A DNA stretch of 36,174 nt from Albidovulum sp. (GTDB taxonomy: Bacteria; Pseudomonadota; Alphaproteobacteria; Rhodobacterales; Rhodobacteraceae): positions 1 to 36,174 of the forward strand of contig NZ_WBUS01000018.1 in assembly GCF_008933605.1 (NCBI RefSeq), in the 5' to 3' direction. The notes beneath the pieces are model-generated. The model did no database searches. It had not been told where the DNA came from and saw only the letters and a list, made by a program, of their open reading frames with translations. Shown here piece by piece: positions 1 to 36,174 of the stretch. The position numbers and the translations under genes were made by a program. Positions within the stretch are counted from its first letter, which is position 1, and every line of letters begins with the position of its first letter.

Positions 1-93
1 ATGGCGCTCTCCTCCGTCTTCGTCCTCGCCAACGCCCTCCGCCTGCGCCGCTTCACCGCGCCGACCGCCAGGGCAAACAGCGCCGCCGCATGA
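1..93 (+). CDS. C-terminal end of a heavy-metal P1B-type ATPase (partial)
   Basis: Only the last 30 codons are present and the gene begins before the window. The translation ALSSVFVLANALRLRRF matches the extreme C-terminal transmembrane helix of copper/heavy-metal translocating P1B ATPases of the CopA type, whose last helix usually reads A-M-A-x-S-S-V-x-V-x-x-N-A-L-R-L. The remaining residues up to the TGA form a short hydrophilic tail. The ATG at position 1 is internal and is not a start codon. In the complete protein this helix helps form the ion path in the inner membrane. Metal specificity (Cu or Ag against Zn) cannot be judged from this fragment. A 9-bp hairpin follows the stop. Confidence 0.75.
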   Translation: MALSSVFVLANALRLRRFTAPTARANSAAA

Positions 94-101
94 CGGCAAG
101 G

Positions 102-124
102 CGTCCCCGGCACATCCGGGGACG
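102..124. terminator. Hairpin after the metal ATPase gene
   Basis: A perfect 9-bp inverted repeat (102-110 with 116-124) with a CACAT loop lies 8 bases after the ATPase stop codon. There is no strong T-tract, so it could be a weak terminator or an mRNA 3' stabiliser. Confidence 0.4.
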
Positions 125-161
125 GCCCTGATCCCCCTCATTACCGCCAAGGAGAACCGCC

Positions 162-422
162 ATGACCGCTGCCGTCGCCGTCTATTCCACCCCGACCTGC
201 CCCGATTGCCGCAGCCTCAAGGCCTGGCTTGGCCGTCTCGGCATCGCCTACGCCGAACGCGACCTCACCGACCAGGCCGTGATGGACGAGGCCAAGCGGC
301 GCTTCGGCGTCCGCGTCGCCCCGATCACCGAGATCGGCGACTGGTTCGCCTACGGCACCTTCGAGGACCAGAAGCCCCGGATCGAGGCGCGGCTGCGGGA
401 GGTCGGGGCATGGCCGACCTGA
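162..422 (+). CDS. Glutaredoxin-family protein (CPDC)
   Basis: An 86-residue single thioredoxin-fold domain of the glutaredoxin/NrdH type. The redox motif C13-P-D-C16 follows the first beta strand (AVAVYST). The R-V-A-P-I-T segment near residue 52 carries the cis-proline that contacts the substrate disulfide. There is no signal peptide, so it should be cytoplasmic. CPDC differs from the CPYC of classical glutaredoxins and resembles small glutaredoxins encoded beside metal-transport genes. A disulfide reductase role linked to the upstream metal ATPase is plausible but only inferred from position. The start is supported by an AAGGAGAA ribosome-binding site. The 171 bases between this gene and tauR hold no convincing gene. 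Confidence 0.8.
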   Translation: MTAAVAVYSTPTCPDCRSLKAWLGRLGIAYAERDLTDQAVMDEAKRRFGVRVAPITEIGDWFAYGTFEDQKPRIEARLREVGAWPT

Positions 423-593
423 CCCCGGAGGCTCAGCTCGGGCAGAGTCCGCGGGTCCTCGGCACGCTCGGCCTCGCTGCCCGGCCCGCTGTACGGACGG
501 CTGCCGGACCCGCTGCTCGTCCGTCAGCCGGAAGAAAAGCTCGCCCAACCCAAGGTCTCCTTGCGGCGTCTGAACGATGCCGACGGTCGGAAA

Positions 594-2096
594 TCAATCG
601 ACCCGACCCGAGGAGGTCGCCAGCGCCGCGACCGTTTCCTGCATGATCTGCACGCCCTTCCCGATCTGGGCTTCCGCGATGGAGGAATATCCGAGCCGGA
701 AGAGATTGCAGACTTCGGCAGGGTTCGAGAAGAACGGATGGCCCGGCTCGATGAGTACTCCGCGCGGCGCGAGGTGTGTGGCGAGATCGCGGCTGTCGAT
801 GTGCTCCGGTCCCGCCACCCAAAGGCTGGAGCCGCCATGGCGCGCGGCGCCAACGACGTGGATATCTGTTGGCCCAAGCGCCGTCACGAGCGCTTCGCGC
901 CGGCGTCTGAAGATCTCTCGCAGGCGTACGACATGGGCATCGTAGTGCCCGAGTGCGAGAAAGTACCCCGTGACCCTCTGCATGTGACCCGGCGCGTGGC
1001 GCAGCATCATGGTGCGCAGTTCCCGCGCCTGGCGGATGAATTCCGGAGGCGCGACGAGATAGCCGATCCGCAGACCCGGAAAGAGCGATTTCGAGAAGCT
1101 GCCGACGTAGATGACTCTACCCGCCCGGTCCATCGCCTTCAGTGACGGGGATGGCGGTTCGAGAAAGCTCATTTCTGTCTCGTAGTCATCCTCGATAATT
1201 AGAAAGTCCTTCTGGTCCGCTAGATCCAGGAGGTGCCGCCGACGCTCGCGCGGCATCGTCGCGCCGGCCGGAATATTGTGGCTTGGCGTGACGAAGACGA
1301 GGCCGGTATCCGGCGGCAGAAGATCGGGATCGAGGCCGCCCTCGTCGCCCTGCACGAAGTGACGTGGCATTCCGAGGAAGCGCAAGGTCTCCGCGAAGTC
1401 CGGGAAACCGGGATCTTCCATGACCCCGAGCCTGTCCGGCGTGGCCAGGAGCGTGGCAGCGATCCACAAGGCATTCTGGGCACCCAGCGTGATCAGGACC
1501 TCGTCGGGGGATGCGTTTATTCCGCGGCGGGGAAGCGTATTGCGGCGGACATAGTCGACGAGGACCGGATCATCCTGGGCCAGACGGTCATCGGCAAGTT
1601 CGGGAAAGTCGCGCTGGCCCAAGGCTCGTCTCGCGCAGTCGCGCCATGCGTTGTGATCGAAGAGCGTCGGGTCGACCTGGCCATAGATGAATGGGTAAGG
1701 GTAGCTGCGCCAGTCGCGCGGCTTGCTGATTTTCCGCCGCTGGTCCAGCCGATGTGCGAGACGGCCGGTCCAGTCGACCGCGGGAATCACCCCGGAAGCG
1801 GCCGTGTCGGCCTGGACCCGCCGGTGGGGCACCTTCCTGGAGATGACGAAACCCGAGCGCGGCAACGGCTCCAGATAACCCTGGGCGACGAGATCCTGAT
1901 ACACGAGGGTCACGGTAAGCCTGGAAATATTAAGCGTTTCCGACAGCTTGCGTGTGGATGGCATCCGCGTGCCCGGAAGCGCGCGCGTATCCAGAATCGT
2001 CGAGACGATGGAGGTTGCCAACTGCATCTGCAGCGTGCGCCTGTCGCGGCGGTCGATGAAGAAGATCTCGGGCGCGATGCGGTATGTCGACGTCAA
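594..2096 (-). CDS. tauR: MocR-type regulator of taurine catabolism, TauR
   Basis: A regulator of the GntR superfamily, MocR subgroup. The N-terminal winged helix (about residues 10-85, with PGTRMPSTRKLSETLNISR) binds DNA. The remaining roughly 400 residues form a fold-type-I aminotransferase-like domain with the PLP-lysine motif SFSKSLFPGLRIGY. In Rhodobacter capsulatus TauR activates taurine genes and PLP binds this domain. I chose the TTG start at 2096 (500 residues, preceded by GGGAAG). The longer open frame upstream runs back through the intergenic region and is unlikely to be coding. The gene diverges from tauK, and the shared gap holds two CTGGAT direct repeats likely to be its operator. 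Its C-terminus is complete. The main doubt is the exact start codon. Confidence 0.85.
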   Translation of the reverse strand: MTSTYRIAPEIFFIDRRDRRTLQMQLATSIVSTILDTRALPGTRMPSTRKLSETLNISRLTVTLVYQDLVAQGYLEPLPRSGFVISRKVPHRRVQADTAASGVIPAVDWTGRLAHRLDQRRKISKPRDWRSYPYPFIYGQVDPTLFDHNAWRDCARRALGQRDFPELADDRLAQDDPVLVDYVRRNTLPRRGINASPDEVLITLGAQNALWIAATLLATPDRLGVMEDPGFPDFAETLRFLGMPRHFVQGDEGGLDPDLLPPDTGLVFVTPSHNIPAGATMPRERRRHLLDLADQKDFLIIEDDYETEMSFLEPPSPSLKAMDRAGRVIYVGSFSKSLFPGLRIGYLVAPPEFIRQARELRTMMLRHAPGHMQRVTGYFLALGHYDAHVVRLREIFRRRREALVTALGPTDIHVVGAARHGGSSLWVAGPEHIDSRDLATHLAPRGVLIEPGHPFFSNPAEVCNLFRLGYSSIAEAQIGKGVQIMQETVAALATSSGRVD

Positions 2097-2213
2097 AGTG
2101 GCTTCCCAAACTGGATCGGTTCTTGATCCATTCTGGATATAACATTCACGGGTGGCCCCTGACAATTTCCCTCTCGGCCGCGGAGGAGATTCGGCCCCTT
2201 TAGGGAGATATCC
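2097..2213. promoter_or_regulatory. tauR/tauK divergent control region with TauR-like boxes
   Basis: Two direct repeats, CTGGATCGGT (2111-2120) and CTGGATATAA (2133-2142), start 22 bp apart, about two helical turns. The second resembles the CTGGACTTAA-like element that I recall for TauR of Rhodobacter capsulatus. A dyad GGATC-N7-GATCC (2113-2117 and 2125-2129) overlaps the first repeat. TATAAC (2138-2143) could be a -10 element for tauK. Direct repeats are the usual MocR arrangement. An AGGGAGA ribosome-binding site precedes tauK. Confidence 0.65.
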
Positions 2214-3224
2214 ATGAAAAAGACCGTGACGGCACTCAAGAGTGCCGCCCTTGCCGTATTGCTTGCAACGACGGCCTTCCATGCCGACGCACGTGATTTC
2301 CGCATCGCCGTCGGCGACGGCGCGGGCGGCACGCAGGAGGCCCTGGGCCTTGCCTTCGTCAAGGCGCTCGAAGAGAAATCCGGCGGCGCGCATACGGCGC
2401 AGCTCTTCCTGAACGGCCAGCTCGGCGACGAGCAGGACACCGTGACCGCCGCCGCCACCGGCACGCTCGATTTCTCGATCCTCGCGATCAACAACATCAC
2501 GCCCTTCTCGCCGTCAGTCGGCACGCTCACGCTGCCCTACGTCATCCTGTCGCTGGAAGACGCCGAGAAGATCACCCAGGGCGAGATCGGCCAGCAGATG
2601 ATCGACAAGACAATCGAGGATGCCGGCGTGCGCATCATCGGCTGGGCCTATTCGGGCTTCCGCGTCCTGACCAACTCGAAGCACCCGGTGTCGACCGTGG
2701 CCGACCTGAAGGATCTGGTCGTCCGCACGCCAAAGAACGAGATCATGATCGCGACCTATCAGGCCTGGGGCATCAACCCGACCCCGATGGCCTGGTCGGA
2801 AACCTTCGCGGCACTCCAGCAGAAGGTCGTGGACGGCCAGGACAACCCCTACATGACCGTCTATGCGATGAAGTTCGACGAAGTGCAGAAGTACATCACG
2901 AACATCCGGTACATCTTCTCGATCGAGCCGCTGATCGTGTCGGAGCAGGTGTTCCAGTCGCTGAGCCCCGAAGAACAGGCTGCCGTTCTGGAAGCCGGCA
3001 ATGCGGCGACGCTGGCCTCGGGCCAGTTCCTGCGCGACCAGGAAGCCAGGATCAAGGAAGAGCTCGTCGCCAAGGGCATGGAGATCACCGATCCGGCCGA
3101 CGGCGAGAAGGAGTTCATCGACCTTGCGACCGCCGCCGTCTGGCCGAAGTTCTATGACTCGATCGGCGGCAAGGACGTGCTGAACAACGTCCTGGCCGCG
3201 CTCGGCCGTCCGGCCGTCGAGTGA
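2214..3224 (+). CDS. tauK: TRAP transporter periplasmic taurine-binding protein, TauK (DctP family)
   Basis: A 336-residue extracytoplasmic solute receptor of the DctP family. A typical Sec signal peptide (MKK, hydrophobic core LAVLLATTA, likely cut after HADA) directs it to the periplasm. The mature part has the DctP features: the early strand FRIAVGDGAGG, the central hinge with GWAYSGFRVLTNSK, and the following V-R-T-P-K-N segment, where the arginine normally binds the substrate carboxylate and here would be expected to bind the sulfonate. The gene is first in the operon and hands substrate to the TauL/TauM membrane subunits. Taurine as substrate is inferred from the flanking tauR, tauXY and xsc. 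A strong stem-loop just after the stop may raise its mRNA level over that of the membrane subunits. Confidence 0.88.
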   Translation: MKKTVTALKSAALAVLLATTAFHADARDFRIAVGDGAGGTQEALGLAFVKALEEKSGGAHTAQLFLNGQLGDEQDTVTAAATGTLDFSILAINNITPFSPSVGTLTLPYVILSLEDAEKITQGEIGQQMIDKTIEDAGVRIIGWAYSGFRVLTNSKHPVSTVADLKDLVVRTPKNEIMIATYQAWGINPTPMAWSETFAALQQKVVDGQDNPYMTVYAMKFDEVQKYITNIRYIFSIEPLIVSEQVFQSLSPEEQAAVLEAGNAATLASGQFLRDQEARIKEELVAKGMEITDPADGEKEFIDLATAAVWPKFYDSIGGKDVLNNVLAALGRPAVE

Positions 3225-3235
3225 CCTGAACCGCG

Positions 3236-3258
3236 GGGGGCCGCCGAGCGCGGCCCCC
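3236..3258 (+). promoter_or_regulatory. Stem-loop between tauK and tauL
   Basis: A perfect 9-bp stem GGGGGCCGC/GCGGCCCCC (3236-3244 with 3250-3258) with a CGAGC loop lies 11 bases after tauK. It has no T-run. Such structures after binding-protein genes often protect the upstream mRNA or partly terminate transcription, giving more receptor than permease. Confidence 0.5.
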
Positions 3259-3288
3259 ACTGCCAGCCTCATCCCCACAGGTTCAAAC

Positions 3289-3828
3289 ATGCACCGGTTC
3301 TGGCGTCATCTTGACAAGCTGGAGAGCTACATCTGTCGCGTTCTTCTGGCGGCGTTTGTCGTCCTGCTCTTCGTGCAGATCGTGTCACGCTCTGCCTTCG
3401 GCTTCTCGATCACCTGGATCGAGGAAATCTCGGTCTTCATGTTCGTCTGGTTCGCCTATTTCGGCGCCAGCTACGCCGCGCGGATGTATGCGCACAACCG
3501 CATCTCGTTCCACGTGAACATGATGCCGCGGCGGATCGCCCGCTGGGTCGAGGCGGCGGGTGACCTCTTCTGGATCGTATTCAACATCGTCTTCATCCGC
3601 TACGCGATCGAATACATCAGTCTTCTCAAGCCCTTCGTGAAGGCCCAGACGCTGGGCTGGCCGATGAAGTACGTGATGCTGGTGCTGCCGCTGGCGTTCA
3701 CGCTGATGACGCTCCGCATCCTGCAGGTGAACTACATGAAGCTCGTGCTGGGTACGGACCCGCGCGACCCCGATCAGCTCGACCTCGACGCGATCGCAGC
3801 CGAAGCCGCCAAGGGAGGGCGCGCGTGA
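3289..3828 (+). CDS. tauL: TRAP transporter small membrane subunit, TauL (DctQ family)
   Basis: A 179-residue inner-membrane protein with the four hydrophobic helices of the DctQ family: about residues 12-35, 45-65, 85-110 and 125-150. It contains the family-typical region WIEEISVFMFVWFAYFGASY. DctQ subunits associate with the large DctM subunit and form the membrane platform of a sodium-driven TRAP importer. It lies between the receptor gene tauK and the large-subunit gene tauM, and its stop overlaps the tauM start region, which suggests translational coupling. The C-terminal tail is acidic and cytoplasmic. Assignment to taurine rests on the operon. Confidence 0.85.
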   Translation: MHRFWRHLDKLESYICRVLLAAFVVLLFVQIVSRSAFGFSITWIEEISVFMFVWFAYFGASYAARMYAHNRISFHVNMMPRRIARWVEAAGDLFWIVFNIVFIRYAIEYISLLKPFVKAQTLGWPMKYVMLVLPLAFTLMTLRILQVNYMKLVLGTDPRDPDQLDLDAIAAEAAKGGRA

Positions 3829-5168
3829 TGGACAGTGCTATCGTCACCGTGCTTTTCGGCACGTTCTTCTTTCTGCTCATCCTCGGCGCGCCGATCTCGG
3901 TCGGGCTCGGGGTTTCGGCCCTGGCCGCCATGTGGTACCTGGGCGACAACCCGATCAAGATGGTCCAGATCGCCTTTTCATCGGTCGGGGCCTTCCCGCT
4001 GATGGCGCTGCCGGCCTTCATCCTGGCCGGAGCCCTGATGGAGGCCGCCGGCATCTCGCGGCGGCTGATCACGGTGGCCGAAAGCCTCGCCGGCCCCTTC
4101 ACCGGCGGCATCTCGGCGGCGACGGTCATCGCCTGCCTGTTCTTCGGCGCGATCTCCGGCTCCGGCCCCGCGACGACCGCGGCCGTCGGCATGCTGATGA
4201 TCCCGGCGATGACCAAGGCCGGCTATGCCCGTGGCTACGGCGCGGCCGTCACCGCCGCTTCGGGCGGGCTCGGCATCGTCATCCCGCCCTCGATCCCGAT
4301 GGTCATCTTCGGCATCTCGGCGATGGGCATGCAGCCCCCGGTCGAGGCGGTCGAGAAGTTCGGCCAGTTCCAGACCGTCTCGATCTCCAAGCTGTTCATC
4401 GCCGGCTTCCTGCCCGGCTTCGCGATGGCTTCGGGCCTGCTTCTGATGAACTACGTCCGGTGCCGCAGGGCCGGGTATCGCGGCGGCGGAGAGGCGCTGT
4501 CGATCGGCAAGATCGCGACGGCCTGCTACAAGGGCTTCTGGTCGCTGCTCGCGCCGCTCGTGATCCTCGGCGGCATCTACGCGGGCCTCTTCACGCCGAC
4601 CGAGGCGGCGATCGTGGCGATCTTCTACACTCTCTTCGTCGGGATCTTCATCTACCGGGAAATCCGCCTGAAGGAGATCTTCGCTTCGCTCGAGGCGACC
4701 ACCTGGCTCACCGGCCGCGTTCTTCTGGTTCTCTTCACCGCGACGATCTTCGGCCGCATCCTCGTCGAGAACCAGATCCCGGCGCACCTTGCCTCGGCGC
4801 TCCTGTCGTTCACGCAGAACATCTATGTGATCTGGGCCCTGATCGTCGCCTTCCTGCTCTTCGTCGGCATGTTCATGGAGACGCTTGCGGCGATCATGAT
4901 CCTCGTGCCGGTGATGCTGCCCGTCGCCTATTCGGTCGGGATCGACCCGATCCACTTCGGCATCGTGATGATCTGCACGCTCTCGGTGGGCTTCCAGACC
5001 CCGCCCCTGGGCGAGAACCTCTTTATCGCCTCGGGCATCTCGAACGTCTCGATCGAGGAGATCTCGCTGCGCGCGCTGCCCTTCGCGATAGCCAGCACGG
5101 TCGCAATCGCCGTCATCGCAATCTTCCCCGAGATCGCGCTCTGGCTGCCACGGGCAATGGGGTACTGA
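3828..5168 (+). CDS. tauM: TRAP transporter large membrane subunit, TauM (DctM family)
   Basis: A 446-residue integral membrane protein with about a dozen hydrophobic segments, typical of DctM, the transport-catalysing TRAP subunit of the ion-transporter superfamily. Family features include LGAPISVGLGVSALAAMWY near the start, FFGAISGSGPATTAAVG around residue 105-121, and the C-terminal VGFQTPPLGENLFIASGI. These glycine/proline-rich re-entrant loops bind sodium and substrate. The ATG at 3828 overlaps the tauL stop as TGATG, and a GTG at 3825 is a possible alternative. With TauK and TauL it should import taurine using the sodium gradient. Confidence 0.87.
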   Translation: MDSAIVTVLFGTFFFLLILGAPISVGLGVSALAAMWYLGDNPIKMVQIAFSSVGAFPLMALPAFILAGALMEAAGISRRLITVAESLAGPFTGGISAATVIACLFFGAISGSGPATTAAVGMLMIPAMTKAGYARGYGAAVTAASGGLGIVIPPSIPMVIFGISAMGMQPPVEAVEKFGQFQTVSISKLFIAGFLPGFAMASGLLLMNYVRCRRAGYRGGGEALSIGKIATACYKGFWSLLAPLVILGGIYAGLFTPTEAAIVAIFYTLFVGIFIYREIRLKEIFASLEATTWLTGRVLLVLFTATIFGRILVENQIPAHLASALLSFTQNIYVIWALIVAFLLFVGMFMETLAAIMILVPVMLPVAYSVGIDPIHFGIVMICTLSVGFQTPPLGENLFIASGISNVSIEEISLRALPFAIASTVAIAVIAIFPEIALWLPRAMGY

Positions 5169-5169
5169 C

Positions 5170-5661
5170 ATGATGCAGCCCATCAAGACGATCCTCTACG
5201 CGACGGATCTGTCCACGACTTCGAACTTCGCCTTCCGCTACGCGGTCGGACTGGCCAAGGCACTCGACGCGCGGCTCCACGTCATGCACGCACTGGAACC
5301 GATGAACGAGGAAGCGCGCATCACGCTTCAGATGTTCATGATCGACGCGAACGAACGGAACCAGGCGATCAACCGTCGCCTGCAGAATACCCGCGCGGCG
5401 CTCAACGAACGGCAAGAGGCCTTCTGGGCGGAAATGCCCGAGGACGAGCGCGGCGAGCGCGCCCGCGTCGACGAAATCGAAGTCGTCGAGGGCTATGCCG
5501 CGGACGCGATCCTCAAGCGTGCCGACAGCCTGCCGGCCGACATGATCCTGATGGGCAGCCATGCCCACGGGCTGACCCACAGCTTCCTGGGAACGATCGC
5601 CAAGCGGGTGCTGCACCGCGCCACGGTGCCCACGCTGATCGTGCCCTACAGCGAACACTAG
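5170..5661 (+). CDS. Universal stress protein (UspA family) of the taurine operon
   Basis: A 163-residue single Usp domain. The N-terminus IKTILYATDLSTTSNFAFRY has the usual beta-strand, D-x-S and helix start. The C-terminal part DMILMGSHAHGLTHSFLGT resembles the Usp nucleotide-binding loop, normally G-2x-G-9x-G-S/T, but the second glycine is Ala and the spacing is one residue shorter, so ATP binding may be weakened. The start is one base after the tauM stop. Usp genes beside TRAP genes are known: TeaD, encoded with the ectoine transporter TeaABC of Halomonas, modulates uptake. A similar role for TauKLM is inference. No transmembrane segment is visible, so it should be cytoplasmic. Confidence 0.85.
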   Translation: MMQPIKTILYATDLSTTSNFAFRYAVGLAKALDARLHVMHALEPMNEEARITLQMFMIDANERNQAINRRLQNTRAALNERQEAFWAEMPEDERGERARVDEIEVVEGYAADAILKRADSLPADMILMGSHAHGLTHSFLGTIAKRVLHRATVPTLIVPYSEH

Positions 5662-5675
5662 AAAAGGATAGACCC

Positions 5676-6062
5676 ATGAGTCAGCTCACGGCCGATGATC
5701 TGAAGTTCACCTTCGACGCGTTCAACCGCCATGACGTCGATGCCGTCATGACCCATTTCGCCGAGGACTGCGTGTTCACGACGGTGGCCGGCCCGGAGGA
5801 ATTCGGGGCCCGCATCACCGGCCGTGACGCGATCGCCAAGGCCTTCGTCGGGGTCTGGACCGCGATGCCGGATGCCGAATGGGCCGATCACCGCCACTTC
5901 GTCTGCGGCGACCGGGGCGTGTCGGAATGGACGTTTCGCGGCACCGATGCCGCAGGCCGCCGGGTCGAGGCGCAGGGCGTGGACCTGTTCACGATCCGCG
6001 ACGGCAAGCTCGTCATGAAGCAGGCCTTCCGAAAGCAGCGCCCGGTCATCGAGCCCCGCTGA
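5676..6062 (+). CDS. tauX: Taurine dehydrogenase small subunit, TauX
   Basis: A 128-residue SnoaL/NTF2-like domain protein. It begins LTADDLKFTFDAFNRHDVDAV, the usual first helices of this cone-shaped fold, and ends with the sheet strands EWTFRG and GVDLFTIRDGKL. In Paracoccus and Rhodobacter, taurine dehydrogenase consists of a small subunit of this kind (TauX) and a flavoprotein large subunit (TauY). The small protein has no recognisable catalytic motif of its own and is thought to support the large subunit. It is preceded by an AAAAGGATAG ribosome-binding site, sits 36 bases before tauY and is in the same operon. Identification depends partly on context because NTF2-like domains are widespread. 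Confidence 0.82.
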   Translation: MSQLTADDLKFTFDAFNRHDVDAVMTHFAEDCVFTTVAGPEEFGARITGRDAIAKAFVGVWTAMPDAEWADHRHFVCGDRGVSEWTFRGTDAAGRRVEAQGVDLFTIRDGKLVMKQAFRKQRPVIEPR

Positions 6063-6098
6063 CCAGTCCAACCTCACCCCATAACCGGATTCACGTCG

Positions 6099-7496
6099 AT
6101 GCAAGCCACGACACACCTTCGCGCTCGCGCGCCCTACAACCCCAAGTACGATCCCATCGCCGACAGATCCATCGGGAGCGGGACCGCCTATGCGCCGACC
6201 TACTGGATCGGCACGGCGGGCACGCCGCCGGAAGACGACGGCCCGGTGCGCGGGGACCTGGATGTCGACGTCGCCGTGATCGGCTCGGGCTATACCGGAC
6301 TGTCCTGCGCCCTGCACCTCGCCAAGGAATTCGGCATCAAGGCGCATGTGCTTGAGGCCAACGGCGTGGCCTTTGGCTGCTCCACCCGCAACGGCGGCCA
6401 GGCGCAGATCTCCTCGGGCCGGCTGAAGCGGTCGCAGTGGATCGAGCGCTGGGGCCTCGATGTCGCGCGCGGGATGCATGCGGAGGTGGTCGAGGCATTC
6501 GACGTCTTCCGCGGGCTGATCCGCGACCACGCCATCGCCTGCGAGCCGCAGGACGGCGGGCACTACTACATCGCCCACAGGCCGTGGATGATGCCGACCC
6601 TGACCAAGGAGGCGGCGCTTCTGCGCGAGACCTTCGGCTATGGCGCACGGATGCTCTCCCGCGACGAGCTGCATGCCACGGCGGTCCGCGACCGGGAAGC
6701 GCACGGGGCGATGTGGGAGCCCGACGGGACGGCCGTCCATGCCGCGAAGCTGGCCTTCGGCTACCTCCGCGTGGCCCGCGAACTCGGGGCTAAGGTCCAT
6801 GTGGACAGCCCGGTCGAAGGCTGGACGACGAAGAACGGCGTTCACCACCTCCGCACGCCCGGCGGCACGGTGCGCGCCCGGGCCGTTGCCGTCGCCACGG
6901 CGGGTTACGCGCCGCGTGGCCTGCATCCCCAGTTGCGCGACCGGATCATGCCGATCATGTCGAACTCGATCGTGACGCGGCCGCTGACGGCGTCCGAACT
7001 CGACGCCTGCGGCTTCAAGGTGACGAGCCCGCTGACCGACACGCGGACCCTGCGGCACTACTACCGACTGCTGCCGGACAACCGCGTCCAGATCGGCAGC
7101 AGGGCCGCGATCACCGGCCAGGATGCCGACAACCCGCGCCACCTCGCCAGCCTGCGCGAAGGGCTGGCCCGCAAGTTCCCCGCCCTGCGTGGAATCGAGC
7201 TGGATTACTCCTGGTGGGGCTGGGTGGACGTGAGCCACGACATGATGCCGCGGATCACGGCCGTGTCGGGCCTGCCCAACGCCTATTACGCCATGGGCTA
7301 CGGAGGGAACGGCGTCATGTATTCGGCACAGGCCGGCCGGCGCATGGCGCAACTGGTCGCGGGCCGCGAGGCGACTGTGCCGAAGCTGCCGATCTTCCGG
7401 GACGAACTGCCGCACGAAGGCTGGAGAACGCCGTTCCGGCGGCTCGGCCAATGGGGCCTCTACAAGATCTACCACTATCGGGACGAGCGCAACTGA
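6099..7496 (+). CDS. tauY: Taurine dehydrogenase large flavoprotein subunit, TauY
   Basis: A 465-residue FAD-dependent oxidoreductase of the DAO (glycine-oxidase/GlpD-like) family. The dinucleotide-binding motif VAVIGSGYTGLSCALHLA at about residues 50-67 is followed by the family-typical TRNGGQAQ segment, and the C-terminus has the FAD-contacting YYAMGYGGNGVMYSAQAGR. It should oxidatively deaminate taurine to sulfoacetaldehyde and ammonium, passing electrons to a membrane carrier such as cytochrome c or quinone. No signal peptide is apparent. The gene lies between tauX and xsc, whose product consumes sulfoacetaldehyde. There is no taurine:pyruvate aminotransferase (tpa) in the window, so the dehydrogenase route is the encoded one. 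Confidence 0.87.
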   Translation: MQATTHLRARAPYNPKYDPIADRSIGSGTAYAPTYWIGTAGTPPEDDGPVRGDLDVDVAVIGSGYTGLSCALHLAKEFGIKAHVLEANGVAFGCSTRNGGQAQISSGRLKRSQWIERWGLDVARGMHAEVVEAFDVFRGLIRDHAIACEPQDGGHYYIAHRPWMMPTLTKEAALLRETFGYGARMLSRDELHATAVRDREAHGAMWEPDGTAVHAAKLAFGYLRVARELGAKVHVDSPVEGWTTKNGVHHLRTPGGTVRARAVAVATAGYAPRGLHPQLRDRIMPIMSNSIVTRPLTASELDACGFKVTSPLTDTRTLRHYYRLLPDNRVQIGSRAAITGQDADNPRHLASLREGLARKFPALRGIELDYSWWGWVDVSHDMMPRITAVSGLPNAYYAMGYGGNGVMYSAQAGRRMAQLVAGREATVPKLPIFRDELPHEGWRTPFRRLGQWGLYKIYHYRDERN

Positions 7497-7519
7497 GTTG
7501 CGCGGAAAGGAGAACGCAA

Positions 7520-9298
7520 ATGAGAATGACCACCGAAGAAGCCTTCGTCAAAGTGCTTCAGATGCACGGGATCGAACATGCCTTCGGCATCATCGGTTCC
7601 GCCATGATGCCGGTTTCGGACCTCTTTCCGAAGGCGGGCATCACCTTCTGGGACTGCGCCCATGAAACCAACGGCGGCCTGATGTGCGACGGTTTCATCC
7701 GCGCCACCGGCAAGATGGCGATGGCGATCGCGCAGAACGGCCCCGGCGTGACCGGCTTCGTCACCGCCGTGAAGACCGCCTACTGGAACCATACGCCGAT
7801 GCTGCTGGTGACGCCGCAGGCGGCCAACAAGACCATCGGCCAGGGCGGCTTCCAGGAAATGGAGCAGATGCGGATGTTCGCCGACTGCGTCTGCTACCAG
7901 GAAGAGGTCCGCGATGCGACCCGCATCCCCGAGGTGCTGAACCGCGTCATCCTGAAGGCATGGCGCGCCTCGGCGCCTGCGCAGATCAACATCCCGCGTG
8001 ACATGTGGACCCAGGTGATCGACGTCGATCTTCCCCAGGTCGTCAAGTTCGAACGCCCCGCCGGTGGCGAGGAGGCCGTGGCCGAAGCTGCGCGTCTTCT
8101 CTCCGAGGCACGGTTCCCGGTGATCCTCTCGGGTGCGGGTGTCGTGCTTTCGGGGGCCATCCCGGACGTAGTCAAGCTGGCCGAGCGGCTGGATGCGCCG
8201 GTCTGCTCGAACTACCAGCACAACGACAGCTTCCCCGGCTCGCACCGGCTTGCCATGGGGCCGCTTGGCTACAACGGCTCCAAGGCCGCGATGGAACTCA
8301 TCGCCAAGGCCGATGTCGTGCTCGCGCTCGGCACCCGGCTCAACCCGTTCTCGACGCTGCCCGGCTACGGCATCGACTACTGGCCGAAAGGGGCGAAGAT
8401 AATCCAGGTCGACATCAACGCCGACCGGATCGGTCTGACGAAGAGGGTCACCGTGGGGATCGAGGGCGATGCGGCGAAGGTCGCGCGCGGCATCCTCGCG
8501 CGTCTTTCCGGCAGCGCCGGCGACGAAGGCCGTCAGGCACGGCGTGACCTTGTCGCCACGACGAAGTCCCGCTGGGCACAGGAACTCTCGTCGCTCGACC
8601 ACGAGCAGGACGATCCCGGCACCGTCTGGAACGAGGAAGCGCGCGCGCGGGACGCCGACCTCATGAGCCCGCGGCAGGCCTGGCGTGCGATCCAGGCGGC
8701 GATTCCGGCCGAGGCCATCATCTCGTCCGACATCGGCAACAACTGCGCCATCGGCAACGCCTACCCGGCGTTCGAGAATGGCCGGAAGTATCTGGCGCCC
8801 GGCCTCTTCGGCCCCTGCGGCTATGGCTTCCCGTCGATCCTCGGCGCCAAGATCGGCTGCCCGGACACGCCCGTGATCGGCTTTTCCGGCGACGGCGCCT
8901 TCGGCATCTCGATGAACGAGATGACCGCGTGTGGCCGCGACGACTGGCCCGCGATCACCATGGTGATCTTCCGCAACTACCAGTGGGGCGCGGAGAAGCG
9001 GAACACGACGCTCTGGTACGCCAACAACTTCGTTGGAACGGAACTGGACCGGGACACGTCCTATGCCGGCATCGCCCGCGCATGTGGCGCCAACGGCGTC
9101 CAGGTCCGGACGACCGAGGAGCTCACCACCGAACTGCGCAAGGCGGTCGAGCGCCAGATGAAGGACAAGCAGACGACCTTCATCGAGGTCCTCCTGAACC
9201 AGGAACTTGGCGAGCCCTTCCGCCGCGACGCGATGAAGAAGCCCGTCGTCGTCGCCGGGATTGATCCGGCCGACATGCGCGAGCAGGGCGCGGCCTGA
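7520..9298 (+). CDS. xsc: Sulfoacetaldehyde acetyltransferase, Xsc
   Basis: A 592-residue thiamine-diphosphate enzyme. It converts sulfoacetaldehyde and phosphate to acetyl phosphate and sulfite, cleaving the C-S bond of taurine. The N-terminal Pyr domain holds the cofactor-activating glutamate in CAHETNGG (about residue 42). The C-terminal PP domain has the ThDP/magnesium motif GDGAFGISMNEM, ending in the asparagine of FRNYQWG. The sequence AEKRNTTLW and the overall length fit Xsc better than acetolactate synthase. The start at 7520 has a strong AAAGGAGA site 7 bases upstream. The reading frame is open much further upstream, inside tauY, but that part is not coding. A 10-bp hairpin follows the stop. 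Confidence 0.95.
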   Translation: MRMTTEEAFVKVLQMHGIEHAFGIIGSAMMPVSDLFPKAGITFWDCAHETNGGLMCDGFIRATGKMAMAIAQNGPGVTGFVTAVKTAYWNHTPMLLVTPQAANKTIGQGGFQEMEQMRMFADCVCYQEEVRDATRIPEVLNRVILKAWRASAPAQINIPRDMWTQVIDVDLPQVVKFERPAGGEEAVAEAARLLSEARFPVILSGAGVVLSGAIPDVVKLAERLDAPVCSNYQHNDSFPGSHRLAMGPLGYNGSKAAMELIAKADVVLALGTRLNPFSTLPGYGIDYWPKGAKIIQVDINADRIGLTKRVTVGIEGDAAKVARGILARLSGSAGDEGRQARRDLVATTKSRWAQELSSLDHEQDDPGTVWNEEARARDADLMSPRQAWRAIQAAIPAEAIISSDIGNNCAIGNAYPAFENGRKYLAPGLFGPCGYGFPSILGAKIGCPDTPVIGFSGDGAFGISMNEMTACGRDDWPAITMVIFRNYQWGAEKRNTTLWYANNFVGTELDRDTSYAGIARACGANGVQVRTTEELTTELRKAVERQMKDKQTTFIEVLLNQELGEPFRRDAMKKPVVVAGIDPADMREQGAA

Positions 9299-9307
9299 CG
9301 ACCCTCG

Positions 9308-9332
9308 GCGGCCGGGGGACCTCCCCGGCCGC
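9308..9332 (+). promoter_or_regulatory. Stem-loop between xsc and tauZ
   Basis: A perfect 10-bp stem GCGGCCGGGG/CCCCGGCCGC (9308-9317 with 9323-9332) with a GACCT loop begins 9 bases after the xsc stop. It has no following T-run. It may set xsc expression above that of tauZ and pta by mRNA protection or partial termination. Confidence 0.45.
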
Positions 9333-9400
9333 TGTCCCTGATCCAGGTAAATCGGGACCCGCGCCCGGTCGTGTCCTCCTTTTTCCGTGAGTAACAGATC

Positions 9401-10432
9401 ATGACTTCAGCTTTGAGCCAACGGGCCCGGACGTCCAGGGCAGGCGACGTGTTCCGCCAATACGCGCCGGGTCTGCTCGTCTGCGCCGTGGTGGGGACGG
9501 CCGCGCAGTTCCTGTCCGATCACTACGGCGCGCCCGCGATGCTCATGGCGCTGCTTCTCGGGATCGCGTTCGGGTTCCTGGCCGAAGACGGCCGCTGCGT
9601 GCCCGGAATCGATCTGACCGCGAAGAAGGTGCTTCGGGTCGGCGTCGCCATCCTCGGCGCGCGCGTCAGCGCCGAACTGATGGTCGGCCTCGGACCGGAG
9701 ATGGTGGGACTGCTCATTCTCGCCGTCATCTTCACGATCGCCTTCGGCGTCGTCTGTTCTCGCTTCCTCGGGCGCGGCTGGCGCTTCGGCGTGCTGACCG
9801 GCGGAGCCGTCGCGATCTGCGGCGCCTCGGCCGCCATGGCCATCGCTGCGGTTCTCCCGAAGAACGAGAACTCGGAAAGCAACCTGATCTTCACGGTTCT
9901 CGGCGTGACGGTGCTCAGCACGCTCGCCATGATCTTCTACCCGATGTTGGCGGGGTGGATGGCGATGGACGACAGCCAGTCCGGCGTCTTCATCGGCGGC
10001 ACGATCCACGATGTGGCGCAGGTCGTGGGCGCCGGCTTCTCCGTCTCGGATTCCGCGGGCGAGGTGGCGACGCTGGTCAAGCTCATCCGGGTGACGATGC
10101 TCGCCCCGGTCATCCTGATCCTGTCGCTGGTCATCCGCAACAGCATGGGTGCGGACAGTGCGACGGGCGCGCGGCCGCCGCTCATCCCGTTCTTCGTGGT
10201 GGCCTTCCTGATCTTCGCGGCCCTCAATTCCTTCGGCGCAATTCCGGCCGGGATCTCGACACTGCTGTCGGAGGTGTCGCGCTGGGCGCTCCTCCTGTCG
10301 GTCTCGGCCGTGGGGATGAAGACCTCCCTCAAGCGCGTGCTCGAGGTCGGTGGCCAGGCCATCTTTCTGATCGTTGCCGAAACACTCTTCATCGCCGCCT
10401 TCGTCGTCGCCGGCGGAAAACTCATCAGCTGA
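9401..10432 (+). CDS. tauZ: YeiH-family membrane protein, candidate sulfite/sulfate exporter TauZ
   Basis: A 343-residue integral membrane protein with about ten hydrophobic segments, of the YeiH (UPF0324) family. Family features include MLMALLLGIAFGF near residue 50, the paired ILGARVSAELMVGLGPEMV, the Gly/Ala-rich GGAVAICGASAAMAIA, and VFIGGTIHDVAQVVGAGF with its polar His-Asp-Gln. In taurine-degrading Paracoccus and Rhodobacter the homologous gene, tauZ, is proposed to export the sulfite or sulfate released by Xsc. That function is suggested by gene context rather than firmly shown. The gene is separated from xsc by 102 bases that include a stem-loop, and from pta by 11 bases. Confidence 0.8.
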   Translation: MTSALSQRARTSRAGDVFRQYAPGLLVCAVVGTAAQFLSDHYGAPAMLMALLLGIAFGFLAEDGRCVPGIDLTAKKVLRVGVAILGARVSAELMVGLGPEMVGLLILAVIFTIAFGVVCSRFLGRGWRFGVLTGGAVAICGASAAMAIAAVLPKNENSESNLIFTVLGVTVLSTLAMIFYPMLAGWMAMDDSQSGVFIGGTIHDVAQVVGAGFSVSDSAGEVATLVKLIRVTMLAPVILILSLVIRNSMGADSATGARPPLIPFFVVAFLIFAALNSFGAIPAGISTLLSEVSRWALLLSVSAVGMKTSLKRVLEVGGQAIFLIVAETLFIAAFVVAGGKLIS

Positions 10433-10443
10433 GGTTCCCCGCC

Positions 10444-11523
10444 ATGAAGCCGCTTGAAATGATCCTTGCGAACGCCGCCCGCTCGCTGCGGACGATCGTC
10501 CTGTCGGAGGGCGCGGACCCGCGCGTCGTCAAGGCAGCCGTCGAGGCCTGCGAGCGCGGCATCGCCCGCGTCATCCTTGTCGGGTCGGAGCAAGCCATCG
10601 GCACGCAGCTCGACTGGCTGGGAAAGGAGCGGCCCGAACCGCTCGAGATCCACGATCCCGCGACCTCGCCGCTGACGGACGAACTCGCGCTCCTCTACCA
10701 CGCCACCCGCAAACACAAGGGCCTGTCACTGGAGGAGGCGCTGCGCGGCGCAAGGCAGCCCCACATCTATGCGGCGCTGATGGTGAAGGCCGGCCTTGCC
10801 GACGGCACATTGGGCGGCGCGTGCCTGCCGACGGCGGACATCGTCCGCACCGCCATCCAGATCATCGGGCCCAAGCCCGGCACCAAAGTGGTCTCGAGCT
10901 TCTTCCTGATGCTCTTCTGCGCGTCGCACCACCAGAAGAAGGGCGCGCATGTCTTTGCGGATGCGGGTCTCGTCGTCGAACCCGACGCGGACGAACTGGC
11001 CCAGATCGCCATTGCCTCCGCCCGGTCCTTCACCGATCTGACGGGCGAGACTCCGCGTGTCGCCATGCTGTCCTTCTCGACGCGCGGCAGCGCCGATCAC
11101 AGCGCGGTCACCAAGGTCGAGACGGCCACCAGGCTCGTCCGTGCAGCCGACCCGGATCTCTGCGTCGATGGCGCCCTGCAGTTCGATGCGGCCTTCGTCC
11201 CCGAGGTCTCGGCCATGAAGGCGAGCGACTCGCCGCTTGGCGGCAACGCGAACGTCTTCATATTCCCGAACCTGGAAGCGGGAAACATCGGCTACAAGAT
11301 CGCGCAGCGGATTGGCGGCGCGGTGGCCATCGGGCCGATTCTGCAAGGACTTGCCAAACCCGCGAACGACCTTTCGCGCGGATGCAGCGCCGAGGACGTA
11401 CTCCACATGATCGCCGTGACGGCAGCCCAGGCGGAGCGGATTTCAAACAAACCGGCACGCCATTCGCCCGCAACCGCCCGAAGCCCCGAGGTGCCTCCGG
11501 GGATGACACTTCCCCCCGGCTGA
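10444..11523 (+). CDS. pta: Phosphate acetyltransferase, Pta
   Basis: A 359-residue protein with a single PTA/PTB catalytic domain. It converts acetyl phosphate and CoA to acetyl-CoA and phosphate, removing the product of Xsc. The N-terminal IVLSEGADPRVVKAAVEACE is the usual first Rossmann-like element. The C-terminal GGNANVFIFPNLEAGNIGYK is a highly conserved Pta signature for CoA and phosphate binding. This is the short Pta form without the regulatory N-terminal domains of the enterobacterial enzyme, as usual for Xsc-associated Pta. The start at 10444 follows tauZ by 11 bases. The open frame extends upstream inside tauZ but that part is a shadow. The gene ends the taurine operon. Confidence 0.93.
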   Translation: MKPLEMILANAARSLRTIVLSEGADPRVVKAAVEACERGIARVILVGSEQAIGTQLDWLGKERPEPLEIHDPATSPLTDELALLYHATRKHKGLSLEEALRGARQPHIYAALMVKAGLADGTLGGACLPTADIVRTAIQIIGPKPGTKVVSSFFLMLFCASHHQKKGAHVFADAGLVVEPDADELAQIAIASARSFTDLTGETPRVAMLSFSTRGSADHSAVTKVETATRLVRAADPDLCVDGALQFDAAFVPEVSAMKASDSPLGGNANVFIFPNLEAGNIGYKIAQRIGGAVAIGPILQGLAKPANDLSRGCSAEDVLHMIAVTAAQAERISNKPARHSPATARSPEVPPGMTLPPG

Positions 11524-11708
11524 CGGCGGCATTCATTCTCGTGCGCCGCCTGTGACAGGGCCGCTTGCGCCGTTGACGGGCCGGAGCGCGTTGCGTCCGG
11601 CGGACCGGGATCGTCCACTCCGACACCGAGCGGCCGCACCTCGGACACCGCAACATGGGTCAATGCCCCGCAGAAACCGTCATGTCATTCGTCAGCCATG
11701 AAGGTTAA
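11524..11708. other. Intergenic region after pta
   Basis: No gene is recognised. A 6-bp dyad GGCGGC/GCCGCC (11525-11530 with 11545-11550) could act weakly in ending the taurine transcript. The whole stretch from the pta stop to the ridA stop (11524-11965) lies between converging operons and holds only the decayed Hsp20 fragment described separately. Confidence 0.4.
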
Positions 11709-11843
11709 GTGAACATCCACCTGTCCGAACGCTCCGACGGCGCCTTCTACCGCACGATCCCGCTGCCGCCCGGCGTGGATACTGACAAGGTCGAGGCGAA
11801 GTCCGAATTTGGCGTCCTGGCCGTCATGCTGCCGAAGACGGCC
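11709..11843 (+). pseudogene. Decayed small heat-shock protein (Hsp20) fragment
   Basis: About 45 codons from a GTG at 11709 read FYRTIPLPPGVDTDKVEAK and then FGVLAVMLPKTA. This corresponds to the alpha-crystallin segment of Hsp20 proteins, in which a charged loop, L-P-x-G-V-D-x-x-K-V-x-A, an F/N-G-V-L-x-V-x-L-P-K run and a C-terminal tail follow one another. The codon immediately before the GTG is TAA and nothing Hsp20-like lies upstream, so the N-terminal half and most of the domain are gone. After PKTA the sequence loses all similarity while the frame stays open to 11969. It is best read as a remnant left by deletion or rearrangement between the two operons. A functional mini-protein is unlikely. 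Confidence 0.6.
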
Positions 11844-11965
11844 TGCCGGGACTCGCGCCGCTCATGCCCGAGGCCCCCCGCGATCGTCCACCTCCTCGTC
11901 GAAAGCCGGCAGGCGGCCGAGGTGGACCCGCAGAGACGCCTCACATCCAGGTTCTGCAACAACGT

Positions 11966-12322
11966 CTAACGAGTGCGGAGTGCCGCCACCGCCACCATCT
12001 CGACGCGCATCCCCGGTCGCGCCAATGCCACGCCGCAGGTGGCGCGCGCGGGCGGTGCCTTCTTGTCGACCCAGGCATCCCAGACCGCGTTCATGCCGGG
12101 AAAATCCGCCATGTCCGCCAGCCAGACCTGGACCGAGACGACGTCGGACTTGCTGCCGCCCAGTTCAGCCATCACCCGGTCGATCCCGTCCAGCACCTGC
12201 CTGGTCTGCAATTCGATGCCGGAACTCAGGTCGTCGGGAATCTGTCCGGCGAGGAATACGATGTCGCCGACACGCACGGCCTCGCTCATCCGCTGACCGG
12301 GATGCAAGTGAGCAACAGTCAT
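11966..12322 (-). CDS. RidA/YjgF-family protein of the DUF3726 operon
   Basis: A 118-residue Rid-family protein. Typical features are VGDIVFLAGQIPDD (residues 18-31) and P-A-R93-A-T, where this arginine in RidA proteins binds the carboxylate of reactive enamine/imine intermediates. Members hydrolyse 2-aminoacrylate-type imines or act in catabolic steps that produce unstable imines. I placed the start at 12322 because AGGACAAG precedes it. Upstream codons of the open frame are Arg/Asp-rich and lie inside the previous gene. It is the last gene of a six-gene operon, 11 bases after the DUF3726-type gene. Its presence suggests that the pathway generates an imine or enamine, which is inference. Confidence 0.82.
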   Translation of the reverse strand: MTVAHLHPGQRMSEAVRVGDIVFLAGQIPDDLSSGIELQTRQVLDGIDRVMAELGGSKSDVVSVQVWLADMADFPGMNAVWDAWVDKKAPPARATCGVALARPGMRVEMVAVAALRTR

Positions 12323-12333
12323 CTCTTGTCCTT

Positions 12334-13041
12334 TCAGTCGTTGTCGGCGGTGCCGGCGCCCGCGTCGGCACGGGAGCGTTCCGAAGGGGGAACAGTCGTC
12401 CGCATCGCAAGATCGCCGAGCGCGGTCAGCGTCGCGTGCGCGCAATCGTAGACGGGCGGGCAGCCGGAACCGTCGGGATGAGTTCCAAGCGAAAGGCCAA
12501 ATGATGCTTCGGCAAGCCTGGTCAGACGACCCGTATCACCCGACGTGCCATGGGAGTCGACGCAGATCTCCCCCCCGTCGAAGCACAGTAGAACGGCATG
12601 GCCCAGAACCTCGGCCATACGCGACAGAAACGGCAGGACGAGAATGGGTTGGCTGACGGGGCCGACTGACAGACCCTCGTTGAGCGCGCCCTCGGGCAGG
12701 CCGCAGTGATCGCTGAGCGCGGCGCCGAGTGCGATCGAACAGATCGGCCCCCTGCCCCGGGCTTGCCATCGACCAATGCCGACGGCCGGGCAGACATCCG
12801 CCCATGCCATGCCGGCCCTGCGGTGTAGGTGGGCCAGAAGCGCGGCTGAACCATCGATACCATGTGCATGGAGCCAGCCTGCGGCGAACCCCGCTTCCTC
12901 GGCTTGGCCCCAGCTCAGACTCGCCCCACGAGCGGCCTTGGTGCAAAGCGCCTCGATCTCGTTGCGCGACAGCACCGCCGAAGGCGGCAAGTCCGAGATT
13001 GCGGGACCGGTTCGGGTGGGATCATTCGGTTCCATGATCAT
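12334..13041 (-). CDS. DUF3726-like protein of unknown function
   Basis: A 235-residue protein that I tentatively place in DUF3726. The characteristic N-terminal part is LSRNEIEALCTKAARGAS, followed by SWGQAEEAGFAAGWLHAHG (roughly residues 24-61). It has no signal peptide, no transmembrane helix and no known catalytic motif. Several Cys residues (for example in ALCTK, CPAV and the C-terminal CPPVYDC) are scattered and form no clear metal site. Its ATG overlaps the stop of the preceding 558-residue gene as ATGA, so the two are probably translationally coupled and may form a complex. Function unknown. Association with a betaine-type transporter and an M19-like protein points to a catabolic role. 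Confidence 0.7.
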   Translation of the reverse strand: MIMEPNDPTRTGPAISDLPPSAVLSRNEIEALCTKAARGASLSWGQAEEAGFAAGWLHAHGIDGSAALLAHLHRRAGMAWADVCPAVGIGRWQARGRGPICSIALGAALSDHCGLPEGALNEGLSVGPVSQPILVLPFLSRMAEVLGHAVLLCFDGGEICVDSHGTSGDTGRLTRLAEASFGLSLGTHPDGSGCPPVYDCAHATLTALGDLAMRTTVPPSERSRADAGAGTADND

Positions 13042-14714
13042 GCCTGGGTCCTCCCATCCATTTCGAGCGGATAGGGTGCGCCCTGGAACAGGCTGATCCT
13101 AACCCATTTGTCGGATCGCGGGTCGAAATGGCTCGCGCCGAAAAAAGCCAGCTTGCAGCGCATGAGGTCGATCGGCAGCATGTCGGCCGCGATCAGGTTG
13201 TCGTGGACCTCGGCATATGGGTGGCCTGCAGCGATCTGCACGCGGCGCACCATGTAACGATGCTCGGGGTGGCGAAGAAGAAATGCCGCAACGGTCTCGG
13301 TCTCGTCCCTCTCCGCCAACGCAGCGTCCAGTTCCGAGGCAAGCCGTGCGATGCACAGCGGCTGTTCCCGCTCCGCGCCGGTCTCGGTTGCGCGCTCGCC
13401 CAGGCGCGGTTCCAGCTTTTCCTCGGAGACATACCAGAAACGGGCAGTGTTCTCCGGCCGGGTGAAGTCGACAGCCAATGCCCAGGCGTAGCGCTCACCC
13501 AGGACTTCACGGAGCCTGCGAAGGCGCATAGCGCCATCCAGACGAAAGGCAACGGCTTCATCGGCGCTCATGCAGGCGGCCAGTTCGTCGACGAGATTGC
13601 CATGGGGTTCGATCAGCAGAGCGAATAGCTGCTCCTGACCCTCGAGCGACAAGGTCTCCTCGCCCCAGACCCACAATGCATCCCATGGCCGCGGATCATC
13701 ACCGGGGAACCTCTCCAGCCGCGTGGCGATCTTCGCCAGGTCCGCGCGCAGGTCGGCGAGCTTCGCGATCTGGATCGGGTGCTCCGACCGCCAATTGGCG
13801 GCATTGCGGCACGCTTCGGCATGGGCTGCGCGAAGGCAGGCCGCGGCCTCGCGCGTCGCCCCATCGATCCTGCGCACCCGTGCCAGGGCCTCTTCGCGCG
13901 CGCTGATCCAGTTGTTGAGAAGCATCGGATGGCGCACCAGGAAGGGAGCCATTCCGAGGCCGGTCGCGTTGCCGACGCCAAGACCACGCTTGATCTCTGG
14001 CGCAAGACGCACCGCCCCGGCCCCCCCCTTCACCGAGGCGAGGTGTTCGACCATGTCCACGGAGAACTGGCGTGTCAGCCAGACCGAAAGCATCTCGATC
14101 TGGAATGGCGCTGCCAGTTCGGGGCGAGCGGCGATGTCGCGCCGGTCGGCGGCACCGAACTTTCCGGAACCGTATACCGCCGTCGTGCGCATCAGATATC
14201 CAACGGCGGCAATCTCCTCGGGATCGGGCTGGCAACCCATGGAGAGCTTGTCGACGACGTGTTCCCACAGGCGGACCGAACGGTTGGCCCGGCTCAGCGA
14301 CAGCTCGCTCGGCCTGATCCGGCCGGCCTCCTGAAGCGGCACGTTGGCCTCAAGACGGTCGAGGTCGGCCTTGGTCGGTGTGCCGTCGAACAACGCGAAG
14401 GTCGCGTCCCACGCGGTGGCGATGACGCGATCCGAACGCATCTCCTCGGGCAGGTCGTGAGCAAAGGCGACAAGGCTGTAGATGCGTTCAGGCCCGATTG
14501 CGCGATATGTGGCGCGCCCGACACCGCAATCGTTGATTTCCCAGATCGGTCGGTCGAAACGCCAGCCCTCTCTTTCCATTCGGCGCAGCAATACCCGCAG
14601 GAACGACAGGCGTGTCGGGTGAGCCGAACCCATCCGTGCGAGCCGCATGACGGTTTCGGGCGGTCTGGGCCGAAGGTGCAGGCCATCTGCAACGTGGGAT
14701 TTGCCGGCGCTCAT
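13038..14714 (-). CDS. Unassigned 558-residue conserved-looking protein
   Basis: I do not recognise this family. The 558-residue protein is soluble in character, rich in predicted helices and without a signal peptide. Motif-like stretches that look constrained are FDRPIWEINDCGVGRATY (residues 53-70), ERIYSLVAFAHDL (76-88), ATAWDATFALFDG (99-111), TTAVYGSGKFG (177-187), GVGNATGLGMAPFLVRHP (246-263) and the C-terminal KLAFFGASHFDPRSDKWVR. The Gly-rich 246-263 segment and the conserved-looking Asp/His residues suggest a ligand or metal site, but no cofactor motif can be named. It lies between the BCCT transporter gene and the coupled DUF3726 gene, so it is a candidate for the missing catalytic step of the operon. 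Confidence 0.75.
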   Translation of the reverse strand: MSAGKSHVADGLHLRPRPPETVMRLARMGSAHPTRLSFLRVLLRRMEREGWRFDRPIWEINDCGVGRATYRAIGPERIYSLVAFAHDLPEEMRSDRVIATAWDATFALFDGTPTKADLDRLEANVPLQEAGRIRPSELSLSRANRSVRLWEHVVDKLSMGCQPDPEEIAAVGYLMRTTAVYGSGKFGAADRRDIAARPELAAPFQIEMLSVWLTRQFSVDMVEHLASVKGGAGAVRLAPEIKRGLGVGNATGLGMAPFLVRHPMLLNNWISAREEALARVRRIDGATREAAACLRAAHAEACRNAANWRSEHPIQIAKLADLRADLAKIATRLERFPGDDPRPWDALWVWGEETLSLEGQEQLFALLIEPHGNLVDELAACMSADEAVAFRLDGAMRLRRLREVLGERYAWALAVDFTRPENTARFWYVSEEKLEPRLGERATETGAEREQPLCIARLASELDAALAERDETETVAAFLLRHPEHRYMVRRVQIAAGHPYAEVHDNLIAADMLPIDLMRCKLAFFGASHFDPRSDKWVRISLFQGAPYPLEMDGRTQA

Positions 14715-14781
14715 CGTTCTGAAACCTTCTTCCGATCATGGATTGTCGGCGGGCATGGGCACACCACGCCCGGCAAGTCGC

Positions 14782-16329
14782 TCACCGGCGTCCAAGCGTC
14801 ATGGTAATGCGAAATGCATCCCAAAGTGAGGGCAGCAGCACCAGCGACACCGGAACAGCCGTAACCACAATGAAGCTTTGCAGCTTGCCGATGCCGCCCG
14901 CCCCTGTCGAAATCAGGATGAGCGCCATGACGGCCATCGCAAGGCCCCAGAAGGCTCGCAGTGGCGCCGAAGGATTGTCGTCCGACATCGCCGTGGCGAT
15001 CACGAAGCTCATCGAGTCGCTGGTCGTCGCCACGAAGATCATGGTCAGCACCAGGAACAGCAGCGACAGGATGAATCCCACAGGCAATGCCTGGGTGATC
15101 GCAAGCAGGCCGGCGGGCAGGTTGAAACCTTCGAACGGCCCCGAGATCACGCCCGGCGTCATCTGCTCCAGGGCGATGCCCGATCCGCCGATGATCGTGA
15201 ACCAGAAGTTCGTGATCAGCGGTGCGACGATCGACAGCATGATGATGATCGAGCGGATCGAACGGCCGCGGCTGACGCGAGCAATGAAGATCGCCATCAG
15301 CGGGCCGTAACCGAGGAACCAGCCCCAGAAGAACACGGTCCACCAGCCCAGCCAGCCCGGATCGCCGAACATCCCGGCATCACCGCGGAACATCGCCATC
15401 GGGACGAAATTCGACAGGTATGTGCCGAAGCCCCCGAGGAAGCCCTTGAAGATGAACAGCGTCGGACCCGCTATGAGCATGAACGCCAGCAGCGCGAAGG
15501 CGAGGATCACGTTCGCCTTGGACAGGAACTGGATACCCCTTTCGAGCCCCGAGATAGCCGACAGGGTGTAGATTCCGGCGAGGGCGAGAATAATCACGGC
15601 CTGCACTGCGAAGCTGTCGGGGATCCCGAAGAGAGCGTTCAGGCCGTAGGACATCTGCAGCCCGAGAAAGCCGATCGGTCCCACCGTGCCCGCGACCACC
15701 GCGATGATGCACGACGCGTCGGCGAACAGACCGATGGGGCCATTGATCGCCCGGTCACCGAAGACCGGATAGAGCAGCGTGCGCGGCGCCAGGGGCAGAC
15801 CCTTGTCGTAGTGATAGTGCATCAGCATGATCGTGGTGAGCGAGCCGAGGATCGCCCATGCAAGGAAGCCCCAATGCAGATAGGCCTGTGCCAGCGCCGC
15901 ATTGGCCTGCGCCTCGGGATCGGCGCTCAGATCCCCAAGGAGCGGTGGGGTGGACAGGTAATGTGCGATGGGCTCACCGGCCGCCCAGAAGACGCCGCCA
16001 CCAGCGAGCAGCGTGCACATTATCATGGCTGCCCATTGGAAGGTGGTGAATTCAGGTCGGTCCATCCGTCCGAGAACCGCGCGACTGCCGGGCAGGAAAC
16101 AGATCGCGATGCCGATGACGAACGTCGCCAGAAGCAGGATCTGCCAGTAGAGTCCGAAATAGGTGGCCGCGAAGTTGAAACCCCGGTCGACCAACGCCGA
16201 CAGGGTGTCGATGCTGATCAGCGCAAGCGCGCAGAACAGCAAGATGAAGCTTCCGGTCACCGCAAAAAGCGGCTTGTCCACTTTGCCCAGCCACGCTCCC
16301 CTCGCGCGGATCTCGGTGGTATCGGTCAT
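14782..16329 (-). CDS. BCCT-family transporter with atypical aromatic box
   Basis: A 515-residue inner-membrane protein with about twelve transmembrane segments, of the betaine/choline/carnitine transporter family. The family motif GGGVFWAAGEP occurs at residues 110-120, and the signature segment FFWGWFLGYGPLMAIFIARV at about 333-352 precedes SRGRS. In BetP the equivalent stretch is Y-W-A-W-W-I-S-W, whose tryptophans hold trimethylammonium. Here the positions read F-W-G-W-F-L-G-Y, so two tryptophans are Phe and Tyr, which suggests a different substrate. BCCT carriers move quaternary amines with sodium or protons, or by exchange. The ATG at 16329 has a GGGAGGAAGG site, and upstream codons are discarded. 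The gene lies 35 bases after the M19-like gene. Confidence 0.88.
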   Translation of the reverse strand: MTDTTEIRARGAWLGKVDKPLFAVTGSFILLFCALALISIDTLSALVDRGFNFAATYFGLYWQILLLATFVIGIAICFLPGSRAVLGRMDRPEFTTFQWAAMIMCTLLAGGGVFWAAGEPIAHYLSTPPLLGDLSADPEAQANAALAQAYLHWGFLAWAILGSLTTIMLMHYHYDKGLPLAPRTLLYPVFGDRAINGPIGLFADASCIIAVVAGTVGPIGFLGLQMSYGLNALFGIPDSFAVQAVIILALAGIYTLSAISGLERGIQFLSKANVILAFALLAFMLIAGPTLFIFKGFLGGFGTYLSNFVPMAMFRGDAGMFGDPGWLGWWTVFFWGWFLGYGPLMAIFIARVSRGRSIRSIIIMLSIVAPLITNFWFTIIGGSGIALEQMTPGVISGPFEGFNLPAGLLAITQALPVGFILSLLFLVLTMIFVATTSDSMSFVIATAMSDDNPSAPLRAFWGLAMAVMALILISTGAGGIGKLQSFIVVTAVPVSLVLLPSLWDAFRITMTLGRR

Positions 16330-16364
16330 GCCTTCCTCCCAGAAAATTCGTTGGCGTATGCCCG

Positions 16365-17390
16365 TCACTCCGCGGCACGATTGAGTTTCGGCTTTTCCCC
16401 GGATTTCGCTCCGAAGCTCGTTTCGAAGCTCGTTTCGAAGAAGCGCAGCCAGTTGCCGCCCATCACGGCAGAGACATCGGCTCGGCTCATGCCGGTCGCA
16501 CGCAGGCCCTTGGCGATGCGACCGAAGTCACGGTTGTCGGCGAACCATTCAGGCATCGCCGGGAAGCCCGGGGCCGAGGCACTTCCCTCACCGTAGTCCT
16601 TCAGCTTGGTCCACCGGCCCACGCGCATCCATTCCACGATGCTGTCTGGCTGGTCCTGGCAAAGGTCCGTGCCGATCCCGACACGCTCGATCCCGATCAG
16701 ATCGGCGGTGCGCGCGATCATCTCGCAGAAGTCATCCAGGCTGCAGGCGCTGCCGCCCTTCAGGTGATGCGGATAGACCGAGAACCCGAGCATCCCGCCA
16801 CTCTTTCCCAAAGCACGCAGGACCGTTTCCGACTTGTTGCGTCGTGCAGGGTGCCAGGCATGCGGATTGGCATGGGTGATCGCGATGGGGCGGGTTGAGT
16901 GTTCGATTGCTTGGAGCGTCGAACGTTCACCCGAATGGCTCATGTCGACGACGAGCCCGACGCGGTTCATCTCGGCTACCACCTCGCGGCCCATGCGGGT
17001 CAGGCCTGTGTCTTCATCCTCGTAGCAGCCCGAGGCGAGCAGCGACTGGTTGTTGTAGGTCAGTTGCATGAAGCGCAGGCCAAGGCTGTGCAGCACTTCA
17101 ATCAGGCCGATATCGTCCTCCATGCAGGAGGGGTTCTGCGATCCGAAGAAGATCGCCGTGCGTCGGGTCTCGCGGGCAAGTGCAACGTCGGCGGCGGTTC
17201 TGCCCTGAAAGATCAGCTCGGGAAACCGTTCAAACCAGCGGTTCCAGCGTTCGATGTTCAGCACCGTCTCGCGGAAGGTCTCGTGATAGGTGATCGTGAC
17301 ATGGACCGCGTCGACGCCGCCGTCGCGCATCTGGCGAAACACCTTTTCCGACCAGTTGGCATATTGCAGTCCATCGATAAGCGGGCTCAT
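16365..17390 (-). CDS. M19 (renal dipeptidase)-like protein with an incomplete zinc site
   Basis: A 341-residue TIM-barrel protein of the amidohydrolase superfamily, membrane-dipeptidase (M19) branch. Typical M19 enzymes bind two zinc ions using H-x-D in strand 1 (DGHND), a bridging Glu (GIEGG), two His, and an Asp. Here strand 1 reads D6-G-L-Q-Y-A-N, so H and D are lost, and the bridging position is in G83-S-Q-N, so Glu is apparently Gln. The later His residues (VVDMSH152, ITH173ANP) and GIGTD242 remain. The sequence resembles, from memory, the M19-like protein encoded with dgcAB dimethylglycine genes of Pseudomonas aeruginosa (PA5396). A role in betaine-derived metabolism rather than peptide cleavage is inferred. 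The start overlaps the aldehyde dehydrogenase stop (ATGA). Confidence 0.8.
   Translation of the reverse strand: MSPLIDGLQYANWSEKVFRQMRDGGVDAVHVTITYHETFRETVLNIERWNRWFERFPELIFQGRTAADVALARETRRTAIFFGSQNPSCMEDDIGLIEVLHSLGLRFMQLTYNNQSLLASGCYEDEDTGLTRMGREVVAEMNRVGLVVDMSHSGERSTLQAIEHSTRPIAITHANPHAWHPARRNKSETVLRALGKSGGMLGFSVYPHHLKGGSACSLDDFCEMIARTADLIGIERVGIGTDLCQDQPDSIVEWMRVGRWTKLKDYGEGSASAPGFPAMPEWFADNRDFGRIAKGLRATGMSRADVSAVMGGNWLRFFETSFETSFGAKSGEKPKLNRAAE
16412..16435. repeat. 12-bp exact tandem duplication inside the M19-like gene
   Basis: CGAAGCTCGTTT occurs twice without a spacer (16412-16423 and 16424-16435). It gives an E-T-S-F repeat near the C-terminus of the M19-like protein. The frame is kept. 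It looks like recent replication slippage. Confidence 0.8.
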
Positions 17391-18838
17391 TCCGGCGCCC
17401 CCGCCGCGACATAGGCGGTCTTCACGGTGGTGTAGAACTCCGCCGCGTAGCGCCCCTGTTCGCGCGGCCCGTAGGAGGACGCCCCGCGCCCGCCGAAGGG
17501 CACGTGATAGTCGGTCCCTGCGGTCGGCAGGTTGACCATCACGCAGCCGGCGCGAACGTTGGCGCGAAAATGACTGGCGCGGGCGAGCGAGCGGGTCATG
17601 ATTCCTGCGGTCAGGCCGAAGTCGCTGTCATTGGCGATGGCCAGAGCCTCCTCATAGTCGCCAGCCTTCATGACGCAGGTGATCGGCGCGAACATCTCTT
17701 CCCGGTTGATGCGCATGTCGTTTCGGGTGCCGGCGAAGACGGCGGGTGCCATGAATAGACCCTCGGTCCTGCGGTTCAGCCGATCGCCGCCGCAGAGAAG
17801 TTCCGCCCCTTCGGACTTTCCGATCCCGATGTAGTCGAGGTTCAGCCGCAGTTGCCCTTCCGAGGCGACGGGGCCAATCTGGGTGCCCTCGTCCAGGGCA
17901 TGCCCGACTTTCAGGGACTGCGCCGCGGCAGCGAGTTTTTCGACAAAACCATCGTGGACGGCCTCGTGCACGATGATCCGCGAGGCGGCAGTGCATTTCT
18001 GGCCGGTCCCGCCAAAGGCCGCGTTTGCGGCGTGGGCCACGGCGAGGTCGAGGTCGGCGTCGTCCATGACCAGCATCGGGTTCTTCGAACCCATTTCCAT
18101 CTGGATCTTCGTCATGTTCGCAATCGCACTGGCGGCGATTCCGCGGCCGACCGAAACCGACCCGGTGAAGCTGATCGCATCCACGTCGCGGCTTTCCACC
18201 AGCCGTTGACCGACGTCACGGCCGGCACCCGCAACGAGGTTGAACAGCCCCGCGGGAATGTCCTGCCTGACGACGATTTCCGTCAGCGCGCAGGCCGAAG
18301 CGGGCGTGATATTCGCAGGTTTCCAGACCACGGCATTGCCAAAGGCAAGCGCCGGCGCGATTTTCCAGGCCGGTGTGGCGACCGGGAAGTTCCAGGGGCT
18401 GATGATCGCCACCACACCCACCGGCTCGCGGCGCACGTCGATCTCGATTCCCGGGCGAACGCTCTCGGCCAGATCCCCATGGAGCCGAAGCGCTTCGGCC
18501 GCATAGTAGGTGAAGAACTGCCCGGCGCGGTAGACCTCGCCGCGACCCTCTGCAAGCGGCTTTCCCTCCTCGCGCGACACCATCCGGCCGATCTCCTCGG
18601 CCCGCGCCATCAGTTCGGTTCCGATCGCCATGAGCACGTCGTGACGCTTCTGCACGCCTGCGCGCCACCACAGCGGCTGCGCCTTGCGCGCCGCAGCCAG
18701 GGCCTCATCGAGCAGCGCGGCATCGGCCTGCCCGTATTCGCCTATCAGGTCGGTCAGGTCAGAGGGATTGCGGTTCTCGATGCGGGCGGCGCCTTGCTCC
18801 CACCGCCCAGCGATATGAACTCCTGTCGCGTGAATCAT
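17387..18838 (-). CDS. NAD(P)-dependent aldehyde dehydrogenase
   Basis: A 483-residue member of the aldehyde dehydrogenase superfamily. The oxyanion asparagine is in ISPWN150FP, the general base in MTKIQME248MGSKNP and the catalytic nucleophile in GTGQKC282TAASR. The C-terminal sequence P-T-A-G-x-D-Y-H-V-P-F-G-G-R is typical of the alpha-ketoglutaric-semialdehyde dehydrogenase-like group. The true substrate is unknown; it should oxidise an aldehyde formed in this operon's pathway. The ATG at 18838 has GGGAGG six bases upstream; twelve further codons of the open frame before it are not needed. It is the first gene of the six-gene operon and overlaps the M19-like gene by four bases. It diverges from a LysR gene. 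Confidence 0.88.
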   Translation of the reverse strand: MIHATGVHIAGRWEQGAARIENRNPSDLTDLIGEYGQADAALLDEALAAARKAQPLWWRAGVQKRHDVLMAIGTELMARAEEIGRMVSREEGKPLAEGRGEVYRAGQFFTYYAAEALRLHGDLAESVRPGIEIDVRREPVGVVAIISPWNFPVATPAWKIAPALAFGNAVVWKPANITPASACALTEIVVRQDIPAGLFNLVAGAGRDVGQRLVESRDVDAISFTGSVSVGRGIAASAIANMTKIQMEMGSKNPMLVMDDADLDLAVAHAANAAFGGTGQKCTAASRIIVHEAVHDGFVEKLAAAAQSLKVGHALDEGTQIGPVASEGQLRLNLDYIGIGKSEGAELLCGGDRLNRRTEGLFMAPAVFAGTRNDMRINREEMFAPITCVMKAGDYEEALAIANDSDFGLTAGIMTRSLARASHFRANVRAGCVMVNLPTAGTDYHVPFGGRGASSYGPREQGRYAAEFYTTVKTAYVAAGAPE

Positions 18839-18927
18839 CCTCGCCTCCCGTTGACGGGCGGACACTAGACGCAATCCGAAATTTAAGGCAATCTTGAAGT
18901 ATTGAACATTATTTCAGGAACTCTGAA
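18839..18927. promoter_or_regulatory. Divergent aldehyde dehydrogenase/LysR promoter region
   Basis: This 89-base AT-richer gap should hold both promoters and the LysR operator. It contains several TTGAA/TTCAG half-sites: TTGAA at about 18894 and 18902, and a dyad TTCAG-N5-CTGAA (18913-18927) that ends just before the LysR GTG start. None is a perfect T-N11-A dyad, so the operator is only a candidate. Confidence 0.45.
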
Positions 18928-19812
18928 GTGGCAATCAAGTTGGAAATGCTGCGGGTCTTCCGCACCGTCGCGGAGAAAGGCGCGCTGTCACAGGCAGCCT
19001 CCGTCTTGGGCCGCACGCCCTCGGCGGTGTCGATGATGCTTTCTCAACTCGAGGAAAACCTCGGCGCGCCGCTCTTTGAAGGGGATCGCAAGAACCAGCT
19101 CACCCGTCTCGGCGAACTGGTATTGGCCGAGGCGATCCGCGCGACGGATGTCTTCGAGTCGAGCGCCGATGCAATCCGTCGCCTGACCACCTCAATCGCG
19201 GGAACCGTGCGCATTGCCGCGGTGCCTTCGGTCACCGCCACGCTGCTGCCACGCGCGCTGGCCGCCTTTCGCCTGACCCATCCCGATGTGCGCCTTGAAA
19301 TCAGCGACCTCGACAGCGCTTCGGTGCGCCGCAGAGTGCGGCTAGATGAAGCGGATATCGGCATCATGACCCGTCGGGTGGACGACGCGGCGGAGGGAGT
19401 GTCGATCATGCGCGACCGCCTGGGGATCGCCTTCAACCACGACGGTGCGGTCGCGAGGGCTGTGGCGAACGGGGCGCCGGCGGACTGGAAGCTCTTGCGC
19501 CTCGAGCCGCTGATCGCCAACCCGCTCTGTGATCTGGTGCCCCATCCAGTCGTCGCCGAACTGATGAAATCGTGCAATCTCGAGGCCCGGAACACCACAG
19601 CGCTGATCGCCTTTGTCCGTGAAGGGCTCGGAGCCACCATTCTGCCTGACAGCTTGCTGCTTGACCGGGAGGGCATCGGCTATGTCGGCCCAGCCACGCC
19701 AGAGGCCCGCCGCGAATTGCGCATGATCTCCAATCCCGAGCGGCGCCTCAACCCGGCAGCGGAAGAGCTATGGAAGATGCTTGCGACTTTTCGGGATTCG
19801 AACCCGCTCTAG
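18928..19812 (+). CDS. LysR-type regulator of the six-gene operon
   Basis: A 294-residue LysR-family transcription factor. The N-terminal winged HTH (residues 1-60) includes LRVFRTVAEKGALSQAASVL, then GRTPSAVSMMLSQLEENLGA and FEGDRKNQLT. It is followed by a linker helix and an effector domain beginning GTVRIAAVPSVTATLLP at about residue 91. Such regulators usually bind the intergenic region they share with a divergent target operon and respond to a pathway metabolite. Here the target should be the aldehyde dehydrogenase operon. Translation starts at GTG 18928. The HTH and effector domain are complete. The co-inducer cannot be named. Confidence 0.88.
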   Translation: MAIKLEMLRVFRTVAEKGALSQAASVLGRTPSAVSMMLSQLEENLGAPLFEGDRKNQLTRLGELVLAEAIRATDVFESSADAIRRLTTSIAGTVRIAAVPSVTATLLPRALAAFRLTHPDVRLEISDLDSASVRRRVRLDEADIGIMTRRVDDAAEGVSIMRDRLGIAFNHDGAVARAVANGAPADWKLLRLEPLIANPLCDLVPHPVVAELMKSCNLEARNTTALIAFVREGLGATILPDSLLLDREGIGYVGPATPEARRELRMISNPERRLNPAAEELWKMLATFRDSNPL

Positions 19813-20251
19813 GACCCAACACAATCCGCGGCCAAGCCTGTATCCCGCGTCGGCTTGGAACCTCGTTCGCTGGGTTGGATGGCACCGGAGGAATGGCTCT
19901 GTCCTTCGGGGCAGATGGACGGCGTGTCGCAAGGGAGCGCACGAACACTGCACTTGCAGAGACCTTGCACAGTGCTCGGTATCGAAGTCCTAGGAGACTT
20001 CGCCGAGTGGCATGGGGACGCCTTCCGGCGCCACCAAGAGGAACCGTTCGGGGCTCCTCTCGTCGTGGAGAACAGGCGGTCGCTCGCCGGAAACAGGTCA
20101 TCGTGATCCGGGGCGAACCGAAGCGGATGTCAAGGTCAAGCGGCGGCACGCGGTGCAGCGCGTTGGCACTTCCCGTCTCTCATGGTCCTTGTCCACAGGA
20201 AATGGACGTCATGTGTGCGTCAGACGGCGCGCTGGTTCGGCGGCGCCATGA
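19813..20251. other. Gene-free region between two LysR loci
   Basis: 439 bases without a recognisable gene. All reading frames crossing it give low-complexity Arg/Ser-rich or unfamiliar peptides. A 6-bp dyad GAAGTC-N6-GACTTC occurs at 19984-20001. No transposase remnant, tRNA fragment or terminal repeat was seen. It separates the (+) LysR gene from the (-) ABC ATPase gene whose end is at 20252, so both transcripts should terminate here. Confidence 0.5.
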
Positions 20252-21415
20252 TCAGGCATCCCTCTCGGGCGCCGGGTGGCGCCCGCCGTCCCGTTGCAGC
20301 GCCCTCAGGACCGACTGCCAGGCCAGAAGGCCGGAAGGGCGCCCATCGGCCATGACCACGAGAGGGCGGTCGCGGCGGGCCAGCGCGCCGAAGGCCTCCT
20401 CGACATTGGCCGAAGCCTCGATCGTCACCGCATCCTCGAGTTGCGCCTCGCCGTTCCGCACACCGCCGCCGGCCCGCATCAGCCCGTGCCCGCCGCTGCC
20501 GTCGGAGATGATCACCCAGCCCGAGGCGCCGGAGGCCGCCTGCGGGCTGGGGAAGACCGGCCCGGGTTCGGCCAGCGCGCCACAGGTGACGGTCCGCGCC
20601 CGGTTCACGTCGCGCACGAAACGCGCGACATAGTCGTCGGCCGGCGCCATCAGGATGCCGGCGCCGGTCCCGACCTGGCGCAGCCTGCCGTCCTTGAGGA
20701 TCGCGATGTGATTGCCGAGCAGCAGCGCCTCGTCGAGGTCGTGGGTAATGAAGACGATAGTCTTGTGCAGCCGCGACTGGATGTCGCGCAGCTGCATCTG
20801 CATGTCGTGACGGATCAGCGGGTCGAGCGCGCTGAATGCCTCGTCCATCAGCAGGATCTCGGCATCCGTCGCAAGCGCGCGTGCCAGCCCCACCCGCTGC
20901 TGCATGCCGCCGGAAAGCTGGCCGGGATAGCGGCCCTCGAAGCCGGCGAGCCCGACCAGCTCGATCTGCCGCATTCCGCGGTCGCGCGCCTCCTGCCGGG
21001 GAGCGCCGTCGATAATCAGCCCGTAGATGACGTTCTCCAGCACCGTCTTGTGCGGCAGAAGGGCAAATCGTTGGAACACCATCGAAGCCTTGTGGCGGCG
21101 AAAGGCGCGCAGGGCCGCCGGACCCAGCCCCAGCACATTCTCGCCGTCGACCAGGATGCGGCCGGCGGTCGGCTCGATCAGCCGGTTGAAATGCCGGATC
21201 AGCGTCGACTTGCCCGATCCCGACAGGCCCATGATCACGAAGGTCTCGCCCTCGCGGATATCGAGATTGATCTCGTGCAGCCCCAGCACATGGCCGGTCG
21301 CCTCGAGCAGCTCAGTCTTGCCCATCCCGTCCCAGACCCGCGCCAGCGCGGCTGCCGGATCGGCACCGAAAATCTTCGAGACGTTCTCGACCCGGATCTT
21401 GACGCCACCTGCCAC
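20252..21415 (-). CDS. Quaternary-amine ABC transporter ATPase (ProV/OpuAA-like)
   Basis: A 387-residue ATP-binding subunit of the glycine betaine/proline (QAT) ABC family. The Walker A is G-L-S-G-S-G-K-S-T at about residues 64-72, the signature is LSGGMQQRVGLARAL, the Walker B is ILLMDEAFSALDPL, and the switch is FITHDLDEAL. The N-terminal VKIRVENVSKIFG plus an insert before Walker A is typical of ProV. The last roughly 110 residues form a CBS-like regulatory part; its ionic-strength sensing in OpuA is known, but here it is short and divergent. It is last in the operon, 3 bases after the permease gene. It powers import of a betaine-like compound. Confidence 0.88.
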   Translation of the reverse strand: MAGGVKIRVENVSKIFGADPAAALARVWDGMGKTELLEATGHVLGLHEINLDIREGETFVIMGLSGSGKSTLIRHFNRLIEPTAGRILVDGENVLGLGPAALRAFRRHKASMVFQRFALLPHKTVLENVIYGLIIDGAPRQEARDRGMRQIELVGLAGFEGRYPGQLSGGMQQRVGLARALATDAEILLMDEAFSALDPLIRHDMQMQLRDIQSRLHKTIVFITHDLDEALLLGNHIAILKDGRLRQVGTGAGILMAPADDYVARFVRDVNRARTVTCGALAEPGPVFPSPQAASGASGWVIISDGSGGHGLMRAGGGVRNGEAQLEDAVTIEASANVEEAFGALARRDRPLVVMADGRPSGLLAWQSVLRALQRDGGRHPAPERDA

Positions 21416-21418
21416 GGC

Positions 21419-22291
21419 TCAGCTCTCCAACTTCAGGGACTTCTGCATCCGACGCCCGTAGGACTGGGCGATGCGGTCGAAGATGATGGCGAGGAAGACG
21501 ATGCCAAGCCCGGCCAATAGTCCGCGGCTGACCTCGAGTCGCTGGATGCCCTGGAGGACCTGGTAGCCAAGGCCGCCGGCGCCGATCATCGAGGCGATCA
21601 CCACCATCGACAGCGCCATCATCGTTGTCTGGTTGACCCCCGCCATGATCGCCGGCAGCGCAAGTGGCACCTGCACCGTCCAGAGCTGCTGGCCGGGCGA
21701 GGCGCCGAAGGCGCGGCTCGCCTCGACGATCTCGGGATCGACCTGGCGGATGCCGAGATCCGTCAGGCGGATAACCGGCGGGATGGCGAAGACGATGGTG
21801 GCGAGAAGCGCCGGGATCTTGCCCGGGCCGAAGAGCATGACGAATGGGATCAGGTAGACGAAGATCGGCATGGTCTGCATGATGTCGAGGACCGGCAGCG
21901 CCGCCACCCGCAAGCGGTCGACGCGCGACATCAGGACGCCGATAGGGATACCGGCGAGGATCGACAGCGCCGTTGCCATCAGCATCAGCGCGATCGTCGC
22001 CATCGCCGCATCCCAGACGCCGATCAGCCCCAGCGCCAGGGTCAGCGCCAGAACCACCGCCACCGTGCGCCAGTTCCGCGCCGCGTGCCAGGCCAGTGCC
22101 GCCAGCGCCAGCGCCACCAGCCACCAAGGCAGCGCCTGGAGCCCCTTCTCCATCAGGCCCAGAAGCCGCAACACCGGCATGAACAGCGCCTCGAGCGTTT
22201 CGCCCCAGGTGGCTACCAGCCCGTTGAAAGCCGCATCGAGTCCGCGGGAGAAGCCGCGCGTGTCCCAGAGTTCGGGGAAGCCTGATGCCAT
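21419..22291 (-). CDS. Quaternary-amine ABC transporter permease (ProW-like)
   Basis: A 290-residue inner-membrane protein with about six to seven hydrophobic segments and the MetI-like permease domain. The EAA-type coupling loop is EIVEASRAFGASPGQQLWTVQVPLALP, about residues 186-212. The PVLDIMQTMPIFVYLIP segment before it is characteristic of the glycine betaine/proline permeases ProW and OpuAB. Unlike Gram-positive OpuAC-fused permeases there is no attached binding domain; the periplasmic receptor is encoded just upstream. Substrate is unproved. Confidence 0.87.
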   Translation of the reverse strand: MASGFPELWDTRGFSRGLDAAFNGLVATWGETLEALFMPVLRLLGLMEKGLQALPWWLVALALAALAWHAARNWRTVAVVLALTLALGLIGVWDAAMATIALMLMATALSILAGIPIGVLMSRVDRLRVAALPVLDIMQTMPIFVYLIPFVMLFGPGKIPALLATIVFAIPPVIRLTDLGIRQVDPEIVEASRAFGASPGQQLWTVQVPLALPAIMAGVNQTTMMALSMVVIASMIGAGGLGYQVLQGIQRLEVSRGLLAGLGIVFLAIIFDRIAQSYGRRMQKSLKLES

Positions 22292-22351
22292 TGCTGCTGT
22301 CCTTCGGTTTGCCGGGGCGTTCGGGTCGATGCCGTGCCGGATTTCGGGCGC

Positions 22352-22383
22352 GGCCGCCGCGCGGGGCGCGTGCGCTGGCGGCC
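22352..22383 (-). promoter_or_regulatory. Possible stem-loop between binding-protein and permease genes
   Basis: A 7-bp dyad GGCCGCC/GGCGGCC (22352-22358 with 22377-22383) encloses a GC-rich loop in the 103-base gap after the binding-protein gene. As after tauK, such a structure could favour receptor mRNA over permease mRNA. GC-rich sequence makes chance dyads common, so support is weak. Confidence 0.25.
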
Positions 22384-22394
22384 TCCCGGGGGCG

Positions 22395-23399
22395 TCAGAG
22401 ACTCGCCTTCACCTTCTCGGCGACGTCGGCCGGCACCCAGTTGGTCCAGATCGCCTCGTAGTCCTTGAGGAAATGGGTCGCCACCTCCTCGGGCGTGGCG
22501 CCGTTGTCATCGCCCCAAGCCAGCACCTCGCTGATCTCGGCATTCGGGACCTGCATCTTGGCGAGGAAGTCCGCCACGTCGGGCGCGCGCTCCTTCAGCG
22601 ACGAGACCACGGCGACCGCCACCTCGCCCACGGCCCAGCCGGTGACCTGGGGATCGGCGCAGTTGACGTCGGTCATGCAGGTGAAGGCCTCCTTGTCGAA
22701 GGTCGGCGTCTTCAGCAGCACCAGATGATACTTGCCGATCACGTCCGACGGGCCCCAGTAGTAGCCAACGAAGGCCTCTTTCTGGGCCACCTGCCGCGCG
22801 ATCGACGCCTTGAGGTTTTCGCCTGAGCCGGGCGAAAACAGCTCGAACGTGTCCGCCAGCCCCAGCGCCTTGTAGTAGTTGGTGATGATCACCTCGCTGC
22901 CCCAGCCGGGAGGGCCGTTGTAGAGCCGGCCCTTGCCGGGGGCGGAGGCATCCTCGAACACCCTCCAGTTGGCCTTCAGGTCCTCGATGCTCTGGATTTC
23001 AGGATGTTCGGCGATGATGTAGTCCGGAACCCAAAGCCCTTCCTCGCCGCCCGACGCGAAGATGTCGCCGGCCTTGTAGACGTTCCCCTTCTCCTGCATC
23101 TGGTCCCAGATGCTCTGCGCGGTGGAGACCCAGAGCTCGGGCGCCACCATCGGCTCGGACCGGGTCAGCATCGAGGTCGCGGTCGGCACCGTGTCGCCGG
23201 GCACCAGCTCCGCCTCGCAGCCGTAGCCCGCCGAGAGGATCTTCTGCGCGACATGCGCCAGCGAGCCGGCCGAAAGCCAGGTCATCTCGGCGATGGTCAC
23301 CCGATCGGCCGTCCCGCAATCCGCTGCAGCAGCGCCGGTGGCCGCCATCTGACCCGCCGCGAGCGAGGTCGCTGCAGCGAGCACAAGCTTGTAGTTCAT
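22395..23399 (-). CDS. Quaternary-amine ABC transporter periplasmic binding protein (ProX/OpuAC-like)
   Basis: A 334-residue binding protein with a Sec signal peptide (MNYKLVLAAATSLAAG, cleavage probably after the GAAAA-type stretch near residue 26). The OpuAC domain begins VTIAEMTWLSAGSLAHV. It continues with APELWVSTAQSIW and FVGYYWGPSDVI, the latter corresponding to the region that carries cation-pi aromatic residues in betaine receptors. Two Cys (in CGTADR and GCEAELV) and a second pair (FTCMTDVNCADP) may form disulfides in the periplasm. Ligand preference cannot be read from sequence. It is encoded after the EthD-like gene and before the permease and ATPase genes. Confidence 0.85.
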   Translation of the reverse strand: MNYKLVLAAATSLAAGQMAATGAAAADCGTADRVTIAEMTWLSAGSLAHVAQKILSAGYGCEAELVPGDTVPTATSMLTRSEPMVAPELWVSTAQSIWDQMQEKGNVYKAGDIFASGGEEGLWVPDYIIAEHPEIQSIEDLKANWRVFEDASAPGKGRLYNGPPGWGSEVIITNYYKALGLADTFELFSPGSGENLKASIARQVAQKEAFVGYYWGPSDVIGKYHLVLLKTPTFDKEAFTCMTDVNCADPQVTGWAVGEVAVAVVSSLKERAPDVADFLAKMQVPNAEISEVLAWGDDNGATPEEVATHFLKDYEAIWTNWVPADVAEKVKASL

Positions 23400-23471
23400 T
23401 CCATCCTCCTGTTGCTTCCTGTGGTTCTTGGTTGCCGTCTTGCGCGGCCTGATTTCCGTCCCGCCCGGACC

Positions 23472-23807
23472 TCAGCCCGGCACCGGGATGTCGTCGGTCT
23501 CGTGCAGGACATGACGCACCGTGCCGCGGAAGAGGGGCAGGAAGTTGCCTACGTCCTCGCGCGCCTGTCGCCGGATGTCCGAGGCCATCGCGCGATCGAA
23601 GTCCGCACGGCTGGCAAACCCCAGTTCGAAGGCCAGGTAGTGGTCTGGCCCGGCGCCGTTCCACGGGGTCCCGCGGTGGTAGCGTAGCGAATGCAGGCCG
23701 GGATAGCGGGCGACCAGCGGCAGGTGGATGTTCCGCACATGATCGTCGAAGCGCTGGCGGTCGCCCTCGGGCACGTCACCCTCGTAATAGGCGCAGAGTG
23801 TGAGCAT
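23472..23807 (-). CDS. EthD-like small protein (dimeric alpha/beta barrel)
   Basis: A 111-residue protein of the EthD type, with the ferredoxin-like dimeric alpha/beta-barrel fold. It starts MLTLCAYYEGDV, continues with F-D-D-H-V-R-N-I-H-L-P-L, the common position of the His-containing helix, and ends FRGTVRHVLHE. Members support ring-opening or monooxygenase-linked degradation, or act as lyases and isomerases of small metabolites; most are uncharacterised. It has an AGGGAGG site, lies 16 bases after the second ridA-type gene and is followed by the binding-protein gene after 72 bases. Its place in a transporter operon suggests it works on the imported compound, which is inference. Confidence 0.65.
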   Translation of the reverse strand: MLTLCAYYEGDVPEGDRQRFDDHVRNIHLPLVARYPGLHSLRYHRGTPWNGAGPDHYLAFELGFASRADFDRAMASDIRRQAREDVGNFLPLFRGTVRHVLHETDDIPVPG

Positions 23808-23823
23808 GGGGGTTCCCTCCCTG

Positions 23824-24291
23824 TCAGGAAATTTCGAAGGTGCCGTCGAGTTCGACGGGCACGTTCAGCGGCAGCGAGTTGACGCCGACGCCAACGCGGG
23901 TATGGCGACCGTCCTCGCCGAAGATCTCGGCCATCAGGTCCGAGGCGGCGTTCATTACCCGCGGATGGTCGCGGAAGTCCGGCGTGCAGTTGAAGAAGGC
24001 GTTGAGCCGCACAACTTTTCGCACCCGGTCGAGGTCGCCGCCGCAGGCGGCGCGCACCTGCGCCAGCACGTTGAGCGCGCAGAGCCGGGTCGCGGCCTCC
24101 GCCTCCTCGACCGACACATCCTCGCCGATCCGCCCCACATGGCGGAGCTTGCCGTCGAGGAACGTGACCTGCCCGGCGATCACCACCTGGTTGCCGCTGA
24201 TCACATAGGGCTGGTAGCTGGCCACGGGGACCGGCGGTTCGGGCAGGACGATCCCCAGCTGCTCAAGGCGTGCATCGATCCGTCCAGCCAT
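23824..24291 (-). CDS. RidA-family protein (YER057c/UK114-like group 1)
   Basis: A 155-residue Rid-family protein of the longer type in which a helix of about 25 residues (RIDARLEQLGIVLPEPP) precedes the domain. The core includes VVIAGQVTFLDGK, then R-L-C-A-L-N-V-L-A-Q-V near residue 75, and the C-terminal GRHTRVGVGVNSLPLNVPVE, in which the arginine corresponds to the RidA active-site Arg. It is the first gene of the (-) operon with the EthD-like and ABC genes. A perfect LysR-type dyad lies 104 bases upstream of its start, overlapping the end of the regulator gene. It is a different Rid subgroup from the one at 11966-12322. Confidence 0.85.
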   Translation of the reverse strand: MAGRIDARLEQLGIVLPEPPVPVASYQPYVISGNQVVIAGQVTFLDGKLRHVGRIGEDVSVEEAEAATRLCALNVLAQVRAACGGDLDRVRKVVRLNAFFNCTPDFRDHPRVMNAASDLMAEIFGEDGRHTRVGVGVNSLPLNVPVELDGTFEIS

Positions 24292-24357
24292 CGTCCTCTC
24301 CTTGCCTCGGGCGCCGGGTCCTGGCCGGCGGCTCTGCGTGAGACGGGATGTTAGGGC

Positions 24358-24417
24358 TGGATTGATTATTCCAACAAATTCAAAGAAAGGATGGATTGAT
24401 TAAAAGAAATCATCAAT
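24358..24417. promoter_or_regulatory. LysR-type operator upstream of the ridA-ethD-proXWV operon
   Basis: An AT-rich island in GC-rich surroundings. A perfect dyad ATTGAT-N11-ATCAAT lies at 24395-24417 and touches the stop of the LysR gene. TGGATTGATTA is repeated exactly at 24358-24368 and 24392-24402, 34 bp apart, with the first copy giving a degenerate second site. The same dyad with identical spacing occurs at 25352-25374. The promoter of the (-) operon is probably here. Confidence 0.7.
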
Positions 24418-25340
24418 CATGGCGCCGCATTCAGCTCGATCTCGCGCGGGACCTGGGCGCGAATATAGTCCCAGATGCGACGCGCGCCCTGCGACAGCGC
24501 CTCGTTGCGGCGACGGATCAGGCAGAGATGGCGATGGACCGCCGGGTTGGTCAGCCGGCGGAACACGAGTTCCGATTCCACCGCCGCGGGCCGCGCCAGT
24601 TCGGGCAGGAGCGTTATCCCGAGCCCCGCGCGCACCATGTCGAGCATGGTGACCATCGCCAGCACCTCGCCCGCCGGGGTCGGGCAGCGCTCGACGAATT
24701 CGGGCGTGTTTTGCAGCGCCGTATAGAAGCCGGTGTCGGAGGCCATGATGAACAGCCGCTTCTGGTCGATGCCTGCCCAGTTGAATGGCCCCTCCTCTCG
24801 CGCCAGCGGATCGTCGCGGCGGCAGACGAGGCCGAAGCGATCGGATGTGAGCGGCGTGAACTCCAGCTCGGGATAGGGACGCCAGACGTTGCTGATGCCG
24901 AACTCGACATCGTGGTCCAGCACCTGGCGGTGGACGCCGCGGCCGTTGTCGTCGCGCAGGGTGATGCGGATGTCGGGATAGATCTCGTGAAAGCCGCGGA
25001 CCAGCGGCGGCATCAGCCGGGTGGCGACCGAGGGCACCACGGCGATCGGCACCCGCCCCTGGCGCTGTTTGGCGGTCTCGGTGACCGCGGCCAACGCGTG
25101 GTCGAAATCGCCGATGATCCGCTCGGCAGCGATGAGCAGGCTCTCGCCATCGACCGTCAAGACCACCTGCCGCGTGGTGCGGTTGAAGAGCGCGACGCCC
25201 AGGTGCTCCTCAAGCTGACGCACGGTGACCGTAAGGGCCGACTGTGACAGAAGCAGCCGCTCGGCGGCGCGGGTGAAGCTCGAATCCCGGGCCACGGCAA
25301 CGAAGGCGCGCAGGTGCCGCAGGTTGATCGCCGATTTCAT
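24417..25340 (-). CDS. LysR-type regulator between transporter and PreA-like operons
   Basis: A 307-residue LysR-family transcription factor. The HTH is in residues 5-65: HLRAFVAVARDSSFTRAAER, then LLLSQSALTVTVRQLEEHLG and LFNRTTRQVVLT. The effector domain starts near residue 93 with RVPIAVVPSVATRLMPP. It diverges from the PreA-like gene and its 3' end abuts the promoter of the ridA-type operon. Matching ATTGAT-N11-ATCAAT dyads on both sides of the gene fit its control of both operons and of itself. The co-inducer is unknown, likely the transported compound or a breakdown product. Confidence 0.9.
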   Translation of the reverse strand: MKSAINLRHLRAFVAVARDSSFTRAAERLLLSQSALTVTVRQLEEHLGVALFNRTTRQVVLTVDGESLLIAAERIIGDFDHALAAVTETAKQRQGRVPIAVVPSVATRLMPPLVRGFHEIYPDIRITLRDDNGRGVHRQVLDHDVEFGISNVWRPYPELEFTPLTSDRFGLVCRRDDPLAREEGPFNWAGIDQKRLFIMASDTGFYTALQNTPEFVERCPTPAGEVLAMVTMLDMVRAGLGITLLPELARPAAVESELVFRRLTNPAVHRHLCLIRRRNEALSQGARRIWDYIRAQVPREIELNAAP

Positions 25341-25351
25341 CTTCGCGCCGA

Positions 25352-25374
25352 ATTGATCTGTTTAGATTATCAAT
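25352..25374. promoter_or_regulatory. LysR-type operator before the PreA-like operon
   Basis: A perfect dyad ATTGAT-N11-ATCAAT lies between the divergent LysR and PreA-like genes, 12 bases from the LysR start. Its arms and spacing are identical to those of the dyad at 24395-24417. T-N11-A within an interrupted dyad is the classical LysR box. Confidence 0.72.
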
Positions 25375-25394
25375 ATGGTGGACTTTTGCATTTA

Positions 25395-25415
25395 ACAGAT
25401 CAAGCGCCGATCTGT
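25395..25415. promoter_or_regulatory. Second dyad before the PreA-like gene
   Basis: ACAGATC-N7-GATCTGT is a perfect 7-bp dyad 47 bases before the PreA-like start. The arm GATCTGT also occurs at 25355-25361 inside the first dyad. It could be the activation-type half-site region of the LysR protein or a site for another factor. Confidence 0.45.
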
Positions 25416-25461
25416 CATCTGAAACGGCAAGAGGCATCATCCCAGCCCCGAGGAACCTGTC

Positions 25462-26694
25462 ATGGCGGATCTGAGTGTCGAGTTTTCCGGCCTGAAGCTG
25501 AAGAACCCCATCATCGTCGCCTCGGCCGAGCCGAGCAACAGCGTCGAGAACATCAAGAAATGCATCGACCACGGCGCCGGCGCGGTGATCACCAAGACGA
25601 TCGGCGACATCCCCGGCATGCGCAAGCTCACCGAGAATTCGAAATACGCCATTCTCAACGACAAGGGCACGCTGATCCGGGGCAAGGTGCCGCGGTCCTT
25701 CGTGTTCTACAGCCGCTCGGGCTATGTCACCGAGCCCGAGCAGGACTGGATTTCCTACCTGAAGGAGACCCAGGCTTATGCGGAGGCAAGCGGCTCGCAC
25801 ATCATCGGCAACATCACCTCGGGCACCGTCGCCGGCTGGCGCGGGCTGGCTCGGATGGTCGAGGATTGCGGCATCCCGATGCTCGAGGTCAACTACCAGT
25901 GCCCGCACCCGACCGAATTGGCCGCCGGCGCCGAGGGCGTCTGGCTCGCCCAGGACCCGAAGGTGACCGCCGAGGTCACCCGCCAGATCGTCGATGCGGT
26001 CGGCATCCCGGTGATGGTCAAGCTGACCCCGGAATCGAACCGCATCACCGAGATCGCCAAGGCGGCGCTCGACGCCGGTGCCGCCTCGGTAGCGGTCAAC
26101 AGCCGCTTCGTCGGCTTCGCCGTCGATATCGACAAGGCCGAACCCTACATCGGCGGGCCGGCCGGGGTCGGCGGGCCTTGGGTCAAGTATATCACCCAAC
26201 GCTGGGTCAATGAGATCTTCGACAAGTTAGGCTGCGACATCTCGGGCTCGAACGGCATCTTCGACGCGCGCGACGCAATCGAGTTCATCATGTCGGGCGC
26301 CAAGGTGATGCAGGTCGGCTCGGTCTTGATGCTGAAGGGTGTCGAGTGGTTGCCGAAGGTGATCGACGGGATCGAGCGGTTCCTTGACGAGCACGGCTAT
26401 CCCGACCTCGCCGCGATCCACGGGCTTGCCTCGAAGCGGGCGCTGAAGACGCCGGCCGAGATGCTGTCGATGGAGCCGCTCTACTGCGAGATCGACCGCA
26501 GCAAGTGCAAGTATCCGACATGCGACATTTGCGTGCGCATGTGCTTCTACGACTCGCTGCATTTCGGCGAGGACCGGGTGGTCACCACCCCCGACACCTG
26601 CATCGGATGCGAGCTCTGCTACAACGTCTGCCCCTTCGACGCGATCCGCATGCTGCCGAAGTCCGAGCGCAGCGAGACTCTGGCCGCCGAGTAG
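25462..26694 (+). CDS. PreA-like flavoprotein: dihydroorotate dehydrogenase-type barrel fused to two 4Fe-4S sites
   Basis: A 410-residue protein. Residues 1-320 form an FMN barrel of the dihydroorotate/dihydropyrimidine dehydrogenase family (VEFSGLKLKNPIIVASAEPS at the start, VMVKLTP around 184-190, then SGAKVMQVGSVLML). The C-terminus has two 4Fe-4S motifs, C-x4-C-x2-C-x3-C (CKYPTCDICVRMC) and CIGCELCYNVCP. PreA of E. coli reduces uracil with PreT, but no PreT gene is here; the ferredoxin and ferredoxin-NADP reductase genes follow instead. After NYQCPHP (144-150) the active-site loop reads GVWLAQDP, without the catalytic Cys of mammalian dihydropyrimidine dehydrogenase. The substrate is therefore open. 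A GAGGAA site precedes the ATG. Confidence 0.82.
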   Translation: MADLSVEFSGLKLKNPIIVASAEPSNSVENIKKCIDHGAGAVITKTIGDIPGMRKLTENSKYAILNDKGTLIRGKVPRSFVFYSRSGYVTEPEQDWISYLKETQAYAEASGSHIIGNITSGTVAGWRGLARMVEDCGIPMLEVNYQCPHPTELAAGAEGVWLAQDPKVTAEVTRQIVDAVGIPVMVKLTPESNRITEIAKAALDAGAASVAVNSRFVGFAVDIDKAEPYIGGPAGVGGPWVKYITQRWVNEIFDKLGCDISGSNGIFDARDAIEFIMSGAKVMQVGSVLMLKGVEWLPKVIDGIERFLDEHGYPDLAAIHGLASKRALKTPAEMLSMEPLYCEIDRSKCKYPTCDICVRMCFYDSLHFGEDRVVTTPDTCIGCELCYNVCPFDAIRMLPKSERSETLAAE

Positions 26695-26715
26695 CGGGAG
26701 CCAGGAGGAGCGACC

Positions 26716-27093
26716 ATGACCTTCGTCGTCACCGAGAACTGCATCAAGTGCAAATACACCGACTGCGTCGACGTCTGCCCAGTGGACTGCTTCTACGAGG
26801 GCGAGAACTTCCTCGTGATCCATCCCGACGAATGCATCGACTGCGGCGTCTGCCAGCCGGAGTGCCCGGCTGATGCGATCTTCGCCGATACCGACGGTGA
26901 CTATGATGAATGGATTGCGCTCAACCGCCGCTATGCCGAGCTTTGGCCGGTGATCACCAAGAAGATCGCCGCACTGCCGGACGCCGATGTCTGGACGGCA
27001 AAGCCTGGAAAACTGCCGCTGCTGAGCCCCCGGCCCGGCGGCTCGGACGCGCCGGTCGCCGAACCGGCACCTGCCTGGGAAGGAAGGCCATGA
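26716..27093 (+). CDS. 7Fe-type ferredoxin (FdxA-like) with extended C-terminus
   Basis: A 125-residue ferredoxin of the seven-iron (3Fe-4S plus 4Fe-4S) type. Cys9, Cys17 and Cys50 fit the 3Fe cluster; Cys21, Cys40, Cys43 and Cys46 fit the 4Fe cluster. Cys12 and Cys25 match the two free cysteines of Azotobacter ferredoxin I. The usual helical tail ([15 protein letters not shown]) is followed by about 30 Pro/Ala-rich residues beyond the normal length. An AGGAGG site lies before the ATG at 26716, and the stop overlaps the start of the reductase gene (ATGA). In this operon it should carry electrons between the reductase and the PreA-like enzyme. Confidence 0.9.
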
Positions 27094-27917
27094 CCGAACA
27101 GAGTGCGATGAGCCACCGTGGCGCCAAACCCGTCCGCACCCTGCCCGATGCGCAGACCGTGCTCTCGGTCCGCCACTGGACGGACCGGCTCTTCTCCTTC
27201 CGGGTGACACGGCCGCGAAGCCTGCGCTTCCGCTCGGGCGAGTTCGTGATGATCGGCCTGCTCGACGACAACGGCAAGCCGCTCCTGCGGGCCTATTCGA
27301 TCGCCTCGCCCTCCTGGGACGAGGAGCTGGAATTCTACTCGATCAAGGTGCCCGACGGGCCGCTCACCTCGCGGCTCCAGCACATCGCGGCGGGCGACCA
27401 GATCATCCTGCGCCCGAAGCCGGTGGGCACGCTCGTGCTCGACGCGCTCCTGCCCGGAAAGCGCATCTGGTTCCTCGCCACCGGCACCGGCATCGCGCCC
27501 TTCGCCTCGCTCATGCGCGACCCCGAGACCTACGAGAAATACGACCAGGTGATCATGATGCACACCTGCCGGACCGCGGCCGAGCTCGAATACGGACGCG
27601 AACTGGTCGAAGGCCTGAAGGACGATCCCCTGATCGGGGAAGTCGTCGGCGACAAGCTGAAATACTATCCCACGACGACGCGGGAAGAGAGCGCCCATAT
27701 GGGCCGGATCACCGACAACCTGACCTCGGGCAAGGTCTTCGCCGATCTCGGGCTGGCGCCGATGGACAAGGCGACCGACCGGGCGATGGTCTGCGGCTCG
27801 CTCGCCTTCAACGTCGACGTCAAGGCGGTTCTGGAAGGCTTCGGGCTGCGCGAGGGCGCGAACTCGGACCCGCGCGAGTATGTCGTGGAAAAGGCCTTCG
27901 TCGGCGACGGAATCTGA
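27090..27917 (+). CDS. Ferredoxin-NADP(+) reductase (Fpr type)
   Basis: A 275-residue FAD/NADP(H) reductase of the bacterial Fpr class. The FAD-binding motif is R-A-Y-S-I-A-S-P (about residues 68-75) and the nucleotide-binding loop is [15 protein letters not shown] (about 129-143), followed by [12 protein letters not shown]. The C-terminal EKAFVGDGI lies in the family-typical position next to the flavin. The ATG at 27090 overlaps the ferredoxin stop as ATGA, indicating coupled translation. It probably feeds NADPH electrons through the ferredoxin to the PreA-like enzyme, or runs in reverse. Whether this is the cell's general Fpr or a dedicated one cannot be told; the operon suggests dedicated. 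Confidence 0.9.
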
Positions 27918-28161
27918 CACCAGACGGGCAACGGCGGCACGGTCACCACCAGGGCGTTCGCACTCCCTGCCGACGGTCTTGCCTGTCACCACGCGCAGGT
28001 CCCTCGGCACCACGATCCGCGCATGATGACGCCCGGACCGATTCACCACTTGCCCGATCTTGCCCGCCGCGCGCCACCTGCGGGTGCAGGCAAAACCGCA
28101 CCCACAGAACGGCCCAGAACCCTTGATCGAAGGGGGTTTATCTTGTTTCAACGGGTTGGGA

Positions 28162-28236
28162 TGGTGGGTGATGAGGGATTTGAACCCCCGACATCTTCGA
28201 TGTGAACGAAGCGCTCTACCACTGAGCTAATCACCC
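28162..28236 (-). tRNA. tRNA-Val (anticodon CAC)
   Basis: Read on the minus strand, the 75-base sequence folds as a complete cloverleaf: acceptor GGGTGAT/ATCACCC, D arm GCTC-AGTGGTA-GAGC, anticodon stem CTTCG/CGAAG with loop TTCACAT, and T arm ending GGTTCAAATCC. The anticodon CAC reads GUG valine codons. The 3' CCA is encoded. The discriminator base is A. Confidence 0.97.
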
Positions 28237-28478
28237 GATCGGCGCGGTTCCTAGCCGCATTCGCGCGACAGCGCAAGAGGGGAGACCGGACGCGCACCGG
28301 GGCGGTCGCGAAGCTGCCGCGACCCGTGCCCGCGAGGGGGGGCGTGCCGCGGTCGGGACATCGTGTCACACCGCGCGCGGCCGACCTGCGCACTCTTTGG
28401 CCATTGCGTGGAAGCGGAATCGCGGCATCCTTCGGTTGCCGCCCATTCCGGCGTCAGTTCTTGTGGGAGGGGGCTATC

Positions 28479-28736
28479 ATGACTGATTTTACCAGACGGA
28501 AATTCTTTGCCTTGACGCTGGCCGGTGCGCCCATGCTCCTTGCGGCACAGGCGTTTGCGCAGACCTCGGAGACAACCGAAGAGACCACGGACACGTCGAC
28601 CCCTGACGAGCGCGAACGCCACGAGCAGGAACTCCACCAGGAGGAACTCGAGCGGGAGGAGCGCGAGCGTCGCGAGCGCACGGAGCGCCGGCGCAGGGAA
28701 TGGCGCGAGCGCCGTGCCCGGCGCAACGCCGGCTGA
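28479..28736 (+). CDS. Small exported protein with Tat-type signal and E/R-rich helix
   Basis: An 85-residue protein. The N-terminus MTDFTRRKFFALTLAGAPML, then LAAQAFA, is a twin-arginine-type signal (T-R-R-K-F-F followed by a hydrophobic core and A-x-A-type site near residue 27). The mature part is about 58 residues, starts with a Ser/Thr/Glu stretch (TSETTEETTDTSTP) and then is almost only Glu, Arg and His. That pattern is typical of a stable single alpha-helix (ER/K type). No enzyme motif is present and I cannot assign a function. The start at 28479 follows a GGGAGGGGG ribosome-binding site. A 14-bp perfect hairpin follows the stop. An alternative is a lipid- or metal-binding periplasmic peptide. 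Confidence 0.68.
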   Translation: MTDFTRRKFFALTLAGAPMLLAAQAFAQTSETTEETTDTSTPDERERHEQELHQEELEREERERRERTERRRREWRERRARRNAG

Positions 28737-28743
28737 ACGAAAA

Positions 28744-28777
28744 TGCCCTGCGGCCGGTTACTGCCGGCCGCAGGGCA
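28744..28777. terminator. Strong bidirectional terminator between the small exported protein gene and lon
   Basis: A perfect 14-bp stem (28744-28757 with 28764-28777) with a TTACTG loop lies between two converging genes. For the lon (-) transcript the stem is followed by TTTTCG, which gives a fair intrinsic terminator. For the (+) transcript the T-run is poor. Confidence 0.75.
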
Positions 28778-28825
28778 ATCCTTGGCTGATCCGGGCCACC
28801 CTGGCGCCCGCTCAGGACGCGCCGG

Positions 28826-31231
28826 TCAGTGCGCGGTGGCCGCGGTGCTGCCCTTGTCCGCCACCGCCGCCCGCGCCGCCGCCTCCTCGGCCTCGGCGTC
28901 CCACTCGATCGGCTCGGGCATCCGCACCAGCGCCAGTTTCAGAACCTCGCGCACATGGCCGACGGGGATGATCTCCAGCCCCTCTTTCACGTTGTCCGGG
29001 ATCTCCGTCAGGTCCTTCGCGTTCTCCTCGGGGATCAGCACCGTCTTGATGCCCCCCCTCAGCGCCGCGAGCAGCTTTTCCTTCAGCCCACCGATCGCCA
29101 GCACGTTGCCGCGCAGCGTCACCTCGCCGGTCATGGCGATGTCCTTCCTGACCGGGATCTGCGTCAGAACCGAGACGATGGAGGTCACCATCGCCACGCC
29201 GGCCGACGGCCCGTCCTTGGGCGTCGCACCTTCCGGCACGTGGACATGGATGTCGATCTTCTCGAAGACCGGCGGCTTCACCCCGATCTCCGGGCTGATC
29301 GCGCGGACGAAGGAACTTGCCGCCTCGATCGACTCCTTCATCACCTCGCCGAGCTTGCCGGTGGTCTTCATCCGGCCCTTGCCGGGCAGCTTCAGGGCTT
29401 CGATCGAGAGGAGGTCACCGCCGACGGAAGTCCAGGCGAGGCCCGTCACCACGCCGATCTGGTCTTCCTTCTCGGCCAGGCCATAGCGGAACTTCTTCAC
29501 GCCGAGGAAGTCCTCGAGGTTTTCCGGCGTGACCTCGACACTTGTCACGTCCTTGCGGACGATCCGGGTCAGCGCCTTCCGCGCGATCTTGGAAATCTCG
29601 CGCTCGAGGTTCCGCACCCCCGCCTCGCGGGTATAGGTGCGGATCATCTCCTGCAACGCCTCGTCCGTCAGCCTGAACTCGGTCTTCTTCAGCCCGTGGT
29701 TCTTCACCTGCTTCGGGATCAGGTGCTGCCTGGCGATCTCGCGCTTTTCGTCCTCGGTGTAGCCCGCGAGCGGGATGATCTCCATCCGGTCAAGAAGCGG
29801 CCCCGGCATGTTGTAGCTGTTGGCCGTGGTCAGGAACATCACGTTGGAAAGGTCGTATTCGACCTCGAGGTAGTGGTCCATGAACGTGTTGTTCTGTTCG
29901 GGGTCGAGCACCTCGAGCATCGCTGAGGCCGGGTCGCCGCGGAAGTCCTGCCCCATCTTGTCGATCTCGTCGAGCAGGATGAGCGGATTGGTGGTCTTGG
30001 CCTTCTTCAGCGCCTGGATGATCTTGCCGGGCATGGAGCCGATGTAGGTCCGCCGGTGGCCGCGGATCTCGGACTCGTCGCGCACCCCGCCGAGCGAGAT
30101 GCGGATGAACTCGCGCCCCGTGGCCTTCGCCACCGACTTGCCGAGCGAGGTCTTGCCGACGCCGGGCGGGCCGACGAGGCAGAGGATCGGGCCCTTCATC
30201 TTCTGGCTGCGCTGCTGCACGGCCAGGTACTCGACGATCCGCTCCTTGACCTTCTCGAGCCCGTAATGGTCGTTGTCGAGCACCTCCTGCGCGGCGCGCA
30301 GGTCCTTCTTCACCCGGCTCTTGACGCCCCAGGGCAGGCTGAGGAGCCAGTCGAGATAGTTGCGCACCACCGTCGCCTCGGCCGACATCGGCGACATCGA
30401 CTTCAGCTTCTTCAGCTCGGCTTCGGCCTTGTCGCGCGCCTCCTTCGAGAACTTGGTCCTGGCGATCTTCTCGGTCAGCTCGTTGATCTCGTTCTGGCCT
30501 TCCTCGCCGTCGCCGAGCTCGCGCTGAATGGCCTTCATCTGCTCATTCAGGTAATACTCGCGCTGGGTGCGCTCCATCTGGCTCTTGACGCGGCTCTTGA
30601 TCTTCTTCTCGACCTGCAGGACCGACATCTCGCCCTGCATCAGGCCATAGACCTTCTCCAGCCGCTCGGCCACATCGAGGGTCTCCAGAAGCTCCTGCTT
30701 CTGACCCACCTCGATGCCGAGATGGCCCGACACGAGGTCGGCGAGCTTGGCCGGGTCCCGCGCCTCGGAGATCGCCGAAAGCGCCTCTTCCGGCACGTTC
30801 TTCTTGATCTTGGCGTACCGCTCGAACTCCTCGGCGACCGAGCGCAGCAGCGCCTCGACCGCCGCCCGGTCGCCCGGCATCTCGGTCAGGCCCTCGGCGC
30901 ACGCCTCGAAATAGGCGTCATTGTCGAGGAACTCGACAATCCGCACCCGGGCCCGGCCTTCGACGAGCACCTTCACGGTGCCGTCGGGCAGCTTCAGGAG
31001 CTGCAGCACATTGGCCAGCACGCCGGCCCGGTAAATGCCTTCCGGGGTGGGTTCGTCCTGCGTGGGGTCGATCTGCGACGACAGGAGGATCTGCTTGTCC
31101 TCCTTCATCACCTCTTCCAGCGCCCGCACCGACTTCTCGCGCCCGACAAAGAGCGGGACGATCATGTGCGGAAACACCACGATGTCGCGCAGGGGCAACA
31201 CCGGGTAGCTGGGCGAAAGCTGCTCTTTCAT
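28826..31231 (-). CDS. lon: ATP-dependent protease Lon
   Basis: An 801-residue LonA protease. The N-terminal substrate-binding domain starts [20 protein letters not shown] and is followed by a coiled-coil region, about residues 190-290. The AAA+ module has Walker A GPPGVGKT (about residue 355) and Walker [12 protein letters not shown]. The proteolytic domain has the catalytic Ser in [13 protein letters not shown] and the Lys in [12 protein letters not shown]. It degrades misfolded and specific regulatory proteins in the cytoplasm. Length and domains are normal. In quorum-sensing bacteria LuxR-type proteins and LuxI can be Lon substrates, and the luxI gene lies 234 bases upstream on the same strand, though a functional link here is speculation. 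Confidence 0.98.
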
Positions 31232-31305
31232 TCGCGTTTCCTGTTCTTCGCAAAAGGACGCCGGCCCCGGTCATCGGCGGCATCCGGCCCTTTCCGTTCC
31301 GCGTC

Positions 31306-31337
31306 CTATTTATGCAGGGCGGCACCCGCGTTCAACC
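31306..31337 (-). promoter_or_regulatory. Possible heat-shock (RpoH-type) promoter of lon
   Basis: On the minus strand GGTTGAA (31331-31337) and CCCTGCATAAAT (around 31308-31319) resemble a sigma-32 -35 (CTTGAA) and -10 (CCCATNT) pair with a spacer near 12-14 bases, about 75 bases before the lon start. The match is imperfect. Confidence 0.3.
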
Positions 31338-31465
31338 GGACTCCGCCGGGCGCTGTCACATTGCCGTCACGTGCCACCCGCGACAAGCGCGGAAAACGCC
31401 CCCTTGGCCGGGCGACGCCCTTGGCCCGGCCCGCAGGTCGGGCTTGGGCGTCGCCCCGGCTGCGG

Positions 31466-32068
31466 TCACTCCGCCGCGATGGCGACCGGGGTCTTCGCGG
31501 CCGGCATGCTCAGGACGGCGTAGCTGCGCCCGTCCTGGACATAGGGCTGGCCGATCCGGTCGCAGGCCCAGCCAAGCTGGCGCAGCGCCCGCAAAAGCGG
31601 AAGGCGCGTCAGCGAGATCAGCTGCGAGCCCCCCTGCCGCCGCGCCATCTCCGCCAACCCGTCGACGATCAGCGACAGGCATTCCGCCCGCTCCTCGGCC
31701 GAGCCGATGTCCTCGGCCATGACAAGGCGCGAGCATTCCCAGACCTGCGCGCTGCGGATCGGCCCGTCGATCACGCTTTTCGGGATCGTCGGCAGCTTGC
31801 CCGCCAGCACGTCGTTGAGCATGCAGCCCGCGCCGTTCCATTCCGCCATGGTCGAGAGCATCCGCGCCCCGCCGATCAGGCGGCCGTCCCGGACGACTAG
31901 CGAATAATGCGTCAGCGGATTGTCGTACTGGTCCATCTCGACGAAATCGTTGTGCGGGATGTCCCAGCCGAGTTCGTCCACGAAAACCCGTTTGCGCATC
32001 TTCAGATAGTCGTAGAACGCCGCGCCGTGGCGATGCATGTCGAGAAGGTCGAAGGTGATGTTTTCCAT
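31466..32068 (-). CDS. Acyl-homoserine-lactone synthase, LuxI family
   Basis: A 200-residue autoinducer synthase. All residues typical of LuxI enzymes are present in order: R25, F29, W35, D46, D49 and R69 (MRKRVFVDELGW, EMDQYDN, LIGGARML), then E111-x-x-R114 (WECSRL). It uses S-adenosylmethionine and an acyl carrier (ACP or CoA) to make the signal; the acyl chain cannot be predicted reliably. The start has an AGGAGGGG site. The gene is downstream of luxR on the same strand, with 141 bases between, including a 7-bp dyad. It is intact in length and sequence. Confidence 0.93.
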   Translation of the reverse strand: MENITFDLLDMHRHGAAFYDYLKMRKRVFVDELGWDIPHNDFVEMDQYDNPLTHYSLVVRDGRLIGGARMLSTMAEWNGAGCMLNDVLAGKLPTIPKSVIDGPIRSAQVWECSRLVMAEDIGSAEERAECLSLIVDGLAEMARRQGGSQLISLTRLPLLRALRQLGWACDRIGQPYVQDGRSYAVLSMPAAKTPVAIAAE

Positions 32069-32144
32069 GATGTGCCCCTCCTGATAGGCGGGGCAATTAG
32101 AGCATTAACCAGAATCGGGAAAAATCCTTATTGGCGAGTATCGA

Positions 32145-32169
32145 ACACACTTTCGCCGTATGAGTGTGT
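32145..32169. promoter_or_regulatory. Dyad upstream of luxI
   Basis: ACACACT-N11-AGTGTGT is a perfect 7-bp inverted repeat in the luxR-luxI gap, 77 bases before the luxI start. It may be a LuxR operator (lux-box-like elements are about 18-20 bp dyads) or a short terminator hairpin for luxR. It is followed towards luxI by an AT-richer stretch where a promoter could lie. Confidence 0.4.
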
Positions 32170-32209
32170 CCGCGGTCACGGCCGGACCGTTGCGGCCCGC
32201 CGTCGCGGA

Positions 32210-32818
32210 TCAGATAAGCCCGTACCGCACCGCCGTCGACACGCCCTGGCTGATCGTCTTGGCGCCGAGTTTCAGCTTGGCGTTCTTCAGCCTTTGCTTG
32301 ATCGCCCCCTCGGACACGCCGAGCCGGCCGGCGATCTCTTTCAGGAGCAGGCCGCCCCGCACCATCCGGAGAGCCTGGAGTTCCGCCTCGGTCAGGTTCG
32401 TCGGCGGCGCCGTCGCCTCGTGCAGGCGGCGCAACTTGTGCGCGAGGAGCGCGATCTCCTCGTCGCTGAACTCCCGGTCGCTCCGCGCGAAGGACCCGAA
32501 GCTGCGCTGCCCCTCGGTGCCGGTCGAGGCACAGGAGATCGCCGCGCCGTGGATCAGCCCGTGCGCGGCGGCCTCGGTCAGGATGCCCATGGGGTCGGGC
32601 AAGTCGATCTCGCTCCAGCGGATCGCGCCGGAATTGCCGTAAAGCCACTGCATGACGGGATCGAACAGCATGTAGCCGCGTTGGGTGTAGCGTTCGATCC
32701 AGGCGTCGGGTAAGGCGTTGGTCTCGGCGATCGGAAAGGCGAAACCGACCCGAAGTGCGATATAGTAGCCCGCGGGGGCGATGTAGGAAAACTCACGCCC
32801 CTCCCCGGCCTGTTCCAT
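32210..32818 (-). CDS. LuxR-family quorum-sensing regulator
   Basis: A 202-residue LuxR protein with an autoinducer-binding domain (residues 1-135) and a C-terminal HTH (about 140-200; LTEAELQALRMVRGGLLLKE, then IAGRLGVSEGAIKQRLKNAK). The pocket residues known from TraR are conserved: W40, Y44, D53-P54 and W68, and the glycine in HGLIHGA. It is shorter than most LuxR proteins (about 235-250) because the N-terminus is trimmed. I use the ATG at 32818; a longer open frame extends upstream through the divergent gap without plausible content. With the adjacent LuxI it should form a complete quorum-sensing circuit. Confidence 0.9.
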   Translation of the reverse strand: MEQAGEGREFSYIAPAGYYIALRVGFAFPIAETNALPDAWIERYTQRGYMLFDPVMQWLYGNSGAIRWSEIDLPDPMGILTEAAAHGLIHGAAISCASTGTEGQRSFGSFARSDREFSDEEIALLAHKLRRLHEATAPPTNLTEAELQALRMVRGGLLLKEIAGRLGVSEGAIKQRLKNAKLKLGAKTISQGVSTAVRYGLI

Positions 32819-32868
32819 GGTAGATACGTCCCGTTCGCGTTCCGGCGGGCCTGTGACAATCGACCCAG

Positions 32869-32881
32869 AGTTGTGGCAACT
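32869..32881. promoter_or_regulatory. Small dyad in the luxR / HTH-less paralogue gap
   Basis: AGTTG-TGG-CAACT is a perfect 5-bp dyad within the 119-base divergent gap. It is too short to be convincing but is the best symmetric element between the two promoters. Confidence 0.25.
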
Positions 32882-32937
32882 TCGCGCATATGCCACGAAA
32901 CGCCGGGCGACGGAAGACAAAGGGACCGGGAGACCGG

Positions 32938-33417
32938 ATGAAGGGTCAGGACAGCATCAGCACGCTTCTGGCGAAGCTCCATGCGGCGAGCCCCGCAGGC
33001 TTCGCGATCGCGCTCCACGTGCGCTTCACCGCGCCGCGCTATCTCTTCCAGTCCTACGCGAAGGAGTGGCTCGATACCTATTCGCGCGAGGGTCTGGTGC
33101 TCCACGATCCTGTGGTGCGCTGGGGTTTCACCCACGAGGGCACCATCCGGTGGAGCGCGCTCGACGATCCTGCGGGCGTGATGGACCGCGCCGCGGCGCA
33201 CGGCCTGCGGCACGGCGCGGTCGTCGCCTTCGTACGTGACGGCAGCCGGACCATGGCGGGCTTCGCCCGCGGCGACCGCGAGCTGACCGACGACGAGATC
33301 GCGACGCTGAAGCGCATCCTCGAAGACCTCCACGACCTCACCGGCACGGTGGAGACGTTCTCGCCCGACGTCCACATGACGCTGAAGCAGATGTCGATCT
33401 ACCTGACCCACGGCTGA
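32938..33417 (+). CDS. LuxR paralogue with autoinducer-binding domain only, no HTH
   Basis: A 159-residue protein made of a single LuxR-type autoinducer-binding domain. It aligns along its length with the adjacent LuxR (PAGFAIALHVRF, WLDTYSREGLVLHDPVVRW, HGLRHGAVV and FARGDRELTDDEIATL). The pocket residues W44, Y48, D57-P58 and W72 are all kept. Where the other protein has its HTH, this one ends in a 25-residue tail (VETFSPDVHMTLKQ). The end is a true stop with no HTH-like sequence after it. GGGAG lies 8 bases before ATG 32938; an ATG at 32890 is an alternative. Known HTH-less LuxR proteins such as TrlR can block the partner regulator, so an antagonist or signal sink is possible. Confidence 0.85.
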   Translation: MKGQDSISTLLAKLHAASPAGFAIALHVRFTAPRYLFQSYAKEWLDTYSREGLVLHDPVVRWGFTHEGTIRWSALDDPAGVMDRAAAHGLRHGAVVAFVRDGSRTMAGFARGDRELTDDEIATLKRILEDLHDLTGTVETFSPDVHMTLKQMSIYLTHG

Positions 33418-33430
33418 GGCCGGCCCTCAG
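33414..33430. terminator. Small dyad overlapping two converging stop codons
   Basis: CTGAGG-N5-CCTCAG spans the end of the (+) HTH-less luxR-type gene and the end of the (-) tgt gene, whose coding regions are only 9 bases apart. It may serve as a minimal bidirectional terminator, though it lacks T-runs. Confidence 0.3.
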
Positions 33431-34557
33431 AACGGCTCGATGTCCCCCTCCGCTCGCTCGCGGTGGAACGCCGCGACGAAGGCGGCAAGCCGCCCTGCGG
33501 CGATGGCCTCGCGAAGGCCGGCCATCAGCGCCTGGTAGTAGTGCAGGTTGTGCCAGGTCAGGAGCATCGACGAGATGATCTCGCCCGCCCGGAAGACGTG
33601 GTGCAGATAGGCCCGGCTGTAGGACCGGCAGGCCGGGCAGGTGCAGGCCTCGTCGAGCGGCCGCGGGTCGTCCATGTGGCGGGCGTTCTTGATGTTGACG
33701 ACGCCCCGCCGGGTGAAGGCCTGCCCCGTGCGCCCCGAGCGCGAGGGTAGGACACAGTCCATCATGTCGATGCCGCGCTCCACCGCGCCGACGATGTCGT
33801 CGGGCTTGCCCACGCCCATGAGGTAGCGCGGCCTGTCGGCGGGCAGCATTCCCGGCGCATAGTCGAGTACGCCGAACATCGCCTCCTGCCCCTCGCCCAC
33901 CGCGAGCCCGCCGACCGCGTAGCCGTCAAAGCCGATTTCCGTGAGTTTTCCGGCGCTTTCCTCGCGCAACTCGCGCGTCACGCCGCCTTGCTGGATGCCG
34001 AAGAGCGCGTGGCCCGGCCGGTCGCCGAAGGCGTCGCGCGACCGCTGTGCCCAGCGCATGGAAAGCCGTGTCGAGGCCGCCACCGTCTCGACCGGCGCCG
34101 GCAGCGCGGGGCACTCGTCGAAGCACATCACGATGTCCGAGCCCAGAAGCCGCTGGATCTCCATGCTGCGCTCGGGCGAGAGCATGTGCTTGGAACCGTC
34201 GATATGGGAGGAGAAGCGCACGCCCTCCTCGGTCAGTTTGCGCAGCGCGGCGAGGCTCATCACCTGGAACCCGCCCGAGTCGGTCAGGATCGGGCGCTCC
34301 CAGTTCATGAAGCGGTGCAGGCCGCCCAGCCGGGCGATGCGCTCGGCGGTCGGCCGCAGCATCAGGTGATACGTATTGCCGAGGAGAATGTCGGCCCCGG
34401 TCGCGCGGACGCTTTCGGGCAGCATCGCCTTGACCGTGCCCGCGGTGCCCACCGGCATGAAGGCAGGCGTCCGGATCTCACCCCGAGGGGTGGAGATCGT
34501 GCCGGTGCGGGCGGCGCCGTCGGTGGCGTGAAGCGTGAAGGTGAAGCGTTGGGTCAT
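33427..34557 (-). CDS. tgt: tRNA-guanine transglycosylase (queuine tRNA-ribosyltransferase), Tgt
   Basis: A 376-residue Tgt. It exchanges guanine-34 for the queuosine precursor preQ1 in tRNAs with GUN anticodons. The substrate-base motif [12 protein letters not shown] is near residue 90-101, the second-half nucleophile Asp is in [17 protein letters not shown], and the structural zinc site is C-x-C-x2-C (CTCPAC) with the His of [20 protein letters not shown] is the preQ1-pocket loop. Length is normal for the bacterial enzyme. It diverges from the sufT-like gene; no other queuosine genes are in the window. Confidence 0.97.
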
Positions 34558-34667
34558 GATCCGCTCTTAGCCCGTCCGCAGACCCCGGTGAAGGGGCGCG
34601 GTTCGAAGGTGCGGCCGTTCCCGGCGCGCTGGCGTGCGGAAGGCCCCACGCCACCGGCCGGGCGGTC

Positions 34668-34698
34668 TTTACGGCGCCCGGTGAATTCCCTATATATT
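34668..34698 (+). promoter_or_regulatory. Sigma-70-like promoter of the sufT-like gene
   Basis: TTTACG (34668-34673), then a 17-base spacer and TATATA (34691-34696, with TATATT overlapping at 34693-34698), lie about 26 bases before the ATG at 34724. The AT-rich -10 stands out from its surroundings. Confidence 0.45.
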
Positions 34699-34723
34699 CG
34701 CTCAACTAAAGACAGGACTCGCG

Positions 34724-35089
34724 ATGACCGTCGAACCCGCCGCGCCCGTCGAAGGCACGCCGCTGATCAAGCCCTCGACCACGGGGCACCCGCTCTACGA
34801 GAGCGTGGTGGAGGCGTGCCGGACGGTCTACGACCCCGAAATCCCGGTCAACATCTTCGATCTGGGTCTCATCTACACCATCGACATCTCTCCCGAGAAC
34901 GAGGTCAGGATCGTCATGACTCTCACCGCGCCGGGCTGCCCGGTGGCCGGCGAGATGCCGGGTTGGGTCGCCGACGCGGTGGAGCCCATCGACGGCGTGA
35001 AGCAGGTCGATGTCGAGATGACCTTCGAGCCGCAGTGGGGCATGGACATGATGTCCGACGAGGCGCGGCTGGAACTGGGGTTCATGTAG
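34724..35089 (+). CDS. SufT-like Fe-S assembly protein (DUF59/MIP18 family)
   Basis: A 121-residue protein with the MIP18 (DUF59) domain. The characteristic features are YDPEIPVNIFDLGLIY (residues 36-51) and TLTAPGCPVAGEMPG, with the conserved Cys72. It ends in the typical acidic WGMDMMSDEARLELG tail. Homologues of the SufT type help mature Fe-S proteins, and they are usually encoded near sufS/sufC genes. Here it stands alone and is followed by the SatD-like gene rather than other suf genes. It should be cytoplasmic. Catalysis is not expected, as the family acts as carrier or adaptor. Confidence 0.88.
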   Translation: MTVEPAAPVEGTPLIKPSTTGHPLYESVVEACRTVYDPEIPVNIFDLGLIYTIDISPENEVRIVMTLTAPGCPVAGEMPGWVADAVEPIDGVKQVDVEMTFEPQWGMDMMSDEARLELGFM

Positions 35090-35113
35090 AGCAAGTTATA
35101 TAGGTTGCTTTTT
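35090..35113 (+). terminator. Weak terminator-like hairpin before the SatD-like gene
   Basis: AGCAA-N10-TTGCT (35090-35094 with 35105-35109) is followed by TTTT. Its arms are repeated downstream as TTGCTT (35133-35138) and AAGCAA (35145-35150), which can pair with each other around the second possible ATG. Alternative pairings are therefore possible in the leader. Confidence 0.35.
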
Positions 35114-35127
35114 AAAAAGAAAGTCAT

Positions 35128-35832
35128 ATGATTTGCTTCATGGAAAGCAAGTCAACGGATTCCAACGAATACGCGCCCATCGTGGCGGTTCTGACGGGCG
35201 ATCTGGTCGCATCCCGCAAACATGCCGACGAGAGGGTCGCAGCCGTGATGGCGCGGATCGCAAAGACCGCGCACCAGCTTGGCACGATGACGGATGCCGA
35301 CTCGCGCTTCACGCGCTTTCGCGGCGATGGCTGGCAGGTCGTGCTCGGGCGCGCGGGTTGGGCTCTGCGCGCGGCACTGATCATCATTGCCGATCTGAAA
35401 GCCGAGGGGCATGATATCGAAACCCGAATCTCGGTCGGTGTCGGGCCTTGGGAAAGCCTCGGAACGGATGACCTTTCCGATGCTTCGGGCCGGGCATTCT
35501 TCGTCTCCGGTCGCAATCTGGACGAGATGCCGAAACACAGGCGACTCGCCATCGCGGGCGGACGCAACGCGGCCGTTCATGGGGTCGCCGACAGGGACTG
35601 GCAGGCGGCGATCTTCGACATGGCGGAATGGATCGCTTCCCGTTGGTCGCAACCGCAGGCGGAAGCGATGGCGATGGCCCTTCGCGACGACTGGAAGACG
35701 CAGGACGAGCTGGCGCAACGCCTTGGCATCACGCGGCAGGCGATGCACGCCCGGCTGACGGGCGCGGGCTATCAGGCAATGGAGAACGCGATCTACGCCT
35801 TCCAGAAGTACCAATGGGAGCCGGTAGCATGA
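35128..35832 (+). CDS. SatD-like protein: nucleotidyl-cyclase-like domain plus HTH
   Basis: A 234-residue protein that I tentatively place in the SatD family. The N-terminal half shows the pattern of the class III nucleotidyl cyclase/GGDEF-type palm: IVAVLTGDLVASR (residues 18-30, acidic D25), FRGDGWQVVL (64-73, acidic D67), a long helix, then TRISVGVG (99-106). The two aspartates are in the places where cyclases bind metal. The C-terminal part has an HTH (DELAQRLGITRQAMHARLTG, around residues 193-212). Its stop overlaps the DUF3307 gene start as ATGA, so the products are probably coupled. The start at 35128 or 35140 is uncertain. The real activity of SatD-type proteins is not known to me, so cyclase activity is a hypothesis. 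Confidence 0.65.
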   Translation: MICFMESKSTDSNEYAPIVAVLTGDLVASRKHADERVAAVMARIAKTAHQLGTMTDADSRFTRFRGDGWQVVLGRAGWALRAALIIIADLKAEGHDIETRISVGVGPWESLGTDDLSDASGRAFFVSGRNLDEMPKHRRLAIAGGRNAAVHGVADRDWQAAIFDMAEWIASRWSQPQAEAMAMALRDDWKTQDELAQRLGITRQAMHARLTGAGYQAMENAIYAFQKYQWEPVA

Positions 35833-36174
35833 CCGAGACCTTCGCCGCGCTCCTCCTCGCCCATGTCCTCGCCGACTTCGTCCTCCAGACGCGCGGGATC
35901 GCGCTGAACAAGCGGCGCCTTCCGGTCCTCCTCCTCCACGGCGCGGTCGTGCTGGCGGCGGCGCAGGCGGCGCTCGGCCGGGTCGATGCCTGGGAACTCC
36001 TCGCACTCGCCCTGCTGCACACGGTCGTCGACGGGGTGAAGGCCCGGATGGCCACGCCGGGGCTTGCCGCCTTTCTCGCCGATCAGGGCGCCCATCTGGC
36101 GGCCCTCGCGGCCCTGGCCGCGCTGCGGCCCCACCTCTGGGCCGGCGGCGCTTGGGCCGGCCCAGAGGTGGGGC
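35829..36174 (+). CDS. DUF3307-like membrane protein (3' end missing)
   Basis: The first 115 codons are present and the gene runs off the window. It is a small polytopic membrane protein with three or four hydrophobic segments. The conserved polar pattern of DUF3307 is clear: LLLAHVLADFVLQT (H-x3-D-x3-Q) at residues 8-21, LLHTVVDGVKAR (H-x3-D-x2-K) at about 62-73, and FLADQGAHL (D-Q-x2-H) at about 82-90. Such intramembrane His/Asp/Gln groups suggest an enzyme or ion site. It overlaps the SatD-like gene by four bases. The last 47 bases form a perfect inverted repeat. Confidence 0.75.
   Translation, partial: MTETFAALLLAHVLADFVLQTRGIALNKRRLPVLLLHGAVVLAAAQAALGRVDAWELLALALLHTVVDGVKARMATPGLAAFLADQGAHLAALAALAALRPHLWAGGAWAGPEVG
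36128..36174. repeat. 19-bp perfect inverted repeat at the right edge
   Basis: Bases 36128-36146 are exactly complementary to 36156-36174, with a 9-base loop (GGCGCTTGG). It lies inside, or at the very end of, the DUF3307 reading frame. The window ends exactly at the end of the second arm. It may be a terminator overlapping the gene end or an assembly fold-back. Confidence 0.8.

Follow-up and report, generated by a model that had tools for sequence, protein, structure and literature searches.

The locus considered here raises the question of whether two copies of one DNA sequence, lying on either side of a gene for a LysR-family regulator, tie an ABC importer and a set of redox proteins into a single regulon. 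An earlier note on the window (the whole stretch of 36,174 nucleotides that was analysed) had proposed this from two occurrences of the dyad ATTGAT-N11-ATCAAT, each placed in an AT-rich island within GC-rich DNA. On re-reading the window sequence, the two 23-bp copies were found where that note had put them, at 24395–24417 and 25352–25374, with the same arms and the same 11-bp spacing, and the surroundings are AT-rich as described, the 60 bp from 24358 having a GC content of 27% and those from 25352 one of 35%, against 66% for the whole window. The first copy (operator A, minus strand) lies between the LysR gene and ridA, having one base in common with the TGA stop codon of the former, with the ATG of the latter 103 bp downstream. 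The second (operator B, plus strand) lies in the gap between the divergent LysR and PreA-like genes, with the LysR ATG 11 bp away and the PreA-like ATG 87 bp away on the other side. The description of the dyads as each preceding an operon and flanking the LysR gene therefore stands, with the refinement that the LysR gene is itself on the minus strand and that operator A shares this strand with both LysR and ridA.

The regulator (24417–25340, minus strand, 307 aa) has the N-terminal HTH_1 and the LysR_substrate substrate-binding domain of a LysR-type regulator, both over the Pfam cut-off. On the minus strand, the order from operator A is ridA, ethD, and the genes of the binding protein, permease and ATPase. 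These encode a RidA/YjgF-family protein of 155 aa (23824–24291; Pfam PF14588; PDB 3d01, E 9.5e-42), an EthD-family protein of 111 aa (23472–23807; Pfam EthD, with TIGR02118 over its cut-off), an OpuAC-type substrate-binding protein (22395–23399), a ProW/ChoW-like ABC permease (21419–22291; profile matches) and an ABC ATPase of the ProV family (20252–21415; TIGR01186 over its cut-off). From operator B, the plus strand carries the genes of a PreA-like flavoprotein of 410 aa with a C-terminal 4Fe-4S domain (25462–26694; profile matches and alignment to dihydropyrimidine dehydrogenase), an FdxA-type ferredoxin (26716–27093; NF045490 over its cut-off) and a ferredoxin-NADP reductase-like protein (27090–27917), which falls below its profile cut-off (NCBIfam PRK10926, 122.9 bits against 390). 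The mechanical ORF of the reductase starts at 26910, the Met at 27090 being the likely start, and in tblastn the shorter form is 71–85% identical in four relatives. Elsewhere in the window, genes for an M19 membrane dipeptidase and an aldehyde dehydrogenase (16365–18874, minus strand) are divergent from a second LysR gene (18928–19812, plus strand), and no dyad of this type was found in that region (16365–19812). A 70% identical M19 protein is encoded in another locus (L056), 3.7 kb from a 44% identical LysR relative and beside a RidA of 43% identity.

Orthologues of the regulator at E ≤ 1e-62 were identified in 2 of 22 genomes of the genus, 2 of 394 of the family and 3 of 385 of the class, counts that all include the own genome, and a separate protein scan returned five relatives, with two close loci (L014 and L015) at 82–83% identity. 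The orthologous loci found were three syntenic ones (L055 in genome G005, L014 in G438 and L015 in G439) and a rearranged one (L025 in G108), and the sites occur in four genomes whose LysR proteins are at least 82% identical and in one where the identity is 58%. All nine genes occur in the same order in L055 (same genus, LysR 89% identical), L014 and L015, each of which has the two dyads in the corresponding positions. The expectation that the dyad would be kept in orthologous loci thus held for both places in all three syntenic loci but not for the exact ATTGAT/ATCAAT arms, which are looser, the variable positions being base four of the left arm and base three of the right. Identity is higher in the HTH region than over the regulator as a whole in five comparisons covering 36–89% identity (L055, 93 vs 89%; L015, 93 vs 82%; G108, 70 vs 58%; Cupriavidus, 57 vs 36%; Aminobacter, 53 vs 39%), with L014 a near tie (85 vs 82%).

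The conserved element runs beyond the dyad. All eight sites of the four syntenic loci, own locus included, fall into a gap-free alignment of the composite ATTNAT-N11-ATNAAT-N10-TTTG[A/C]ATTT, the 18 fixed bases of which have no mismatch in any of the eight; within these, TTTG.ATTT is invariant throughout. This second element, a proposed activation site, lies a fixed 10 bp from the dyad, extends into the proposed −35 hexamer and is invariant among the four A sites, where it reads TTTGAATTT (24376–24384, minus strand), and among the four B sites, where it reads TTTGCATTT (25385–25393, plus strand). From the register, a −35 of the ridA operon promoter is proposed at 24372–24377 (TTGTTG, minus strand; TTGTCA or TTGTCG in relatives) and a −10 at 24348–24353 (TAACAT, minus strand; TAACAT or TATCAT in relatives), 18 bp apart. 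All four A sites have this arrangement of TTGTYR, 18 bp and TA[A/T]CAT, with TA.CATC invariant. The register of the B sites is identical, their −35 reading TTAACA or TTCACA, and in operator B the −35-like TTAACA, at 25392–25397 (plus strand), comes after the second element. A conserved −10 was not seen across the four aligned B sites, which would suit an activator-dependent promoter. The operators, their register and their conservation are established at the level of sequence.

According to the available excerpts of PMC8407307, LysR sites span 50–60 bp, the recognition site being a T-N11-A close to −65 and the activation site lying at −35. A T-N11-A lies inside the dyad at both sites of the window and at all eight syntenic sites, and counting from the proposed −35 and −10 the centre of the operator A dyad is at about −66. 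The second element, at its fixed distance in 8/8 sites, would then lie at −35, in keeping with a total of 50–60 bp. Both sites can therefore be read as a textbook LysR operator, with a recognition dyad ~66 bp before the predicted start and an activation element at the predicted −35.

The rearranged locus of G108 (LysR 58%, PreA-like 73% and reductase 71% identical) has the PreA-like gene and then the reductase gene divergent from LysR. Two composite matches with 2 and 3 mismatches were identified there, one preceding the PreA-like gene and the other the reductase gene, with matrix scores of 35.3 and 29.1 bits against −7.8 for the next best. The two matches thus moved along with these genes, and the operator follows the redox genes despite their changed order. 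The importer genes are absent from the G108 locus (the best binding-protein match of G108, at 26% identity, is encoded on a different contig), so the link between importer and redox set is not universal. Divergent from the PreA-like gene of this locus, a pyrogallol-hydroxytransferase-like molybdenum enzyme and its Fe-S subunit are encoded at 8594–12444 of L025.

Among more distant regulators the results were mixed. An Aminobacter LysR (42% identical) has one match before a binding-protein operon (3 mismatches, 23.8 bits) and another before an FAD-oxidoreductase operon (2 mismatches), the 5.7 bits of which are only slightly above the next best score of −0.2. No site was found for the queried LysR of Cupriavidus (38%). 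Another LysR gene nearby has a site of 28.4 bits, placed like operator A, between its stop codon and the genes of a hydantoinase A/B pair; this operator-like site of Cupriavidus campinensis is at 13926–13975 of L051. LysR relatives at 44 and 39% identity (G471 and G613) have no clear composite site, the best scoring 9.6 and −8.5 bits. Composite scores were at most 1.6 bits in four loci that have a PreA-like protein of 50% identity and no LysR match. These mixed results indicate that the motif is common to part of a LysR subgroup.

Taken with the conservation of the sites, it is very probable that two operons are under the control of the LysR protein encoded at 24417–25340, each by way of its own copy of a single composite operator. 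The two-operon regulon that the earlier note had proposed is well supported by the retention of the dyads at both places in the syntenic loci, with binding of the operators by the regulator predicted. By analogy with known LysR regulators, a LysR tetramer would anchor on the dyad ~66 bp before the start and bend the DNA, and inducer binding would shift the other LysR dimer onto the −35 element and recruit RNA polymerase. Operator A would drive ridA–ethD and the ABC importer, and operator B the PreA-like/FdxA/reductase operon. Since operator B lies 11 bp before its start codon, LysR should also repress itself from there.

Binding of both sites by some other regulator, be it the product of the second LysR gene or a paralogue encoded elsewhere, appears quite improbable. 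The evidence assigning the sites to LysR 24417–25340 is positional, and one LysR each of Aminobacter and Cupriavidus also has similar sites before its own operons; LysR-type relatives thus seem to recognise dyads of much the same kind, and a dyad by itself cannot identify its regulator. However, the sites flank this LysR gene, and matches with 0–2 mismatches are found in all five genomes having it and in none of the 11 same-genus genomes lacking it (five composite matches there, all with 3 mismatches). The second LysR has no separate gene in the three syntenic loci, where its only matches are weak and to LysR itself, and its HTH is 41% identical to that of LysR 24417–25340. Even less probable is that only operator B functions, with A a relic or weak copy and ridA, ethD and the importer read through from the LysR promoter. 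Read-through would be allowed by the common strand of LysR and ridA and the short gap between them, but operator A is as strictly conserved as B, and a conserved −10-like TA.CATC with the correct spacing is seen in 4/4 A sites and for A only.

A chance similarity of two AT-rich promoters has a negligible likelihood and was rejected on the own-genome count, on the expectation of a first-order Markov model of the window (0.08 exact dyads and 2e-6 extended motifs per genome of this size) and on the conservation of the sites in register across relatives and after rearrangement, even though both sites are in AT-rich islands and the exact dyad is present in 10 of 60 other genomes. Control by this one LysR through both operators is thus the reading retained. 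In the own genome of 3.66 Mb there are just two copies of the exact dyad, both at this locus, and no match to a reversed control pattern. The earlier judgement that chance could hardly account for the pair is confirmed. An in-window test allowing 2 mismatches in the dyad is weaker and not decisive alone, shuffles averaging 0.47 matches and 7 of 100 reaching two.

Since its exact arms also turn up in those 10 of the 60 genomes and so are no unique signature, the exact dyad was rejected as a marker in other genomes, G005 having a true orthologous locus and no exact dyad; the distinctive signature is instead the pairing together with the extended motif. Whole genomes were searched with the composite as a 42-bp pattern at up to 3 mismatches. 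The own genome and G438 each have two places, all at the locus, and G108 has two, both at the orthologous genes. In G005 there are four, two without mismatch at the locus and two with 3 mismatches elsewhere, and G439 also has four, two without mismatch at the locus, one in reverse over operator A with 3 mismatches and one elsewhere with 3. At up to 2 mismatches the composite was found in 60 of 394 family genomes (reversed control, 14 of 394), which is too loose for a family-wide marker and leaves only near-perfect matches or pairs informative. Among the family matches listed, those without mismatch are in the own genome only, and six genomes have a place with 1 mismatch. With a leave-one-locus-out matrix, both sites scored 50–63 bits in each of the four held-out loci, the next best per locus reaching 15.3, 16.5, 12.0 and 9.2 bits. 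In the 36 kb window just these two sites were scored, so that distant targets below the threshold could exist.

As to what the regulon handles, the importer had been called betaine-type, which holds at family level only (OpuAC binding protein, ProW/ChoW-like permease and ProV ATPase). The nearest solved relative of the binding protein is the DMSP binder DmpX (7YLE; E 4.2e-57, 34% identical), the pocket of which consists of Trp35, Thr64, Trp84, Glu113, Trp152, Ala153, Tyr200 and Trp202 according to the excerpted text of PMC10030565. The binding protein of the window keeps seven of these eight residues, Ala153 reading Gly. Three of the four cage tryptophans (Trp35, Trp84 and Trp152) are equally present in 5/5 more distant OpuAC paralogues, and Thr64 is the sole residue separating the groups, being found in 4/4 binding proteins of the locus vs 0/5 of the more distant proteins. 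Since the three tryptophans are generic and only Thr64 separates the groups, an onium compound is the likely ligand, with DMSP unproven; we lean towards a substrate that resembles a betaine or a pyridinium compound.

When aligned with dihydropyrimidine dehydrogenase (E 7.5e-29), the PreA-like protein has a cysteine at the position that is substituted in the 1h7x and 7m31 chains of that enzyme, corresponding to the catalytic active-site Cys671 in 1gt8 numbering. This cysteine is kept in six of the seven sequences aligned, the protein of L015 having Thr. Against the PreA equivalog of NCBIfam the window protein scores 203 bits, below the cut-off of 335. The genes of distant PreA-like proteins (50% identical) neighbour those for FdxA, reductase, amidase, DUF2848 and Cupin_7, with a xanthine-dehydrogenase-type Mo hydroxylase in L027, and these neighbours suggest that this branch reduces N-heterocycles. 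In L026–L029 there is a second, wider cluster around such a 50% identical protein, near Mo-hydroxylase genes and an apparent branched-chain-type ABC importer; Pfam was run there on the L026 and L027 proteins only, and the importer was judged from the ORFs. Both kinds of PreA-like cluster also have, as a recurring gene in their vicinity, one for an E1-type thiamin enzyme (L015, 2130–5372; L014, 13099–15318; L027, 1–2760). In L015 and L027 this gene has a common neighbour, the L015 copy of which gave no match in a Pfam scan.

From these gene families, the regulon probably serves the uptake and processing of an onium-type zwitterion with clearance by RidA. It would take up a small zwitterion, a betaine or a sulfonium, and process it or its product, electrons passing from NADPH to the reductase, the ferredoxin and the PreA-like protein, while RidA would clear a reactive imine or enamine. 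A further reading, which we put forward tentatively and at somewhat short of even chances, is that of a dedicated, undescribed catabolic unit combining DmpX-like import of an onium zwitterion, the reduction of this compound or its product by an NADPH-reductase-ferredoxin-PreA-like chain and the handling of an unstable intermediate by RidA and EthD, under one LysR and twin composite operators. Searches of a limited literature set on the gene set and on the motif returned no description of such a regulon.

An N-methylpyridinium betaine such as homarine or trigonelline is an unlikely candidate for the substrate, which the PreA-like enzyme, supplied by the ferredoxin, would reduce and RidA would help to open. 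An OpuAC binding protein with an onium cage and the retained active-site cysteine are consistent with it, and the neighbours of the distant PreA-like proteins (amidase, DUF2848, Mo hydroxylase and FdxA/reductase) fit the breakdown of N-heterocycles. Against it, L015 has Thr at the cysteine position, and the rarity of the regulator (2 of 394 genomes in the family and 3 of 385 in the class, with the own genome counted) is a poor fit with a widespread homarine pathway (published in PMC13236597, as cited in the available part of PMC13390433).

Transport of DMSP itself is more doubtful again. DmpX is the best solved relative, with the pocket and Thr64 kept as above, and DMSP-lyase-family matches occur in four of the five genomes having the locus, but one (G439) is without a PF16867 match and no known DMSP gene lies within the locus. 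With most of the cage generic among the OpuAC controls this reading is weakened, and we know of no place for a PreA-like reduction in the known DMSP routes. In the own genome, two PF16867 DMSP-lyase-family matches over the cut-off were identified, at G000:C291:8074-8490 and G000:C111:53222-53635.

The conserved DNA sites tie the importer and the ferredoxin-driven reductase set into one predicted regulon, beyond gene neighbourhood, so that substrate screens on one half would inform the other. The composite operator also offers a ready test for further targets and for guessing the regulators of related LysR proteins.

When compared to known systems, the PreA-like protein shares a DHO_dh-type flavin domain and a C-terminal 4Fe-4S domain with PreA and dihydropyrimidine dehydrogenase, but its partners here are FdxA and the reductase, and none of the nine conserved genes is PreT-like. 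The DMSP importer DmpXWV, as described in the available excerpts of PMC10030565, has the same set of OpuAC binding protein, permease and ATPase, the binding proteins being 34–38% identical to DmpX and retaining most of its pocket residues, whereas the predicted importer here is tied to LysR, RidA, EthD and a ferredoxin-linked PreA-like set. The control logic, that of a LysR two-operon regulon with composite operators, is ordinary for the family and of a known kind. LysR divergent catabolic regulons include those of the CbbR, BenM and CatM type. The accessible portions of PMC4834489 describe two promoters under one LysR-type activator also for ThnR in tetralin degradation, but those are divergent and close together, whereas here the regulator gene lies between both promoters. 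The T-N11-A near −65, the second element at −35, and a site overlapping the regulator's own start with a divergent operon are all shared with the LysR divergent catabolic regulons, as far as the excerpts of PMC8407307 describe them. What sets this locus apart from these is a second full operator after the regulator gene, which would drive a second operon on the regulator's own strand.
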